A DNA stretch of 64,000 bases from Prosthecobacter dejongeii (lineage in GTDB: Bacteria; Verrucomicrobiota; Verrucomicrobiia; Verrucomicrobiales; Verrucomicrobiaceae), in contig NZ_JACHIF010000006.1 of NCBI RefSeq assembly GCF_014203045.1, positions 124,001-188,000 of the forward strand, written 5' to 3'. The notes under the pieces are model-generated. The model ran no database searches. It was given only the letters and a program-made list of their open reading frames with translations, and was not told the DNA's origin. The position numbers and the translations under genes were made by a program. This document shows, piece after piece, positions 1 through 64,000 of this stretch (position 1 is its first letter; each line of letters starts with the position of its first letter).

Positions 1-1431
1 AACAATGCCGATATCATCGCTGGTAGCACAGGGCCGGGGGGGCATTACAGCACTCCGTATTTTTACTTCTACGGCACCCAGTCCGTCTCAGGCAACGGGG
101 CGTTTCAGTTCGATGGCGGCGCAGGCTTCCGGGGGCTGGAAATCAGCACGAATGACGGCTCCTTCGATGGAGGGCTGGACCCAGGGGTGCTGACTTTCGA
201 GCCTAGCATCAGCTTCCACTTAGGCCACTACGCGGGTCTCCGGGCCTATGGCCAGACGGCCCATTTCATCTTCAAAGGCAGCCTCACTGCGAATGTGCCT
301 ATCCCGCCTGAGATTAACTATGCCACCGCCGTCTATATGACCGGACGCTTCACCAACGAAGGCAGCCTGACGGCGACGGCGGGGCACCTTTACTTCCAGG
401 GCTACGCGGATCAGAATTGGACCAATCTGGGCACGGTGAACCTTTCCGGTTCAGGCATCCTCACGATGGGCGGAGACTTCACCCTGGCCCAACTCGGCAC
501 GGTGAACCGCGCGGGCGGCACGGTGAACCTCGCGGGCACGCTGGACAATACCGGAAAAACGCTGGCGCTGAATGCGGCCACCGGGTCCTGGAACATCCTC
601 TCCGCTGGCAAAATCCTGGGTGGTGCAGTGACCACCGCGGATGGTTCCCTGCTGACGGTGGCCAAAAATGCGGTGGCCACCCTGGAGTCGGTGAACCTTC
701 AGGGCACCGTGCAGGTGACGGAGGGCCAGTTGAGCCTCCATGGGGACTGGGTGAACAACGGCACCATCAATGCCACCGACAGCCGACTCGACTTCGGCGG
801 TGAGTTCCGTCTCAGCGAGCTCGGCGTGATCAACCGCACGGGTGGTACACGTGCCATCACAGGCATCCTGGACAATACGGGCTTCACCTTTGTGCCGGAT
901 ACTCCGGGGGCACCCTGGATCTTCCAGGGCGGCACGCTGAAAGGCGGCAGTCTGGCCAGCGCCGGGCCTCTGCTGACATCGAACAACTTCGACTGGACTC
1001 TCGATGGCGTCACCCTGGCCACGAACATCAACCAGCAAAGTGGCTTCCTGAAGGTGACGAACGGCCTATCCATGGGCAGCCACACGCTGACGCTGAACTC
1101 CAGCACGGTTTATTTTAACGGCACTCAGACGATCGCCGGAACAGGGGCGCGCATCATCCTGGCTGGGTCCATCTTCTCGGGCTCCTCGCTCAATGCCTAC
1201 CCGGCAGATGTGTTCAATCCGGCACCGTCCACACTCACCTTCGGTGCAGGGCTCACCGTGGTGAGCCAAACCACCAGTTACCTCTACGGTTACTCGCCGC
1301 AGCAGGCCATCCTGAACCTCGGCACCATCCGTGCGGAGGTGGCCGATACCTTCTTTTACATCAGCGGTGCCTTTACCAACCAGGGTCAGCTTCAGCAAGT
1401 CAATGGTGGTCAGATCGTGATTCAACCCTGA
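1..1431 (+). CDS. Secreted beta-helix/filamentous repeat protein, 5' end outside window
   Basis: The reading frame is open from base 1, so the true start lies upstream and at least 476 residues are visible. The protein is rich in Gly, Thr, Asn and Leu. Short units of the type GTVN.AGGT.NL.G.LDNTG recur around positions 420-580 and 770-880. This is the pattern of parallel beta-helix surface proteins, autotransporter passengers and filamentous adhesins. No beta-barrel, PEP-CTERM or other C-terminal anchor is visible; the chain ends in a short hydrophilic tail. The next gene starts 15 bases downstream, so the two probably share a transcript. The fold class is inferred from the repeats, and substrate and partners are unknown. 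Confidence 0.75.
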   Translation, partial: NNADIIAGSTGPGGHYSTPYFYFYGTQSVSGNGAFQFDGGAGFRGLEISTNDGSFDGGLDPGVLTFEPSISFHLGHYAGLRAYGQTAHFIFKGSLTANVPIPPEINYATAVYMTGRFTNEGSLTATAGHLYFQGYADQNWTNLGTVNLSGSGILTMGGDFTLAQLGTVNRAGGTVNLAGTLDNTGKTLALNAATGSWNILSAGKILGGAVTTADGSLLTVAKNAVATLESVNLQGTVQVTEGQLSLHGDWVNNGTINATDSRLDFGGEFRLSELGVINRTGGTRAITGILDNTGFTFVPDTPGAPWIFQGGTLKGGSLASAGPLLTSNNFDWTLDGVTLATNINQQSGFLKVTNGLSMGSHTLTLNSSTVYFNGTQTIAGTGARIILAGSIFSGSSLNAYPADVFNPAPSTLTFGAGLTVVSQTTSYLYGYSPQQAILNLGTIRAEVADTFFYISGAFTNQGQLQQVNGGQIVIQP

Positions 1432-1446
1432 GCCCTTTTTGTCGTC

Positions 1447-3786
1447 ATGAAATCTGTCTTATTGTTTCTCGGCGTCATCGCCTCGTCTTTTGTGGGGCTT
1501 CAGGCCGCCACCTCAGTCGGCATCCTGGAGCCGGAACCTGCCGGGGCCAAAAACAGCCGCGTGCCTATCACCCTCACCTCGACGCTGCCGGATAGCGTGG
1601 TGGCCCTTCAGGCCGATGTGCAGTTCAATGCTTCCCTCTACACCGTTAGCGATGCCGAGGCTGTGCTGCAGCCTGCCGGAGTGAAGGTGGAATCCGCCGA
1701 GATCTCGCCGGGCCGCATGCGCGTGGTGGTGTATCACCGCAACAGCCAGGCAATGGGCGGCAACGTGCTTTTTGCCGTGCCACTGACGGCGAAGAATGGC
1801 GTGGTCTCCAATGATCCCATCCTGCTTACCGATCTCATCGTCGCGGGCCAGGGGGGCAATGCAGTGACGGCAGGCATCCTGCCGCGTGTGCGGCTCACGG
1901 GCCTGCGCGATGGGCAGAAGGTGAATGGTCGTCTGGGCATTGAGCTGACATCCACCGCCAGTGCCACGGACAGTGAGATCAGTTACGTGGAGTACTACGT
2001 GGGCGGTGTGCTGCTGGGGGAAGGGGAAGGGCCTAACTTCAAGTTCTTCTGGGAACCCGAAACCTCTGGGCCCTATGAGATCCGTGCCGTGGCCTATGAT
2101 GAAAATGGTCTGCAATCCTCCACCCGCACCATCCCCATCATCGTCACCCACGTGGGCACCTATGACGGGCCCGTTTTGGGCACCTACGCGGGCCTGGTGC
2201 GCGCGCCTGCGTTCAACTTCGATCAAGAAGGCTACGTCAGCATGACCTCAACGGTGAAGGGGGCCTTCACGCTCAAGCTGCTCATGGGTGGCAAGACCCT
2301 TTCCGGCAAGGGGCAGTTTGATGCCTCGGGCAATGCCACCGTCTCCATCGTGCGGGGCAAAGGCATCACACCGCTCACTGTCGTGCTGGCCCATTCCAGT
2401 GATGCGCAGGTGGATCAAATCCATGGCCGTGTGGCCGATGGTTCCTTCGTGAACAATGCCTTTACCGGAAACACCTTCGAGTCGGAGTTTGTGGCGGATC
2501 GCCTCGTCTGGAATGCCAAGACCCTGCCTGCCATCCAGCGTGGTAGCTACACAGTGCTGCTGCCGACTGCTGAAGATGCCCTGATCCAGGGTGCCCCGCG
2601 CGGTACTGGCTTTGCCACCGCCACCGTCACTCCCGCAGGCACGGTGAGCGCCACGCTGAACCTTGCCGATGGCACCAAGATCACCGCCTCTAGCATGGTC
2701 TCCAAAGATGGGGCTTGGCCGCTCTATGCCTCGCTTTATAAAGCTCAGGGCGTCATCCTCGGTGAGATGATGTTTGATCCCATCACAGAGATCAGTGACG
2801 TGGATGGCCTGCTCACTTGGCTGCGTCCTGTGGATGCGAAGGCGCTGCTGTTTAAACCCGGCTTTCAAACAACAGTGGATGCTGTGGGCAGCCTATTTGT
2901 GAAACCGCAGGCCAATCAGCGACTGATCCCGCTGGCAAATCTGGGCAGCAATGCCTCCCTATTTCTCAGTGAGGGTGGTCTCCTGGGGCCGGTGGAAAAT
3001 CGCACCACCTTTCTGGCCAGTAATAAGGCTCTGGTGCCTTTGCAGGATGCGCTGCGGCCCACCGTGCTCCCTGTAGCAGCCACGGGTCTGTTCTCCGGTG
3101 CCTTCTTCCATCCAGACACGCAAAAAAGTGTCAAATACCAGGGCGTTGTATTGCAAAAGCAACAGCTCTTTGGCGGCTACTTCCTGGCAGGCACTCATGG
3201 TGGGGATGTTTCTTTGGCCGCTAACGAAATGTTTTCCAACACCTTTGCTGGCCCCATTGGCACAGCTCCTCTTCCGGTGGTGAAAATTGTCTCGCCGAAA
3301 GCCAATGCCACGCTCGCCAGCGTGACAGGGGGAAGCGTGAGCGTCAGTGGCACAGCCGCAGATAAGCAAGGCATCTCCAGCGTGACCTACCAAATTTTGC
3401 ATGATGGAGAACTCTCCGCACCTGCCACTGCCACAGGCACCACCTCTTGGAATTTTAATATCCCCGTGCCCGATGGCGAAGGCGGCCTCTACATCATCCA
3501 TGTGAAGGCTGTGGATACGGTGGGCCATGAGAGCGAGGTGGTGACGACGCAGTTCTGGACGCCGCTGAAAAGTGCCTTGGCTGTGACCGTGAGCGGACCT
3601 GGCACGGTGACGAAGGGCTTTGAAGGCAGCACCGAGCGCGACGTGGGTAAACTGGTCACCCTCAGTGCCAAACCCAATGCAAAGAAACGCTTCCTGGGCT
3701 GGACGGGCAGCGTCACTTCTTCTTCGCTGAACATCACCATCCTGATGAAGGAAGGCACCACCTTGCAGGCCAATTTCGGAGATTGA
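1447..3786 (+). CDS. Secreted multidomain Ig-like/InlB-repeat protein
   Basis: This 779-residue protein begins with a clear signal peptide (MKSVLLFLGVIASSFVGLQA). Residues about 25-150 resemble a cohesin-like or invasin-like beta-sandwich. An Ig-like segment follows at about 155-235 (motifs DSEISYVEYYVGG and GPYEIRAVAYDENG). The middle (about 240-600) is a large beta-rich region that is recognisably related to the C-terminal part of the Ig-domain protein at 44633-47401. A second Ig-like module is at about 620-700. The end (about 710-779) is a divergent InlB B-repeat with FLGWTGSV and LQANF motifs. It is probably a surface or matrix component. It lies between the beta-helix gene and the haloperoxidase gene, with gaps of 15 and 4 bases. 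Confidence 0.8.
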   Translation: MKSVLLFLGVIASSFVGLQAATSVGILEPEPAGAKNSRVPITLTSTLPDSVVALQADVQFNASLYTVSDAEAVLQPAGVKVESAEISPGRMRVVVYHRNSQAMGGNVLFAVPLTAKNGVVSNDPILLTDLIVAGQGGNAVTAGILPRVRLTGLRDGQKVNGRLGIELTSTASATDSEISYVEYYVGGVLLGEGEGPNFKFFWEPETSGPYEIRAVAYDENGLQSSTRTIPIIVTHVGTYDGPVLGTYAGLVRAPAFNFDQEGYVSMTSTVKGAFTLKLLMGGKTLSGKGQFDASGNATVSIVRGKGITPLTVVLAHSSDAQVDQIHGRVADGSFVNNAFTGNTFESEFVADRLVWNAKTLPAIQRGSYTVLLPTAEDALIQGAPRGTGFATATVTPAGTVSATLNLADGTKITASSMVSKDGAWPLYASLYKAQGVILGEMMFDPITEISDVDGLLTWLRPVDAKALLFKPGFQTTVDAVGSLFVKPQANQRLIPLANLGSNASLFLSEGGLLGPVENRTTFLASNKALVPLQDALRPTVLPVAATGLFSGAFFHPDTQKSVKYQGVVLQKQQLFGGYFLAGTHGGDVSLAANEMFSNTFAGPIGTAPLPVVKIVSPKANATLASVTGGSVSVSGTAADKQGISSVTYQILHDGELSAPATATGTTSWNFNIPVPDGEGGLYIIHVKAVDTVGHESEVVTTQFWTPLKSALAVTVSGPGTVTKGFEGSTERDVGKLVTLSAKPNAKKRFLGWTGSVTSSSLNITILMKEGTTLQANFGD

Positions 3787-3790
3787 AAAG

Positions 3791-4975
3791 ATGAAACGCT
3801 TTTTGTTATTCCTGCTGCTGTGTGTGGCCTCTGTGCATGGTTCGGAGATCATCCAGGACTGGAACTATGTCTTCCTCCAGGCAGTACGGAAGGAGACGCC
3901 GCCGCCCTGTCTCGTGTCCAGAAATCTGCCCATCTTCCATCTTGCTATCCATCGTGCCGTGCAGAGCGCGATCAAAACTGGGATGGATGAGCCCATGCAG
4001 TGTCAGGCCGCGCACCATGCAGCCCGGGCGGTCTTCCTGCGCTTTTTCCCTTCTCAAGAAAAAATGGCGGAGCAGGTGGAAGCCAAGAAGCCCGAGGGCC
4101 AAATCTCCGATGCCTGCCGCAGCCTCGTGGCCGAGGCGGTGCAGCGAACCTTTGCAGAGCGTGAGAACGATGGCAGCGCGACCACGGTTCACTACGTGCC
4201 GAGTGACAAACCCGGCCAGTGGCGGCGCACCCCGCCTAACTTTCGTCCCCCAGAGTTCCCCCACTGGGGCAAGGTGAAGCCCTTCATGGTGGGAGACGTC
4301 GCGGAGTTCCGTGCGGCCGCTCCCCCGGCCCTGGACAGTGCCGCCTATGCGGAGGAGGTGAATCTTCTCAAAGATCTGGGCGGTAAAGTGAGCAGCAAAC
4401 GCACCGCCGAGCAGACCCTCATCGCCAAGTTCTGGGCCGACTTCAGCTACACCAGCTCCCCTCCCGGCCACTGGAATGAGATCGCGCGTGAAGTGTCGTT
4501 AACCAAAAAGCTGAATGTGGCAGAAACCGCACGCATCTTTGCCACGCTCAATCTGGCCCTGGCCGATACCTGCATCACCATCTGGGACACCAAGTACCAC
4601 TACAACTTCTGGCGGCCTGTCACCGCCATCCGCCGAGCGGATGAAGATGGCAATGAAGCGACGGTGGCCGATAAAAACTGGGAGCCGCTGCTGCGCACGC
4701 CGCCGCATCCAGAATATGTCAGCGGCCACTCCGGCATCAGCGGTGCGGCAGCCACCATCATGGAGCATTTTTTTGGCCGCGAGAACATTAGCTTTGAAGC
4801 TTCTAGTGATGACGTGAAGGACACCCGCCGCCGCTTCACTTCCTTCCAGGCCTGTGCGGAGGAGATCGCCCAGAGCCGCATCTACGGCGGCATCCATTAC
4901 CCTGCCGCCGGTCGCGAAGGACTGAAGCTGGGGCGTAACATCGCTGAAAAGGTGCTGAAGACCTTCAAGGAATAA
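3791..4975 (+). CDS. Vanadium-dependent haloperoxidase / PAP2-family exported enzyme
   Basis: This 394-residue protein has a signal peptide (MKRFLLFLLLCVASVHG). The C-terminal half carries the three blocks of the vanadium haloperoxidase/PAP2 superfamily: K..YNFWRPVTAIR near residue 265-280, HPEYVSGHSG near 302-312, and SRIYGGIHYPAAGREG near 360-375. These hold the phosphate/vanadate-binding Lys, Arg, Ser-Gly-His and the catalytic His. Family members either oxidise halides with peroxide or dephosphorylate acidic substrates, and sequence alone does not separate the two reactions. The start is 4 bases after the preceding stop, so translational coupling with the surface-protein gene is likely. 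Export fits a role at the cell surface. Confidence 0.85.
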   Translation: MKRFLLFLLLCVASVHGSEIIQDWNYVFLQAVRKETPPPCLVSRNLPIFHLAIHRAVQSAIKTGMDEPMQCQAAHHAARAVFLRFFPSQEKMAEQVEAKKPEGQISDACRSLVAEAVQRTFAERENDGSATTVHYVPSDKPGQWRRTPPNFRPPEFPHWGKVKPFMVGDVAEFRAAAPPALDSAAYAEEVNLLKDLGGKVSSKRTAEQTLIAKFWADFSYTSSPPGHWNEIAREVSLTKKLNVAETARIFATLNLALADTCITIWDTKYHYNFWRPVTAIRRADEDGNEATVADKNWEPLLRTPPHPEYVSGHSGISGAAATIMEHFFGRENISFEASSDDVKDTRRRFTSFQACAEEIAQSRIYGGIHYPAAGREGLKLGRNIAEKVLKTFKE

Positions 4976-4992
4976 GGTGACCGAATCTGATG

Positions 4993-5014
4993 CCAGAGCT
5001 ACGTCTTGCTCTGG
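4993..5014. terminator. Hairpin between convergent genes
   Basis: A 7-bp perfect stem (CCAGAGC/GCTCTGG, 8-base loop) lies between the convergent haloperoxidase and avtA genes. There is no long T-run, so it is a weak candidate bidirectional terminator. Confidence 0.4.
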
Positions 5015-5037
5015 TTATGCCGAAGAAGTAATGATGG

Positions 5038-6288
5038 TTAGGCGTACGCTTGCCGGACTTCGTCCGCGAGGATTTCCAGAGCTTCCTGCACGATGTGGGC
5101 GGGTTGACTGTACGTGAGGCGCAGGCACTCGTGCGGGTGTTTCCAGGCTTCATCCAGGCCAAAGGCAAAGTAGTGGCCAGGAATCACGAGCACCTTGCGC
5201 GCTTTCAGACGGCGGTAGAGTTCTGCGGCTGTGATGGGCAGGTCCTTGAGCCAAAGCCATAGGAAGAAGGCCCCTTCCTGCGCATGGAGTGCCCAGGGCA
5301 GGTTATCGCCCAGGGCCTGAGTCAGGGTGGCTTTGGCAAAGTCGGAGCGTTCTTTGTAAAACGGGCGGATGACTTCGCGGCCCAGGCGCAGCAGGGTGTC
5401 ATCTTTCAGAAGCGGCCCCAGCAGGGCCTGGCCCACATTGCCATTCGCCAGAGAGACGATGGCGTTCATGTTGGACAGAGCTTTGACGATGGCCGGATCT
5501 GCCACCACCACGGAGGTGCGCACGCCGGGCAGGCCTACTTTTGACAGGCTGATGCTGAAGATCATGCCCGGCTCCCATTTGGGCCGGAAGCTGCCATGGA
5601 TCACATCGGGGAAAGGATGACCGTAGGCATTGTCAATCATCAGCGGGATGCCGTGATGCCGGGCGAGATCACGCAATTGGTTAAACTCGGCCTCCGTCAG
5701 CACATTGCCCGTGGGGTTCGTCGGGCAGGAGACGCACATCGCCGCGATGTCCGGGGTGATTTTGAGCTGCTCAAAATCCACGTGGTATTTAAACTCACGC
5801 TCGCCCTGGGGGCTGATGATGGGACGATAAGCGATGAACTGGCCTTCGGTCAGGGCCTGGTTCGCATAGCCGATGTAGTCTGGCAGCAGAGGAAAGAGGA
5901 TGCGCTTTTTTCCGGTCGGTGTGTCTCCAGCCAGGAGGTTAAAGAGCAGGAAAAAAGCGCTCTGGCTGCTGGGCATGACGGCGATGTTTTCTTTCGTCAC
6001 GTCCCAGCCGCATTCGCGTTTGAGAAAGGTGGCGAAGACTTCACGGAAGAGAGGATTGCCCCCAGGTGGGTCGTAATTCAGCAGGGTGCGGTCCAGGCTG
6101 CCGTCAGCCAGCATGGCCTGCATCTGCTCACGCCACAGAGCCTGCACTGCTGGAATCGCCGCAGGCTGCCCGCCGCCCAGCATGCGCATGTCTGGAGTGA
6201 TGGAAAGCGCCTCCCCCAGGTCATCCATCAGTTCTTGAATGCCGCAGGGCCCGGAGAGCCGCTGGCCGATGGAGGAGAAGTTAAACAT
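5038..6288 (-). CDS. avtA: Valine--pyruvate aminotransferase (AvtA-type)
   Basis: This 416-residue fold-type I PLP enzyme would transfer the amino group between valine and pyruvate, giving alanine and 2-oxoisovalerate in the cytoplasm. It resembles E. coli AvtA along its full length. Matching blocks include MLGGGQPA near the N terminus, NYDPPGG, SQSAFFLLFNL, FKYHVDFE, CVSCPTNPTGN, LMIDNAYGHPFP, SLSKVGLPG near residue 250 (the PLP lysine) and PGHYFAFGLD near the C terminus. The length is that of the family. It appears monocistronic on the minus strand, 87 bases downstream of the DUF2452 gene. Assignment to AvtA rather than to a generic class I aminotransferase is fairly secure. Confidence 0.88.
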   Translation of the reverse strand: MFNFSSIGQRLSGPCGIQELMDDLGEALSITPDMRMLGGGQPAAIPAVQALWREQMQAMLADGSLDRTLLNYDPPGGNPLFREVFATFLKRECGWDVTKENIAVMPSSQSAFFLLFNLLAGDTPTGKKRILFPLLPDYIGYANQALTEGQFIAYRPIISPQGEREFKYHVDFEQLKITPDIAAMCVSCPTNPTGNVLTEAEFNQLRDLARHHGIPLMIDNAYGHPFPDVIHGSFRPKWEPGMIFSISLSKVGLPGVRTSVVVADPAIVKALSNMNAIVSLANGNVGQALLGPLLKDDTLLRLGREVIRPFYKERSDFAKATLTQALGDNLPWALHAQEGAFFLWLWLKDLPITAAELYRRLKARKVLVIPGHYFAFGLDEAWKHPHECLRLTYSQPAHIVQEALEILADEVRQAYA

Positions 6289-6375
6289 GGGAAAGGGGTG
6301 GGGTTAGGGAAGTGAAGATGCTAAGCTAGCACACCACAGCATCACGCTTTCGTCACCCCTTCATTCTCCCTTTCT

Positions 6376-6813
6376 TTACTCCACATGCGTGCTGATCCAG
6401 CCGCGCAGGTCAAAGTCATCCGCCACCTTTTCCAACTGCCAACGGCCATCGGCATTCAGGCGAAAAGTACCGATCCATTTTTGATGCCAGGATTCAGGCT
6501 CGATCATGCTCAGATGGTGTTTTCCTTCTACCGCGTAGAGGTGATAGACTTCGCCGATCACCGGCTCGAAACCGAAGTGAGCTTCATAGATCAATTTGTT
6601 CCAATTGAAGGAATCAATCACCTGAAGATATTTTTCTCGCAGTTCGATGAGCTCTTGCTGCAGTTCTCTTTCTACCCGGGACACGCCTCGGCTTTTAAAG
6701 TTGGTGAGATCCTGCGGGATGATCTTGGCCCCCAGACGAGAGGTGGGATAATGCAGGAAATTTCCGCGTGGGGCGGTCTGCGCGAGGTCGGTTTCGATCG
6801 GGTCGTGGGCCAT
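6376..6813 (-). CDS. DUF2452 domain protein
   Basis: This 145-residue cytoplasmic protein has no signal peptide or membrane segment. It matches my memory of the DUF2452 family: an early SRLGAKIIP block, then KSRGVSRVE, a helical stretch (ELIELREKYLQVIDSFNW), and IYEAHFGFEPVIGEVYHLY followed by HHLSMIEPESW. The function of the family is unknown. ATG at 6813 is the first start and gives a normal length. It is divergent from the lipoprotein gene at 6902 across 88 bases. Confidence 0.7.
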   Translation of the reverse strand: MAHDPIETDLAQTAPRGNFLHYPTSRLGAKIIPQDLTNFKSRGVSRVERELQQELIELREKYLQVIDSFNWNKLIYEAHFGFEPVIGEVYHLYAVEGKHHLSMIEPESWHQKWIGTFRLNADGRWQLEKVADDFDLRGWISTHVE

Positions 6814-6901
6814 GGATTCGGGAGTGGTGACCTTGCATTACGCCAGCCGGGCGTTTGCGGTTTGGATTGAAAAGCATCTCTGGGGCCATTAGCGTGCACT
6901 C

Positions 6902-7369
6902 ATGCGTCTGCGTCACGTCTTCCTTCTCAGCCTCGCAGCCTCTTTGAGTGCCTGCGTTTCCAGCATGCCCACGGCTGAAAAGCTGGATGAATTGGAACAA
7001 AAAATACGGGCGGAATACAGACAGGAATACGTGCTGTTAGAGGATCAGCGTCGCAGCGGGGCTCTGGATGCGGAAGGTTACCAGATCTCCAAAGCACGGC
7101 TGGATCAGCGGGTGCAAAACCGCGTGGATACCATGGCCTGGAGTCGTCACGCCCTGGTGCAGAGTGAGATGAAGGCAAATGCCATCCCTACGCCAGACAG
7201 TCCCCAGATCAATACGCCTCCCGGCGTCGGTTCCCTGCAAGGATCCGTGTATAACTCCACTCGCCAGAACGGCATCGGCAGTCAGGCCCTGGGAAATCTC
7301 GTCCGGGACATGTCCAGCGGCGGCGGTGCTGGGGGCCGCAATCCCGGTACGATGTATGACAATCCCTAA
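6902..7369 (+). CDS. Small putative lipoprotein
   Basis: This 155-residue protein has a lipoprotein signal peptide ending in LSAC, with the lipidated Cys at residue 18. A charged helical stretch follows (about 25-75, KLDELEQKIRAEYRQEY). The tail is Gly/Ser/Asn-rich and low in complexity (about 115-155). No family is recognised. It lies 9 bases upstream of the zincin gene, so the two are probably co-transcribed. It is most likely a small envelope-anchored protein. Confidence 0.65.
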   Translation: MRLRHVFLLSLAASLSACVSSMPTAEKLDELEQKIRAEYRQEYVLLEDQRRSGALDAEGYQISKARLDQRVQNRVDTMAWSRHALVQSEMKANAIPTPDSPQINTPPGVGSLQGSVYNSTRQNGIGSQALGNLVRDMSSGGGAGGRNPGTMYDNP

Positions 7370-7378
7370 CAGGTCGCT

Positions 7379-7750
7379 ATGACGGATGACCGACTGGCAA
7401 CGCTGGCTGCGGCAGAGGTGCGCCAAACTCTGCGTGGCCTGCCGGAGGATATCCGCGAGGCCGCTGCGGGCTGTGTGATCGAGCCCGTTTTCATGGCGGA
7501 CTGCCTGGCTGCGGGAGAAGTCATTGAGGATGACATCCTGGGTCTGTTTGAAGGGAACTCGCGGGCCGACCCTGAACCTGAATTTCCTGGGCAATTGCCA
7601 CGCATCCGTCTCTTTCTGGACAACCTCTGGGACTACACCGGCGGCAATCCGGAGCTGTATCGGGAAGAAGTGCGCGTGACCCTGCTGCATGAACTGGGGC
7701 ATTACCTCGGCTTTGATGAAGCGCAGGTGGCGGCCTTGGGGCTGGCCTGA
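7379..7750 (+). CDS. Zincin-like metallopeptidase family protein (PF06262-type)
   Basis: This 123-residue protein ends in TLLHELGHYLGFDEAQV. It is the HExxH zinc-binding motif followed by GFDE, as in the small Zincin_1 (PF06262) family, whose motif is close to HEIGHYFGLDE. There is no signal peptide, so it is cytoplasmic. Members are about 110-130 residues; few have been characterised biochemically. An AGG lies 5 bases before the ATG. It follows the lipoprotein gene closely and ends 61 bases before argS. Confidence 0.75.
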   Translation: MTDDRLATLAAAEVRQTLRGLPEDIREAAAGCVIEPVFMADCLAAGEVIEDDILGLFEGNSRADPEPEFPGQLPRIRLFLDNLWDYTGGNPELYREEVRVTLLHELGHYLGFDEAQVAALGLA

Positions 7751-7811
7751 AGTCACGGCAATATGCAATCCGCGTTCGACTTTTTCCAGAAGTCAGTATC
7801 TTCACCACCCC

Positions 7812-9572
7812 ATGTTTCGCGCTGCTCTTACCGATCGTCTCCAGGCTGCTTTCACCGCCGCTGGCATTGTTTTGCCAGAGGGTTTCCCCGTCTCGGTGGA
7901 ACTCGCCTCAGACACCCGATTTGGTGACTACCAGAGCAATGCGGCCATGACGCTGGCCAAGCAACTGAAGACCAATCCGCGTGCCCTGGCTGAGCAGATC
8001 AAGGCCGCCTTTTCAGCCGATGAACTGTGCAGTGAGGTGAGTATCGCCGGGCCAGGCTTCCTGAACTTCCGCATCAGCCCCGCCGCGCTTTCGGCCAAGG
8101 TACAGGCCATCACCACGGGTACGTCTTGCGATGTCGTGCAGGTGGCGCAGCCCAAGACCATCGTCATTGATTTCAGCGCGCCGAACATCGCCAAGCCCAT
8201 GCACGTGGGGCACATCCGCAGCACCTTCATCGGTGACTGCCTGGCCCGTGTCTCTCGTTTCGTTGGGCACAAGGTCATCACGGACAATCACGTGGGCGAC
8301 TGGGGCACCCAGTTTGGCATGATCATTCACGGCTGGAAGACTCAGCTCGACCATGAGGCGCTGAAAAAGCACCCCATTCAGGAACTGGTGCGCACCTACA
8401 AACTCATCAACCAGAAGACCAAGGATGACGAGTCCGTGCTGACCCTGTGCAAAACGGAGCTGGTGAAACTGCAGCAGGGCGACGAGGAAAACCTGGCCAT
8501 CTGGAAAGAATGCGTGCGGCTCACCCTCGTGCAGTTGGAAGAGGTGTATGGCACCCTGGACATCGAGTTTGATCATTACCTGGGCGAAAGTTTCTACAAC
8601 GACGCGTTAGGACCTTTGGTGACGGATTTGCTCTCTCGCGGCATTGCCGTTTTGAGCGAAGGCGCGGCGGTGATCTTCAGCGAAGGCACGGCGGCCGTGG
8701 AGGATGATCCCTTCATGACGCGTGACCGTGAGACGAAGGAGTGGGTGCAGCTTCCGCTTATCATTCAGAAGTCCGATGGCGGTTTCCTCTATGGCACCAC
8801 CGACCTCGCCACCATCAACTACCGTGTCCAGGAGTGGCAGGCGGATGAAATCTGGTATGTGGTGGGTGCGCCGCAGCAGCTTCACTTCCGTCAGGTCTTC
8901 GCCGCCGCTAAACGCATGGGCCACAGCACTGCGATGACCCACATCGCCTTTGGCAGCATCCTGGGACCGGATGGCAAGATGTTCAAAACCCGCAGTGGTG
9001 AAACCGTGGGCCTCCTCGAAGTCATCGAGGAAGCAATTGAGCGTGCTCGCGCGGCGGCTGAAGAGAAAGATCAAGGCCTCTCCGATGCGGAGAAGGACGA
9101 GATCGCCCGCATCATCGGCAGCGGCTCCGTCAAGTATGCCGAGCTGAGCCAGAATCGTCTCACCGATTATAAATTTAGCTGGGATAAGATGCTGTCTTTG
9201 CAGGGCAATACTGCGCCTTACCTCATCAATGCCTATGTGCGTACGCGCTCCATCTTCCGCAAGCTGGAGGGCAGTGCTGTCACGCTGACGCCTGAGATCG
9301 CACTCACTGAGCCTGCCGAAATCGCCCTGGCGATGAAGCTGGCCCAGTTCGCTGAGGCGACCCATGATGTGCTGGTGGATCACCGCCCGAATACGCTGGC
9401 TAACTACTTGTATGAACTGGCCAATACGTACCACAGCTTTTACGAAGCCTGTCACGTGCTGAACAGCACGGGCGTCGTTCGCAATACGCGTCTCACTTTG
9501 TGTGAGGCGACGAGTCGGGTGCTGAAGACCGGGCTCGGTTTGCTGGGGATCCAGACGACGGAGCGGATGTGA
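7812..9572 (+). CDS. argS: Arginine--tRNA ligase
   Basis: This is a 586-residue class I aminoacyl-tRNA synthetase, close to the usual 550-590. The N-terminal Add1 domain spans about 1-100. The HIGH-type motif is HVGH at 131-134 within PNIAKPMHVGHIRS, the hallmark of ArgRS. A KMSKS-like loop (GKMFKTRSG) lies near residue 388. The C-terminal DALR anticodon-binding region starts near 465, with the typical YLYELANTYHSFYEACHVL segment. ATG at 7812 gives the expected N terminus; the longer frame from 7689 would run into the zincin gene. It charges tRNA-Arg and is presumably essential. Confidence 0.97.
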   Translation: MFRAALTDRLQAAFTAAGIVLPEGFPVSVELASDTRFGDYQSNAAMTLAKQLKTNPRALAEQIKAAFSADELCSEVSIAGPGFLNFRISPAALSAKVQAITTGTSCDVVQVAQPKTIVIDFSAPNIAKPMHVGHIRSTFIGDCLARVSRFVGHKVITDNHVGDWGTQFGMIIHGWKTQLDHEALKKHPIQELVRTYKLINQKTKDDESVLTLCKTELVKLQQGDEENLAIWKECVRLTLVQLEEVYGTLDIEFDHYLGESFYNDALGPLVTDLLSRGIAVLSEGAAVIFSEGTAAVEDDPFMTRDRETKEWVQLPLIIQKSDGGFLYGTTDLATINYRVQEWQADEIWYVVGAPQQLHFRQVFAAAKRMGHSTAMTHIAFGSILGPDGKMFKTRSGETVGLLEVIEEAIERARAAAEEKDQGLSDAEKDEIARIIGSGSVKYAELSQNRLTDYKFSWDKMLSLQGNTAPYLINAYVRTRSIFRKLEGSAVTLTPEIALTEPAEIALAMKLAQFAEATHDVLVDHRPNTLANYLYELANTYHSFYEACHVLNSTGVVRNTRLTLCEATSRVLKTGLGLLGIQTTERM

Positions 9573-9580
9573 TGGGGGAA

Positions 9581-9632
9581 AGCGGCGAGGGCGCCGCTGG
9601 CACCGGAGGCAAAGCGACGGGGGGCGTCGCTT
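9581..9632. terminator. Paired GC-rich hairpins between argS and recQ
   Basis: Two perfect stems lie in the convergent gap: AGCGGCG/CGCCGCT at 9581-9598 and AAGCGACG/CGTCGCTT at 9612-9632. Together they probably terminate transcription from both sides. T-runs are short. Confidence 0.5.
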
Positions 9633-11795
9633 CTACGCCCCGTGTTTTTTGATCACCTGGATGAACTCGGGCAGGTAGGTGTGGGCTTTCTTATCACCGA
9701 CGCCGCGGATCTTTAATCCGGCCTCCACGGACGTGGGTTTCAGGCGGGTGAGGAACTCCAGGGTCTGGTTGCTGAAGATGAGGTAGGCGGGCACGCCCTC
9801 GGCCATGGCCAGGACGTTGCGGTGGCGTTTCAGCTTTTCAAAAAGCGCGTCGTCAAAACCCAACTCGCGGGTGGAGATCTCCGCTGGCGTGAGTTTCGCC
9901 CCAGGTTTCAGCGGTTGCTCCACCTTGGGTTCCGTGTTCGGCCACATCATGCGCACATTGGCGCCTTTTTTCATCACGTCCGCACCTTTTGCGGTGAGGG
10001 TGACCAGGGGGTATTCTCCCGTGGTGGTTTCGATGAGGCCCTGCTTTTCCATTTCGGCAAACAGCGGGTGCAGTGCATTGGACCCCACAGCCTTCAGCAG
10101 GCCGTAGGTGGTCAGTTGATCCAGACCCGCATCCACGATTTCCTTCGACTTGCTGCCCACCAGCATCTGGATGATGCGGCCTTTGCCATAGCGGCCTTCC
10201 CAAGTGCCGTCCGTTAGGCGGGTGGACATGCGGGCGATGCCGCTGAGGGCCTGGCGTAGCATCATCACCTCAGCCGCGTTGCCATCGCGGGGCACCTGCA
10301 CGCCGCTGCGGCGGCAGATGTCGCAGGTGCCGCAGGGCTGGCTTTCGGTCTCGCCAAAGTAGGCCAGGATTTGCTCCTGACGGCAGCGCTGCTCATCGTA
10401 GCAGAGATCCACCATGGACTTCAGTTTGGAGCGGTCTCGGCGTTCCTTTTCGCGCAGCGCGTCCACGTCGAATTTCAGGCTCCGCGTCATCACCTCCGGC
10501 TGTAGCAGGCGGGTGCCACGGATGCGTTTGCCTGGGATGTCGAAGCGTTCGATGTAGCCCGCACGGCCTAGGTGGCTGAGAGCCGAGCCAACGGCCATGC
10601 CGTTCTTCACGCCGGCGCGGTCCGTGATGTCGTCAATGCTCAGTTCGACTTCATGCTGTTGGTTAGACGCATTCAGCAGGGCTTGATAGACGCTTTGCAG
10701 GGTCTCCAGGCTGGGGTTGTTTCCCTCGATGAAAAAGTCCTGGGTTTTGGTATCGGCAAAGTTGAAAAAAAGCTCGCAGTGGGAGGGCTCGCCATCACGT
10801 CCCGCACGGCCTGCTTCCTGGTAATAGGCCTCCACACTGCCGGGAATGTCGTAGTGGACCACGAAGCGCACATCGGAGCGGTCAATGCCCATGCCAAAGG
10901 CATTCGTCGCCACGGCGATGTCGTGCTTTTTGGAGATGAACTTGTTCTGCCGATCCTCGCGCTCCTTGTCATCCAGACCGCCATGGTACTGGATGGCGCG
11001 GATGCCGAACTCTCGCAGGGCATCGCCCACTTCTTCCACCCGCTTGCGTGTGGAGCAGTAAATGATGCCCGTCTTGTAGTCCTGGATGATCTTTTTCAGC
11101 CGGGTGTATTTGTCATCGCCCTTTTTGGTGTGGGTGACGTTGAGGCTGAGATTAGGCCGCTCAAAACCCCGGATGGTGATGAAGGGATCTCGCAGGTCCA
11201 GCACGCGGCGAATGTCCTCGCGCACCTCCGGAGTGGCAGTCGCGGTGAGGGCCACCACCTGCGGGCGGCCCAGGGCCTCCAGCGCTTCGCCTAACCGAAA
11301 GTAATCTGGCCGGAAATCATGCCCCCACTGTGAGAGACAGTGCGCCTCATCCACGGCAAAAAGGGCGATCTCCACCTGCCGCATGGTATTCAGAAACATC
11401 CGGCTGCGGAAGCGCTCCGGTGCCACATAGACCAAGCGATATTCCCCCCGACGAAGGGCGGCGATGCGCACTTGCTGCTCGCTCGGGGAAAGGGTGCTGT
11501 TGATGACGGTGGCAGGAATGCCACGCCGCTCCAGGGCATCCACCTGATCCTTCATCAGAGCGATGAGTGGGCTGACCACGATGGTGACGCCCTCCATGAC
11601 CATGGCGGGGAGTTGATAGCAGAGGGACTTACCGCCGCCCGTGGGCATGATGACCATCGTGTCCCGCCCGCTGAGGATGTTCGCCATCACCGTTTCCTGG
11701 CCGTCGAGGAACTCACGAAAGCCAAAATACTTCCGCAAAGCCTCGCGGGCATCGTGAATGGGGGTGGATGTGGCGATGGAGTCGGTTTCGGTCAC
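9633..11795 (-). CDS. recQ: ATP-dependent DNA helicase RecQ
   Basis: This is a 3'-5' superfamily 2 helicase of 720 residues from GTG 11795, or 727 from TTG 11816. The GTG is preferred because AAGGGAG lies 10 bases upstream; there is no nearby ATG. Walker A is MPTGGGKS near residue 50, the DEAH box is [18 protein letters not shown] near 148, and motif VI is [10 protein letters not shown]. The RecQ-specific zinc site follows (Cys pairs in CYDEQRC and CGTCDIC). After that come a winged-helix RQC domain and a C-terminal HRDC domain in about the last 80 residues. It acts in recombination and fork repair. It is divergent from the small metal-binding gene at 11951. Confidence 0.95.
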
Positions 11796-11950
11796 TGGGC
11801 AGTTACTCCCTTGCAAGGGACGGCGGCTTTGTCCATCGGATCGCGTAAATTTAACGACGAGAAGTCGCCTGCGCCTACGTACAGTATGTGTGTCACTGGG
11901 TCGCTTTTGGTCCGGTGTACCATTGGTTCAATCAACTAGCGCTCCATCTC

Positions 11951-12163
11951 ATGAAAACTCTGTTCTCCGTCCTCGCCCTCAGTGCGATCGCCAGCTTTGC
12001 CGCTGCGGCCCCAGTCAATATCGAATGCCCGGTGAAAGAAGGCAAGCCTGTGAAGGCCACCCTCACCACCACCCACAAGGGCAAGGAAATCGGCTTTTGC
12101 TGCAAAGGCTGCAAAGAAAAATTCGAGGCCGATCCAGCCAAATACGAAAAGGCCATCAAGTAA
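11951..12163 (+). CDS. Small exported YHS/TRASH-like metal-binding protein
   Basis: This 70-residue protein has a signal peptide (cleavage near AAAA-PVN, about residue 20). A compact metal-site motif follows: Cys26 in NIECPV and Cys50-Cys51-Cys54 in GFCCKGCKEKF, ending DPAKYEKAI. The pattern CCxxCxxxFxxDPxKY is that of YHS/TRASH-like domains, which bind copper or similar ions. ATG at 11951 is chosen over the longer frame from 11888 because it opens directly into the signal peptide. A strong terminator follows, so it is probably monocistronic. A role in periplasmic metal handling is inferred. Confidence 0.75.
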   Translation: MKTLFSVLALSAIASFAAAAPVNIECPVKEGKPVKATLTTTHKGKEIGFCCKGCKEKFEADPAKYEKAIK

Positions 12164-12188
12164 GCCTGACCCCTCAGGTTTTCCCCAA

Positions 12189-12220
12189 GCGGTGTCTGGA
12201 AACAGGCACCGCTTTTTTGT
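12189..12220 (+). terminator. Intrinsic terminator after the YHS-like gene
   Basis: A 12-bp stem with one G-U pair (AAGCGGTGTCTG/CAGGCACCGCTT, GAAA loop) is followed by a T-run, 25 bases after the stop codon. Confidence 0.85.
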
Positions 12221-12265
12221 GGGCTCGACACTTAACCTTTTTTTGCCCACCTTGGCTGCCTGCTT

Positions 12266-13462
12266 ATGAAATTGCTGCCTTCGTTGCTTTGCCTTCTTCT
12301 GTCTCTTTCGCTGGTCGCGCCTGCGGAGACTCCTGTGAAATCGGCCCCCATCCAGGCCGCGTTGCAGCCTTTCATGGATCAATCGCAGCTCTCTGGAGCC
12401 GTGACGCTGGTGGCGCAGGAGGGGAAGATCCTCAGCTTTGAGGCCACCGGTTTGCAGGACCTGGAAAGCCGCACGCCGATGGCGAAAGACAGCCTGTTTT
12501 GGATCGCCTCCATGACGAAGCCGATCACCGCCATGGCCGTGATGATGCTGCAGGAAGAGGGGAAGCTGAACATCGAAGATCCTGTGGCGAAGTATCTGCC
12601 TGAGTTCAAAGGACAGATGCTGCTGAAGGAAAAGACCGAATCACAATCTGTGCTGGTGAAGCCTGTGCGGCCCATCACGATCAAAGACCTGCTCACCCAC
12701 ACCAGTGGTCTGGTGGGCAACTCGCCTTTGGACAAGGATGCCATTGATGTGCTGAGCCTGAAGGAGGCCGTGATCACCTACGCGCTGAGCCCACTGCAAT
12801 TCGAGCCCGGCAGCAAATGGTCCTACTGCAATCCTGGCATCAATACCCTAGGCCGCGTCATCGAAGTGGTGAGTGGAGACGAGTACGCGAAGTTTTTGGA
12901 CAAGCGTTTGTTCAAACCTCTGGGCATGAAAAGCACCACCTTTTGGCCCAAGGAAAAAGACATGGCTAAACTGGCCACCTCTTACAAACCCACCGCCGAT
13001 GGCAAAGGCCTGGAAGTGGCGACGATCAAGTACCTGACTCCGCCTTTCTCCAATCACAAACGCACGCCTTTGGCCGCTGGCGGTTTGTTTTCTACGGCTG
13101 AGGATCTGTATCAGCTCTATTCCATGTTGCTGAATGGCGGCGAGTCTAACGGCAAGCGTTACCTTTCTGATGCGACGCTGAAACTCATGACGCAAAACCA
13201 CACGGGCGATCTCAAAGCTGGTTTTACCGATGGCATGGGCATGGGCCTTGGTTTCCAGGTGGTGGTCAAGCCCATGGACGTAACGGCGATGCTCAGCCCC
13301 GGCACTTACGGCCATGGCGGCGCCCATGGCACCCAGGGCTGGATCGACCCCGTGAAAAAGACCGTTCACATCCTTCTCATCCAACGCGCAGGCCTCGCCA
13401 ATGGCGATGCCTCCCCCATGCGCAAAGCCTTTCAAGAAGCAGCGACCGGGCTGCTCAAGTGA
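12266..13462 (+). CDS. Exported serine hydrolase, beta-lactamase (class C/PBP) family
   Basis: This 398-residue protein has an N-terminal signal peptide (about 1-20). It carries the three active-site motifs of the class C beta-lactamase/transpeptidase fold: SMTK at 82-85 (nucleophile Ser82), YCN near 187 and an HGGAHG triad near 349. Family members include D-aminopeptidases, esterases and penicillin-binding-like enzymes. The family is too broad to name a substrate, and beta-lactam resistance should not be assumed. The length is typical. It is bounded upstream by a terminator and downstream by a REP pair. Confidence 0.85.
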   Translation: MKLLPSLLCLLLSLSLVAPAETPVKSAPIQAALQPFMDQSQLSGAVTLVAQEGKILSFEATGLQDLESRTPMAKDSLFWIASMTKPITAMAVMMLQEEGKLNIEDPVAKYLPEFKGQMLLKEKTESQSVLVKPVRPITIKDLLTHTSGLVGNSPLDKDAIDVLSLKEAVITYALSPLQFEPGSKWSYCNPGINTLGRVIEVVSGDEYAKFLDKRLFKPLGMKSTTFWPKEKDMAKLATSYKPTADGKGLEVATIKYLTPPFSNHKRTPLAAGGLFSTAEDLYQLYSMLLNGGESNGKRYLSDATLKLMTQNHTGDLKAGFTDGMGMGLGFQVVVKPMDVTAMLSPGTYGHGGAHGTQGWIDPVKKTVHILLIQRAGLANGDASPMRKAFQEAATGLLK

Positions 13463-13477
13463 GACTTTAGATTCCGT

Positions 13478-13539
13478 GCATTGTAGTCCCGGCTTCAGCC
13501 GGAATCTGGATGAACCGGCTAAAGCCGGGACTACAGTGC
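13478..13539. repeat. REP pair (BIME-like), left of RAYT
   Basis: Two inverted REP units face each other. Each has a GTAGTC foot next to a small palindrome, CCGGCTTCAGCCGG and CCGGCTAAAGCCGG. Together they can fold into a long hairpin. Nearly the same unit occurs at 14242-14305 and 14448-14509. GTAG next to a hairpin is the signature recognised by RAYT enzymes. Confidence 0.85.
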
Positions 13540-13593
13540 GAAGAGACTGCATCGCGCATCTGTTTTAAATCTTAGCCCACGAGGAAATCCGTC

Positions 13594-14196
13594 TTGTACG
13601 CTTGGCGTAAGTGGAATCTAGAAATGCGTGAGCAGGTCCTAGCTCATCGTCAGTTGCATCGACGGCCTTGGCATGGTCCTCCCCATTATGAAGGGCAGCA
13701 GACAGATCAATATCTTATCACCGGAGCCTGTTATGAACATGCCTGCATTTTAGGTTATTCCCAGCAACGCCTGGACGATTTTGTCGCGCTCTTGCATGAG
13801 GCCTTTTTAGACCAACAAGCGGTGATCCATGCGTGGTGTCTATTACCCAACCATTATCATGTGCTCGCGACTGTAGTGGACTTGCGCGAGATCATGTCTC
13901 GCTTGGGGCGGTTGCATGGGCGCACTTCACGAGGGTGGAATCTGGAGGAGAATATGCTGGGGCGACAGTGCTGGCATCGGGCCACGGATCGCTCGATGAG
14001 GAGTGAGAGTCATGTTTGGGCGACTTTGAACTACATCCATCACAATCCCGTGAAGCATGGATACGCCACTCAGTGGTCGGAATGGCCCTGGTCCAGTGCT
14101 CACGACTATCTTCAAGCGGTCGGCAGAGAAGAAGCTCAGCGGCTTTGGCGCACTTATCCTTTGGGAGAGTACGGCAAAGGCTGGGATGAAATCTAG
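13594..14196 (+). CDS. REP-associated tyrosine transposase (RAYT)
   Basis: This 200-residue Y1_Tnp (IS200-like HUH) protein has its metal-binding motif HYH at 87-89 in CLLPNHYHVL. The expected downstream block LNYIHHNPVKHG and the C-terminal W..SSAHDY are present. RAYTs are domesticated transposases that nick at REP sequences. I chose TTG 13594 because GAGGAA lies 7 bases upstream and the N-terminal WRKW...W(H/S).PPH block belongs to the family; ATG 13624 would cut it. REP pairs lie on both sides. The 3' end of the gene is repeated downstream at 14383 as part of a tandem duplication. Confidence 0.88.
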   Translation: MYAWRKWNLEMREQVLAHRQLHRRPWHGPPHYEGQQTDQYLITGACYEHACILGYSQQRLDDFVALLHEAFLDQQAVIHAWCLLPNHYHVLATVVDLREIMSRLGRLHGRTSRGWNLEENMLGRQCWHRATDRSMRSESHVWATLNYIHHNPVKHGYATQWSEWPWSSAHDYLQAVGREEAQRLWRTYPLGEYGKGWDEI

Positions 14197-14241
14197 GTTC
14201 TAAACATTCCTCCGATGTAGATCCGCGCCTGCGGCTTCCGT

Positions 14242-14305
14242 GCATTGTAGTCCCGGCTTCAGCCGGAATTCTGGGATGAACCGGCTAAAGCCGGGACTAC
14301 AATGC
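14242..14305. repeat. REP pair, duplication copy 1
   Basis: Inverted REP pair with perfect outer arms (GCATTGTAGTCCCGGCT / mirror image). The spacer is 2 bases longer than in the other copies. Confidence 0.85.
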
Positions 14306-14447
14306 GAAGAAGATGTGCGAAGCCGAAGACTGCTATCCGCGAGTCACTTTTTTAAAATCACGGGTCGACGGCTAGGACCTATAAAGGCTGGGATGAAATC
14401 TAGGTTCTGAACATTTCTCCGAGGTAGATCCGCGCCTGCGGTTCCGT

Positions 14448-14509
14448 GCATTATAGTCCCGGCTTCAGCCGGAATCTGGATGAACCGGCTAAAGCCGGGA
14501 CTACAATGC
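14448..14509. repeat. REP pair, duplication copy 2
   Basis: Same unit as at 13478 and 14242, with one substitution in the left arm (TTATAGTC in place of TTGTAGTC), which spoils the GTAG foot on that side. Confidence 0.85.
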
Positions 14510-14536
14510 GAAGAAGATGTGCGAAGGCGAAGGCCG

Positions 14537-15397
14537 CTATCCGCGAGTCACTTTTTTAAACTCGCGTGTAAGGGTGGTGAGTGAATCTTCCACGCCCATG
14601 CGCTCCAGGCTGCTAGCACCCACGAAGCCATCAGCCGTGGTTTTGCTGAGGATTAATTCAACGTCCTTGGGCGTATTGATCGGCCCGCCATGGGTGAGGG
14701 TGAAGACGTTCGGGTTCACGCTCTTCGCGGCATCAATGATGTCTTGAGTCACCTTGACGGTGTGGTCCCAGCTCACCACGGCATTGGTCACGCCGATGCT
14801 GCCACCCACGGTGGTGCCCACGTGGGCGATGATGGCATCGGCTCCGTTCTTGGCCATCTCGATGGCTTCTTCCGGGGTGGCCACATAGACGATGCTGAAG
14901 AGATCCATGCGCGTGGCCAGACCCACCATTTCAAATTCTTTCTGCACGCTCATCCCGGTCTCTTCCAGCACTCCGCGGAAGTGACCATCCACAATGGTGT
15001 GGGTGGGGAAGTTATTGACGCCGGAAAAGCCCATTTCCTTCACGCGGCCTAACCAATGCCACATGCGGCGTCGTGGGTCTGTGGCATGCACACCGCAGAT
15101 GACCGGGATCTCTTTGACCACGGGCAGCACTTCGTATTCGCCGATTTCCATGGCGATGGCATTGGCATCTCCATAAGCCATGAGCCCGCAGGTGCTGCCG
15201 TGGCCCATCATGCGGAAGCGGCCGCTGTTGTAGATGATGATGAGGTCGGCACCGCCTTTTTCGATGAACTTGGCGCTGATGCCTGTACCAGCACCGGCAG
15301 CGATGATGGGCTCACCTTTAGCCAGCGTCGCCTTGAGACGATCCACGACTTCCTGCTTGGTGTAGGGATTTCCGGTTCCGGTCCAGGGATTAGGCAT
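14537..15397 (-). CDS. PF09370 TIM-barrel enzyme (phosphoenolpyruvate hydrolase-like)
   Basis: This 286-residue cytoplasmic protein is a TIM barrel of the PEP-hydrolase-like/TIM-barrel signal-transduction family. Recognisable blocks are GEPIIAAGAGTGISAKF, GGADLIIIYNSGRFRM near residue 55, PVICGVHATDP near 105, GFSGVNNFPT, GADAIIAHVGTTVGGSIG near 200 and TLTHGGPI. ATG 15397 is preferred: the longer frame to 15676 would overlap the divergent AraC gene. The biochemical role is poorly known. The family is often fused to, or encoded beside, a UPF0261/Tm-1-like ATP-binding protein, which is absent here. The gene end sits in the tandem duplication. Confidence 0.8.
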   Translation of the reverse strand: MPNPWTGTGNPYTKQEVVDRLKATLAKGEPIIAAGAGTGISAKFIEKGGADLIIIYNSGRFRMMGHGSTCGLMAYGDANAIAMEIGEYEVLPVVKEIPVICGVHATDPRRRMWHWLGRVKEMGFSGVNNFPTHTIVDGHFRGVLEETGMSVQKEFEMVGLATRMDLFSIVYVATPEEAIEMAKNGADAIIAHVGTTVGGSIGVTNAVVSWDHTVKVTQDIIDAAKSVNPNVFTLTHGGPINTPKDVELILSKTTADGFVGASSLERMGVEDSLTTLTREFKKVTRG

Positions 15398-15509
15398 AAA
15401 GAGAAAGTTGGCGGTTGTTTGTGATAGGTGGCTGTGGGTTGCCGTTGTTTGATAACGCCAGCAAACGTGCGAAGCACCTGCAAGCGTACACAACTGCAAA
15501 CCTTCCTCA

Positions 15510-16397
15510 ATGCACGCAGCTTCTTCCATCCTCGAACTATCCGAAACGCACACCCACGGGGCCGATACGGAATTTCGCGTGGTGCGGGCCACGGAGGCAG
15601 ACAACCGCGCCTGGCTGCGCGGGGCCCCGGTTTGCGGCACGCTGAAGACGCATCGCATTGCCCATGCGGGAGTCATGACGGCCCGGGCTCCCTACCGCAT
15701 CGTGCGCATGCATCAGGGCGGGCTGTATTTCCTGGCCTGTGTGGCAGGGGAGGGGCGTGTGCTGGTGGATGGCCGCTGGCAGAAATGCAGTGCCGGCATG
15801 GCTGTGGCGCTGCCGCCCTTCATGGTGAACGCCTTTGAGGCCGTGAAGGGCAAAGACTGGCGCTGCTGCTGGGTGCGGTATGAGCAGCAGCCTGAGCAAA
15901 AACCCATCCTCAGCAGCAGCTCTCCGCAGATGGCCGCCTTTCATGGCCAGGCCCTGTGGAGCGCCATCGAGGGTTTGATTGATGAAAGCGGTCACGATCC
16001 TAAACCTGCGGCCATGTTTCATTGGGTGGAGCTCATTCAAAGTTATGTCGAGCGCTTTGCCCAGCCCTGGCAGCAGGATGATCGCCTCTGGCGCGTGTGG
16101 GAACTGGTGGCGGCGGATGTCGGTCGTGACTGGACGCTGGATGAGCTCGCGCATCAAGCCCACGTCAGTGCTGAGCACCTGCGCCGTCTCTGCCGCCGCG
16201 CCCTGGGCCGCACGCCCATGCACCACGTCACCTGGCTGCGCATGCGCAAAGCCTGCGAGCTCCTTTCCACCACGAACCTGAAGGTGGAAACCGTGGCTCA
16301 CACCGTGGGTTACCAAAACCCCTTTGTTTTTAGCAACACCTTCAAAAAATGGATCGGCTGGCGGCCCAGCGAACATCGGTCCAAGATGGCGATGTGA
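15510..16397 (+). CDS. AraC-family transcriptional regulator
   Basis: This 295-residue protein has an N-terminal sensing region of about 180 residues and a C-terminal double helix-turn-helix AraC domain (about 195-290). The latter has the typical LDELAHQAHVSAEHLRRLCR and VETVAHTVGYQNPFVFSNTF...G..PSEHR blocks. It is divergent from the PF09370 gene across 112 bases, an arrangement typical of a regulator and its target, so control of that gene is likely. The ligand is unknown. Confidence 0.88.
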   Translation: MHAASSILELSETHTHGADTEFRVVRATEADNRAWLRGAPVCGTLKTHRIAHAGVMTARAPYRIVRMHQGGLYFLACVAGEGRVLVDGRWQKCSAGMAVALPPFMVNAFEAVKGKDWRCCWVRYEQQPEQKPILSSSSPQMAAFHGQALWSAIEGLIDESGHDPKPAAMFHWVELIQSYVERFAQPWQQDDRLWRVWELVAADVGRDWTLDELAHQAHVSAEHLRRLCRRALGRTPMHHVTWLRMRKACELLSTTNLKVETVAHTVGYQNPFVFSNTFKKWIGWRPSEHRSKMAM

Positions 16398-16835
16398 CTT
16401 CGCCTCCTGATTGACGCACTTTTCGTTAGGTTGTTAAAAAGGATGTAGCCCGTCTGTGCAGGTGAATTTCTGGGCAGTTCACACCTCGTTCGCTCTTCAA
16501 TATTGAGCTCTCAAAAACGCGTTCCCCCGCCCCGGAGGGGCGATGGAAAGTAGCCGGGGGTGAAGGTGCGCAGCACCGAGAACCCCCGGTTGACCGAATA
16601 ACAAACGATCCCGCAAACGAGGCGCCCTGGAGGGGCGCGAGAAATCCCCGTCCGCCCCCACCCTCCCGAACTCCCGAAATGCCCTCCCTCTCCCCGCAAG
16701 CGGGGAGAGGGAGGACATCTTTTCGCCATCGTTGGCTAAAGACTTCGAGAGCCTTGAAAATGAAGGTGCCCCATCCATCCTTCGCCATTCGGGGGTGCGA
16801 TCTTTAGGGCGGGTTACACCAGGATTTAATAGGCT
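16398..16835. other. Gene-free GC-rich repeat region
   Basis: I see no credible gene here. The minus-strand frames encode low-complexity, REP-derived chains. The stretch holds several GC-rich palindromic elements, including the 15-bp perfect hairpin at 16683-16714. It separates the AraC gene from the convergent CHASE2 gene. Confidence 0.6.
16683..16714. repeat. Perfect 15-bp palindrome with 2-base loop
   Basis: The stem CCTCCCTCTCCCCGC pairs perfectly with its complement around an AA loop. It resembles dispersed intergenic repeats of GC-rich bacteria. There is no T-run, so a REP-like element is more likely than a terminator. Confidence 0.7.
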
Positions 16836-18092
16836 TTAGGCGGCAGCCGGCGGCGCAGTTTCCTCAGTCACCACCGTTTCCTTTTTCCCGAGGAACCGCC
16901 CCAAGATCATCCCCACGGCGATCAAGGCGGTGGGCAGGGCAGGTGGGCACCATAGGAGGTTCGACTGAAAGCAAAGGTAACTCACCACCAGCGCCGCAAA
17001 GATGAGGCCCAGGCCCGCCCGGAAGGCGCGCACTCGCCGCACCCGCAGCACGATCCACAAGGCCGCAGCCCCCGCGATGCCCCAGGCAATCCACTGTTCC
17101 ATCTCGGTCAGCACCCGCAGCCGTGGCAGGGCCAGCAGGCGATTCAGTGCACGGGCATACAGCGTCGGCAGGGAAGCGGGCGCACCTGGGGCCTCGGCCT
17201 GGGTGGTGCCCACCACCAGGATGCGTGCCTTTTCCAGCGCCGCCTTGTCCTCTACCGGCAGCACATCCACCAGATTACCCGCCATCAGATGCAGCGCATT
17301 CACTGCCGGCACCGTGGTGTCCTCCGGCACGGTAAATTCGCCACTGATTTCCAGGGGCACGTATAAACCACCTTGCAGGTAAGCGCCCGCACCTGGGCCT
17401 AGGCGCAGACGATGCCCCCCCGAGTACGGACTGCGGCTGTGACGGGCCAGCGCCGCTGCCAGCACCGTGGGAATGAAACGATCCTGATCCCGCAGCGCAT
17501 ACGGCAGCCGCCATTCATCCTCCACACGGCTCGCGGAAAGCAGCCCCAACTCCGTGGAAGCACGCACGGAGGCATCCGGTGCGGTGATGAGGCTGGCCAG
17601 CCGGGGCGCGCGGCTGAGATCGCCCCCCACCTGCTGGAAGTGAGGCAGCAAAGAATCCAGATCACCCAAAAAAGCCGCGTCCGTCTTCGTCGCTTCTGCC
17701 ACCTGAGTCTCGATGCCCAAGATCACACTGGGAAAGGCCAGCAAGGCCTCCGCCACCGCCGGGGCAAAGTCCGGCGTCGGGTTCCCCCAATTCAGCGGCG
17801 TGGCGATCACCAGCACCTCGGGTTGGTAGGTCTGCAGTTGCTTCAGCAGCGTCTGCCAGTCCAGCGGTGGCGGTGGCCAGGTCGCATAGTCGGCCCGCTC
17901 TTGCTCGCGCATCTCCACCAGCACCACGTCACCCCCGCCTTCCGGTTTTTCAAAACGGCCCCGCGTATTGGAAACCAAAAAGTCCAGGAACAGCTCATCC
18001 ACCCGGTGAAACCGTCCCGCCTTCTGTTCACGGTCCAGGTACCCAGCGGTGGCCGCCAGGCAGAGGAGAGTCAAAACAACACGCACAAACAT
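16836..18092 (-). CDS. CHASE2-domain membrane protein without an effector domain
   Basis: This 418-residue protein has a first membrane segment at about 2-17 (MFVRVVLTLLCLAATAGYL). A CHASE2-like extracytoplasmic domain follows (about 20-320), with FLDFLVSNTRG, VVLVEMREQERADYATWPPP near 55-75 and a late LVDVLPVEDKA...ARILVVGTTQ block. Two or three closely spaced C-terminal membrane helices come next (about 335-400). CHASE2 usually precedes a kinase or cyclase, but this one ends in a short cytoplasmic tail. ATG 18092 is chosen over TTG 18131 because it opens directly into the first helix. Ligand and partner are unknown. Confidence 0.75.
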   Translation of the reverse strand: MFVRVVLTLLCLAATAGYLDREQKAGRFHRVDELFLDFLVSNTRGRFEKPEGGGDVVLVEMREQERADYATWPPPPLDWQTLLKQLQTYQPEVLVIATPLNWGNPTPDFAPAVAEALLAFPSVILGIETQVAEATKTDAAFLGDLDSLLPHFQQVGGDLSRAPRLASLITAPDASVRASTELGLLSASRVEDEWRLPYALRDQDRFIPTVLAAALARHSRSPYSGGHRLRLGPGAGAYLQGGLYVPLEISGEFTVPEDTTVPAVNALHLMAGNLVDVLPVEDKAALEKARILVVGTTQAEAPGAPASLPTLYARALNRLLALPRLRVLTEMEQWIAWGIAGAAALWIVLRVRRVRAFRAGLGLIFAALVVSYLCFQSNLLWCPPALPTALIAVGMILGRFLGKKETVVTEETAPPAAA

Positions 18093-18272
18093 GCCCCACT
18101 TTGGGCGAGCCCACTGATTCTGCCAGAACAATTCCCCACCGACCCCACTGCCCGCTGTCCCTACGGCACCTCTTCAGCGTCATCGCCGCCTCACGCCCGA
18201 GATTCGTCATTGCTCAAGAACCTCCGCTTGCACTCCCCGCAAACCCTGCCAGACTGCGTGTCCCATATTCAC

Positions 18273-18346
18273 TACCCCTTGGTGTAATGGTAACATAACA
18301 GATTCTGACTCTGTTGTTCAAGGTTCGAGTCCTTGAGGGGTAGCCA
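18273..18346 (+). tRNA. tRNA-Gln (anticodon CUG)
   Basis: A full cloverleaf can be drawn. The acceptor stem is TACCCCT/AGGGGTA, the anticodon stem ACAGA/TCTGT with loop TTCTGAC (anticodon CTG), and the T-arm CAAGG-TTCGAGT-CCTTG. The discriminator is G, followed by an encoded CCA. It reads CAG codons. A terminator follows 7 bases later. Confidence 0.93.
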
Positions 18347-18353
18347 CTCACAG

Positions 18354-18378
18354 AAGCCTCGCATTTGCGGGGCTTTTT
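18354..18378 (+). terminator. Terminator after tRNA-Gln
   Basis: The 9-bp stem AAGCCTCGC/GCGGGGCTT contains one G-U pair and an ATTT loop, and is followed by a T-run. Confidence 0.75.
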
Positions 18379-18639
18379 CGTGTCTGCGGGCAAGTCTTGT
18401 GGATGAACAAGTTTCCTCCAAGTTGCAGCACAAAGCCTCACTATCTGCTGACACCACGCACCGCGAAAGCGGTGGTGAGCAGTGACCCAGGCGGCAGCGG
18501 TGCTGGGACACAAGACCACCCGATGGTCGAGACGACCTTTGGCTTGGGGCAGGAGACCCTGGCGCCAATCAACGATGATGAGATCCTGCGGCGATTGGGG
18601 TAATTTGTCTGAACAGTATTTTCGGGTTTGATTTGGCAG
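18379..18639. other. Gene-poor stretch, no supported feature
   Basis: A 68-codon frame at 18397-18603 exists, but it has no ribosome site, no recognisable family and odd composition. I do not call it a gene. Confidence 0.5.
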
Positions 18640-18672
18640 TGTTCAAGTGAACTGTTTACTGAAACAGTTCAC
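18640..18672. promoter_or_regulatory. LexA-like operator with overlapping palindrome
   Basis: TGTTC-AAGT-GAACT (18640-18653) matches 9 of 10 fixed bases of the TGTTC-N4-GAACA motif that I recall being described for verrucomicrobial LexA. It overlaps a perfect 11-bp inverted repeat (GTGAACTGTTT/AAACAGTTCAC, 18647-18672). That repeat also contains CTG-N10-CAG, the spacing of the E. coli LexA box. It ends 4 bases before the ATG at 18677. SOS control is inferred from the motif and from the SRAP remnant downstream. Confidence 0.55.
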
Positions 18673-18676
18673 GCTC

Positions 18677-18937
18677 ATGAAAAATCTATATCCTGTCATT
18701 TATGGAACCGAATGCCCTGAAGCTCTGGCTGCCCAGGCCCGTCTGGATGCTTGGTTGCAGGGGCTAACGCCTCAGCAACGCAGTAAGCTGAGGAAGGAGT
18801 TCTTGGAGCCGGACAAGGTGCGGACTCGGACCCTGAGCCAAAAGGCTCAAGCAGAGATTGAATCGTTGATGGGATTCTCACCTTCGGCGCAACCCTATAC
18901 TGAAAGTCCTGACTGGGGGCTGGCCATCCGCGCCTGA
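18677..18937 (+). CDS. Small hypothetical protein under a LexA-like box
   Basis: This 86-residue, charged and mostly helical protein (LAAQARLDAWLQGLTPQQR, KAQAEIESLMGF) has no signal peptide or membrane segment. I recognise no family. ATG 18677 is chosen because the in-frame upstream start at 18647 lies inside the palindromic operator. The product could be a damage-inducible protein by context, but that is inference. A SRAP-like remnant begins within a few bases of its stop. Confidence 0.5.
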   Translation: MKNLYPVIYGTECPEALAAQARLDAWLQGLTPQQRSKLRKEFLEPDKVRTRTLSQKAQAEIESLMGFSPSAQPYTESPDWGLAIRA

Positions 18938-18942
18938 AACCT

Positions 18943-19146
18943 TTTGCGTGTCTTCCTAGGAGTGAGCGCCAACCGCTCATCCTTCCTGAGGAAAGTTGGG
19001 AGGAGTGGATGAATCCCGCTAGCGAGCCTGAGAAATTGCTGCCTCTGATTCAAACTTGGCATGATCTGGTGACGGTGGCCCTGGCACCACTACTACGAAA
19101 ACCCAAACTTATTCCACTTTGCCGCCTGAGCAGCATTTGGAATTGA
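18943..19146 (+). pseudogene. Remnant of the C-terminal part of a SRAP (YedK/HMCES-like) gene
   Basis: This frame has no start codon. It encodes QPLILPEESWEEWMNP, then SEPEKLLPLI, then WHDLVTVA before losing similarity. The pattern R.P.ILP...W..WL.P....L..LL matches the C-terminal end of SOS-response-associated peptidases. SRAP proteins are about 220 residues with a catalytic Cys2; the N-terminal three quarters are missing. The call rests on memory of the motif. Confidence 0.5.
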
Positions 19147-19251
19147 AGTTTTGAGAAACACTGAACCGCGTTTTGAGGGAAACTTGCAAGTGCTTCTATG
19201 GCTCTACATAAGTCTTGCGCTTCAGGAACTTTTGTAGATTCTTGGCCTTGC

Positions 19252-20160
19252 ATGAAAAGCTTGCTTCTTCTCTTCACCGCTGCGGCGTTGGTCGTTCTGG
19301 CACAAAATAATTCGGCGAACGCTGCCGGGAATCCGGTTCCGACAGCCCAAACAACGCCGCCAGCCGTGGATATGAGCGATCCGCGTGTGGCGGCCTTTGT
19401 GAAGGAGGAAAATGCCAGCCGGGAGCGTGCGCTGGCGAAGTACTCGGTTTTCATGCTGGATAAGACGCATGATTTTAATGACCTAGTGGATCTGGAGATC
19501 AGCCGGGCTGAGAAGTCGAATGATGAAGTGCTGACAAAGCCGAACTGGCCGGAAGCGGTCTGCGACCGGGTGTTTGAGAAGCACAAGGCACGCTGGCAGC
19601 ATGAAGCGATGAACTCGGGAAAAACGGTGGGTGAAGCGCTGCCTGCGGCTGCGCCAACTCCGGCCCCTGCACCGGTGGGAAATGGGCTGCCCTCGGGTCC
19701 GATCACCTTTACCGATGCGGTGGGGCGGATGGTGATCGATGGGGCTGCCTGGCGCGGCCAGGTGCACGAGTATCGGGATGGCAAGATCAGCGTGACAGCG
19801 GACGTGACGGCCGGCAAGCTGGTGTGGGTGGCGGTGGAGCGGCTGGGCCCTGAAACGAAGGGCTGGCTGGGTTTTGGCGGAGAGGCAGAAAAAGCCGCCT
19901 TTGAAGCCTATTCGCAGCGCCAGCAAGATGAACACAACCGTGCGGAGGCCACCCGGCAGCAGGCGCTGGAAATGCAGCAACAGGAGCGGCACAATATGCA
20001 GATGCAAATCCTCGCTCAGCAGCGGATGCAGCAGGAAGCGAAAGACCGGCGGGAAGCCCAGCGACAGGCCAAGGCAGAGGCCGCAGCCCAGGCCCGCCGT
20101 GATGGTGCTGCCCGACAGGCAGCCCAGGCCCTGGACATTATTAGCCGCAAGCTGCGGTGA
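19252..20160 (+). CDS. Exported protein with a Gln/Ala-rich coiled-coil C terminus
   Basis: This 302-residue protein has a signal peptide (MKSLLLLFTAAALVVLAQ). A helical segment follows (about 45-120), then a Pro/Ala linker (about 125-145). A small beta-rich domain comes next (about 150-205; ITFTDAVGRMVIDGAAWRG, TAGKLVWVAVERLGPETKGWLGFG). The last part is a long Gln/Arg/Ala-rich coiled coil (about 210-302). ATG 19252 is chosen over 19198 because it opens directly into the signal peptide. No family is recognised, and envelope localisation is likely. Confidence 0.65.
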   Translation: MKSLLLLFTAAALVVLAQNNSANAAGNPVPTAQTTPPAVDMSDPRVAAFVKEENASRERALAKYSVFMLDKTHDFNDLVDLEISRAEKSNDEVLTKPNWPEAVCDRVFEKHKARWQHEAMNSGKTVGEALPAAAPTPAPAPVGNGLPSGPITFTDAVGRMVIDGAAWRGQVHEYRDGKISVTADVTAGKLVWVAVERLGPETKGWLGFGGEAEKAAFEAYSQRQQDEHNRAEATRQQALEMQQQERHNMQMQILAQQRMQQEAKDRREAQRQAKAEAAAQARRDGAARQAAQALDIISRKLR

Positions 20161-20204
20161 TTCACTGACTGATTACCCGCATCCACAGTCCAAGCTTTCC
20201 ATGG

Positions 20205-20399
20205 GTGATCCTATTTCAACCGCTGGTGGAGCCGTACTTGCCACTGATCTGCTTGACTCTGATGGCTGTGGCTTGGGCCGCTGCGCCGAAACGACAGGTG
20301 GGGCCGTGTGAACCCTAGGCGGAGAAGTGCCGGTATTGCAGCGACTGCTCGAAGTGCAAGCACTGCGCGGTGGATAAGGGGAAGTGCAGCGTTCACTAG
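20205..20399 (+). pseudogene. Small exported Cys-rich protein interrupted by an in-frame TAG
   Basis: One frame runs from GTG 20205 to TAG 20397 with a single internal TAG at 20316. The first half encodes a hydrophobic signal-like segment (LPLICLTLMAVAWA) and then AAPKRQVGPCEP. After the stop the frame continues CRYCSDCSKCKHCA, then VDKGKCSVH. Such clustered CxxC repeats are unlikely by chance in non-coding DNA. The ATG at 20201 is in another frame, so a one-base change near the start may also have occurred. It is probably a decayed gene; readthrough is the alternative. The metal-binding role is inferred. Confidence 0.5.
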
Positions 20400-20422
20400 G
20401 GAACACGTAAAAGGACAGTATT

Positions 20423-20752
20423 ATGAATAAAGAGGCAGCTCCAATGACTTTCGGGTGTGTTCTGATCCTTGGAATGGGGGCATTGTTCGTGGCTCAATGT
20501 TATGCGGGATACCATGGTATTTCTCACCATTGGGGAATCGAGTGGGCGATAGCGGCTATCGTTCTCGCTTTTTTCTTTCAATTTACCTTACCCATCACGG
20601 TGGGGTCTTACTTTGGAGCCATTTACCTCTGGCATTGGCCCTGGTATGGGGCTTTGGCCTTTGCTACTCCGGGTATGGCGTTGATGCTGCTGGCAATGAT
20701 TCCTGGGGCAATGGCAGGCCTGTTTGAAAAAGCCAGAGGGCGCAATCTATGA
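20423..20752 (+). CDS. Small membrane protein, three predicted helices
   Basis: This 109-residue protein has hydrophobic helices at about 10-27, 42-70 and 75-100, and a short basic C-terminal tail (EKARGRNL). No family is recognised. Its last four bases overlap the start of the next gene (ATGA), so the two are translationally coupled. The pair may form one small membrane complex. Confidence 0.6.
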   Translation: MNKEAAPMTFGCVLILGMGALFVAQCYAGYHGISHHWGIEWAIAAIVLAFFFQFTLPITVGSYFGAIYLWHWPWYGALAFATPGMALMLLAMIPGAMAGLFEKARGRNL

Positions 20753-21045
20753 GCCTTGCTCTGCCTTATTTGATGTCTGCCAGTCTGTGCTTGGTGGCGC
20801 TGCTACCTGGGCTGCCGTATGGTTACTTCATGTTAGTGCGCTGGGTAGTGTGTGTGGTGGCGGGCTATGGTGCGGTGCAGTTTTTCAAGGCCAAGTCAGA
20901 GGCCTGGGCCTGGGGTTGCCTCGGGCTGGCTCTGCTCTTCAATCCGATCTTCAAGATCCACCTGGGCCGGGAGCTGTGGTGGTGGGCAGACCTGGGGGCT
21001 GCGGTGTTTTTAGGTGTGGTGGCTAAACAAAGCGGTGGTAGGTGA
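20749..21045 (+). CDS. DUF6804-like small membrane protein
   Basis: This 98-residue protein has about four short hydrophobic segments. The blocks PYGYFMLVRWVVCVVAGYGA and LFNPIFKIHLGRELWWWADL are those I associate with the DUF6804 family of unknown function. It overlaps the preceding membrane-protein gene by 4 bases. Confidence 0.65.
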   Translation: MSLALPYLMSASLCLVALLPGLPYGYFMLVRWVVCVVAGYGAVQFFKAKSEAWAWGCLGLALLFNPIFKIHLGRELWWWADLGAAVFLGVVAKQSGGR

Positions 21046-21185
21046 GGTGTGGCCGCTATTCGGTAGCTTATCGAGCCTATAAACACGATGGTGGCTACTC
21101 CGCCTTTTGGCGTAAGTGGAAAAGGGGCTATCTGAACGACCTCAAGGCTGCTAACCGCATAGGGACTGTGCGGGACGCCTTCCCC

Positions 21186-21944
21186 TCAATACCCCCCAGC
21201 ACCGATACTCGCACTCCCCCCGCTCTCACCCGTGGCCTCGCGGCGACGGTATTCGTCGAGGATGGACTTGGTGGCGCTGGCGCCGAGGCGGGTGCAGCCG
21301 AGGTCGCGGACGAGGATGAGGCCGTCGAGATCGCGCACGCCGCCGGCGGCTTTCACCTGGACGTGGGCGGGGCTGTGCTGGCGCATGAGTTTCACGTCAT
21401 GCTCAGTCGCGCCTTGGTAATTGTAGCTGCCATCGGGCTGCTTGCTGAAACCGTAGCCGGTGGAGGTCTTCACCCAGTCGGCCCCCACGCGGGCGCAGAT
21501 TTCGCAAAGGCGAATTTTGAGGGCGTCATTCGGCAGGTAATCGTTTTCAAAGATGACCTTGAGTTTAGCCCCGTGTTTGTGGGCTTCATCGGCGATGACC
21601 TGGATCTCCCGCTCCACGTAGTCCCAGTCGCCACCGAGGGCTTTGCCGATGTTGATGACCATGTCTATCTCGCGGGCTCCGTCCTTGCAGGCGAGTTCAG
21701 TTTCGTAGCGTTTCACCTCGGTGCTGCTGTTGCCGGCAGGAAAGCCGATGACGCAGCCGACGATGACGCCTGTATCCGCGAGCAACGAGGCGGCGCGGGG
21801 GACAAAGTAGGGCTTCACACAGACGGAGGCCACGCCGTATTCGGCAGCCAGGATGCAACCGGCCTCGGCTTCGGCATCGGTGAGACCGGGCTGAAGCAGG
21901 GAGTGGTCAATCATGCCCGCGAGTTCGGCGTAGCTGTATTTCAT
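21186..21944 (-). CDS. deoC: Deoxyribose-phosphate aldolase
   Basis: This is a 252-residue class I aldolase that splits 2-deoxyribose 5-phosphate into glyceraldehyde 3-phosphate and acetaldehyde in deoxynucleoside catabolism. The Schiff-base lysine lies in DWVKTSTGYG near residue 157, and the second active-site lysine in VQVKAAGGVRDL near 196. The N-terminal IDHSLLQPGLT and GCVIGFPAGN blocks are typical. ATG 21944 is preferred over the start at 22037, which would overlap the upstream gene. It lies 52 bases downstream of the dead protease gene, so it may be the last gene of that transcript. Confidence 0.95.
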   Translation of the reverse strand: MKYSYAELAGMIDHSLLQPGLTDAEAEAGCILAAEYGVASVCVKPYFVPRAASLLADTGVIVGCVIGFPAGNSSTEVKRYETELACKDGAREIDMVINIGKALGGDWDYVEREIQVIADEAHKHGAKLKVIFENDYLPNDALKIRLCEICARVGADWVKTSTGYGFSKQPDGSYNYQGATEHDVKLMRQHSPAHVQVKAAGGVRDLDGLILVRDLGCTRLGASATKSILDEYRRREATGESGGSASIGAGGY

Positions 21945-21996
21945 GAGGAGCAGGGGAGGGGATAAAAACGGCGGCGTTACGAGACCGGGAGCAGGA

Positions 21997-23568
21997 CTAT
22001 TCCAGACGGGACAGGCTGCCGATGCGGAACATGCCATTCATGAGCTGGAGGTTATCCTTCTCCACCTTGGTGGCATCGAGGTACAGGATGAAAGGGAACT
22101 GGTCCAGCTTCACCACATGCAGGCCATCCTTGGGCTTTTTAAAGGCCTCGGCCACGTCTTCGATCTGGGAGATTTTCACGCCATTGATCTCATCCACCAC
22201 TTGGCCGCTGAGGCGCTCGTAACCCTGGGTGCTGGTGGTGGGCAGGACGGCGCTGAGGAAGACCACGCGCCTGCGGCCTTTCTTCTCATACTCTTCTGGA
22301 TTGCTGGCGATGCGGGCCAGGCGCAGGATTGGGCCGCCCTGCTGCTCGGTGCCGAAGGAGTTCAGGTAGGGGCGGGTGAGCTCCTGGAAAAGCATACCGC
22401 CATTGATGAGGTACTTCGGCCCTTGATCAAACTGGTAGGGCAGCACGAGGTAGTCGGTGGGTTGCTTGCGGGCCAGCTTACCCGTGAGCGTCACTTCTTT
22501 GCCATCGCGCAGGACTTTCATCTCCACTTCATCACCCACGAAGGCTTTGCCCCGGACGATGTGGCTGACGCTGAGAGGGCCGAAAAGAGGGTCCTGATAG
22601 TCACCACGGGAGTCAATGGTGAAGCCATTGATGGAGAGCATGATGTCGCCTTTTTTCACCCCGGCCTTGTCAGCGGAGGCACCTTTGGTCACGCTGCTGA
22701 TGTAAACACCAGGTTGGTCCGCCTTCATGCCCAAGTAGTCGCGGAACTGCTCATCCAGGGTGATTTGAAACTCGATGCCCAGGGAGGGGAAGCCATCGTA
22801 CTTGCCATCGGCCACGTCTTTGAGGAAGTGCTCGATGATGGGCGCGGGCAGCAGGGTGGCGAGCTGATTTTTTGAATCGTAACGCAGCAGCAGAGCGGCG
22901 AGTTTGCGACCCTTCGCCACCGGCAGCGTGAAGCTATTGGCCTCACTGCGGATGATGCCCTGCGCTTCATAAACGATGAAGCTGGCATTCTCCACCACGT
23001 AGCCCTGATTCATGACCTTACTGATGCGCATGGGGGTGACGATGAGCTCGCCCACGCGGCCGGTTTGCCAAACCACCAGGGTGTCACCGATACGGGCGGT
23101 GGTATCCACTTCCATGGGGCTGAGCCCGGCAAAGAAGGCCTCCTCACGGGCGGGGGAATTGGGAGCCAGCAGGGCGAGGTTGGCCTCGTAATCCACGGCG
23201 ATGACGCGGGCGGGGATCTTCTGGCCGCTCTCGGGCAGCTCCAGCTCGATGTAGGTGGCATCGCTGACCATCTGGCCAGTGACGAGGATGCGGTTTCCCT
23301 CCAGCACCACACCCAGGCCGCGACGGCCCCCAGCGCTCTCTTTCTGCCAGGGGATGCGGAGATTGTAGCTCTGGTAGGTGACGTTCACCTTCAGCAGGGA
23401 GCTGGTCTGGATGCCTGCCTGCTGCTGTGGCTGCGGCGGCTGGGTGGGGGCATTTGGATTGATGAGCACCCGACGCGGGCCGATGGGCGGCTTGGGCGTG
23501 GTGGGGGCGACCTGGGCCTGCACGCTGGCGGCGGTCAGCAGGGTGAAAAGAAAGGAAAGGGACTTCAT
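21997..23568 (-). CDS. Catalytically dead Deg/HtrA-like PDZ protein
   Basis: This 523-residue exported protein (signal peptide 1-18) is a paralogue of its upstream neighbour. The trypsin-like domain (about 60-255) has lost the catalytic residues. Aligned to the neighbour, the His is Gln99 (LVTGQMVSDAT), the Asp is Asn130 (YEANLALL), and GNSGGP is replaced by ANSFTL, keeping only Ser212. A PDZ domain follows (about 275-365; QPGVYISSVTKGASADKAGVKKGD). A second, divergent PDZ-like region ends the protein and contains DEINGVKI. It may act as a chaperone, adaptor or regulator of the active protease. ATG 23568 is used. Confidence 0.8.
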   Translation of the reverse strand: MKSLSFLFTLLTAASVQAQVAPTTPKPPIGPRRVLINPNAPTQPPQPQQQAGIQTSSLLKVNVTYQSYNLRIPWQKESAGGRRGLGVVLEGNRILVTGQMVSDATYIELELPESGQKIPARVIAVDYEANLALLAPNSPAREEAFFAGLSPMEVDTTARIGDTLVVWQTGRVGELIVTPMRISKVMNQGYVVENASFIVYEAQGIIRSEANSFTLPVAKGRKLAALLLRYDSKNQLATLLPAPIIEHFLKDVADGKYDGFPSLGIEFQITLDEQFRDYLGMKADQPGVYISSVTKGASADKAGVKKGDIMLSINGFTIDSRGDYQDPLFGPLSVSHIVRGKAFVGDEVEMKVLRDGKEVTLTGKLARKQPTDYLVLPYQFDQGPKYLINGGMLFQELTRPYLNSFGTEQQGGPILRLARIASNPEEYEKKGRRRVVFLSAVLPTTSTQGYERLSGQVVDEINGVKISQIEDVAEAFKKPKDGLHVVKLDQFPFILYLDATKVEKDNLQLMNGMFRIGSLSRLE

Positions 23569-23619
23569 GAGCACGAAAGGAAAAAAGGTGGCAGGGACAG
23601 TCTCGGAAAAAGGGCGGGG

Positions 23620-25149
23620 TTATTCGCCCAGGTAGGCGTCTTCCGGGATGTTATAGGTCTGCATGATTTTAGGGTGGGCGGCATCGGCGAGGTCGCGCTT
23701 CAGCACCAGGGGGCGGCCTTTTTCCAGCAGCTTGATGACGATGAAGTCTGCCTTTTCACCTTTCTTCTCCAGGGCCGTTTTCACGTCCTTGAGGCTGCGG
23801 ATTTTCACCCCGTTGATCTCATCCACCACGCTCTGCGCGTAGGGGGTGATGTAGGTATTCACTTCATCGGCCAGGATGCTCGTCAGCAGCACGGGCTCCG
23901 GCCGTTCCACGTAGAGTTTTTCCGTCAGGTAATTGTCAAACAAGTAGTTAGCCGCCGAGTCGGCGATCTGGTGGGCATCCATGAGGTTCTTGTCCATGGG
24001 CTGGAAGACCAGACCAGCATAGACGAGGTAACGCGGGCGCTGATTGTACTGCTCTCCCAGCTTAACGTAGGGGTCAAAGCGCTTCAGCACCACCTCGGTC
24101 TCCGTCTTTTTGCCATCGCGCATGTAGGCCAGCTTCAGCTTGTCCCCGGCGAACTTGCGCTCCACCACTTCGTTCATGTCCATCAGCTCACCTTCAAAGC
24201 GGATGAGGCCATTGTTCATGATGGGGTTGTCATCCATGGAGAGGAGCACATCTCCGCGCTTCAGCAGATTTCCCGCGCTGCCAGCAGGCTCCACATCGGC
24301 GATCATCACGCCCACACCACCGCCATTCAGCCCCATGGCCTTTTTCTGGGCGCTGTTTTCGATGGGGAAATCGCTGACGGCGAGGTCCACGTAGTGGTCA
24401 TACTTGCCATCGTCCACATCCTTTAAAAAGCGCTGCACCACTGGCACGGGGATGATGTAGCCGACATTCTGCGCCACGCGGCCATTGAAGCCCTGGAAGG
24501 CCACGCCCACGACCTTGCCATCCTGGATGACGGGGCCGCCTGAGTTGCCGGGGTTGATCGCCGCATCCACCTGAATGGCGAGGTGGGAATCCACCTGCGT
24601 GTGGCTGAAGGGGCGGAAGTCAATGCGTGAGACCACGCCGCGAGTGACGGAGATGCGATCTCCACCGATGGGGTAACCGACGGCGATGACCTCGGTATTC
24701 AGCTTGGGGATGCCGCCAAAGGTGAGGGGCTTCAGCTTCTCAAAGTGAGAGCCGTCTTCGGCCTCCAGGATGGCGAGGTCACAATCATGCGCCACATGCA
24801 CCACGCGGGCCGGATGGGGCTCGGGGTCATTGGTGGTGCGGATCACCAGCTTGGTGGCATTGCTGATGACGTGGGCATTGGTGAGGAAGCGGTTTTTACC
24901 GATGAGGAAACCTGTGCCCGACCCGCCGGAGGGCTGGCCGGCATTCCAGGGCTCGCGGTAGTCAGGGAGCAGAACGGAAGCGTCGATGTTGACGATGCCT
25001 TCCCATTCATCAATCAGCGGAGCCTCAGGAGCAGGAGGAGAGGCGGCAGGGACGGAGTCCGGCACGGTATCCGGCGCAGCTTGCTGGGCAGGGGAGAGAA
25101 CGGAAAACGCCAAGGCTGCGACGGCGGGGTAAAGGGGACGCATTTTCAT
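23620..25149 (-). CDS. Deg/HtrA-type serine protease with PDZ domains
   Basis: This 509-residue exported protease has the chymotrypsin-like triad His93 (LTNAHVIS), Asp124 (HDCDLAIL) and Ser203 (INPGNSGGP). A PDZ domain with VGVMIADVEPAGSAGNLLKRGD follows near 290-320. The C-terminal region ends with a second PDZ-like segment (DEINGVKIRSLKDV). It would degrade or refold misfolded envelope proteins. The overall plan resembles plant-type Deg proteases more than E. coli DegP. I use ATG 25149; ATG 25143 is possible. The dead paralogue follows after 51 bases, so the two are probably co-expressed. Confidence 0.9.
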   Translation of the reverse strand: MKMRPLYPAVAALAFSVLSPAQQAAPDTVPDSVPAASPPAPEAPLIDEWEGIVNIDASVLLPDYREPWNAGQPSGGSGTGFLIGKNRFLTNAHVISNATKLVIRTTNDPEPHPARVVHVAHDCDLAILEAEDGSHFEKLKPLTFGGIPKLNTEVIAVGYPIGGDRISVTRGVVSRIDFRPFSHTQVDSHLAIQVDAAINPGNSGGPVIQDGKVVGVAFQGFNGRVAQNVGYIIPVPVVQRFLKDVDDGKYDHYVDLAVSDFPIENSAQKKAMGLNGGGVGVMIADVEPAGSAGNLLKRGDVLLSMDDNPIMNNGLIRFEGELMDMNEVVERKFAGDKLKLAYMRDGKKTETEVVLKRFDPYVKLGEQYNQRPRYLVYAGLVFQPMDKNLMDAHQIADSAANYLFDNYLTEKLYVERPEPVLLTSILADEVNTYITPYAQSVVDEINGVKIRSLKDVKTALEKKGEKADFIVIKLLEKGRPLVLKRDLADAAHPKIMQTYNIPEDAYLGE

Positions 25150-25294
25150 GAAAAAGGACAATCTGTGCCAAACATACGTAGGGCGGTGCATCAAAGACAA
25201 GTGCTTCTGCCGACCTGCTCAAACAATACGCAACGAAGTTCGCGGACTCTTGTTGCTCCGTTTGAAAGATTCGGCAGGATCAGGCCGCAAATCC

Positions 25295-25603
25295 ATGGCC
25301 AATCCCTCTCAGTCAGAATCCATTGATCAACTTCGCCAGGATGCCTGGGTGGGAGATGCAGTGCTGGAACTTTACGTCCGCAGTTACATCCTGCGCCTGC
25401 ATGGCAAGGTGGATGCGGAGATGAAGACCCGGTTTACCTGCAATCAGTTTCTCAACTGCGTGGGCAACCCCACCAAGGTCGAGGCCGACATCGGCATCAT
25501 CTACCAGAAGAGCGGGCTGGAGACGGCCTTTGCCTGGATCCGCGAGAACCTGGAGCCGCTGTTTATCAAACAAGAGGCTAAGCGAGTGCGAACGGGGAAG
25601 TGA
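25295..25603 (+). CDS. Small RNase III-domain protein (Mini-III-like)
   Basis: This 102-residue protein contains DAWVGDAVLELYVRSYIL (16-33), the RNase III signature, with Asp21 and Glu25 in the metal-binding GDAVLE motif. There is no double-stranded RNA-binding domain. This is the architecture of Mini-RNase III, which in firmicutes trims 23S rRNA precursors; the substrate here is not known. It is shorter than the usual 130 residues. ATG 25295 is favoured. The frame extends to 25148, but the extra residues do not look family-like. Confidence 0.7.
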   Translation: MANPSQSESIDQLRQDAWVGDAVLELYVRSYILRLHGKVDAEMKTRFTCNQFLNCVGNPTKVEADIGIIYQKSGLETAFAWIRENLEPLFIKQEAKRVRTGK

Positions 25604-25627
25604 ACTTGAGATTCAAAAAGCCCTTTC

Positions 25628-25654
25628 TTGACAGCGCCTAACCATTCGGTTAAT
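25628..25654 (+). promoter_or_regulatory. Candidate sigma70-type promoter of the leader transcript
   Basis: A perfect TTGACA lies at 25628-25633. The best -10 candidate is GTTAAT at 25649-25654, 15 bases on; TAATCA at 25651 is an alternative with a 17-base spacer. Transcription would start near 25661, just before the leader ORF. Confidence 0.45.
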
Positions 25655-25669
25655 CACGGGCCTCGTTTG

Positions 25670-25777
25670 ATGAACTCTCTCCGTCATCCATGCATTGCCG
25701 CCGTCGCTGGTTCCCCAGCGAAACGTGGCGTCATGGTGTGGGCCGTTAACGCGGCCTGGCCACGCCAGGTGGGTTGA
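25670..25777 (+). CDS. Candidate 35-residue leader peptide
   Basis: ATG 25670 opens a 35-codon frame ending at TGA 25775. The product starts MNSLRHPC and ends AAWPRQVG; it has two Trp, in VMVWAVN and AAWPRQ. Its stop overlaps the antiterminator strand GGTGGGTT (25768-25775). The coding stretch also contains two stable hairpins (25695-25710 and 25714-25764). No Shine-Dalgarno is evident. If translated, a ribosome finishing the ORF would cover the antiterminator and favour termination, while a stalled one would allow readthrough. It is inferred from position only. Confidence 0.45.
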   Translation: MNSLRHPCIAAVAGSPAKRGVMVWAVNAAWPRQVG

Positions 25778-25846
25778 GATCTTCGTTTATCTAAATTTCC
25801 AAACGTATCTCCCAAACCCACCCCGGACACAGGCGGTGGGTTTTTT
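25695..25846 (+). promoter_or_regulatory. Transcription attenuator (or riboswitch-like leader) upstream of the exporter gene
   Basis: The strand AACCCACC at 25815-25822 can pair with either of two identical partners. Upstream GGTGGGTT (25768-25775) gives an antiterminator, extended by GAGAT/ATCTC (25776-25780 with 25807-25811) and CGTTT/AAACG (25784-25788 with 25801-25805). Downstream GGTGGGTT (25835-25842), followed by T6, gives an intrinsic terminator. The 5' part folds as CGCTGG-TTCC-CCAGCG and as CGTGGC/GCCACG enclosing GGCCG/CGGCC. I recognise no known riboswitch class. Confidence 0.7.
25815..25846 (+). terminator. Regulated terminator of the attenuator
   Basis: The stem AAACCCACC/GGTGGGTTT (12-base loop) is followed by a run of T, 34 bases before the exporter ATG. 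No complete gene ends just upstream, which supports attenuation rather than simple gene-end termination. Confidence 0.75.
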
Positions 25847-25879
25847 CTTGCCGCTGCGTGATTCCCAAAATCACTTTTC

Positions 25880-26839
25880 ATGAGCAGCCCTAGCATCCTG
25901 GTCGAATCTTCCACCTCGCTCCCCAGCGTGGCCGGTCCCTTACGCCCTCCCTTCAGTCTCGTCATCGCAGCCTTTGCGGCGGTGTATCTGATCTGGGGGT
26001 CCACATATCTGGGCATTCGTCTGGCCATTGATTCCATCCCACCCCTGCTGATGGCGGGCAGCCGTTTTGTCACCGCTGGCGGTGTTTTGTATCTGGTCAT
26101 GCGAATGCGCGGTGCACCGCGTCCCGACTGGGACCACTGGCGCGGTTCCATCATCATCGGTGGCCTGCTGCTGATGGCGGGAAATGGCGGTGTGTGCTGG
26201 ACCCAGCAGACGGTTCCGTCTGGTGTGGCGGCGCTCATCGTGGCCTCCGTGCCGCTGTGGATCATGCTGGTGGATTGGCTGCGCCCGCAGGGCCTGCGGC
26301 CCACGCGCCGGGTGGTGGCGGGCCTCTTCATTGGCATGACGGGCGTTGCCGTGATCATCTTGGGTCGTGGGGCCTTGGGCCAGCGAGTGGTGGAGCCCGT
26401 GGCGGCTCTGGTGCTCGTGGGAGCAAACATCTGCTGGGCTCTCGGCTCCATCTATGCCCGCCATGCACGAAAGCCCAGCTCTGCCCTGCTAGGTGTGGCC
26501 ATGCAGATGTTGTGTGGGGGTGGATTGCAATTGTTGTTAGGCCTGATTTTGGGTGAAGCGCAGGATTTAAATCTGGCTGCCATCACTCCCACCTCGGCCT
26601 GGGCTTTTGTTTATCTCACCTTCATCGGCTCCCTCGTTGGCTTCACCGCCTACATCTGGCTGCTGCAGGTCAGCACCCCAGCACGGGTCTCCACCCATGC
26701 TTATGTGAACCCTCTCGTGGCCGTGCTGCTCGGCAGTTGGTTCCTGCATGAGCCCATCTCTCAGAACGTCATCATCGCAGGCGCTCTGGTGCTTTTTTCC
26801 GTGCTTCTCATCACCCGTTCCTCTCCCTCTCCCAAGTGA
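25880..26839 (+). CDS. EamA/DMT-family exporter (YedA-like)
   Basis: This 319-residue inner-membrane protein has two EamA halves and about ten helices. The first helix carries YLIWGSTYLGIR, and the second half ends in STHAYVNPLVAVLLGSWFLHE. The layout and motifs are those of YedA-like drug/metabolite exporters (compare PPLLMAGSRF and NGGVCWTQQTVPSGVAALI). The substrate is unknown; DMT relatives export amino acids, drugs or other metabolites. It lies behind the attenuator, and its stop overlaps the methyltransferase GTG by 4 bases. Confidence 0.88.
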   Translation: MSSPSILVESSTSLPSVAGPLRPPFSLVIAAFAAVYLIWGSTYLGIRLAIDSIPPLLMAGSRFVTAGGVLYLVMRMRGAPRPDWDHWRGSIIIGGLLLMAGNGGVCWTQQTVPSGVAALIVASVPLWIMLVDWLRPQGLRPTRRVVAGLFIGMTGVAVIILGRGALGQRVVEPVAALVLVGANICWALGSIYARHARKPSSALLGVAMQMLCGGGLQLLLGLILGEAQDLNLAAITPTSAWAFVYLTFIGSLVGFTAYIWLLQVSTPARVSTHAYVNPLVAVLLGSWFLHEPISQNVIIAGALVLFSVLLITRSSPSPK

Positions 26840-27603
26840 ACACCCTTTCTGTTAGCGACTTCTATCTCCCTCCCGCCTCGGCTTCTGCGGCGGACTTGCC
26901 TGCACGGCGCAGTGCGGGCACACACGCGTCTTTTGCCCTGCCTCTGATGCGGCCGGGGATGCGCTTGCTGGACTGTGGCTGTGGCCATGGTTCCATTACC
27001 CTCGGCCTCGCGGAACGCGTGCGGCCTGGGGGCATCATCGGCATTGATGTCCAGGGTGACTCGTTGGCACAGGCCAATGAAAAAGCGGCAGAACGCGGCC
27101 TAAACGCCGCCTTCTTGCAGGCCAATCTGTATGAACTGTCCTTCGGTGCGGCCGAGTTCGACGGGGTGTTCTCGCATGCCTTGTTCGAGCATCTGGCGCA
27201 TCCGCTGGTGGCTCTGCGTGAGCTCCGGCGGGTGATGAAGCCGGGGGCGTTCATTGCCCTGCGCAGCCTGGACTGGGGTGGTTTTGTCCTGGAGCCCTGG
27301 GATGAAACCGTGGCCGCTGCGCTGGAGACCTGCAAACAGATGCAGGCCCAGAAGGGCGGCGACATCCACGCCGGGCGGAAGCTGCCTGCCTGGTTGCGGG
27401 CTGCGGGCTTTCATCATGTCACCCCCTCTGCCAGTTATGAGATCCATCCTTCGACCACTTTGATCGCCGGAGATTTGGCTCAACAACTGGAGCAAGGGGG
27501 ACACACGGAGGCCGCCCAAAACATGTGCCAATGGGCCACCCAACGCGGTGCCCTCGTCGCTCAATCCTGGTTTGAAGCCGTCGGCTGGAAACCCTGGATG
27601 TGA
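26836..27603 (+). CDS. Class I SAM-dependent methyltransferase
   Basis: This 255-residue cytoplasmic enzyme has SAM motif I in RLLDCGCGHGSITLGLAE (about 43-60), motif II in GIIGIDVQGDSLAQA and a post-motif LFEHLAHPLVALRELRRVMKPG. It resembles UbiE/BioC-type small-molecule methyltransferases. The GTG start overlaps the exporter stop (GTGA), so translation is coupled and the two probably act on related chemistry. The substrate is unknown. No Shine-Dalgarno is visible, as expected for a coupled gene. Confidence 0.85.
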   Translation: MNTLSVSDFYLPPASASAADLPARRSAGTHASFALPLMRPGMRLLDCGCGHGSITLGLAERVRPGGIIGIDVQGDSLAQANEKAAERGLNAAFLQANLYELSFGAAEFDGVFSHALFEHLAHPLVALRELRRVMKPGAFIALRSLDWGGFVLEPWDETVAAALETCKQMQAQKGGDIHAGRKLPAWLRAAGFHHVTPSASYEIHPSTTLIAGDLAQQLEQGGHTEAAQNMCQWATQRGALVAQSWFEAVGWKPWM

Positions 27604-27650
27604 GGTGCCCGGAACGGTGGAGGTGTGGAGCCTCCAGCGACGATTCGCTA

Positions 27651-27733
27651 GCTCTGCTGGTGTCTAGCCTTTAGGCGAGGCTTCGGTATTCGATGTTTCC
27701 CGAGATCGCCTAAAGGCTAGACACCAACAGAGC
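27651..27733. repeat. 28-bp inverted repeat between convergent genes
   Basis: The arms at 27651-27678 and 27706-27733 match in 27 of 28 positions around a 27-base spacer. The core is GTCTAGCCTTTAGGCGA. It could be a bidirectional terminator or a dispersed palindromic repeat; a second copy is not present in the window. Confidence 0.75.
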
Positions 27734-27773
27734 GAATTAGGCCTCGGAGAAACGTGTCATTGAGCTGTCTCAA

Positions 27774-28955
27774 TCACCTGCCCGCCGGGGCGAGGTGATT
27801 CGCCTCAGCATGCACCCGCAGTTCCTCCACGGCCTCTAGGATCAGTTCGCGGTCCATTTCGTGGACTTCGAGTTTTTGACCCACTTTGGGCACGAGGGTG
27901 ACGGTGAGTTCGCCGCCGAGGTGCTCGCGGAACTCTTCGAGGCCTTCGAGGATGGTGGGCTCGCCAGTCCTGCCTTCGGCAAGGAGGCTGGGGTGGTAGA
28001 TTTCAAAGCCGATCTGTTCCACCAGGCGCATGACACGCTGCGCGGTGGGGGCATCGAGAATGCCTTTCTTCACCGAGTAAAGGAGGTCCACCGCCATGCC
28101 GATGGCCACGGCTTCGCCATGGGTGACGGCAAAGTGAGTGATCTGCTCCAGCTTATGCGCGGCCCAGTGACCGAAGTCGAGCGGGCGGGCGCTGCCGAGT
28201 TCAAAGGGGTCGCCCCCGGTGGCGATGTGCTCCACATGCAGCTCGGCACTGCGCTGGACCACCCGCTCAAGTGCAGGCTGCTCCAGACGGGCGAGGGCCG
28301 GAGCCATCTGCTCGATCTCTTCAAAAAAGGCGCGGTCGCGGATGAGGGAAACTTTGATGGCCTCAATGATGCCATTGCGGCGCTCGCGTTCGGGCAGGGA
28401 CTCCAGAAAGGCAAAGTCATTCACCACGGCAAAAGGAACGGCGAAGCTGCCCACCCAGTTCTTTTTCTCGAAGTAATTGACGCCATTTTTCACGCCCACG
28501 CCGCCATCGCCCTGGCTGAGGGTGGTGGTGGGGAAGCGCACGTGGCGGATGCCCCGGTGGGCGGTGGCTGCCGCAAAACAAACGAGGTCCAGCGTGGCCC
28601 CACCGCCGATGACAAAGACGTAACTGTGGCGGTCCAGCCCGGCATCGTTGATGGCCTGCCAGCACTGCTGGACGAGGGAAAAGTCATTCTTGCAGGGTTC
28701 ACCACCGGGCAGGATCACGGGCTCGCCCGCTAGGTCCAGCACCTCGGCATGGGCCCGTGCATACGAGCGGATGTTGTCGAGAAGTTGCGGGTTGGCTGAG
28801 GCCACATGATCATCCACAAACACCAGCACACGAGGGACCTTGTTGGGGTGGTCCAGCAGGAGGAGATCGCAGATGGTCGTGTTTGCAGCAGCAAACACAT
28901 CGCGGGTGAAAAGGATGCGATGGGCGTATTCGAGCCTGATTTTCTTCTCCAGCAT
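27774..28955 (-). CDS. eboD: EboD-type sugar-phosphate cyclase (3-dehydroquinate synthase-like)
   Basis: This 393-residue NAD-dependent cyclase of the dehydroquinate synthase superfamily has the nucleotide-binding block VFVIGGGATLDLVCFAAAT. It matches EboD proteins closely: GGVGVKNGVNYFEKKNWVG, FAVPFAVVNDFAFLESLP, GSARPLDFGHWAAHKLEQ with metal-binding His, HGEAVAIGMAVDLLYS, GLEEFREHLGGELTVTL and VEVHEMD-like KLEVHEMD. EboD belongs to the ebo operon found in algae, cyanobacteria and other bacteria, where it has been linked to moving metabolite precursors across the inner membrane. The eboC-like gene lies 105 bases upstream. A true aroB function is less likely. Confidence 0.82.
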   Translation of the reverse strand: MLEKKIRLEYAHRILFTRDVFAAANTTICDLLLLDHPNKVPRVLVFVDDHVASANPQLLDNIRSYARAHAEVLDLAGEPVILPGGEPCKNDFSLVQQCWQAINDAGLDRHSYVFVIGGGATLDLVCFAAATAHRGIRHVRFPTTTLSQGDGGVGVKNGVNYFEKKNWVGSFAVPFAVVNDFAFLESLPERERRNGIIEAIKVSLIRDRAFFEEIEQMAPALARLEQPALERVVQRSAELHVEHIATGGDPFELGSARPLDFGHWAAHKLEQITHFAVTHGEAVAIGMAVDLLYSVKKGILDAPTAQRVMRLVEQIGFEIYHPSLLAEGRTGEPTILEGLEEFREHLGGELTVTLVPKVGQKLEVHEMDRELILEAVEELRVHAEANHLAPAGR

Positions 28956-29060
28956 GGGCGGTTGGGTCTCATTAATCCTTACGCCAAAGGTGACGAAAGG
29001 GAAAGACTAGAACGAGCTTTGCCGCCGTTTCATGCAGTCAGGAGACGTGGAAATGCATGC

Positions 29061-29975
29061 TTAAGTGGCCGCAATCCACCGCTGCCAGAGGCGCAGCAGT
29101 GGGGCCATTAGGACAAAGCCACAGGCTAGAGATAGGGAAACCTGCATGACGGCCAGCGCATCCACCACGGCGATGCCTGCCAGCAGGATGCCCACCGCCC
29201 GGCCAATCGCGGGCCCGCCCTGGTGCATGACCCGTGTGGCGTAGGCCACCATGCCGATGAAAAGCAGGATGAAGGGCAGGGGAGCGAGCGGCGTGAGATC
29301 CCCCAAAAGAGAAATGAGCCGCCAGTTTGCCCGGCTGAGCCAGAAGACCGTGGCGACCAGCGCCGGTGCATACAGCAGACCTTTGGCAAAAAAAGCGCGC
29401 AGGCGGGAGGTGAGCGCCCCTTTAGCCTCCATGCGGGCGACCATGGTGAGGCCGACGATGTAGGCACCTAAAGTGAGGGCAAAAATCAGCCCGTCACCAT
29501 TCATCCACCCATGAATGCTGGCCCCGCTGCCGGGCAGGGCCGAGCTGGCCATGAGATAAAGCAGCACCCGGCACGAGCCCATCACCCACACGGCCCCTGG
29601 CCAGGGTTTATGATAGAGATCATAAAACAGAATGGCGGAGACGAGGGCGACGGTGATGCCCACGCTAGCCCCGGCAGTGCAGATGGCGAGCGTTGCTCCC
29701 AGTGCCATCATCCCCAGCCCCACGCCCCAGGCAGTGCCGGCGCTGATTTTGCCACTTGGGATGGGGCGTTCCTTTTTGTGCTCGCGATCGAATTTGGCAT
29801 CCGCCGCATCATTCAGGATCATGCCGCCTGTATAAAGAAGGGAGCCCGCCAGCAGCAGCCAGCCCAGCTTTGCATCCATCCACGGGCCACCTGCCAGTAG
29901 CCAGGCGGCGGTGACGTTGGTCCAGACAGTGGGGAGATTGGAGATGCGGGCGAGTTCGAGCCAGGCGCGGAGCAT
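29061..29975 (-). CDS. eboC: EboC-type UbiA-family membrane prenyltransferase
   Basis: This 304-residue protein has about eight or nine membrane helices. It carries the UbiA-superfamily Asp-rich motif NDAADAKFDREHKKERPIP near residue 55-75, including the DxxxD that binds magnesium and prenyl diphosphate. The second motif YDLYHK is near 120. The N terminus ARISNLPTVWTNVTAAWLL is that of EboC-like proteins. It lies directly upstream of eboD. A membrane prenyl transfer step is likely, but the acceptor is unknown. Confidence 0.8.
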   Translation of the reverse strand: MLRAWLELARISNLPTVWTNVTAAWLLAGGPWMDAKLGWLLLAGSLLYTGGMILNDAADAKFDREHKKERPIPSGKISAGTAWGVGLGMMALGATLAICTAGASVGITVALVSAILFYDLYHKPWPGAVWVMGSCRVLLYLMASSALPGSGASIHGWMNGDGLIFALTLGAYIVGLTMVARMEAKGALTSRLRAFFAKGLLYAPALVATVFWLSRANWRLISLLGDLTPLAPLPFILLFIGMVAYATRVMHQGGPAIGRAVGILLAGIAVVDALAVMQVSLSLACGFVLMAPLLRLWQRWIAAT

Positions 29976-30019
29976 GGGCGGACCCTAGCGCACGCTGTGG
30001 GCTGCGCAAAGGCGCGGCA

Positions 30020-31726
30020 TCATTTCGCCTTCATCGTCCGCTTTTGATGCTCTTTAAAAGCTTCCCGCGCCTCGGTTTCACGGCCCATCTTTTTATAGGC
30101 GTAGGCCAGATTCATCCAGGCTTGCGGGTGCGTGGGGCGCAGGCGCACGGTATTGCGGTAGGCTTTGGTTGCCTCGCCAGGATCACCCTGCTTATCAAAA
30201 AGCAGCCCCTGATAATACCAGGCCTCGGAGTAGCCAGCGTTCAGCTTCAAGCTTTGGGAAATGGCCGCCTGGGCTCCATCATAGTCCTTTAAACGACCGC
30301 GCACATAAGCCTGCAAATAATGCGCCTGGGCATAACCAGGAGCCAGCAGAGTCACGCGGCGCAGGGCATCATCGGCCTTGCCCAGATCCCCATCCCGCAC
30401 GTGGCGGCTGGCCAGCAGCAGCCAGGCCAGTTGATCATTCGGTCGCTGCTCCACGGCCAGTTCCAGCGCTTCGCGGTCCTCCGTGGTGTCCGGCAGGCCA
30501 CCAGGGGATTCACGCAGTTTAGCAAAGGCCAGTTGATGCCAGTAGAGTCCCGCCTTGGGGTCCAGAGCCACGGCTTTGCGCTGGCAGTTCAGCGCCTCGG
30601 GAGAGGCCCCTAGATAGGTGGCACTCAGCCCCAGCAGGGCCCAGCATTCCGCGCTGCGTGGGTACTTGCGGGTCAGTTGCACCAGCTTGCGCATGGCAGA
30701 CTCCACACGCTTTTGCTGAAGAGTGGCAAAGGCGGCAACGAACTCGGGATCGTTGGCCACTTCACGCAACTTGGGGCTCTGGGGCAGTTTCGAAAGCGGC
30801 TGCATGGGCGCGCGGTTTTTGCGCAGTTCAAAGGCGGCTGCATCGCAGGGCAGGGCAAAGTTCATCCAGCTCTGCAGTGGCACCTTCATTCCCACCACGG
30901 CCATGACGCGCCCGGCCTTCGACAACACGGGGGAACCCACCGCGCCAGGGGAGTCTGTGCCTTTTAGATTCAGCCAGCCCAGGCCCGTGAGGGCGGGGTC
31001 CATCTGCACCTTCGCATCCGCCAGCACGAGTCCGCGTTTTTCAGAGACCGCGAGGACGTGGCAGGCGCGTTCTTGGGCAAAGTCCGTGTCGGGGGCGAGC
31101 TCCAGCGGCGTGGTGTCCCTGGTTTCACTTTGCAGCAGCGTCACTCCAGTGACGAGATCCGCCAAGTAGAAACCGGCCACTTTATGATTGGTGCCATCCG
31201 CGCCCGTGGTGGTGATGTAGTCCACCTTTTCCGCGATCTCCGGATGTAGCAAACCTGTGTCTGTTAGGATAACGCCGTCTTTTGTCACAAAGCAGCCGAC
31301 CCCACTGCTGATCTGATTGCCAAATTCATCCCAGACACGGATGCCTACGACAGAGGCGGCTACCTTGGCCCCCAAGCTGCGCAGTTCCAGCTCTTCCGGT
31401 GTCAGCGGTTTGTCCGGTGTACCTGCGGGGGCTTGCTCCCCAGGCAGATAGGGAGAGATGGGCGGTAGCAGCTCCAGGTTCTCTTCATCGGCCATGGGCA
31501 GGTCGCGCTTCTCGCTTTGGAAGAGGAGCAGCGGATTCTCGTAGTTGTTCACGTCCACGGGAAACCCGGCATTCTGAGGAAGAGCAGGTTCACCTGGTCC
31601 AGCGGGCACATTGGGGGAGATAGGATCCAAAACCGCCGCCGGGGCAGGGGCGGGGCGGCTAGGCTGTTGGGCATGCAACAGGACCGTCAAAAGGGCTAGG
31701 CAGAGCATCAATAAAGGTCTCATCAT
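30020..31726 (-). CDS. Exported degenerate trypsin-like protein with TPR repeats
   Basis: This 568-residue protein has a signal peptide (about 1-20) and a Pro/Ala-rich linker. A trypsin-like fold at about 110-305 has lost its active site: the His position reads ILTDTGLLHP, the Asp position LADLVTGVTLLQ, and the Ser block GAVGSPVLSKAGR in place of GNSGGP. TPR repeats occupy about 330-565, with typical ECWALLGLSATYLGASPEAL and YSEAWYYQGLLFDKQGDPGEA units. Together these suggest a periplasmic scaffold rather than a protease. It lies 44 bases upstream of eboC, so the transcript could be shared. Confidence 0.75.
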   Translation of the reverse strand: MMRPLLMLCLALLTVLLHAQQPSRPAPAPAAVLDPISPNVPAGPGEPALPQNAGFPVDVNNYENPLLLFQSEKRDLPMADEENLELLPPISPYLPGEQAPAGTPDKPLTPEELELRSLGAKVAASVVGIRVWDEFGNQISSGVGCFVTKDGVILTDTGLLHPEIAEKVDYITTTGADGTNHKVAGFYLADLVTGVTLLQSETRDTTPLELAPDTDFAQERACHVLAVSEKRGLVLADAKVQMDPALTGLGWLNLKGTDSPGAVGSPVLSKAGRVMAVVGMKVPLQSWMNFALPCDAAAFELRKNRAPMQPLSKLPQSPKLREVANDPEFVAAFATLQQKRVESAMRKLVQLTRKYPRSAECWALLGLSATYLGASPEALNCQRKAVALDPKAGLYWHQLAFAKLRESPGGLPDTTEDREALELAVEQRPNDQLAWLLLASRHVRDGDLGKADDALRRVTLLAPGYAQAHYLQAYVRGRLKDYDGAQAAISQSLKLNAGYSEAWYYQGLLFDKQGDPGEATKAYRNTVRLRPTHPQAWMNLAYAYKKMGRETEAREAFKEHQKRTMKAK

Positions 31727-31847
31727 GTGCCAGAGTGTGAGCAGAATGTGACACTTTGCGGCGGGTAACGTGTGACGAATTCTTCACATCGAACTCATTT
31801 CAGCAGCGGAAAGCACAGATTAATAAACGAGGCAATTCCATCCCATC

Positions 31848-32612
31848 ATGCGTTCCCTCGCTTTGCTCACTCTTACCTTTTGTGCCCTGGCTGCCCCAGC
31901 GGCCGAGCTTGAACTCAAGTCGCTCGGCGGTGAAGGCGCGGCGCAAAAGCGCAAATACGGACCTTTTGTCGGCGTGTCCGTCGGCGAGTCCTTCGGTCAG
32001 AGCGGGGATGTGAAGATCGGTGACAAAAGATTCAGCCTGGATGATTCTGACGGTGCTGCCAGTTTCAGCATCGAAGTCGGTAAGAGCTGGAAGATGAAGC
32101 GTCTGCCCATCCTCGCTTCCGTGGATGTGGAAGGAACCTTCATGTCCACCGAGCTTAAAGGGCGCTCTGCCGATGCTAACCAACCCGCGGGTGGTGGCCG
32201 TCTGGCGACCGACACGGTGTCTTATCAGGCTGACATGAATTCCCTGTTCTTTAACCTGAATGGCACCCTGGCCCTGGATCTTTACCGCTACCGGGCTCGC
32301 ATCGGCAAATTCGCCGCTGGGTTCCGCCCCTACGTGGGCGCAGGCTTCGGCGGTGGTCAGGTGTGGTATCGCAATGCCACAGCCAAGTCCCGTGCCCAGT
32401 TTAATAACACAGGAACCAATACAGCCAGCACCACGCCCTTCAGTGTGGATGAATTCATCAATTCCTGGAACTGGTACGCCGGTGTCGAGTGGACCTGGAA
32501 AGACCAGTATTCCATCTTCGCTGAGTATCGTGACTTCCACGTCGGTGACCTTGAGGAGCTAACGAACTTTGCTTCCGATGGCTACCTCATCGGTTTCCGC
32601 TACCGCTATTAA
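31848..32612 (+). CDS. Outer-membrane beta-barrel protein
   Basis: This 254-residue protein has a signal peptide (about 1-18, MRSLALLTLTFCALAAPAA). It has alternating amphipathic strands with glycine turns, such as YGPFVGVSVGESFGQSG and FRPYVGAGFGGGQVWYR. It ends GYLIGFRYRY, the aromatic C terminus expected for outer-membrane insertion. It resembles OmpW/OmpA-barrel-like small porins. It precedes a lipoprotein gene after a 36-base gap. The transported substrate, if any, is unknown. Confidence 0.75.
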   Translation: MRSLALLTLTFCALAAPAAELELKSLGGEGAAQKRKYGPFVGVSVGESFGQSGDVKIGDKRFSLDDSDGAASFSIEVGKSWKMKRLPILASVDVEGTFMSTELKGRSADANQPAGGGRLATDTVSYQADMNSLFFNLNGTLALDLYRYRARIGKFAAGFRPYVGAGFGGGQVWYRNATAKSRAQFNNTGTNTASTTPFSVDEFINSWNWYAGVEWTWKDQYSIFAEYRDFHVGDLEELTNFASDGYLIGFRYRY

Positions 32613-32648
32613 TTTTCATTTCGCCCGGCTCTCCCTCAACCCACCTCC

Positions 32649-33122
32649 ATGAAGTTCTCCCGCCTGTTTACTTTGGGCCTTGCCACCGTCGCACTGGCCT
32701 CCTGCAAGACCATCACCTCGGAGCGTCTCGCGTTCCCTAACGCCCCTGTGAGCTATCAACTGGTGAGCGATATGGTGGATGAAGAAACGATCGAAAACAC
32801 CATCAAGTTCCGCAACTTGGGGCAGCAGATCGTCAGCTTTGACTACACCATCTCGGATGAACCCGGCATCCCTCATGTGGACTGCCTCGGGCCTAACTCT
32901 GGCCTGGTCGAAAACCTTTATCCCGGTGCTGAAGCCAAGGTGAAAAACCCTCTAGATAAAAACGGTGAATTCGTCACTCTGGGGCGCGTGACCTATGGTA
33001 AACGCAGCACGGAAGAGCTGGCCAAGCAGTATAAGCCCAGCACCCTGCTGCCTGCCACCTCGACAAGCGGTGGTGCCTCTCCATTACCTGTGCTCGAAGC
33101 GGTAAACGCCCCTGGCGAATGA
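32649..33122 (+). CDS. Lipoprotein, DUF1425/YcfL-like
   Basis: This 157-residue protein has a lipobox LASC with the lipidated Cys at residue 19. It continues as a small beta-sandwich-like domain (VDEETIENTIKFRNLGQQI, FDYTISD) followed by a Ser/Pro-rich tail. The pattern recalls YcfL/DUF1425 lipoproteins, but the match is only moderate. It overlaps the next gene by 4 bases (ATGA). Confidence 0.65.
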   Translation: MKFSRLFTLGLATVALASCKTITSERLAFPNAPVSYQLVSDMVDEETIENTIKFRNLGQQIVSFDYTISDEPGIPHVDCLGPNSGLVENLYPGAEAKVKNPLDKNGEFVTLGRVTYGKRSTEELAKQYKPSTLLPATSTSGGASPLPVLEAVNAPGE

Positions 33123-34090
33123 TTTTAAAATCTTCAGCGATGTCTTTTTTTAGCAGCCCTGTTCGAGCAGGGCTGCTTTGTTTTTTTCTGCTCGGCGCTC
33201 TGCTGCCCGCACAGGCACGGGATACTGATGAGTCGGTGCGACGCCTGTATTCGCGTGCTCAGAAATTGATGTCTGAAGGCGAGGCTGAAGAGGCTCTGGA
33301 ACGCTTTCTCAATGTGGTCAAACATTACCCCCGCACGGAGTGGTCGGCCTTGTCATTGTGGGAGGTGTATCGCATCAACATTCATCTGGGTGATGATGAA
33401 GCCGCCTTTGAGGCCCTGAACCGTCTCATTGTGGAGCAGCCCGGCCATTTTGAAAAAGCCCATGCCGCGCAGCTTCAGTTGGTGCAGCGACTGCTGGGCA
33501 ACGGCAAAGAAAGCCGCCGCACGCTGGAAGTGGCCCGTAAATCTCAGATCACGCCACCTGAAATCCTGGTGGAGATGCTGAAGACCGTAATCAAAAACGG
33601 CCCTCAGAGTGAGGTAGGCATTCAGGCACATTATTACCTCGCCATTGCCCAAGAGAAAGCGGGGGAAAAGAAGGTGGCCATCGCCACTCATGAAGACTTT
33701 ACGGAAACGTATCCCCGACATGAATTGGCGGATGATGCGGGTTACCAGGTGGCCTACATCGCCTACAAAGACTGGAAGACCATGCGCAGCAATGGCCCCC
33801 ACCAGCGCGAAGGTGCGGCAGTCTCTCTCGCGTGGTTCATCGCTCGTTTTCCTGAAAGTGATAAGGTAGCCCAGGCCCGCTCCTGCCTCTCGGAGGTGCG
33901 TGCTTCTGAAATGCGTGAGTTGTTAGGCCTCGCACGCTATTATGAAGGGCGGGGGAATGAAAAAGCGGCTGCCGTTTATTATGAACAATTGGCCGAGCGT
34001 TTTCCAGAAGCCGTCGTGGCAGATAAAACCCTGGCTGATAAGATCCTGAAGACCCAACCGACCACCGAAATTATCGGTGCAGTGAGGTGA
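33119..34090 (+). CDS. Exported TPR/tol-pal-like repeat protein
   Basis: This 323-residue protein has a signal segment (about 8-33) and TPR-like helical repeats throughout (EGEAEEALERFLNVVKHYP, KAAAVYYEQLAERFPEA). It resembles YbgF/BamD-like periplasmic repeat proteins. The start overlaps the lipoprotein gene; ATG 33140 is an alternative and gives a cleaner signal peptide. Translational coupling suggests that it works with the lipoprotein at the outer membrane. Confidence 0.7.
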   Translation: MILKSSAMSFFSSPVRAGLLCFFLLGALLPAQARDTDESVRRLYSRAQKLMSEGEAEEALERFLNVVKHYPRTEWSALSLWEVYRINIHLGDDEAAFEALNRLIVEQPGHFEKAHAAQLQLVQRLLGNGKESRRTLEVARKSQITPPEILVEMLKTVIKNGPQSEVGIQAHYYLAIAQEKAGEKKVAIATHEDFTETYPRHELADDAGYQVAYIAYKDWKTMRSNGPHQREGAAVSLAWFIARFPESDKVAQARSCLSEVRASEMRELLGLARYYEGRGNEKAAAVYYEQLAERFPEAVVADKTLADKILKTQPTTEIIGAVR

Positions 34091-34148
34091 GGGAAGTGTC
34101 ACGCTCTTTGAGTCGTTCATCGGCCGTTTTCGCGCATCTTAAGGGTAG

Positions 34149-34856
34149 ATGTTGCGTCGCACATGGCTTCAGGGCTGGCTCATCGGGACTGCGCGTACAG
34201 TCACGGGTCTGGCCTGGGCACGTGGAATGGTGATGGAAGTGACCGCTTTACAAACAGGACCGGGCGCATTGTATTTGTCCTTGGCCAGCTTTCCTGCCTT
34301 GCAGTCGATAGGGGGCTCTGTGCAGGTGAATCTCAGTGCGGTGGACACGGCCCTCATTGTGACGCGTGCTTCGGCTTCCGTCTTCCATGCGCTAGATTCG
34401 GTTTGCACGCACGCAGGTTGCACCGTGGGCACCTTTGTTCAGCAACAGGGTTACATGCAGTGCCCTTGCCATGGCTCCCGTTATGACATCCAAGGTCAGG
34501 TGGTGCGCGGACCTGCGGAAGGGAATCTGGCCTCGTTTGGCATTGATTTTGACGGGGCTGATGAGTTGAAAATCTCTCTGCCGAACTTGCCCCTGGATGT
34601 GAAACCCATCCAGCTTTACCGCCGCGCTGGAAATCGCCTGCGCCTGAAGCTGACCTTTGAGGGCGAGTCGGGACGGCGTTATCAGCTCAGATTCAAGGCA
34701 GATGTCACCTCTGTTTTTTCTCGCGTCGCTTTTGCAGTGACACCGAATGGCCTCACTGAAACCTTAGAGATCACGGTTACGAGCGATGGCCCTAGACACC
34801 TTTATGTGGAGGCGGCTACCCAGCGAGGTTTTTACACCGTGAATGAAGTAGAGTGA
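34149..34856 (+). CDS. Rieske 2Fe-2S protein
   Basis: This 235-residue protein has an N-terminal hydrophobic stretch and a Rieske domain. The cluster ligands are Cys86 and His88 (CTHAGC) and Cys105 and His108 (CPCHGS), with Cys91 and Cys107 placed for the disulfide of cytochrome bc-type Rieske proteins. The remaining 100 residues form an unrelated beta-rich extension. No cytochrome b gene is near, so it may belong to another electron chain. An AAGGG lies just upstream of the ATG. Confidence 0.85.
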   Translation: MLRRTWLQGWLIGTARTVTGLAWARGMVMEVTALQTGPGALYLSLASFPALQSIGGSVQVNLSAVDTALIVTRASASVFHALDSVCTHAGCTVGTFVQQQGYMQCPCHGSRYDIQGQVVRGPAEGNLASFGIDFDGADELKISLPNLPLDVKPIQLYRRAGNRLRLKLTFEGESGRRYQLRFKADVTSVFSRVAFAVTPNGLTETLEITVTSDGPRHLYVEAATQRGFYTVNEVE

Positions 34857-34862
34857 GTCGTT

Positions 34863-35468
34863 TTAATCCCCCAACGAGCCACCTCGGATGATGGCGATGT
34901 CATCGGCACTGAAGCCCGCAGCCTTTAGCCCTTCCTCATTCACTTTTCTTTGGCGAGCTTGCTGCGCGTAAACCCGTAGCTTTGCCTCATGGCGGTGCGC
35001 CTCGTCCGGGATGGCTTCGACCCACGCAAGAGCCGTCTGCATTTGTCCCTGATTGGCAATGCCAAGCGCGAGTGACGACAGGCTGGGAACGAGGTCGTTA
35101 AAGCGCTCGGTTTGGTTGATCCAGTCCGTGGCGGCTTTTGGATTTTGGTCAAACCAGAGCAGCAAGCTGTCATTGAGCTGGCGTGCCTCACCGTCTTGCT
35201 CCAGGGCACGAACTTCGGCCTCATAATCTCGTTGAATGGAGGGGCCAGTGCGTGGTTGGAGGACGACCTGGGTAGGTGCATCCGAAGTGACAAGATCCGG
35301 CACGCTTGCCTCCTCCCAAAAAGGGCGCTCTACTGCCTGGGGCTGCACCTTGATTGGGCTGGGAGGCATGACTTTGGTCCCCTCAGGTTGGCCTAAATAA
35401 AGACCCAGACCGGCCGCCATCAGCAGTGCCGTTGCGACCAGCAAAAGACTGGCAGACTTTTTAGACAT
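34863..35468 (-). CDS. Membrane-anchored protein, last gene of the SPFH/ATPase operon
   Basis: This 201-residue protein has one N-terminal membrane segment (about 6-25, SLLLVATALLMAAGLGLYLG), a Pro-rich linker and a helical extracytoplasmic domain (about 75-201). No family is recognised. ATG 35468 overlaps the ATPase stop by 8 bases. The operon position ties it to the ATPase and SPFH genes. Confidence 0.65.
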   Translation of the reverse strand: MSKKSASLLLVATALLMAAGLGLYLGQPEGTKVMPPSPIKVQPQAVERPFWEEASVPDLVTSDAPTQVVLQPRTGPSIQRDYEAEVRALEQDGEARQLNDSLLLWFDQNPKAATDWINQTERFNDLVPSLSSLALGIANQGQMQTALAWVEAIPDEAHRHEAKLRVYAQQARQRKVNEEGLKAAGFSADDIAIIRGGSLGD

Positions 35469-37383
35469 GGGTAGGTGTAAGTTGCACGGGCGAAGCAATG
35501 GCAGCTTCCTCCTGAGGCCCCATTTCCAGTCCATCAAAGCGCAGCAAACGAGCGCTGTTAAAGATCACAAAGAAGGCGCTGAACTCATGCATGAAAGCAG
35601 CGGCGATGGGGTTGACAAAGCCCAGGCTGCTGAGCGTGATGGCTAGGATGATGAAGGCAAATCCACACAGCAAGTTTTGATTGATGATGCCCACCGTGCG
35701 GGCGGAAAGCAGCAGCAGGTCTGGCAGACGACGCAGGTCATGGGACATCAGAGCCACGTCGGAGGTATGCACAGTGACATCATTGCCCAGGGTGCCCATG
35801 GCCACGCCCACATCGCCTTCCGCCAGAGCTGGGGCATCATTGAGTCCATCGCCGATCACCAACACCCGGCGGCCCGCAGCTTTCAGTTCGCGGATGTGGC
35901 GCACCTTATCCTCTGGCAGGCACTCGGCATGCAGATGGGTGATGCCGACTTGACCCGCAATGTGCTGAGCCACTTCTAGACGATCGCCGGTGAGCATGTG
36001 GAAATCCTGAATGCCTAAAAAGCGCAATCGTTCCAGGGCCTCATGCGCTTCGGGACGCACTTGATCGGCTAACAAAAAGGTGGCGATGTGGCGGCCGTTT
36101 TGGGCCAGTAGCACGAGGCTGTGGCGGGTGAAGTCTGCGGGAACAATCGCTAACGGCATGCCGCTTTTCATCAACCAGGAACTGCGCCCGATCTGCAAAT
36201 GCTGCCCCTCTCTTACCCCTTCCAGTCCCAGGCCGTGATACTCGGTGAAGTCAGTCACTTGTGGTAAATTTTTCCCCTCTCCCGCTGCGGCGATGGCCCG
36301 TGCCACCGGGTGGTTCGACTGCTGTTCCAGCGCGGCAGCCATCTCAATCACCTGCTCTCGGGTCAAGGTTTCATCATGCACCAGCACCTGCTCCAGTTCG
36401 AGCTGGCCCAGCGTCAGCGTGCCGGTTTTATCAAACACCACTGTGTCCACCCGACGTGCTGTTTCCAAATGGCGGATGCTCTTCACTAGCAGGCCCAGGC
36501 GTGAAGCGGAAGCAATCGCCGAGACCATGGCAGAAGGACTGGCCAGCACAAACGCACAGGGGATGCTGACCACCAGCACAGCGATGGCCCGCTCCATGTC
36601 CTGAGTGAAAAAGAACACACTCGTGGCGATGAGCAAGATGAGCGGGGTGTAATAGCGGGCGTAGTCTTCAGCGAGGCTGATGATGGGGGCCTCGGATTCT
36701 TTAGCTTGCTCGATGATGCTCTGCACCCGGCCCATCACGGTATCCATGCCAGCGCCAGTCACGCGCGCCTGAAGAAAGCCATTGAGATTGGCCGTGCCTG
36801 CATAGATCTCGCTGCCAGGGGCCACTTCCAACGGCACAGATTCACCCGTGATGCGGCTTTGATCCACCATCGCTTGACCGGTCACGACCGTGGCATCGGC
36901 AGGCACTATTTCGCCAGGTCGAATGAGGATCTCATCACCGATGCGCAGTTCGCTGGATTCACACTCTTCGTCACTATCTCCGACTTTACGGCGCGCGCGC
37001 AGACGGCTGAGTTGGCGCAGCTTTGACAAGGCCATTTCCACCCCCACAGTGGTCCGTTCCTCCAGCATTTGACCAAACAGTAGGATGATGGCCACGATGC
37101 CGCCAGTGAGATACTTGCCTGTGGCCAAACAGGCCGCCAGTGCGAGCACCACATACTGGTCCATGTAAAACTGAGTGGCACCAAATCCCGTGGCCCGAAT
37201 GGCCGTGATCACCCCACGAACAATGGGTGTGGCTACAATAAGCGTGGCCAGCAGCGCCAGAGCTCCCTTCACGGTTTCCTGCTCTGGGCGTAGCCACCCG
37301 GTGATGATGGAGGCTGCCATGAGAGCCGTCGCCACAAAGAGCAGCAGCAGGCGCTGGCGGGTCGTTGAGTCGAGATCATTCAT
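35461..37383 (-). CDS. P1B-like metal-transporting P-type ATPase without an HMA domain
   Basis: This 640-residue ATPase has the actuator motif TGES (ITGESVPLE), phosphorylation site DKTGTLT near residue 325, HP in the nucleotide domain (NHPVARA) and hinge GDGLNDAPALAEGDVGVAMG near 510. The transmembrane metal-site motif reads SIPCAFVLASP instead of the usual CPC. There is no N-terminal HMA domain. The substrate therefore cannot be assigned to copper, zinc or cobalt. It overlaps the upstream SPFH gene by 4 bases. Confidence 0.88.
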   Translation of the reverse strand: MNDLDSTTRQRLLLLFVATALMAASIITGWLRPEQETVKGALALLATLIVATPIVRGVITAIRATGFGATQFYMDQYVVLALAACLATGKYLTGGIVAIILLFGQMLEERTTVGVEMALSKLRQLSRLRARRKVGDSDEECESSELRIGDEILIRPGEIVPADATVVTGQAMVDQSRITGESVPLEVAPGSEIYAGTANLNGFLQARVTGAGMDTVMGRVQSIIEQAKESEAPIISLAEDYARYYTPLILLIATSVFFFTQDMERAIAVLVVSIPCAFVLASPSAMVSAIASASRLGLLVKSIRHLETARRVDTVVFDKTGTLTLGQLELEQVLVHDETLTREQVIEMAAALEQQSNHPVARAIAAAGEGKNLPQVTDFTEYHGLGLEGVREGQHLQIGRSSWLMKSGMPLAIVPADFTRHSLVLLAQNGRHIATFLLADQVRPEAHEALERLRFLGIQDFHMLTGDRLEVAQHIAGQVGITHLHAECLPEDKVRHIRELKAAGRRVLVIGDGLNDAPALAEGDVGVAMGTLGNDVTVHTSDVALMSHDLRRLPDLLLLSARTVGIINQNLLCGFAFIILAITLSSLGFVNPIAAAFMHEFSAFFVIFNSARLLRFDGLEMGPQEEAAIASPVQLTPTHV

Positions 37384-38477
37384 CGGGCAAATTCAGGGGC
37401 GGGCTCTAGGATGACGGTGGGTCGGGCCTGTTGCATAGGCAGCAGGGTGCGGGAGGAAACCTGGCCCATCACTCCATCCAGCGTCTCTCGCAGCAGTCTC
37501 TGGGAAACGAGTTGGGGATTCAGACGATAGTTCCCGAGCAGGGAAGTGAAGGCGGACGCTTCACCTTTGGCAGACTCCACTAGGCCTGTGGCATAACCTT
37601 CTGCACGGAAAAGAATGGAGGCGGCTTCACCCTCAAACTTTGTGCGCGTTTCCGCATCGTACTGACGCGCGTTTTCAAACATGGTTTTGGCAAACTGGCG
37701 TGCATTCGTCACTTCCTCAAAGGCCGCCAACACCTGGGCAGGTGGTGAAAGAGCGCGGATGTCTAGCCCCGTGATGCGCACGCCGAGATGCAGTCGGCTT
37801 GCCTCAGTCTGCACCTGTTTCGTCGCCTCGGTTGCCACATCACGGCGGTCGTCGGTCAGGCTGGCATCAATGCGTCTGCTCGCCAGTTGCGCCGTTAGGG
37901 CTCGGTAGCTGAGTTTTGCGAGCAGATGTTCAATGCGGTCTCCCGCGATGGTATAACGAAAAGGATCGTCAATGCGGTAGCGTAGATTGAACTGTCCCTG
38001 GATGACATTGGTGTCTAGCGTCAGCGTGTAGCCATGGTCCAGTGGATTCAGCGTGGTGTGTTCGTAAGTGGGGTATTTGGCCCCTTCAACATCACGGGTG
38101 TTAAGCTGCTGGATCAGTTCCTCATTCGTCGGCTCAATTTGCTTGTCTGGATCCCCAATCTTGGTGCCGACGAGTGCCCAGGCATCGAGTGGCAGGCTGG
38201 TATCCTTCCCCGTTTCAAAAAGCAGCACTTCATCAAAGGGACGTGGTAGCCCCACCAGCAGACCGGGCTGATGCAGGTGAGGTTGCAGGCGGCCCAGCCT
38301 TCTCACCAGTGCTGTCTGCTGGGGCTGGATGGTGTGAATGCCTGAGACCGCATAAAGCAGTAGCAATGCAGCAAAGACCCAGCGGGCGTGAGCCGTGAGC
38401 TGCTTTAAGAACAGTAGCAGCGCCTCCACCACGTGGCCTTCATCCCGCAGAGTGATGGGGGGTGGAGAAGGCTTCAT
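37380..38477 (-). CDS. SPFH-domain (HflK/HflC-like) membrane protein, third of three
   Basis: This 365-residue protein has an N-terminal membrane helix (about 32-50), a band 7/SPFH domain and a C-terminal coiled coil (about 265-330, NARQFAKTMFENARQYDAETR). SPFH proteins form large cage-like rings on membranes and often modulate proteases or transporters. It overlaps the ATPase gene by 4 bases (ATGA) and the upstream SPFH gene by 4 bases. Confidence 0.82.
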   Translation of the reverse strand: MKPSPPPITLRDEGHVVEALLLFLKQLTAHARWVFAALLLLYAVSGIHTIQPQQTALVRRLGRLQPHLHQPGLLVGLPRPFDEVLLFETGKDTSLPLDAWALVGTKIGDPDKQIEPTNEELIQQLNTRDVEGAKYPTYEHTTLNPLDHGYTLTLDTNVIQGQFNLRYRIDDPFRYTIAGDRIEHLLAKLSYRALTAQLASRRIDASLTDDRRDVATEATKQVQTEASRLHLGVRITGLDIRALSPPAQVLAAFEEVTNARQFAKTMFENARQYDAETRTKFEGEAASILFRAEGYATGLVESAKGEASAFTSLLGNYRLNPQLVSQRLLRETLDGVMGQVSSRTLLPMQQARPTVILEPAPEFAR

Positions 38478-39457
38478 GGCGTCGGGTCCAGGGCGGCTGG
38501 GGCAGGGGTGGGCATGGGGGTGGCGCTGCCCTTGGCAACGGCTCCCGGTTCCGTGGCCTTTAGCCAGTGAAAGGGGGCAATGCTGGTGTCTAGGATCACG
38601 GTGGTGTTCTTATCCACCACGGTGCGCAGGCTCTGAAGCTCCCGCAGAAATTTGTAAAACTGTGGATCTTGTCCATGAGCCGCCGCATAGATGGCGGAGG
38701 CTTCAGCCTCGGCTTTGCCGCGCATTTCTTCGGCCTGTCGTTTAGCATCGGCGGTCATGCGTGTGGCTTCCTTATCCGTTTCCGCTTTCATCTGTGCCGT
38801 CTTGGCGCGGCCTTCGGCGCGATACTGCGTGGCCTCCCGTTTACGCTCTGCACGCATGCGGCGGAAGACGGATTCTGTATTGGCCTCAGGTAGCTGGATC
38901 TGCGTGATGCCGGTGGAAATGAGCTCGATGCCCAGTTGCTTCGCGGCATCTCCTGCGGCCAGGGCTTGCATTTCGTTCTCCAGTTTTTCCAGCGGGCTTT
39001 TTTGATTTTCGCTCATCAGCAGAGCGGTGAAGTCATGGCGGCCTAACACCGAGTTGCGTGCGCTGGTGACCAGGGCGTCTAGCTTGATGTAGGCCTGCTT
39101 CAGTTCACGCACGGAGGTGTAGAACAGAAGGGGATCTGCCACGCGCCAGGTGAAAAACATGGGCACGATGACATTGCGCTGATCTCGTGTCAGCGTTTCG
39201 CTGAGGCGGATGTCGGCGTGCTGCAGGCGGCGATCCACGCGGACGATTTGCTCCACCGGCATGGGCAGGCGAAAGTAAAGGCCGGGGGCGCTCAAAATGC
39301 GCACAGGTTTACCAAAACGCAGGATCAGCGCGTGCTCCGTCTCGCTGACAATGAAGCAGCAAGCGGAGGCAATGACGCTGAAAGCCACGGCCAGGATGAG
39401 CCCGAGCCGCAGGCTGATGAGGCGGTTTTGAGATGAGGGGGAAGGGGCTTCGCTCAT
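38474..39457 (-). CDS. HflC-like SPFH-domain membrane protein, second of three
   Basis: This 327-residue protein has a membrane helix at about 15-37, then the HflC-like start ETEHALILRFGKPVRI. The SPFH core includes YFRLPMPVEQIVRVDRRLQ, and a long coiled coil follows (about 205-260, FRRMRAERKREATQYRAEGRA), as in HflC. It lies within a run of 4-base overlaps, so the partners are made in fixed proportion. Confidence 0.85.
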   Translation of the reverse strand: MSEAPSPSSQNRLISLRLGLILAVAFSVIASACCFIVSETEHALILRFGKPVRILSAPGLYFRLPMPVEQIVRVDRRLQHADIRLSETLTRDQRNVIVPMFFTWRVADPLLFYTSVRELKQAYIKLDALVTSARNSVLGRHDFTALLMSENQKSPLEKLENEMQALAAGDAAKQLGIELISTGITQIQLPEANTESVFRRMRAERKREATQYRAEGRAKTAQMKAETDKEATRMTADAKRQAEEMRGKAEAEASAIYAAAHGQDPQFYKFLRELQSLRTVVDKNTTVILDTSIAPFHWLKATEPGAVAKGSATPMPTPAPAALDPTP

Positions 39458-41241
39458 GGCTGAGTCTGGGCAGGTGGCTGAGTGGGCGTGGAGGATGAGG
39501 CTTTCAGAACATTGTCCGCATCCGGCGGGGAAAAGTCAGGGGCAGGCACTTCGCCTTGGTCGGCGCGCAGATAGCCCTCGATGTCCAGATCAAAGGCATC
39601 GGTGGATTTCGCTGGGCGCGGCACCAGGGTCTGTGGGCGCACGGGGGCGGTATCCACAAAGTCGGGATTCAGCACCTTGCGCAGATCCACATGCGTGGGC
39701 ATGTCGCCGCGCATGGATTCATCGAAGATGGCTTTCTTCGCCCCACTGAGGGTCTCATCCAGGGCCCGGTAACCTTCGCGCCATTGGTAAAGATCTTTGC
39801 CCAAGGCCCAGGATTTTTGCATGGCGGTGAAACGGTGCGCCTGGCCTTCGGTCTGCATCAGGCGATTGCTGGCACTGGAACCGGCGGTGATGAGGATGGC
39901 TTTGGCATCACCCTCCGTGCGGGTGAGGATGTCCCGGCGGTAGGCTTCCCCTTCATGCAGCAGCGCTTCTTTTTCTTCCAGCGCGCTGACCACTTCCTGG
40001 AAATTCGGGGCCACACTCACCGGCGGGTGGATGTCCCGCAGATAGACTTCGGCCAGCACCAGCCCACTCTGGCGTTCATCCAGCGCCGCTTGCAGATCCC
40101 GGTGCAATTGCTGGCGCAGCGCCTCGCGCGAGGTGGTCATGATATCGCGCGCAGGCAGTCGCAGCGTGAGATTCAGCAGGACCCGCTGAGCCAGGCTGCG
40201 CAGCAGGGCCTCCGCATCGGAGGAAGAACGCAGATGCAGTGCGGCATCCCCGACCCGATAAAAAACCGGCACGCTGATGGAAAGAAAGTCATCTCCACCG
40301 CCCACGAGTGAATGCTGCTCTCCCTCATAATGGGCTTTCTCCCAGAGGATCGGCTGGCCGGGATCTGTGCGAAAGCCGAGCACGATTTCGCGCAGGCGAG
40401 TGGTATCCACAGCCTGGATGCTACCCATGGGCCAGGGCAGCGAAAAATGCAGGCCAGGGGCCAGAGGTCGGCTCTCCCATGTGCCCAGGTGATGACGCAC
40501 CCCGGCATGGCCAGCGGGCAGCTCATGCACAGTGCTGAGTAGCCAGACCAACAAAACAATGGTGCTAAGCAAGGAGGGTAGCGCTGCACGCAAGGTGGGC
40601 CACATCCACATCTCCGCCAGTTTCAGGTCAAAGCTTTCATCCCGTGCCGTTGTTTCAGGTAAGCAGGCACGCCATTCGTCACCTAACAAACGATAGAAAA
40701 ATAAGGCTCCCGGTTCTGGCAGTGTCTGCCAGTGACGCTTGGGCGTGTACAGGCGGCCCACTAGGCGCAGCAGGCAATCCAGCACCAGCAGGGCATTCAG
40801 CACCGCATAAGCCAGCGCGATCCAACGCTGCCAACTGCCGCCCAGATATAGGGCACCGAGAAGAACCCCTGCCGTGATGAAATGCAGTAACACCGCCAAG
40901 CGCCCCAGGCAGAGCTGGACGGGACTAACGTCACGCTTTTTTAACGCGGTGTGAATATTGAGAAAAGCGAGGGCAGCCCCGATGAGCAAGGCCCCGATGG
41001 GGTGGGCCGTCAAAATAGCGCCGTCTGGCATGTTCTGCCCCAGCGTCCACACCCAGCCCCCGGTGGCGACGATGCAGACCACGATGCCCACTCCCAGCCA
41101 GCGACCTGCAAGGCCAGCCAGAAGAGCTGCGCAACCTACCCAAGGTAAGAGCCAATACATCTTCGAGGCCAAAGCGAGCACACTTAAGCCGATAGCCTCC
41201 AGCCCCAGGGCGAAGCTAAACAAAGGACGTTGGCGATTCAT
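39454..41241 (-). CDS. HflK-like SPFH protein with an extra multi-helix membrane domain, first of three
   Basis: This 595-residue protein differs from ordinary HflK (about 400 residues) by an N-terminal region with six or so membrane helices (about 10-160). Another helix (about 210-235) precedes the SPFH domain (HELPAGHAGVRHHLGTWE, APGLHFSLPWPMGSIQ). The coiled coil follows (about 420-470), with a Pro/Asp-rich tail. It is the first gene of the operon. The extra domain may couple the ring to the ATPase, which is inference. Confidence 0.82.
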   Translation of the reverse strand: MNRQRPLFSFALGLEAIGLSVLALASKMYWLLPWVGCAALLAGLAGRWLGVGIVVCIVATGGWVWTLGQNMPDGAILTAHPIGALLIGAALAFLNIHTALKKRDVSPVQLCLGRLAVLLHFITAGVLLGALYLGGSWQRWIALAYAVLNALLVLDCLLRLVGRLYTPKRHWQTLPEPGALFFYRLLGDEWRACLPETTARDESFDLKLAEMWMWPTLRAALPSLLSTIVLLVWLLSTVHELPAGHAGVRHHLGTWESRPLAPGLHFSLPWPMGSIQAVDTTRLREIVLGFRTDPGQPILWEKAHYEGEQHSLVGGGDDFLSISVPVFYRVGDAALHLRSSSDAEALLRSLAQRVLLNLTLRLPARDIMTTSREALRQQLHRDLQAALDERQSGLVLAEVYLRDIHPPVSVAPNFQEVVSALEEKEALLHEGEAYRRDILTRTEGDAKAILITAGSSASNRLMQTEGQAHRFTAMQKSWALGKDLYQWREGYRALDETLSGAKKAIFDESMRGDMPTHVDLRKVLNPDFVDTAPVRPQTLVPRPAKSTDAFDLDIEGYLRADQGEVPAPDFSPPDADNVLKASSSTPTQPPAQTQP

Positions 41242-41285
41242 GAAAAGTGAAGTGAGTGGAGTGACCCGCCCGATTGAAAATGCAG

Positions 41286-41317
41286 ATTCCCGGTTAGGCC
41301 TGAGCCTAACCGGGAAT
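41286..41317 (-). terminator. Hairpin downstream of the DUF839 gene
   Basis: A perfect 14-bp stem (ATTCCCGGTTAGGC/GCCTAACCGGGAAT, CTGA loop) is followed on the minus strand by a short T-rich stretch. It separates the DUF839 gene from the SPFH operon. Confidence 0.65.
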
Positions 41318-41347
41318 GATGCAACTAACCTGAAGAGTGGCCGGTCA

Positions 41348-43018
41348 TCAGTCAGCGACGGGGCGCACGATCAGCACCTGACCATCTTCAGCGAAGAGGC
41401 TCACGGCTTCGGCGCGTGTGTAGGTGCCACCAGCAGGTTTCGGGATATTGGTGCGGATGGAGGTCGCTAAATCTCCACTGGCAGGAGTCAGGGTGACATT
41501 GGTGCGGTGCGCCTGGACGGCGATCACGAAAGTGCCTACACCAAAAATTTCGTCAGAGCGGATGACTCCCGAAGTTTCCCATAGACCACGCGTAGTGATG
41601 GCCGAGTGGCCATCGCGGGCCTCCACACCGGCGAAGTTGAAGGTGCTTTGCAGCTTTGCGGAGTTGCCATTGTTACGATTAAGCGTCCAGAGGCCGCCGT
41701 TGCGCGCATACTTTGCAAAGACAGCATCTGCTGGGCTGTTACGATCTTCGCAAATGACAATGAAGTCATTGGAAACAGCGATGTTATCGATGCTGACAGC
41801 AAAGTCCCGGCCATTGTCAATGTTGCCACCCGTGTAGTTACCCAAGGAGCCTGTGGCACCATTGGCCGCGAGCAAGGTACCGACAGTACCCGTGAAAGTG
41901 CCACCAGGAGTGACGATGGTGTCAGCATTGTAAACCACATTCAGGGTGCCATTCGCCAGTGGGTTGGATGGGTTCATGGTCAGCTCATACAGGCGACCCA
42001 GACGGTTCGGGCCGCTGCCCCCAGTGGTGGCGAGGAAGAGGCTGCGAGTCGGCTTGGCCGGGTCAAATTCCTGGTCTTCCACGCGAATGAAGCCGAAACC
42101 ACCGATGGCATCGGCAGCGGTGTTCAACTGGGTGGCGGAGAGATTGGCCGCGTTAGGGATCTCTTTCCACTTGGTTGGCAGTGCGCCAGTGAAGAAGGTG
42201 CCTTCATTGTGACGGGCATCGCGACCGCACAGCACATAGACTTTACCGTTGGTCAGGCCATTGCGGTCCAGCGGGCTGGTGGAGCGAATCTGCTTACGAC
42301 CAACATACATGTAAACAAAGGAAGGGTTGTTGCCATCTTCCGTGGACATGATGACCGTGAGGGAGTCGCGGCGCGGTTGCACAACGGTGGTTTCACGCGC
42401 CACACGGCCCAGGTCCGGCAGGGTGTACATGTTACCGTCTGCGATGGCCACTGTCTGGGAGCCTTTCACGTCGCCGTCATAGTTACCACTGCCACTTTCT
42501 TCATTGGTAAAGAAGAAGGGGCGATCCAGGCCGGACTCACGGCCACAAAAAGCACCGGAGCAAAAACGTGTGAAACCATTGGTATCACCTTCTACGGGTG
42601 GGGTGAGCGAAACCTGGGTGTTTTCCAAAAAGAGTTTGGAGTGTGCAGGTGCAGCGCTGTTGATGCCGCCACCAGCAGCCATGACGAAGCGAGAAACCCA
42701 AGCGCCTTTGTATTTAGGCATGCCAGGAAATGGCGCGGTGTTTACGTTGCTAGGAATTTCATGGGCTACAAAAAGGATATTCTCATTGGTGACCTTGTCT
42801 TTATAAAGACCCATGGCATCAGGGATGCCCACAAAAGCGAAATCCTTGCTGGCATCGCCAGTCAATGGCACGCGGTCACCAACGGTGACGATGGGCTGAT
42901 AGGTGAAATCAGCGCCTGGAGCCGGAGTCAAATAAGAGAACTCCGAAGTCTGAAAGCCTTGTCCGAAGGCGGCGGAAGCGAGCAGAAGGCTCGCAGCAAA
43001 GGTGGTGGATGTTTTCAT
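41348..43018 (-). CDS. Secreted DUF839 protein, PhoX-like
   Basis: This 556-residue protein has a signal peptide (MKTSTTFAASLLLASAAFGQ). The body matches DUF839 proteins related to PhoX phosphatases: FVGIPDAMGLYKD, ILFVAHEIPSN, RFCSGAFCGRESG near residue 145, FFFTNEESG and a late EDGQVLIVR. PhoX enzymes are calcium/iron phosphatases, but I have not verified the metal ligands, so activity is uncertain. ATG 43018 is chosen over 43069 because it opens the signal peptide. It is divergent from the TIGR02597-like gene across 538 bases. Confidence 0.72.
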   Translation of the reverse strand: MKTSTTFAASLLLASAAFGQGFQTSEFSYLTPAPGADFTYQPIVTVGDRVPLTGDASKDFAFVGIPDAMGLYKDKVTNENILFVAHEIPSNVNTAPFPGMPKYKGAWVSRFVMAAGGGINSAAPAHSKLFLENTQVSLTPPVEGDTNGFTRFCSGAFCGRESGLDRPFFFTNEESGSGNYDGDVKGSQTVAIADGNMYTLPDLGRVARETTVVQPRRDSLTVIMSTEDGNNPSFVYMYVGRKQIRSTSPLDRNGLTNGKVYVLCGRDARHNEGTFFTGALPTKWKEIPNAANLSATQLNTAADAIGGFGFIRVEDQEFDPAKPTRSLFLATTGGSGPNRLGRLYELTMNPSNPLANGTLNVVYNADTIVTPGGTFTGTVGTLLAANGATGSLGNYTGGNIDNGRDFAVSIDNIAVSNDFIVICEDRNSPADAVFAKYARNGGLWTLNRNNGNSAKLQSTFNFAGVEARDGHSAITTRGLWETSGVIRSDEIFGVGTFVIAVQAHRTNVTLTPASGDLATSIRTNIPKPAGGTYTRAEAVSLFAEDGQVLIVRPVAD

Positions 43019-43556
43019 GAGAAGATGGGTCAAGGAGGCGTTAGGAAATGTCATTCCATCGGCATTCACATCCCAAGCCCATGTCCAAGCTGCTCACAAA
43101 CAAGCCTGCGTAACACTTCCGCCTCATGGCGGAAATGTCACGCGATGGTACTTGGTGAAAAATCTTCAAACCTAACCAAAAGCGGAATAATAAGATTAAA
43201 TCGGATCTTTGATTTTTAGGTGCCTTTTAAATGACTCTATTCGGTCAGCCTGATGTCACAAAAGCAGGGCACTGCTCAAAACGAGTTGGCAGGCGTGAGT
43301 GACATCCGTTTCGGCGTGGTCGAGTCAGTCAGAGGAGAATGTGTCAAAAGTTACTGTGACGAAAACGTCGCATGGAAACCATTGTCGAGCCGCCAGTGCA
43401 CGTACCCAAAAGACCTAGCGAGGTACTGAGCCTCACTAAGAAAAGGGGTAGGTGACAAAAGTGTTGCTGAGGAGCTTTTGTCCCGTGGGGGGAAGTGGGT
43501 TCATGTCGGCGGACGGTGCTTCAGAACCCTCGCACCTCCACGACCACCTCAATATC
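43019..43556. promoter_or_regulatory. Divergent regulatory region, DUF839 and TIGR02597-like genes
   Basis: No gene is supported here. The stretch holds an imperfect 14-bp palindrome (GTAACACTTCCGCC-TCAT-mirror, 43110-43141, 12 of 14 matched) near the DUF839 start. It also holds a CTGTGACGAAAACGTCG element (43354) that recurs near 49625, and an inverted repeat GACAAAAG/CTTTTGTC (43454-43482). Confidence 0.5.
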
Positions 43557-44594
43557 ATGACAATGAAACTACGCTCTCCCTTCGGATGGCTGGCACTGGC
43601 GGCGCTGAGCGCCAGCCCACTGTGCGGCCAGGAAAACTTGCTGCCAGTCAGCCGCACGGCTGGCGTGCTGACGACTGATCTGCCTGCTGGCAAATCCACG
43701 CTCCTAGGGATGCCCTTCGCCAGCATTGTGGCGAGTGGTACAGTGAGTGCAGTCAATGCAGGTCAACTGACACTGGCTTCTTCCCCGGCGGTTCTTCCTA
43801 CCCTTTCAACTCCTCACGCCATCAAGATCACCAGCCGTGTGGATCAGCGTGGCACGGGTAGCAATGCTCCTGCTGGCGTCAGCACCAATGCTTATGGTCG
43901 TGCGGCCAAAATTACCGCTCAAAACGAGCAAGTGGTGACCACTCCTCTCGCCGTCGTGCCAAACGTGGGCGATGAATTTGTGATCTATAAACTGGCGACT
44001 CTTTCCAGCCTGTTCGGAGCTAACAACAGCGCCAACCTCAAAGAGGGTGAATCCTCCGCAACGGCTGACATTGTTTACCTAGCTTCTGCGGGTGAATTGG
44101 TCGGTTACTTCTACCACAGCACAGCGGATGTCTGGCGCGCAGCCGCCACGCCTACCGCAGGAGACGCGGGCGCGACAGAGATCGCTCCAGGCGCCGCCAT
44201 CTTGGTGGCTCGCAAGGCTGACGGCGCAGCCAACATCGAAATCACCTTCACGGGAGATACCCTCCCAGGTCGTCAGACCTTCGATGCCAACACAGGCTTC
44301 CAGGTCATCAATAACCCCTACAGCGTCAGCACCACGCTGGCTGCCAGTGGTTTGCAGACCTACGTCACCGGGGGCACCGGCGCTGCCAGTGCAGACGTGA
44401 TCTACCTTGAGCAGGACGGCGTCCTCTCCGGTTACTATTACAAATCAGGTGGTCTCGGTGGCATCGGCTGGCGCGCCATTTCTAACAACACGGCAGATGC
44501 AGGCGCCACGCTCGTCTCCCCCGGCAAGGCTATCCTTTTCAAGGAGCAGGCTGGCTCGGTGGGGTTCGCTCTTCAGGAGCCCTTCGCTGAGTAA
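43557..44594 (+). CDS. Secreted TIGR02597-like protein
   Basis: This 345-residue protein has a signal peptide (about 1-22) followed by LLPVSRTAGVLTTDLPAGKST, which I associate with the TIGR02597 family of Verrucomicrobiota and relatives. Beta-rich repeats with DIVYL..AGELVGYFYHS and DVIYLEQDGVLSGYYYKSG recur, and the second half echoes the first. Function is unknown; a surface or outer-membrane role is likely. ATG 43563 is an alternative start. It lies 38 bases upstream of the Ig-domain gene. Confidence 0.7.
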   Translation: MTMKLRSPFGWLALAALSASPLCGQENLLPVSRTAGVLTTDLPAGKSTLLGMPFASIVASGTVSAVNAGQLTLASSPAVLPTLSTPHAIKITSRVDQRGTGSNAPAGVSTNAYGRAAKITAQNEQVVTTPLAVVPNVGDEFVIYKLATLSSLFGANNSANLKEGESSATADIVYLASAGELVGYFYHSTADVWRAAATPTAGDAGATEIAPGAAILVARKADGAANIEITFTGDTLPGRQTFDANTGFQVINNPYSVSTTLAASGLQTYVTGGTGAASADVIYLEQDGVLSGYYYKSGGLGGIGWRAISNNTADAGATLVSPGKAILFKEQAGSVGFALQEPFAE

Positions 44595-44632
44595 CTTTTC
44601 TCTATCTCTCTCTTCATACTTCTCTTTCACCC

Positions 44633-47401
44633 ATGAAAAAAATATTCCTCTCCGCGCTTTTGGCGCTGGGTACTTTGGGCAGCGGCCAAGCGGCCAATCT
44701 TTACTCCAGTAACCTGGGTAACGGTGTTTCTCTCGATGGCAACCTCGCTGGCATCGCTTCCGGCACGGTGCGTTTTGGTGTCTTCCCAGACAACTATGAC
44801 TTCGCCGCCAATGTCTCCGACTTTACAGCTCTGGACGCAGCCTTTATCCAGGTGGCTTCCTTCAGCGGTGACCTCAGTGTCAATGCGATCAACGGATTCT
44901 ACCAGCAGGCCATCAGCTATGATTCATCCATCAGCTATGAAGGCACCTCTTACGCCTCTGGCATCGCAGGTAAAAAAGTTTACATCTGGATTCTGAACAG
45001 CGTGAACCCTGAAGAAGTGACGCAGCAGCTCATCGCTTCCTCCAACCAGACTTGGGCCGCAGCAGATGCCGTGGTAGCAGACACCTTCGCCTCCCCCGAT
45101 AGCGGCGTGGCAGGTCTCACCTTCCACGTTGGCAGCGCAGGCGGTGCAGACATCGGCGCAGGTGCAGCTTCTCACGTGCTGGGTGGTGCTCAGACAGCCG
45201 TCACGGAAGTGACGCTGGCTGTGGCTCCAGCCGGTGTGGTCAATGCAGGGACAGCCGTCACCTTCACGGCCACCACAGACGGTTCCCCAGTGAAGACCTT
45301 CAAGTGGCGCAAAAACGGAGTCATCATCCCGAACCAGTCTGCTAGCAGCCTGGTGCTCGCGACCTCGGTGGCCCAAGACACCGGCGTCTATGACGTCCTT
45401 GTCAGCAACAACTTGGCCACCGATGTGCCAAGTAACACCGTTTCTCTGACGGTCAATACGCCGAAGCCAACGATCCTTACTCAGCCTCTTTCCACCGTCC
45501 TCGCTGTCGGTGATACCCTGGAGCTGAATACCGAAGCCGTGGCGACTGGCAATCTTCAGTTCCAGTGGAAAAAAGGTGCCAACATCGCCGGTGCGACCAC
45601 CAAAGAGCTGGTGCTGCCAAACATGAGCCTCGCCCAGGCCGGTGCTTACACCGTGAGTGTGACCAATGCCCCTGGCGCTGGCACAGGCACCGTCACGAGC
45701 GCTAAGGCGGAAGTCGTCGTCGTTGATAAAACTCCAGCCGTGGTCGCTAGCGCTGTCGGTGGCAATGTCTCCCTCACCACGCTGACCGCAGGTAAGGTGC
45801 AGAGCTTCCAGTGGTTCAAAGTGGGCGACATCAATGCCCTGCAGAATGGCACCAAATACTCCGGTGTCACCACCAAGACCCTCCTCGTACGCAGTGTCCA
45901 GGAAGCTGACTCAGGCGATTATTTCTGCGTCATCACCTCTGGCACGGACAGTGAGAACTCCGGTATCCGCACCCTCAATGTCTTTACCCAGGCTCCTGAG
46001 CTGGATGCAGCAGCCGTGGCTCTCATGCCAGATGCTGAAATCGGCTCCACATACTTCTTCAGTGTCCCAGTTCTCGGGGGTGCTGTGAAGGCTCCTCTCA
46101 CCTACGCTGCTCGTGGTCTCCCAGCAGGTCTGAAGATTGATGCCAAGACCGGCCTCATCAGTGGTCGCCCGACCAAAGCCGCACAGAACATCTCCGTCAC
46201 CCTGACGGTGACAAACCGCGCTGGCACGGATACCGAAACGGTCGTCATCAATGTCAACGCCTCTCCTGAACTGGCTGGTTTGGCTGGTAGCTACGTCGGC
46301 CCGATCGATCGCAACACCGACTCTGGTCTGCCTGGTGCAGAGCTGGGTGGTCGTTTTGAACTGACCGTCTCCACTCTCGGTGCTTTGACTGGCAAGCTTT
46401 ACCTGGGCGCTGTCACGCTGCCTGTGAAGGGCTTCCTGGAACTCAATGACGATGTCCCATATGCCTCGTTTGCCGTGGCTCGCACGGGTGGCCTCACTCC
46501 CCTGTTGGTCGGTTTTGAAATCGAAGGCGACAACCTCGTCAACGGCTTTATCAGCGACACCGAGAACGACGTGAACTTTGATGGTTATCGCAATGTTTTC
46601 AGCACCAAGCTCAATCCTGCCGACGACTACAAAGGTCTCTACAATTTCGCGATTGGCTTTGAAGAAGGCAATGCCAATATCGGAGAGGCCTCCGTGCCCC
46701 AGGGCGCTGGTTTTGGCTCCTTCACCGTCGCTGCAGATGGTAAGCTGAGCATCAAAGGCAAAACTGCCGATGGCGAAGCTTTCACCACCTCTTCCTTCGT
46801 GAGCCCAACAGGGGATGTCTTCCTCTTCCAGACTCTCTACAAGACCGTCACGAAAGGTTCCATCCATGGTCGCCTGATCATTGACTCCACGAACGACAAC
46901 CTCATCGAAGGCACGGCGACTCAAAACCGTCCTTTCGACATCTCGGCCAAACAGCGCACCTACGCTGCCGGCTTCTCCATCACTGATCCTGCGGAAGCCT
47001 ACGTGATCCTGGGTGGCCTCTATGTGGCTCCTGTTTCACCGCTGGTGCTGCTGAACAAGGCTGCCAATACGAACGTGGAACTCAGCCTCACTGGTGGTGC
47101 AGATGCCTCCGCGGCTGAAGCCCTGGTCACCTTGCAGGCGGCTAACAAAATCCTCGTTGGTACGAATACCGCCAAGACGAAGCTGGCCATCAATGCGAAG
47201 ACCGGTCTCATCACCGGCAGCTTTGCACTGACGGATAAGCGCGCTGGCAAGTTCGAAGGCGTGGTCATCCCTGAAGGCAGCAACCTCATCGGTCTGGGTT
47301 ACTACATCCTTCCAGAAGCCACCCCGACCATCACCACTTCGAAAATCCTCTCGGGTCTCATGAGCCTGGATGTTCCTGCAGCTCCTCCTGCTCTTGACTA
47401 A
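44633..47401 (+). CDS. Secreted Ig-domain surface protein
   Basis: This 922-residue protein has a signal peptide (about 1-20). A small N-terminal domain is followed by Ig-like repeats (about 190-450; motifs FKWRKNGVIIPNQSAS, QFQWKKGANIAGAT, FQWFKVGDINALQ). A putative-Ig/cadherin-like module is at about 455-545 (RGLPAGLKIDAKTGLISGRP). The last 380 residues are beta-rich and related to the central part of the 1447-3786 protein. No anchor is evident. It is likely a matrix or attachment component. Confidence 0.8.
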   Translation: MKKIFLSALLALGTLGSGQAANLYSSNLGNGVSLDGNLAGIASGTVRFGVFPDNYDFAANVSDFTALDAAFIQVASFSGDLSVNAINGFYQQAISYDSSISYEGTSYASGIAGKKVYIWILNSVNPEEVTQQLIASSNQTWAAADAVVADTFASPDSGVAGLTFHVGSAGGADIGAGAASHVLGGAQTAVTEVTLAVAPAGVVNAGTAVTFTATTDGSPVKTFKWRKNGVIIPNQSASSLVLATSVAQDTGVYDVLVSNNLATDVPSNTVSLTVNTPKPTILTQPLSTVLAVGDTLELNTEAVATGNLQFQWKKGANIAGATTKELVLPNMSLAQAGAYTVSVTNAPGAGTGTVTSAKAEVVVVDKTPAVVASAVGGNVSLTTLTAGKVQSFQWFKVGDINALQNGTKYSGVTTKTLLVRSVQEADSGDYFCVITSGTDSENSGIRTLNVFTQAPELDAAAVALMPDAEIGSTYFFSVPVLGGAVKAPLTYAARGLPAGLKIDAKTGLISGRPTKAAQNISVTLTVTNRAGTDTETVVINVNASPELAGLAGSYVGPIDRNTDSGLPGAELGGRFELTVSTLGALTGKLYLGAVTLPVKGFLELNDDVPYASFAVARTGGLTPLLVGFEIEGDNLVNGFISDTENDVNFDGYRNVFSTKLNPADDYKGLYNFAIGFEEGNANIGEASVPQGAGFGSFTVAADGKLSIKGKTADGEAFTTSSFVSPTGDVFLFQTLYKTVTKGSIHGRLIIDSTNDNLIEGTATQNRPFDISAKQRTYAAGFSITDPAEAYVILGGLYVAPVSPLVLLNKAANTNVELSLTGGADASAAEALVTLQAANKILVGTNTAKTKLAINAKTGLITGSFALTDKRAGKFEGVVIPEGSNLIGLGYYILPEATPTITTSKILSGLMSLDVPAAPPALD

Positions 47402-47445
47402 TCCTGATCGAAGAAACTGACGACGAACTCCCCATTTATTCCTTT

Positions 47446-49404
47446 ATGAAGCTACCCAATCTGAAAGCCTTCGGTCTCGCCTGCGCGGCCCTCGGCTGTG
47501 CCTTCAGCACGGCGCGTGCTGATATCATCGAGATCAGCGGCAACATTGCCTCCGACACTCGTTTTACACGTGACAACGTGTATGTGATCACACGGGTCAT
47601 TTACGTCCTGCCTCCAGCCAAACTCACCGTCGAACCCGGCACCGTCATTCGTGCTCTTAGCTCCACGGTGACTGGTTTTACCAATAGCCCGGGTTCCATC
47701 GTGGTGACTCGCGGTGCGAAGATCATCGGAAACGGCACCGTGGATGATCCGATCATCTTCACCTCCGTGGATGACACCTTCGTTCCTGGTGGTGCCAATA
47801 CCATCCCAGTCAACGTGACTGGAAACGCCGGGACTGTCGCCATTGCTCCCAAGGATTATTCTGTCTCAGGTCCTCAGTTCTCGAACGCCTTCGCCTATTC
47901 CAAAGAATGCGGTGGTTTGGTGCTTTTGGGTCGCAGCCCTCTGGGTTATGACAGTGATGGGGATGCAAGCAACCTCCAGTGGAACGGCACCGCTCACAGT
48001 GTTGACACCATCGCTTATCCAAATCTTTTCACGAAGACAACTGGAAACGGCACTGGCTTTGCTTTGATCGAAGGTCTGACTTCCACCACGACGACTCTGG
48101 CTACGCCATTTGACGCGGATGGTGCAGGCACTGTCTTTGCTCCTGATACTGCATTTCCTGTGGGTTTCTTCGGCGGCGTGGATGAAAACGATAACAGTGG
48201 TGTTATTCGTTTCTGGTCCCACCGCTACGGTGGTTTCAACCTCACAGGTAACAACGAAATCAACGGCGTCACCCTGGGTGGCGTGGGCCGCGGCACGGTC
48301 ATGGAATTCCAAGAAGTCGCTCAGAACGCGGATGACGGCTTTGAGTGGTTCGGTGGTTATGTCAATGCTCGTTACTTGGCCTCTGTTCTCAATGGCGATG
48401 ATGCCTTCGACGGTGACTTCGGTTACTCGGGTAACCTTCAGCACTTGTTTGGTATCAATGACAATGAAACCTACGTCCGTAGCGGCTACGGTGAAAATAC
48501 CCTCATCGGTCGTAACACCGCTGCTGTGAGTGACAAGATGGTCGAGTGGGATGGTTCTGAAAACAACCTTCTTGGGGTGACTCCAGAGACAGACTCTCGC
48601 ACATTCAACTTCACCTTCATCGGTAACAAAGATGCCACAGGTGGTTTGCCAACTGGCAATGACAGTTCCCTTAACCTGCTGCAAGGAACATCTGCTCAGT
48701 GGTCCAACGGGATCTCTGAAGACATCTTTGCTGCCGTGGTTTTAATCAGCAACTCCATCACGGCCTCCAGCAATAACGTGAACGGCACAGACGGCGATGT
48801 GTTTAACCTGCTGTATTTCAATATCGGCACGGTGAGCTCGGGTGCGGATGCAAACAACGACCTCACCACCGTCACTGCTGCTCCGATCTCTCAGTTGCGT
48901 GCTAAAGGCCACGCCACCAAAAATGGCCTGGACCCACGCCTGGTGAATGATACAGACGTCGGCAGCATCGCTCGTGATTTCACGATGGCGCTGCCTTCCC
49001 GAGTCGGAGTTACAGACTTCTTCTCCCCCATCCGTTATCGCGGTGCGATGCGCGACAACAACTGGCTCTTTGGCTGGACCTGGACCCACGCTACGGAACT
49101 GATGACCACCACCAATGTGGATCGCCCTCGCGTCACCCTGGCTGTCTCTGGAGCAACGGTTTCCGTTTCCTTCGCGGCAGATATGGATGAAACCTCTGGT
49201 GCTGATAAAGTACTCTACGTGATCGAACGCTCCGTTGATGGTCGCGTTTGGGCACCGATCGGCACTGTTCAGGACAACTCCACAGTGGATGCTCCTAACC
49301 AAGTGTTTGCTGACAGCAATGCAGCCGCTGGTCAGATCACCGTGGCGGACGCTGCCTACGCCTACACAGGCAGCCCAGTCCATTACCGCGTGATCCCTCA
49401 GTAA
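47446..49404 (+). CDS. Secreted beta-helix protein
   Basis: This 652-residue protein has a signal peptide (about 1-25). The start DNVYVITRVIYVLPPAKLTVEPGTVIR is typical of right-handed beta-helix proteins. Asp/Asn/Gly-rich segments follow (FDGDFGYSGN, GGVDENDNSG) that could bind calcium. Similar proteins occur beside TonB-dependent receptors in Bacteroidota and Verrucomicrobiota. The gap of 44 bases to the Ig gene and a strong terminator after the stop suggest it ends the 43557-49404 transcript. Confidence 0.75.
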   Translation: MKLPNLKAFGLACAALGCAFSTARADIIEISGNIASDTRFTRDNVYVITRVIYVLPPAKLTVEPGTVIRALSSTVTGFTNSPGSIVVTRGAKIIGNGTVDDPIIFTSVDDTFVPGGANTIPVNVTGNAGTVAIAPKDYSVSGPQFSNAFAYSKECGGLVLLGRSPLGYDSDGDASNLQWNGTAHSVDTIAYPNLFTKTTGNGTGFALIEGLTSTTTTLATPFDADGAGTVFAPDTAFPVGFFGGVDENDNSGVIRFWSHRYGGFNLTGNNEINGVTLGGVGRGTVMEFQEVAQNADDGFEWFGGYVNARYLASVLNGDDAFDGDFGYSGNLQHLFGINDNETYVRSGYGENTLIGRNTAAVSDKMVEWDGSENNLLGVTPETDSRTFNFTFIGNKDATGGLPTGNDSSLNLLQGTSAQWSNGISEDIFAAVVLISNSITASSNNVNGTDGDVFNLLYFNIGTVSSGADANNDLTTVTAAPISQLRAKGHATKNGLDPRLVNDTDVGSIARDFTMALPSRVGVTDFFSPIRYRGAMRDNNWLFGWTWTHATELMTTTNVDRPRVTLAVSGATVSVSFAADMDETSGADKVLYVIERSVDGRVWAPIGTVQDNSTVDAPNQVFADSNAAAGQITVADAAYAYTGSPVHYRVIPQ

Positions 49405-49738
49405 TAGGTATCTCCAGTCTTCCTTAATCAGCGGGGCGATCCACACGGGTCGCCCCGCTTTTTTGGGCCTCGAATGAAGGCTTCCTTGTCAATGCTAGGG
49501 CATCTCTTTCCCCTCCCTTGTTTTTCCCCAGCTCAAACACGGAATGACTCAAGAGCACTGATTGGGTTTGTGACAGATACCTTCACTCAGCCATTTCCCT
49601 GGGGTGAGAGTTGAATCTGACAATCTGTGACAAAACCGTTGAGCGTTAAGTGACTGATTTGTCACCTTAATCAGGTTTCTCCGAAGGCGAGTCACAGCAC
49701 ATATCAAGGCCGCCCACCTAGCCTCGGGCGGTAGATCT
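49405..49738. promoter_or_regulatory. Terminator and upstream region of the repeat-protein/TonB operon
   Basis: No gene is supported here. After the terminator (49429-49464), the stretch contains several TGACA/TGTCA half-sites. These include CTGACA then CTGTGACAAAACCGTTG (49617-49641), which resembles the element at 43354, and TGACTGATTTGTCA (49651). Confidence 0.45.
49429..49464 (+). terminator. Strong intrinsic terminator
   Basis: An 11-bp GC-rich stem (AGCGGGGCGA/TCGCCCCGCT and flanks) is followed by T6, 24 bases after the beta-helix gene stop. Confidence 0.88.
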
Positions 49739-51019
49739 ATGGATTTTCCTTTTGCTATCAGTGACCCTCCAAACCGTGCGTGCCGCCAACGTTCTCTGCG
49801 GGTATGCCTTCAGTGGTGTGGCCCCCTTTTGAGTGTGGCTGCATTGGCTACTAGTTCGATGGTTTTAGGCAGTGAATCGAGTGACGATCTCGTTGCGCGG
49901 CTGGTGCAGGAATCTCAAAAGCATGTGACTCCACGGGATGTCAGCCCCACAGATCCCCTGTATCAAGCTGAAAACTATGCGGTGGGACTGGCGGCTGATG
50001 TGGCAGAATTTAATGTCTGGATGCTGGAAATCATCAAGGCCTATGCAAACCGAGGCGATTTCAACAGCGCTGCTTATTTGGCAAAACGCCTTCCAGGCAG
50101 TGGCAAAGGCACGGCCCATGCAGAAATAGCCGTTTACTTGGCTGCTCTCCCTGGGCGTCAGGCAGAGGCTGAGCCTTACCTCAAAGTGGCTTTGAAAGAA
50201 TTGAACCAAGTTTCAGGTTTGGCCGCAGAACTCATGCGCGCGCGCTGCGCTCTGGCTCTTTATCATCTAGGCCGCAAAGAAGAGGCGGTAAAGATGGAGG
50301 ACGGACTGGGGAAATTAGAGCTTTTGTCCCTCAACACTCAGCTTCAGGCGGCAGACCTTCTTCCCGCCCTCAGCCTGCTGGATGCTAAGAGACTCCTGGT
50401 GACATTGACTGAGCCTGGAAATGATGAGCGAAAAGCACGCTTCTTGTTAGCCTGTGCCCAGCAGCAGTTCAAAAAAGGCAACACTGAACTGGCGCTGCCA
50501 TTTTTAGAAGAGATCGGCACCATGTCCATGGAAGCTGGGCTGCCTTCTGCGCAGCGGGTGCTTTTGGATCTCGCCCGCACAGCGCATGCGGGTGGGCAGG
50601 CTAAGCTGGCTAACAAGAGCATGAATCTCTTTTTGAAATGCTGTGAGGCCTACTCGGACAACGTGGAGTGGAAGGCTCTCTTTTTGGCCTCGGCCTCGGA
50701 AGTTTTGGTGGATTGGAAGCGCCCTGACGAAGCACGTGCTTGGCTGAAGGTGGCGGAAGCGGCGATTCCTAAAATCTTTGTCATGGAGGCACCAGCCGCC
50801 ATGCTGCTCATCGCCCAGCAGCGCGAGAGACTGGACGGCGCTGCCGCTGCGGAGCCTATCTTGCTGGCCGTGGCACGTGCAGGTCGTTCTCACGCCCATC
50901 CGCGCTTCTTGGCTGAGACAGCGGTGCGGCTCTGCCTGCACTACAATACCCTTTCACGCCCCGTGTCTGCGGAAGTGACTCAAATTCTGAATCCAGCAGA
51001 TGTGGAGGTGAAGGATTGA
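49739..51019 (+). CDS. Exported helical-repeat (TPR-like) protein
   Basis: This 426-residue protein has a late N-terminal hydrophobic segment (about 28-45, CGPLLSVAALATSSMVLG) and then TPR-like helices to the end (AYANRGDFNSAAYLAKRLPG, ADLLPALSLLDAKRLLVTL). No family beyond helical repeats is recognised. It overlaps or nearly abuts the TonB receptor gene. Such pairing suggests an envelope accessory protein for the receptor. Confidence 0.65.
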   Translation: MDFPFAISDPPNRACRQRSLRVCLQWCGPLLSVAALATSSMVLGSESSDDLVARLVQESQKHVTPRDVSPTDPLYQAENYAVGLAADVAEFNVWMLEIIKAYANRGDFNSAAYLAKRLPGSGKGTAHAEIAVYLAALPGRQAEAEPYLKVALKELNQVSGLAAELMRARCALALYHLGRKEEAVKMEDGLGKLELLSLNTQLQAADLLPALSLLDAKRLLVTLTEPGNDERKARFLLACAQQQFKKGNTELALPFLEEIGTMSMEAGLPSAQRVLLDLARTAHAGGQAKLANKSMNLFLKCCEAYSDNVEWKALFLASASEVLVDWKRPDEARAWLKVAEAAIPKIFVMEAPAAMLLIAQQRERLDGAAAAEPILLAVARAGRSHAHPRFLAETAVRLCLHYNTLSRPVSAEVTQILNPADVEVKD

Positions 51020-51021
51020 AG

Positions 51022-54000
51022 ATGATGGCGCGGTGCTTATACTTGATCGTCGTTTTTTCTCTGTGGCTGGGGAGCGGTGACTTGCATGCGCAAGGGGCCA
51101 ACGGGGGCCTGCGTGGCAGCGTCCAAGATGCGGACTTTTACGTGCCTCTTCCTGGTGTCTCCGTGCAGCTCGAAGGCACAGGCTTTGCCGCAACGACAGA
51201 TGAAAATGGTAACTTTTTCATCAACAATTTACCCCCTGGACAGTATGCCTTGTTGGCCACGGGTGGCGGTTTCATCCGCGAGCGCAAGACGGGCATCGTC
51301 GTGACACCCGGTAGCGTCAGTGAAGCTTCTTTGAGCCTCACGGCTGAGGTGGTGGAATTGGATGAGTTTGTGGTTTCGGCAGAGGAATTGGTGGACACGA
51401 GTTCCTCGGTTTCTTCGTTGACGTTGCGCACAGAAATGAAAAGCTTTGGTGATGTCTTGGGCGCTAAGTTCATCACGCAGTCCGGTGCAAGTGATGCCGC
51501 AAAGCTGCTGGCCAAAACGACCGGCGTGAACGTGGCTGATGGTAAATTTGTCGTCGTTCGTGGTCTCAATGACCGCTACAACGTCGTGAGTTTGAATTCC
51601 TTGCGCGTGCCCAGTTCTGACCCTGACCGCCGTGCCGTGGCTCTGGATCTTTTCCCCAGCGCGGTGATTGAAGACGTGCGCACGAGCAAAACTTTCGTGC
51701 CAGATTTGAATGGTGAGTCCACCGGTGGCACGATCAATATCATCACCAAGTCCGTGCCGGAGGAAGACTTCGTCAAATTCAAGGTGGGCACAGGTTACAA
51801 CACTCAGTCCACAGGCAATGATAAGTTTTTAAGTTACAAAGGTGGTGGCACAGGGACTTTCGGCACAGCGGATTCTCGCAGGCTGCCAGACTTCATCAAA
51901 TCTGCGGACTTGCCGGATCTGCTGGACCAGTCTGCTGGCGGCGTGGGAGATGGCCTGACTCGCACGGACAATCCGATTCGCCTTTTCAGCCAAAAAGCCA
52001 ACGATGCCCTGAGCCCGGTGATGGGAACGCAAGAGGTGAGTGCCCCGGTGGACTTCACACTGGAAGCCAGCATGGGCCACAGGACCGAGTTCATGGGTGC
52101 ACCTGCGGGTATCACCATCGCTGCGGATTATTCGAAAAAATACATCTACAATGATGACGACCAGATCGGGCGTTACTTTTTCAATGGTCTCGGGCTGCCC
52201 AATGCGGGGGAGGTGCAGATCCTCCGTCGTCAATCGACCGTGCGCTCAGGACAAGAGACCATGCGTGCAGGCCTTCTCGTCTCAGCCGGGATTGAGCCTG
52301 AAGAAGGCAGCGAGATTGTCTTCACCTACTTCTTTAATCGAGTGGCAGAGGATCGCGCTACCTTACAGTACGGGCTCGTGGATGACAGCATCATCAATGC
52401 TGATGAAAGAGATTATCGAGAGTCGATTACCTACACGGAGCGCGAGTTGAAGGTGATGCAACTCGCCGGTAAACACGAGGAAATGATCAATGGCAAAGAC
52501 CTGAAAGTGGAATGGGGCCTGGCCTACAACCAGTCTTCCCAGCTTGAGCCCGACCACCGTTTTGTCAGAGGCTTGTACAACGTGAACAATGGCTCCTATG
52601 GCGTTTTCCCTGGCGTGCCTACCGTGCCTGAGTTCCAGCGCATCTGGCGCGAATTGCATGATCAAAACTACTCGGGTCGGTTCGACATCACGACGGATCT
52701 TTTTGAGGGGGCTGACGAGGAGCGGATTCAATTGAAATTCGGCGGCTTCCTGGATGTGAGCAATCGAGAGTTCCGTTCGGATTCATTTGCTTACCGTCGC
52801 GGGTCCGAAAACATCAGTTTCCCAAATCCGCTGAAGCCCGGATTTCCTGGAGCAACGTGGGGAGATGAGTTTTTGTCTGGCAATGCCCCTGTGGGCTCTG
52901 ACCCCGATGGAATCCTAAACAATGGCCCGCTGACCAGCGTCCGGCAGTTTACATATCTCTACCGCTCGAACGATGCGGAAATGTACTCCGCTTCCCAGCT
53001 TTTGGCCGCAGGTTACGCGACGTTAGACTTTGATCTCGGGCCGAGCTTGAACATCAGCTTGGGCGGCCGTGTGGAGACGACGGATATTGATATCCAGTCC
53101 ACCCCCATCTACCTCTACCCTGAGGAGCAGTTGCGCTTTGCTTTGCTCAGTGAGGCAGGCCGTGCAGACCCGGTGCTCACTCAGTTGTTGAATGCCGCTT
53201 TTGAAGGGAATGTGGATGCTCAAAATGATCCGCGCATCACGGAAAGAAGTCGCGCTATCATCGCCGAGCAGCACTTTTTGCCCGCCCTCTCCGCGAACTG
53301 GGAGATGTCCGATACCATGCGAGTACGCTCTTCGGTGGCGCGCACGGTGGCTCGGCCATCGTTTAAAGAGTTGGCTCCGGTTATTTTCCTCAATGTGGAA
53401 TCTGGGGATATCTTTGTCGGGAACGTGGATCTCGAACTTTCCACCATTATGAACTACGATGCCCGGTGGGAGTGGTATCCGACTCCCGGCAGCTTGCTCG
53501 GCGTCAGTTTCTTTGCCAAGCGCATCAACAAACCCATCGAACTCTCGCAGGAAAGTGGCAATGTGGACATCATCCGTTATGTGAACTCGGTCGAAGGTTC
53601 GGTGTATGGCTTGGAGCTCGAGTTGCAGCGGGACTTGGGTTTCATCGGGGAACCTCTTCGCCACTTTTCGTTAGGGGCGAACTATTCGTATATCCAGTCT
53701 CAGGCAACTCGACCGGACTTTGTCACCACCGGCGGCACGGTGGAGGATCCTGCGACGGTTCCGAGCCTCTTTGGCAAAAGCCGTCGCTTGCAGGGGCAGC
53801 CTGACTACATCGTGAATTTTAACCTGACGTATGACAATCCAGAATACCCATTGTCTTACGGCGCGTTTTTGAATATCACCGGCCCTCAGCTTTTTGCGGT
53901 GGGTGGGCGGCCTGAGGATCCGGATGTCTTTCAGGAACCCTTCACCACGCTGGACCTGGGCGTCACCTACAAAGTGGCCAAAAACGCCCGCATGAGCCTG

Positions 54001-54120
54001 CGCGCCCAAAACGTGCTCAATGCCCAAGTGACTCGCTACTTCAATAACCAAGGGCGCCCGATTCACTCCACCCGGCAGACGGGTATCGGTTTTTCCCTCA
54101 GCATGACGGTGGACTGGTGA
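51022..54120 (+). CDS. TonB-dependent receptor with N-terminal carboxypeptidase-like domain
   Basis: This 1032-residue outer-membrane receptor has a signal peptide (about 1-20). A CarboxypepD_reg-like beta-sandwich follows (about 25-110; GGLRGSVQDADFYVPLPGVSVQL). The plug domain (about 130-250) has DGKFVVVRGLNDRYN, and the barrel ends in GIGFSLSMTVDW with a terminal aromatic. The substrate could be a siderophore, vitamin, glycan or peptide; none is shown. ATG 51022 is preferred over TTG 51016 because AAGGA lies 6 bases upstream. It follows the helical-repeat gene directly. Confidence 0.9.
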   Translation: MMARCLYLIVVFSLWLGSGDLHAQGANGGLRGSVQDADFYVPLPGVSVQLEGTGFAATTDENGNFFINNLPPGQYALLATGGGFIRERKTGIVVTPGSVSEASLSLTAEVVELDEFVVSAEELVDTSSSVSSLTLRTEMKSFGDVLGAKFITQSGASDAAKLLAKTTGVNVADGKFVVVRGLNDRYNVVSLNSLRVPSSDPDRRAVALDLFPSAVIEDVRTSKTFVPDLNGESTGGTINIITKSVPEEDFVKFKVGTGYNTQSTGNDKFLSYKGGGTGTFGTADSRRLPDFIKSADLPDLLDQSAGGVGDGLTRTDNPIRLFSQKANDALSPVMGTQEVSAPVDFTLEASMGHRTEFMGAPAGITIAADYSKKYIYNDDDQIGRYFFNGLGLPNAGEVQILRRQSTVRSGQETMRAGLLVSAGIEPEEGSEIVFTYFFNRVAEDRATLQYGLVDDSIINADERDYRESITYTERELKVMQLAGKHEEMINGKDLKVEWGLAYNQSSQLEPDHRFVRGLYNVNNGSYGVFPGVPTVPEFQRIWRELHDQNYSGRFDITTDLFEGADEERIQLKFGGFLDVSNREFRSDSFAYRRGSENISFPNPLKPGFPGATWGDEFLSGNAPVGSDPDGILNNGPLTSVRQFTYLYRSNDAEMYSASQLLAAGYATLDFDLGPSLNISLGGRVETTDIDIQSTPIYLYPEEQLRFALLSEAGRADPVLTQLLNAAFEGNVDAQNDPRITERSRAIIAEQHFLPALSANWEMSDTMRVRSSVARTVARPSFKELAPVIFLNVESGDIFVGNVDLELSTIMNYDARWEWYPTPGSLLGVSFFAKRINKPIELSQESGNVDIIRYVNSVEGSVYGLELELQRDLGFIGEPLRHFSLGANYSYIQSQATRPDFVTTGGTVEDPATVPSLFGKSRRLQGQPDYIVNFNLTYDNPEYPLSYGAFLNITGPQLFAVGGRPEDPDVFQEPFTTLDLGVTYKVAKNARMSLRAQNVLNAQVTRYFNNQGRPIHSTRQTGIGFSLSMTVDW

Positions 54121-54226
54121 GATGTGGGGAATCTGGCACTTCTGAAAAGCTTACAAAGGTATAAAGAGATCCAGAGTTGCCATGTGCAGGTCTTTGGGCA
54201 TGATCCTTGCTCCCCCCTTCCTTCAG

Positions 54227-54754
54227 ATGCCTTTGGTTCCCATCATCTGCCCTCATTGCGAAAAATCCGTGGAAGTTCATGTCACGGATGTCGCCCGTTC
54301 TCGCTCCTGTCCGTCCTGCGGGCAGGCGCTGATGCTGCAGGTGGCAGAGCGTGCGACAGGAGTGAAGCGCAAGGCACTGCTGGTGGGTGAATTGGCACCC
54401 AACCTAGCTTCGCAGGATGCGTTCACGCAGAGGCAGTTCGAGGGAGAAGCCTTTGACCGAATGCGGGCTGACCCTGAGGTGGCCCGCGCCAGTCGCCGCC
54501 TGTCTTTGGGGATCGCGGCGGTGATGTCACTCATTTTATTGGTCACCGTATGCAGCGTGTTCACCCACTGGGGGGCTCGTGCGCAAGCGGCGACTGCGGC
54601 TACTCCTGCTGAGCCGGCCATTGAGGTCAAAGCTGCGGTGCAAAAGCCGCAGCACCTGCCGCCCATGCTTTCTCGCCCACTGGATTTTGAAAAAATCGTC
54701 AAAGAACGTAAGTCAGAATTGGCGCGCCATACGGATTCCAGCTCAGGCGAATAA
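54227..54754 (+). CDS. Zinc-ribbon membrane protein
   Basis: This 175-residue protein has a zinc ribbon at the N terminus: CPHC near residue 7 and CPSC near 27 (ICPHCEKSVEVHVTD, SRSCPSCGQAL). A single membrane helix lies near 93-112 (LGIAAVMSLILLVTVCSVF), with a short tail outside. No specific family is recognised. The start is uncertain, with 54182 and 54200 also possible. It precedes the planctomycete-type module by 98 bases. Confidence 0.6.
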   Translation: MPLVPIICPHCEKSVEVHVTDVARSRSCPSCGQALMLQVAERATGVKRKALLVGELAPNLASQDAFTQRQFEGEAFDRMRADPEVARASRRLSLGIAAVMSLILLVTVCSVFTHWGARAQAATAATPAEPAIEVKAAVQKPQHLPPMLSRPLDFEKIVKERKSELARHTDSSSGE

Positions 54755-54852
54755 AGGTTCAACTCGGAAAAAACTTTTTCCGATTCTGCAAGAAGGGGTT
54801 TTGGCAGGCGTAATCCCCACTGCTCAAGTATAAAACTCCTCCTCCCTGCGCC

Positions 54853-56187
54853 ATGAAAATGCACCCCAATTGCCAAGGCAATCACATTGATCTCCGTGTT
54901 GGAGCTAGCCGTCGTGACTTCATGTACGTCGGCATGATGGGCGGTCTCGGTCTGAGTCTGCCGCAAATGCTGCGCTTGCAGGCTGCCAATAACATTCCTG
55001 AGGTGGAGAGCTTCAAGCCGATCGCTGATTCGATCATCCACATTTATCTGCCTGGGGGGATGGCTCAGCATGAATCTTGGGATCCGAAGCCATTTGCTTC
55101 GCCCGATTACCGTGGTCCTTACACGCCGATCAAGACCTCTATTCCCGGGGAATACGTGGGTGAGAAATTCCAAAACATCGCCAAAATCATGAACAAGCTG
55201 ACGGTCATCCGCAGCATGACTCATGGTGAAGCCGCTCATGAGCGTGGCACGCACAACATGTTCACGGGCTACCGCCCAAGCCCGGCCATTAAATTCCCGA
55301 GCTTTGGCTCCATCATCTCTCACGAGATGGGTTCCCGTAACAATCTGCCACCTTACGTGGCAGTGCCAAACGTCATCGCCCCTGAGCAGGGCACCGGCTA
55401 CATGAGCAGTGCCTTTGGTCCCTTCGCCCTGGGCAGTGACCCTGCGGACAAAAACTTCACGGTGCGTGACCTGCTCACGCCGAAGGACATTGATGACAAG
55501 CGTTTCGACCGCCGCCGCTCTCTCCTGAGCACTGTGGATGAGCATTTCCGTAGCGTCGAGAAGGCAGATTCCATCAATGCTATGGATAGTTTCTATCAGG
55601 CCGCTTATGGCTTGATCAGCAGCAGCCAGGCTCGTGAAGCTTTCGACCTGAACAAAGAAACCGACAAACTCCGTGATGAGTACGGTCGCAACAGCGCAGG
55701 TCAGCGTTTCCTCCTGGCACGTCGCTTGGTTGAGGCTGGCGTTCGTATGGTGTCCGTCAATTTCGGTGGCTGGGATCACCACAGCAACATCAAGAGCGCA
55801 TTCGACGGTCAGGCACCTAACTTCGATCAGGCTTTTGCCCGCCTCATCACCGATCTGGCAGACCGTGGTATGCTCAAGAAGACCCTCGTCATGGTTAGCT
55901 CTGAGTTCGGTCGCACACCGAAGATCAATGCCACCAATGGCCGTGACCACTGGCCACGCGTTTTCTCGGTGGCCATGGCTGGCGGCGGCGTCAAAGAAGG
56001 CTACATCCACGGTGCTTCTGACTCCCTCGGTGGTGAGCCAGACCGTGATCCTGTCGGTCCAGAAGATCTGGCCAAGACCATGTATCGCCTCCTCGGCATC
56101 AATAGCGAGAAGCGCATCATGTCGGATGGAGCTCGCCCGATTGATATCGTCAACGGTGGTCGCATCATGAACGAGTGGATCGCCTGA
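54853..56187 (+). CDS. DUF1501 protein with Tat-like signal
   Basis: This 444-residue protein has a twin-arginine motif (SRRDFM, Arg20-Arg21) before a short hydrophobic stretch, so Tat export is likely. The DUF1501 family is related to sulfatases/alkaline phosphatase-like folds. Landmarks are HIYLPGGMAQHESWDPKP near 63-80, SMTHGEAAHERGTHNMFTGY, FGGWDHHSN and SSEFGRTPKIN near 350. It is very common in Planctomycetes and Verrucomicrobiota next to DUF1549/DUF1553 genes, as here. The substrate is unknown. Confidence 0.88.
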   Translation: MKMHPNCQGNHIDLRVGASRRDFMYVGMMGGLGLSLPQMLRLQAANNIPEVESFKPIADSIIHIYLPGGMAQHESWDPKPFASPDYRGPYTPIKTSIPGEYVGEKFQNIAKIMNKLTVIRSMTHGEAAHERGTHNMFTGYRPSPAIKFPSFGSIISHEMGSRNNLPPYVAVPNVIAPEQGTGYMSSAFGPFALGSDPADKNFTVRDLLTPKDIDDKRFDRRRSLLSTVDEHFRSVEKADSINAMDSFYQAAYGLISSSQAREAFDLNKETDKLRDEYGRNSAGQRFLLARRLVEAGVRMVSVNFGGWDHHSNIKSAFDGQAPNFDQAFARLITDLADRGMLKKTLVMVSSEFGRTPKINATNGRDHWPRVFSVAMAGGGVKEGYIHGASDSLGGEPDRDPVGPEDLAKTMYRLLGINSEKRIMSDGARPIDIVNGGRIMNEWIA

Positions 56188-56213
56188 TCCTTCCTTCACG
56201 GATACCTCAATTT

Positions 56214-56246
56214 AAAGGCGGTGTGGAGCCATCCATGCCGCCTTTT
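56214..56246 (+). terminator. Terminator after the DUF1501 gene
   Basis: An 8-bp stem (AAAGGCGG/CCGCCTTT) with an inner TGGA/TCCA extension is followed by T-rich sequence. Confidence 0.7.
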
Positions 56247-56335
56247 ACATTCCGTCCCCTCTCTCTGGATCGCTGATTTCTGCAATAAGGCAGTGTCATC
56301 CTCACGTAGTTATACCCGAATCCTTTTTTCTGCTT

Positions 56336-58771
56336 ATGAACCTCCGTTTCTTCCTCACCCGGCTTTCGATGGTCTTCCTCGGAGGAGCATCTCTGCATGC
56401 TGCCTACCCGGAGTTTAATACCACCAAGCCCAATGGTGCCCAGCGTGGCACGGAGATGAAACTCACCGTCACGGGCAATCGCCTGGATGACTTTGAAAGC
56501 CTCATTTTCTTCTCTCCTGGCTTCACGCAGAAAAGCGTAGAGAAAGTGGAAAAGAACAAGGTGGAGCTCACGCTGACCATCGCGCCGAATGTGGAGCTTG
56601 GGAATCACTTGATGCGTATCCGCACGCGGTCGGGGGTTTCACATGCCCGTCAATTTTTTGTGGGCCCTTTCCCCAATGTGGAAGAGAAAGAGCCTAACTC
56701 AGAGTTCGACACGGCGCAAACCATTGGCTTTGACCAAACGGTGGAAGGTCTCATCACCAATGAAGATGTGGACTACTTCAAACTGACCGTGAAAAAAGGC
56801 CAGCGCATCAGTCTGGAGGCCGATGGTCTCCGCCTGGGCTACACCGTGTTTGATCCCTACATCGCCATTCTGGACAAGGACCGTTTTGAAAAAGCCTTTT
56901 CGGACGATACCATTTTGCATCGTCAGGATGGTTACTGCAGCTTCGTGGCGGAGTACGATGGTGACTACTACGTCATGGTCCGCGAGTCTTCCTACCGGGG
57001 CGGTGGCAACAACTTCTACCGCCTGCATGTGGGCAACTTCCGCCGCCCAGACGTGGTGTATCCCGCAGGTGGTAAGCTGGGCAGCACAACGAAGGTGCGG
57101 TTCATTGATAAAGAAGGTGTCTCTGAAGAAGAAGTGAAATTGCCTGAGGTCCAGGACCCCGGTTTCATGATCTTTGCCAAAGGTGCCGAGGCTGCCCCGT
57201 CTGGAAACCCTTTCCGCTTGGTGCCCTTTGACAACTCTCTGGAAGTGGAGCCTAACAATGAACAGGCTAAAGCTACCGTCGTGACGGTTGGGGAGCCGGT
57301 GGCCCTCAACGGCGTCATCGAAGCCCCTGGCGACATTGATTATTTCAAGATCGCTCTGAAAAAAGATCAGCAGGTGGTTGTGCAGGCTTTCGCACAGAGC
57401 TTGGGCTCTCCCTTGGATACTGTGATTGGCATCTACAATGCTAAAGGAGGCCGTCTGGGCTCCAATGACGATGGCGGTGGTCGCCGTCGTCTGGACAGCA
57501 AGCAGACGGTCAAAATCCCTGCCGATGGCGAGTACTTCGTCAGCATTGCCGATCACCTTGAGCGCGGTGGCCCTAACTTTGTGTATCGCGTGGAGATGGT
57601 AGCCAGCCAGCCTGAGCTTACTTTTGCCTCACCGCATTACTCAGTGAATGATTCTCACTACCGCCAGTTCATGGCCGTGCCGAAGGGGGGGCGTATGGCG
57701 TTGTTGGTCAATTTCTCACGCAACAATGTGGGCGGAGATTTCACCTTCGACGCGGCAAATCTGCCTGCTGGAGTGAAGCTGTTGACCGAGATGGCTCCGA
57801 AGGACCAGCCCGGTATGCCGCTGATGTTTGAAGCCGCCCCAGACGCTCCTCTTGGCCATGCGACGGTGCCTGTGACTCTGAAAGCCGTGGACCCCAACGT
57901 GAAAATCACTGGCACCATGCGCCAGGAGTTCGACATCGTTCGCCAAGGTAACGTCGTGTTCTACACAGAGATTCAGGACAAGGTGCCGGTGGCTGTCGTG
58001 GAGGAGGCTCCTTACTCGCTTGAAATCGTCAAGCCGTCCGTCCCGCTGGTGAATAATGGCATCCTAAATTTAAAGGTGATCTCCAAGCGCAAAGAGGGGT
58101 TCAAAGCTCCGATCCGCGTGCTCATGGTCTGGAAGCCCAATGGCATCAGCACCCTGGGTGAGCAGACCATCCCGGAAGGCCAAAACGAATGCACCTTCGT
58201 GCTGGATGCGAATGCCAATACCCCCGCAGGCACTTGGAAATTCACCGTCATGGGGGAGGCTGATGCGGGCAATGGCCGTGTGTACAATGCCTCCCCTTTC
58301 TGTGAAGTCACCACCGCCCCCGCCTATGTCAATGCACCTGCGATTCCTCTGACCGCCGTTGAGCAGGGGCAGGAGACGGTCATGGTGGCCAAGTTAGAGA
58401 CCCTTCAGCCTTTCGAAGGCGAAGCGGAAGCCTCCATCGTAGGTGTTCCTGAGACCATCCCGATTGAGTCCGCGAAGATCAACAAAGACACCAAGGAAGT
58501 CTCCTTCAAGGTGAAGACTCACGACAAATCCCCTGTGGGCAAACAAGGGAACCTGTTTGTACGTGTGGACGTTCCGGTGGCCGGCGGCACCACCACACAT
58601 CGCATCGCGCTTGGTTCCATCCTACGCATTGATGCCCCGCGCAAAGTCGTCGCCAAACCAGCGGCTGCGGTGGTGGCTGAGAATAAACCCAAAGAAGCTG
58701 CTAAACCGGCTGCGCCAAAACCGCTTTCTCGTCTGGAGCAGCTCCGTCAGGAAGCTGCTGGTGGAAAATGA
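56336..58771 (+). CDS. Secreted protein with two PPC domains and beta-sandwich modules
   Basis: This 811-residue protein has a signal peptide (about 1-22). An IPT-like early domain is followed by two bacterial pre-peptidase C-terminal (PPC) domains (about 117-235, EKEPNSEFDTAQTIG...DVDYFKL; and about 300-420, EVEPNNEQAKAT...GDIDYFKI). Further beta-sandwich modules follow, and the end is Ala/Lys/Pro-rich. PPC domains are typical of secreted proteins of this phylum. It sits between the DUF1501 and the DUF1549/1553 genes. Confidence 0.83.
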   Translation: MNLRFFLTRLSMVFLGGASLHAAYPEFNTTKPNGAQRGTEMKLTVTGNRLDDFESLIFFSPGFTQKSVEKVEKNKVELTLTIAPNVELGNHLMRIRTRSGVSHARQFFVGPFPNVEEKEPNSEFDTAQTIGFDQTVEGLITNEDVDYFKLTVKKGQRISLEADGLRLGYTVFDPYIAILDKDRFEKAFSDDTILHRQDGYCSFVAEYDGDYYVMVRESSYRGGGNNFYRLHVGNFRRPDVVYPAGGKLGSTTKVRFIDKEGVSEEEVKLPEVQDPGFMIFAKGAEAAPSGNPFRLVPFDNSLEVEPNNEQAKATVVTVGEPVALNGVIEAPGDIDYFKIALKKDQQVVVQAFAQSLGSPLDTVIGIYNAKGGRLGSNDDGGGRRRLDSKQTVKIPADGEYFVSIADHLERGGPNFVYRVEMVASQPELTFASPHYSVNDSHYRQFMAVPKGGRMALLVNFSRNNVGGDFTFDAANLPAGVKLLTEMAPKDQPGMPLMFEAAPDAPLGHATVPVTLKAVDPNVKITGTMRQEFDIVRQGNVVFYTEIQDKVPVAVVEEAPYSLEIVKPSVPLVNNGILNLKVISKRKEGFKAPIRVLMVWKPNGISTLGEQTIPEGQNECTFVLDANANTPAGTWKFTVMGEADAGNGRVYNASPFCEVTTAPAYVNAPAIPLTAVEQGQETVMVAKLETLQPFEGEAEASIVGVPETIPIESAKINKDTKEVSFKVKTHDKSPVGKQGNLFVRVDVPVAGGTTTHRIALGSILRIDAPRKVVAKPAAAVVAENKPKEAAKPAAPKPLSRLEQLRQEAAGGK

Positions 58772-59147
58772 TCCGCAATGTAGATCGCCCTATTTAGCAG
58801 AATCCTGAGATGCGTCTGTTTGCCCGTGATGGCACAGACGCATCTTTGCGTTGAGGGTGGTAACTCATTTTGCAAAGGCGGAGCTAGGTCTTGAAATCCA
58901 GAGGTGCATTCCGTGGTATGGCAGTCGCATGGCCTATTCGCCGTTATTTGAGATCTAGGTGGAACCCAGAAAATGGCAGGTTTAGCATTTCCTCATCTGC
59001 ATCGGCGTGGGGTTGAGCCGCGTATTTCAGGATCGACTGAAATTCGTGCCCGTGAAGTTTACCTACTGATTGCGTGTGATTTTTGTCCATTATCGAAAAA
59101 AAGCGTCACGGGCCGCGTAGGTATGTCTCAAGCCCCAATTCGTCTCC
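58772..59147. other. Intergenic region with a terminator
   Basis: Apart from the terminator at 58808-58847 I see nothing supported here. The frame at 58973-59308 overlaps the next gene and looks random. Confidence 0.5.
58808..58847 (+). terminator. Terminator after the PPC-protein gene
   Basis: A 12-bp perfect stem (AGATGCGTCTGT/ACAGACGCATCT) is extended by an inner TGCC/GGCA pair and followed by TTT. Confidence 0.8.
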
Positions 59148-62000
59148 ATGACAACTCCTCGCTTCGTTCGCCATTTCACCCTCTTAGGCCTTGCGGTATC
59201 GCCCACGTGGGCGTTTGCCAATCCGGCCCCCGCGCCTGCTGCTGCCGCAGCCGTTGCTCCGGTGGATTTCGCCCAAGTTCAGGCGGTGTTAGAAAGCAAA
59301 TGCCTTGAATGTCACAATCCGGACAAGGTCAAAGGCAAGCTCCTCATGCACACGGCTGAGGCCATGATCAAAGGTGGTGACTCGGGCACCTCGCTGGTGC
59401 CTGGAAAGCCAGATGAAAGTGAGCTGCTGAAGCGTGTGGTCCTGCCTGCGGATCACGATGATGTCATGCCTCCCAAAGGTGGTCCTCTAGCACCGAATGA
59501 AGTGGACCTACTGAAGCGCTGGATCGCTGAGGGAGCGCACTGGCCGCAGGGGTTGACGCTTCGTGCCAAAAGCCCCGAGGAGATCAAGGCCCTGGCTGAG
59601 CTGAATGCCAAGCTGCCTTCCATGACGAAGCTGGAGATCTTCCCAGACAAGTTTGCTCTGGAAACGAAGCGCGATTTTCATCAAGTCGTCGTCATGGCCA
59701 CCTTTGCGGATGCCACCACCCGCGACGTCACCAAATTTTCCAACCTGCGCGTGGCAGATGCCAAGGTCGCCAGCCTAACGGGAGATGTGTTGCAGCCCGT
59801 GGCCGATGCTGGCTCAACAGAACTGATGGCGACGCTCGGCAGCACCACGGTAAAGGCTCCCGTGAGCCTGAATGGCGGGCAGAAAGAACGTGCCATTTCT
59901 TTCAATCTGGATGTCATGCCCGTCTTCCTCCGCGGTGGCTGCAATGCCGGCGGTTGCCACGGCGCAGCTCGCGGTAAGGACGGTTTCCGCCTGAGCCTCT
60001 TCGGCATGGACCCCCAGGGCGACTATACTCGTCTCACCCGTGAAATGGTCGGTCGTCGTGTGAACCTCGCCATTCCAGAGGAAAGCACCCTCGTGGAAAA
60101 AGCCGTGGGTGCGGTGCCTCACTCAGGCAATCAGTGCTATGAGCCCGAGTCCCAGTATAACAAAGCCATTTTGGAATGGATCAGCAACGGCGCGCAGTAT
60201 GACCCGCCAACCGTGGCGAAGGTGACTGGCATTGAGGTGTTCCCCAAACAGATCGTCCTGGAAGGGCAGGGGAATACCCAGCAGATCACCGTCCGCGCCA
60301 CCTACTCCGATGGCACCGATCGCGATGTGACGAAGCTAGCCTTGTTCATGTCCAACAATGACCCAACGGCTTCTATCAACAAAGATGGCCTTGTCACCAG
60401 CGGTGATCGCGGCGCAGCCTTTACCCTGGCTCGTTTTGATGTTTACAGCGTCACCGCTCAGGTGCTCGTCATCCCTGCGAAATTGGAGTATGAGCGTCCG
60501 AAGCTGGTGGAAAACAATTACATTGATACTCTGGTCAATGAGAACCTGCACAAGCTGCGCATCCTGCCCAGCGGTGTCTGCACGGATGAGGAATTCGTCC
60601 GCCGCGCCTACATTGACGTCATCGGCATCTATCCAAAGCCAGACGAGATCAAAAATTTCTTGGCAGATGCGAATCCCAAGAAGCGTGAGGCTCTGGTGGA
60701 CTCGCTGACCCAGCGCAAAGAATTCACCGAAGTGTGGGTGATGAAGTGGGCGGAACTGCTGCAGATCCGCTCCGGCATCGCTGGCAATAACAACCAGCCT
60801 CCATTTTACAAAAATGCTCTGCTGTATTACAATTGGTTGGGCGATCGCATCGGCAAAAATGTACCGTTGGATGAGATTGTCACCGAACTGCTCTCTTCCA
60901 CGGGCGGTACCGTTTCCACTCCAGCGGTGAATTTCTACCAGACCGAACTCGATCAACTCAAGCTGACCGAAAACGTTGCTCAGGTCTTCATGGGCATGCG
61001 CATCCAGTGTGCCCAGTGCCATAACCATCCGTTTGATCGCTGGACCATGGATGACTACTATGGCTTCAAAGCCTTCTTCTCTCAGATTGGTCGTAAAGCC
61101 ACGGACGACCCGCAGGAAGTCATCATCTTCAATAACAAGGGCGGTGAGTCTCGTCACTTCCTGACCCAGGCCGTGATGAAGCCGAAGTTCCTGGGCGGCG
61201 AATCCCCAGAGATCAAGCCTGGCGAAGACCGTCGTAAGATCCTGGCTGAATGGATTGCCTCACCGAAGAATCCTTTCTTCGCCCGCAACATCTCCAACAT
61301 CGTTTGGGCTCACTTTTTCGGTCTCGGGATCGTGGATCCCGTGGATGACGTGCGCGTTTCCAACCCCCCTTCCAATCCAGAGCTACTCACCGCTCTGGCG
61401 GAAAACCTGACGAACTACAAGTATGACATGCGTCGTCTAGTGAAAGACATCTGCACCTCCATGACCTACCAGCGCAGCACGAAGGTGAATGAGACCAACG
61501 CGGGGGATAAGAAGAACTTCTCCCACGCCCAGGTCCGCCGTGTGCGTGCAGAGATCCTGCTGGATGCCATCTCCCAGATTACCGAAACACCGAACAAATT
61601 CCAGGGCCTGCCTCTGGGCGCTCGTGCAGTACAGATCGCGGACGGTGCCGTGAGTAACTACTTCCTCACCACCTTTGGCCGTGCCAAGCGTGAGTCGGTT
61701 TGCTCCTGCGAAGTGAAGATGGAGCCTACCCTGTCTCAGGCCCTGCATTTGATGAATGGTGATGCTGTCAATGACCGCATCAAACAGGGGAAAGTGGTGG
61801 CGACGCTCATCAAAGAGAAGAAGTCTGATGCTGAGATCGTCGAGAATCTTTACCTGCGTGTTTTTGGCCGCCTGCCAAAAGACAAAGAGAAAGAGGCCAT
61901 CAATCAGACCCTCGCAGGTGCAGGCGACCAACGTCAGGTGGCTCTCGAAGATGTCTTCTGGGCACTGCTGAACTCCAAGGAGTTTTACTTCAATCATTAA
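59148..62000 (+). CDS. Planctomycete-type cytochrome c / DUF1549 / DUF1553 protein
   Basis: This 950-residue exported protein opens with a PSCyt1-like haem c site CLECH (52-56) and VMPPKGGPL. Bacterial Ig-like (BIG2-type) modules follow at about 165-240 and 345-435. DUF1549 (PSCyt2) comes next, with LRILPSGVCTDEEFVRRAYIDVIG and IQCAQCHNHPFDRW, then DUF1553 (PSD1) with WAHFFGLGIVDPVDDVR and EILLDAISQ. These proteins are abundant in Planctomycetes and Verrucomicrobiota and are suspected of roles in polysaccharide breakdown or redox chemistry. The role is not established. Confidence 0.9.
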   Translation: MTTPRFVRHFTLLGLAVSPTWAFANPAPAPAAAAAVAPVDFAQVQAVLESKCLECHNPDKVKGKLLMHTAEAMIKGGDSGTSLVPGKPDESELLKRVVLPADHDDVMPPKGGPLAPNEVDLLKRWIAEGAHWPQGLTLRAKSPEEIKALAELNAKLPSMTKLEIFPDKFALETKRDFHQVVVMATFADATTRDVTKFSNLRVADAKVASLTGDVLQPVADAGSTELMATLGSTTVKAPVSLNGGQKERAISFNLDVMPVFLRGGCNAGGCHGAARGKDGFRLSLFGMDPQGDYTRLTREMVGRRVNLAIPEESTLVEKAVGAVPHSGNQCYEPESQYNKAILEWISNGAQYDPPTVAKVTGIEVFPKQIVLEGQGNTQQITVRATYSDGTDRDVTKLALFMSNNDPTASINKDGLVTSGDRGAAFTLARFDVYSVTAQVLVIPAKLEYERPKLVENNYIDTLVNENLHKLRILPSGVCTDEEFVRRAYIDVIGIYPKPDEIKNFLADANPKKREALVDSLTQRKEFTEVWVMKWAELLQIRSGIAGNNNQPPFYKNALLYYNWLGDRIGKNVPLDEIVTELLSSTGGTVSTPAVNFYQTELDQLKLTENVAQVFMGMRIQCAQCHNHPFDRWTMDDYYGFKAFFSQIGRKATDDPQEVIIFNNKGGESRHFLTQAVMKPKFLGGESPEIKPGEDRRKILAEWIASPKNPFFARNISNIVWAHFFGLGIVDPVDDVRVSNPPSNPELLTALAENLTNYKYDMRRLVKDICTSMTYQRSTKVNETNAGDKKNFSHAQVRRVRAEILLDAISQITETPNKFQGLPLGARAVQIADGAVSNYFLTTFGRAKRESVCSCEVKMEPTLSQALHLMNGDAVNDRIKQGKVVATLIKEKKSDAEIVENLYLRVFGRLPKDKEKEAINQTLAGAGDQRQVALEDVFWALLNSKEFYFNH

Positions 62001-62014
62001 AGCCTCGTCGGAGT

Positions 62015-62036
62015 GCAGGCTTCATCGCCTGCTTTT
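62015..62036 (+). terminator. Terminator after the DUF1549/DUF1553 gene
   Basis: The perfect 6-bp stem GCAGGC/GCCTGC is followed by T4. A second small hairpin, CGGATGC/GCATCCG, lies at 62041-62058. Confidence 0.65.
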
Positions 62037-62086
62037 CCCTCGGATGCCTTCGCATCCGCTGAGATTCTCCACCCTTTTTCCTAGCC

Positions 62087-64000
62087 ATGAAAACCCACGC
62101 CAAGATCCTTTCCCTCAGCCTTTTCACTGCCGCGAGCGCGGTGGCGCAGGATGCCGAAAAGATCACTTATGAGGACCACGTCCGCCCGCTGCTGGAGAAT
62201 AAATGTTTCTCCTGCCACAGCCCGGATAAGAAGAAGGGCGACCTCGACCTCACCAGCTTCGGTGCCCTCATGACGGGCGGCGGTGGCGGTGCCATCGTGG
62301 ATTCTGGCAACTCGGACGCCAGCCGTCTGTGGACGACTTGTGCCAAGAAGGAAGAGCCCTTCATGCCCCCGGAAGGCGCACCGCTAAACGCGAAAGAATT
62401 GGAGATTTTGGCCAAGTGGATCAGTGGTGGTTTGCTCGAGACCAAATCCAGCGTCGCCAAAAAATCGGCCAAGCCCAAGGTGGACATGGCCGTGGCAGTC
62501 ACCAGTGGCAAGCCTGAAGGCCCTATCGCCAAACCAGAACATGTTCTGTTGGAGCCCGTCATTGTGACCCCGCGCACCACGGCGGTCACCGCCATGGCGG
62601 CCAGTCCCTGGACATCCCTGGTTGCCATCGCAGGCACCAAACAAATTTTGCTTTATGACACGGAGACCCGCCAGCTCGCAGGTATCTTCCCCTACACGGA
62701 AGGTTATGCCCGCAGTCTCCGCTTCAGCCGCAACGGTTCTCTCCTGGTCATGGGCGGTGGCAAAGGTGGCAAGCTGGGCCACGCCATTGTCTGGGATGTG
62801 AAGACGGGCAAGCGCATCGTCGAAGTCGGCAAGGAATTCGATCAAGTCATGAGTGCGGACATCAGTGCCGATCATAAAATGGTCGTCATTGGCAGCCCTT
62901 CGAAAAAGGTGAAAGTTTACGATACCGCCACGGGCGAGGAATTATACACGATCAGCAAGCACACGGAGTGGATCATGGGCACCGCCTTCAGTCCAGATGG
63001 CGTGCTACTGGCCACCTCGGATCGCAACGGCAACGTCATGGTCTGGGAAGCCGCGAATGGGGGCGAGTTTTACGTCCTGGGTCAGCACAAAGCCTCCTGC
63101 ACCGACCTCGCCTGGCGTGCGGATTCTAACATCCTCGCCTCATGTTCCATGGATGGTACCATCAGCCTGTGGGAAATGAGTGAGGGGAAACAGGTGAAGA
63201 ATTGGGCCGCCCATGGCGGTGGCGTTCAGTCCGTGTCATTCACTCCGGATGGCAAATTGATCTCCAGCGGCAATGACGGCCTCGTCCGCATCTGGGACAT
63301 CAATGGCAACAAGATCGGCGAAGCTGCTAGCCAGGGAGACATCGTCACCAAGGTCATCGCTCTGCATGACTCCCAGTCCACCATTTCCGCCAACTGGCGC
63401 GGTGAGATCAAAGTCTGGTCTGTCGAGGCCAAGATGGCTGAAAAAGGTCAGCTTTCCAGCAACCCCCCTCTCATTGCCCAGCGCATCGTGGAGTCTGAAA
63501 AGCAAGCCACGGCATTGGTGTCACAACTTCCTGAAGTGGAAGCGAAGTTGAAGAAGGCTCAGGAGGCCGTTCAGGCCGCAGAAGCACGCCTTGGAGAAAC
63601 CAAAAAGAAAACGGCAGATGCGCAGGCTCGAGTGGCATTGCTGGAAAACGAAATCAAAGAATTGCCCGCTAAGATCGCTGCCTCAGAGCAGGCCGTGTCG
63701 GAAGCTCAGGCTAAAAAAGCGGCTCAGGCTGAATTGCTGAAAAAGCACGATCAATCGCTCGCCGAAATCAAAGCTGTAGAAGCCGCTCTGGCCAAACTCA
63801 ATGCCGATAAGGCTGCGTTAACAAAGCCTGAAGACGCGCCGAAAGTGGCGGAGGCGACCAAAACCATCGGTGAGCAATCGGCCAAACTGGAGGCTTTGAA
63901 AAAAGCCACAGCAACGGCACCCCAGCCAGTGGCTGAATTTGACCAAGCGATCAAAGCTGCCCAAGATCAGGTCGCGGCGCTGAAAGCGGCCAAACCAGCC
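62087..64000 (+). CDS. PSCyt1 cytochrome c/WD40/coiled-coil protein, 3' end outside window
   Basis: At least 638 residues are visible, and the frame is open at the right edge. A signal peptide (about 1-20) precedes a PSCyt1 haem c site CFSCH (40-44) and an MPPEGAPL block. WD40 repeats run from about 165 to 450 (HTEWIMGTAFSPDG, WDVKTGKRIVEVG, GHAIVWDVKTG-like). A long Ala/Lys/Glu coiled coil follows from about 470. The same cytochrome-WD40 combination is common next to DUF1549/DUF1553 genes in the phylum. It probably completes the module that starts at 54853. Confidence 0.85.
   Translation, partial: MKTHAKILSLSLFTAASAVAQDAEKITYEDHVRPLLENKCFSCHSPDKKKGDLDLTSFGALMTGGGGGAIVDSGNSDASRLWTTCAKKEEPFMPPEGAPLNAKELEILAKWISGGLLETKSSVAKKSAKPKVDMAVAVTSGKPEGPIAKPEHVLLEPVIVTPRTTAVTAMAASPWTSLVAIAGTKQILLYDTETRQLAGIFPYTEGYARSLRFSRNGSLLVMGGGKGGKLGHAIVWDVKTGKRIVEVGKEFDQVMSADISADHKMVVIGSPSKKVKVYDTATGEELYTISKHTEWIMGTAFSPDGVLLATSDRNGNVMVWEAANGGEFYVLGQHKASCTDLAWRADSNILASCSMDGTISLWEMSEGKQVKNWAAHGGGVQSVSFTPDGKLISSGNDGLVRIWDINGNKIGEAASQGDIVTKVIALHDSQSTISANWRGEIKVWSVEAKMAEKGQLSSNPPLIAQRIVESEKQATALVSQLPEVEAKLKKAQEAVQAAEARLGETKKKTADAQARVALLENEIKELPAKIAASEQAVSEAQAKKAAQAELLKKHDQSLAEIKAVEAALAKLNADKAALTKPEDAPKVAEATKTIGEQSAKLEALKKATATAPQPVAEFDQAIKAAQDQVAALKAAKPA

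Follow-up and report, generated by a model that had tools for sequence, protein, structure and literature searches.

The window analysed here, a 64,000-nucleotide stretch of a Prosthecobacter dejongeii contig, carries on its plus strand a gene for an EamA (DMT) transporter preceded by a compact leader in which a predicted promoter, an upstream open reading frame (uORF) and two competing RNA pairings follow one another (Table 1). Scored against its nearest NCBIfam model, the transporter reaches 250.6 bits, below the curated cut-off of 270, and is therefore YedA-like without being filed as YedA; a single-sequence search found no PDB relative at E 0.001. The methyltransferase gene whose start overlaps the EamA stop is probably co-transcribed with it, and a methyltransferase-like ORF lies directly after EamA in all seven loci of the genus, with ATGA or GTGA at each EamA stop. 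Farther downstream, on the minus strand (27774-29975), a 3-dehydroquinate-synthase-like gene stands beside one that by eye resembles a UbiA prenyltransferase gene, and the two converge on the EamA-methyltransferase pair; this is possibly an ebo-type cluster. On the other side of the leader, again on the minus strand, lies a trypsin-like PDZ protease gene (23620-25200) whose neighbour (21997-23574) is similar by eye, the two being apparent relatives.

Table 1. Features of the leader and of the genes that follow it (window coordinates).
Feature	Position	Strand	Details
Predicted promoter	25628-25656	+	TTGACA 25628-25633, 17 nt spacer, weak -10 TAATCA 25651-25656; putative start site
Leader-peptide uORF	25670-25777	+	ATG 25670, 35 codons (MNSLRHPCIAAVAGSPAKRGVMVWAVNAAWPRQVG) and UGA 25775-25777; near-leaderless
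Trp codon 24 of uORF	25739-25741	+	27 nt 5' of the antiterminator strand (strand placed from the fold)
Trp codon 30 of uORF	25757-25759	+	9 nt from the antiterminator strand; column is Trp in 38/38 aligned uORFs, aligner-favoured
Antiterminator 5' strand	25768-25788	+	GGTGGGTT 25768-25775, GAGAT 25776-25780, CGTTT 25784-25788; leader z -2.4 (fold)
Antiterminator 3' strand	25801-25822	+	AAACG 25801-25805, ATCTC 25807-25811, AACCCACC 25815-25822
Intrinsic terminator (predicted)	25814-25846	+	stem AAACCCACC / GGTGGGTTT; T run 25841-25846; -16.8 kcal/mol
EamA (DMT) transporter gene	25880-26839	+	Pfam PF00892; nearest NCBIfam model YedA NF008432
Class I SAM-dependent methyltransferase gene	26836-27603	+	start codon overlaps EamA stop (GTGA)

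At the centre of the leader is a single segment with two possible partners: AACCCACC, the last part of the antiterminator 3' strand, doubles as the terminator 5' arm, and can pair either with GGTGGGTT upstream or with a second copy of GGTGGGTT at 25835-25842. The upstream pairing is extended by two further helices, GAGAT with ATCTC and CGTTT with AAACG. A first-pass annotation, made by reading the sequence, had proposed these pairings; they are present as described, and the structure is more stable than chance predicts. From 25655 to 25826, that is, as far as the terminator 5' arm, the leader folds at -69.6 kcal/mol (z -4.75; 0/200 dinucleotide shuffles as stable), and with the terminator included (25655-25852) it retains a z of -3.12, again with 0/200 shuffles equally good. 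The six T said to follow the stem are there, although two of them are the final bases of GGTGGGTT, which puts four beyond the stem itself. A simple terminator scan, limited to shorter loops, did not return this hairpin; between 22000 and 30000 it returned 15 others where 6.7 were expected, so that a hairpin plus T run would by itself carry little weight here. What counts is the three-strand arrangement together with its conservation, not the single hairpin.

The first-pass annotation had overlooked the uORF, whose stop codon (25775-25777) falls inside the antiterminator 5' strand. Because the uORF begins 42 nt past the first TTGACA base, its start codon would lie within a few bases of where transcription is predicted to begin. 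The promoter itself, with a -10 too weak for recognition, was missed by a consensus promoter scan. Searching 48 genomes of the genus with the leader by blastn recovered homologues in G033, G064, G034, G059, G056 and, in pieces, G018, besides G000, and the only copies above noise were linked to EamA. Short matches in L028 and L029 were rejected as copies, being coding sequence of other genes, and a match in G068 (E 6.8e-4) was set aside since by eye it precedes another gene. EamA was found at E 0.001 in four of 35 genus genomes searched (G000, G018, G033 and G034), each of which has the leader; among the other 31, which have no EamA at that threshold, the best leader match reached only E 0.02. 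The uORF is in frame in all seven genus leaders, always ending in Val-Gly and a stop codon, and its alignment gaps span exactly one codon or four. Its pooled pN/pS is 0.54, compared with 1.19 and 1.09 in the shifted frames of the same alignment: within the genus, the uORF is under purifying selection in its own frame only.

The arrangement extends beyond the genus. We inspected the upstream regions of 80 EamA loci, kept of 152 from genome contigs, and then those of EamA loci in the kin of two further Verrucomicrobiota. The 194 relatives of G452 hold 40 EamA loci, including those where the pattern was first noticed, and a terminator of this kind was found by rule in 33 of the 40; G537 and G509 have one by eye only, the T run or the hairpin being poorer, and five loci have none, one of them containing a masked stretch and another just 221 nt of upstream sequence. 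In the Chthoniobacter flavus group (30 loci inspected among 63 EamA-bearing relatives) three loci carry such a terminator (G447, G655 and G446) and 27 do not, three of the latter with less than 200 nt upstream. The first 28 loci fetched show it only in two from the window's genus (L119 and L120), the remaining 26 belonging mostly to one family, and the EamA homologues of other phyla in the contig set show none by an earlier rule that also missed L041. On these counts the unit is patchy yet present in three groups of the phylum. Before any further counting we dropped L181 (a copy of L179), L040 and L041 (the same loci as L204 and L202), and L085, L201, L214, L217, L228, L230 and L231, whose terminators were by eye not of the CCC[AG]CC kind, leaving 43 leaders, among which the near-identical L002, L120, L195 and L197 were retained.

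Across these leaders one design recurs: a promoter, a uORF of 31-53 codons, an antiterminator and terminator, and a YedA-like EamA gene. To count uORFs we required a start codon lying 34-46 nt past a TTGAC-like box, a length of 15 codons or more, and a stop between 75 nt before and 15 nt after the terminator start, a rule written after the first leaders had been seen, which we count against our preferred explanation. It finds a uORF in 38/43 leaders, compared with a mean of 2.3 and a maximum of 8 when the 260 nt upstream were shuffled (40 rounds). By eye, four of the five leaders that escape the rule (L047, L178, L190, L193 and L200) also have a Trp-containing uORF, none being seen in L178. 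In 38/43 leaders TTGAC occurs in the 260 nt that precede the terminator, and in the 38 found by the rule it stands 36-45 nt before the uORF start, within rule limits of 34-46. As a control, eight genomes gave 25 matches to the terminator pattern, of which six belong to EamA genes and have the correct orientation; five of those six have a uORF by the rule, as against one of the other 19.

The competing strands are conserved along with the uORF. When the terminator 3' arm is omitted, the minimum-free-energy folds of 36/43 leaders join six or more bases of the 5' arm to upstream sequence, in most of the 36 to the uORF tail, and the folds have a median z of -2.36 (z < -1.64 in 28/43). The mutually exclusive terminator and antiterminator proposed before this EamA gene are thus supported and kept beyond the genus; seven of the 43 leaders show no antiterminator at this six-base threshold, a point against our explanation. 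A duplex-energy test of strand pairing was weaker than folding (p<0.05 in 17/43). Strand identity changes in step: of leaders with a CCCACC terminator arm, nine have only GGTGG-like and two only GGCGG-like motifs in the uORF tail, and with a CCCGCC arm nine have only GGCGG-like and two only GGTGG-like (9:2 vs 2:9, Fisher p 0.0045, relatedness ignored); the remaining 15 of the 37 carried the two motifs together or lacked both. With less strict motifs the counts were 4:3 vs 1:11 (p 0.038, relatedness likewise ignored). These tables cover 37 leaders, with L002, L195 and L197 removed along with three that have neither CCCACC nor CCCGCC arms. G558, with GGCGATGG, CCCATCGCC and GGCGATGGG, has all three strands altered together. 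We relied on per-leader folds and the motif table, as a MAFFT alignment of the region after the uORF misplaced the second helix, and we excluded from the covariation evidence partner letters that are complementary by construction. A search for conserved structure with compensatory change in verrucomicrobial EamA leaders, the check that had been suggested for this locus, was therefore positive on both the folds (36/43) and the motif table.

What the uORFs share in content is tryptophan. Every one of the 38 contains it, against 21.6 expected from shuffled uORFs, and they hold 65 Trp residues in 1437 where 31.1 are expected; when aligned, all 38 share one Trp column, of a sort that the aligner favours. 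Folding located the antiterminator strand in 34 of 37 uORF leaders, where it overlaps the uORF stop or lies close to it, and an in-frame TGG stands at least 12 nt upstream of it (12-51 nt) in 33/34, compared with 16/34 and 15/34 in the other two frames. With the codon at this distance, a ribosome stalled at Trp would leave the antiterminator strand free. The exception is G018, whose sole Trp is 5 nt from the strand, too close for this and a point against our reading; within the genus it is also the one leader of seven without Trp in the codon 24 column. Counting against it too, 14/38 uORFs have a single Trp, and in the others the residues are mostly 5-13 codons apart. Consecutive Trp codons, expected of a trp-operon attenuator, are seen in only 3/38, the near-identical L194, L195 and L197. 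The marks of ribosome-mediated attenuation in general are present here: a uORF with a coding signature between promoter and terminator, competing hairpins, and a geometry that would permit strand masking.

On balance, 25628-25846 is probably a ribosome-mediated transcription attenuator, with Trp codons the likely sensor. The anatomy, the conservation of the uORF, its Trp and the competing strands, and the tie to trpG are observed; that the uORF is translated, that transcription stops at the terminator or reads through it, and that charged tRNA-Trp gives the signal are inferred. The operation would be as follows. RNA polymerase would start a few bases before 25670, with a ribosome following on the near-leaderless 35-codon uORF. 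A ribosome that reached the UGA at 25775 would cover the antiterminator strand (25768-25788), leaving AACCCACC to pair with the downstream GGTGGGTT, and transcription would end at about 25846. A ribosome stalled at the conserved Trp codon or codons would instead leave that strand free to pair with 25801-25822; with the antiterminator formed, polymerase would continue into EamA and the methyltransferase gene or, in eight other genomes, into trpG.

That last link comes from the downstream genes. In eight loci of the G452 group a TrpG/PabA gene begins 11-93 nt after EamA, and in those eight genomes it is the only match above the TIGR00566 cut-off; the window, by contrast with these relatives, has no trpG/pabA after EamA. 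At G482 the contig ends within the trpG/pabA gene, and another, partial match narrowly misses the same cut-off. Together, the trpG operons and the universal Trp of the uORFs make Trp supply the likeliest signal. Against a Trp reading, TrpG/PabA also serves folate synthesis, and the neighbours of EamA are mostly not Trp genes. In seven loci, of which two are near copies, a codirectional gene for a PPK2 polyphosphate kinase comes after EamA (one PPK2 checked by HMM), and three have a MATE pump so placed, NorM-type by HMM in L047 and recognized by eye in L044 and L199. Eight leaders have, in the interval between attenuator and EamA, a gene for a small protein of about 60-67 amino acids (start by eye) whose common core is similar to IYRxxGLxxxAAxxAAxxD; the three of these proteins that were compared with Pfam have no match at E 1. 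Also counting against a Trp reading, under the same terminator and uORF rule trpE, meant as a positive control, has no such leader in any of 20 leader genomes, nor has trpG in G000 and G033. An earlier scan for ORFs with at least two Trp found some, a few with adjacent Trp, none of them followed by a T run.

The nearest competitor keeps the same attenuator and changes the signal: it would sense slow translation in general, for example under ribosome-targeting antibiotics, and induce a drug exporter, Trp being merely a convenient slow codon. The controlled gene is a putative exporter, the MATE pumps after EamA would suit such a role, and there is a precedent in Bacillus subtilis, where BmrB is reported to be a leader peptide whose translation is needed for induction, alternative stem-loops governing transcription into the BmrCD multidrug ABC transporter (PMC4191407). 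The likeness extends to a translated leader peptide with alternative stem-loops before a drug-type transporter; the differences are that the BmrB terminator lies inside the coding region and the pump is an ABC protein, while here the terminator follows the uORF, each of the 38 uORFs holds Trp and the gene is an EamA. A general sensor of this kind leaves both the presence of Trp in 38/38 uORFs and the trpG operons unaccounted for, and we judge it unlikely, if the most credible of the alternatives.

Codon sensing may also be only part of the mechanism. The uORFs are enriched in Ala, Val, Lys and Met and avoid acidic residues, and codon sensing alone is insufficient to explain this, leaving room for an effect of the nascent chain. 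In 29 leaders, the sequence 5' of the antiterminator strand is enriched in Lys (z 7.7), Ala (z 7.0) and Val (z 5.9) and depleted in Asp and Glu (z -3.6); these are leaders with a locatable strand, excluding L180, whose uORF runs into the terminator, and L173, L002, L120, L195 and L197. Ala is the residue before the aligned Trp in 17/33. Such a composition would be in keeping with a nascent chain whose part preceding Trp, rich in Lys or Arg, Ala and Val and poor in acids, stalls the ribosome, perhaps with a bound small molecule such as free Trp, as for TnaC, or a drug. TnaC is a Trp-responsive arrest peptide with a conserved Trp and Rho-dependent control; the leaders here share the conserved Trp and differ in having an intrinsic terminator and no fixed spacing from Trp to stop. 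That distance runs from 6 to 30 codons from the aligned Trp, and the uORF C-terminus is not conserved across clades, both of which speak against arrest of this type; we regard it as improbable.

The suggestion of the first-pass annotation that the leader is a riboswitch, perhaps of a new class, with 25768-25846 as the expression platform of a metabolite-binding RNA, was drawn from the two competing structures, which are real. The part upstream of them, where an aptamer would have to lie, instead shows a coding signature: with purifying selection in its own frame and gaps of whole codons, the sensor looks like a translating ribosome and not an aptamer. By eye we found no RNA element shared across clades beyond the three strands, and in an Rfam search of the leader no family, known riboswitches and leaders included, reached its gathering score, leaving the proposal unsupported and, in our estimation, very improbable. 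It is equally improbable that the hairpin simply ends transcription of the gene before it, or that an sRNA is encoded between the genes, with no control over EamA in either case; a weak RcsR1 match (25723-25846; 21.3 bits where the gathering score is 60, E 0.034) might be adduced for this. Against it, the T run ends 33 nt before the EamA start, the intervening sequence is empty in a promoter scan (which also misses the leader promoter), and the unit moves with EamA into loci with differing downstream genes. The terminated leader could additionally act in trans as an sRNA, as rnTrpL is reported to do (PMC7298713).

Attenuation by a leader peptide is a known kind of control, and in the literature searched we found this variant nowhere described; the search, whose coverage left most subscription journals outside, returned, judged by title, no verrucomicrobial leader-peptide attenuator or candidate riboswitch, and nothing on an attenuator of an EamA gene or on EamA with YedA as an exporter. 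The E. coli trpL leader is a trp-type ribosome-mediated attenuator, and the present leaders resemble it and trpL/peTrpL of Sinorhizobium meliloti in having a promoter-proximal Trp-containing uORF, a stop near the antiterminator strand and competing hairpins, and, in eight relatives, trpG downstream. They differ in that Trp residues are seldom consecutive and the peptide is longer (31-53 codons), basic and rich in Ala and Val; an EamA transporter is controlled, while trpE has no such leader; and no RNA family matches. The near-leaderless start of the window uORF has a counterpart in S. meliloti, where rnTrpL is reported to begin at the ATG of trpL (PMC7298713).

These observations suggest that Verrucomicrobiota use leader-peptide attenuation, and use it on a transporter, in some genomes on trpG too, while trpE goes without. 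Strains in which the switch can be tested include Chthoniobacter flavus Ellin428. EamA/DMT transporters are, to our knowledge, numerous, with few of known substrate; a conserved upstream sensor pointing to tryptophan makes the substrate question testable here, and is a hint at the role of a poorly understood transporter. We propose, tentatively and as something short of probable, that a Trp-codon alarm in three groups of Verrucomicrobiota places a YedA-like EamA transporter in a Trp regulon. Were this so, uncharged tRNA-Trp would open the terminator, the cargo would be Trp, one of its precursors, or a toxin that mimics it, for instance an inhibitor of TrpRS, and the alarm would have come to govern different further genes in different lineages: trpG, a MATE pump, a methyltransferase or an unnamed small protein.
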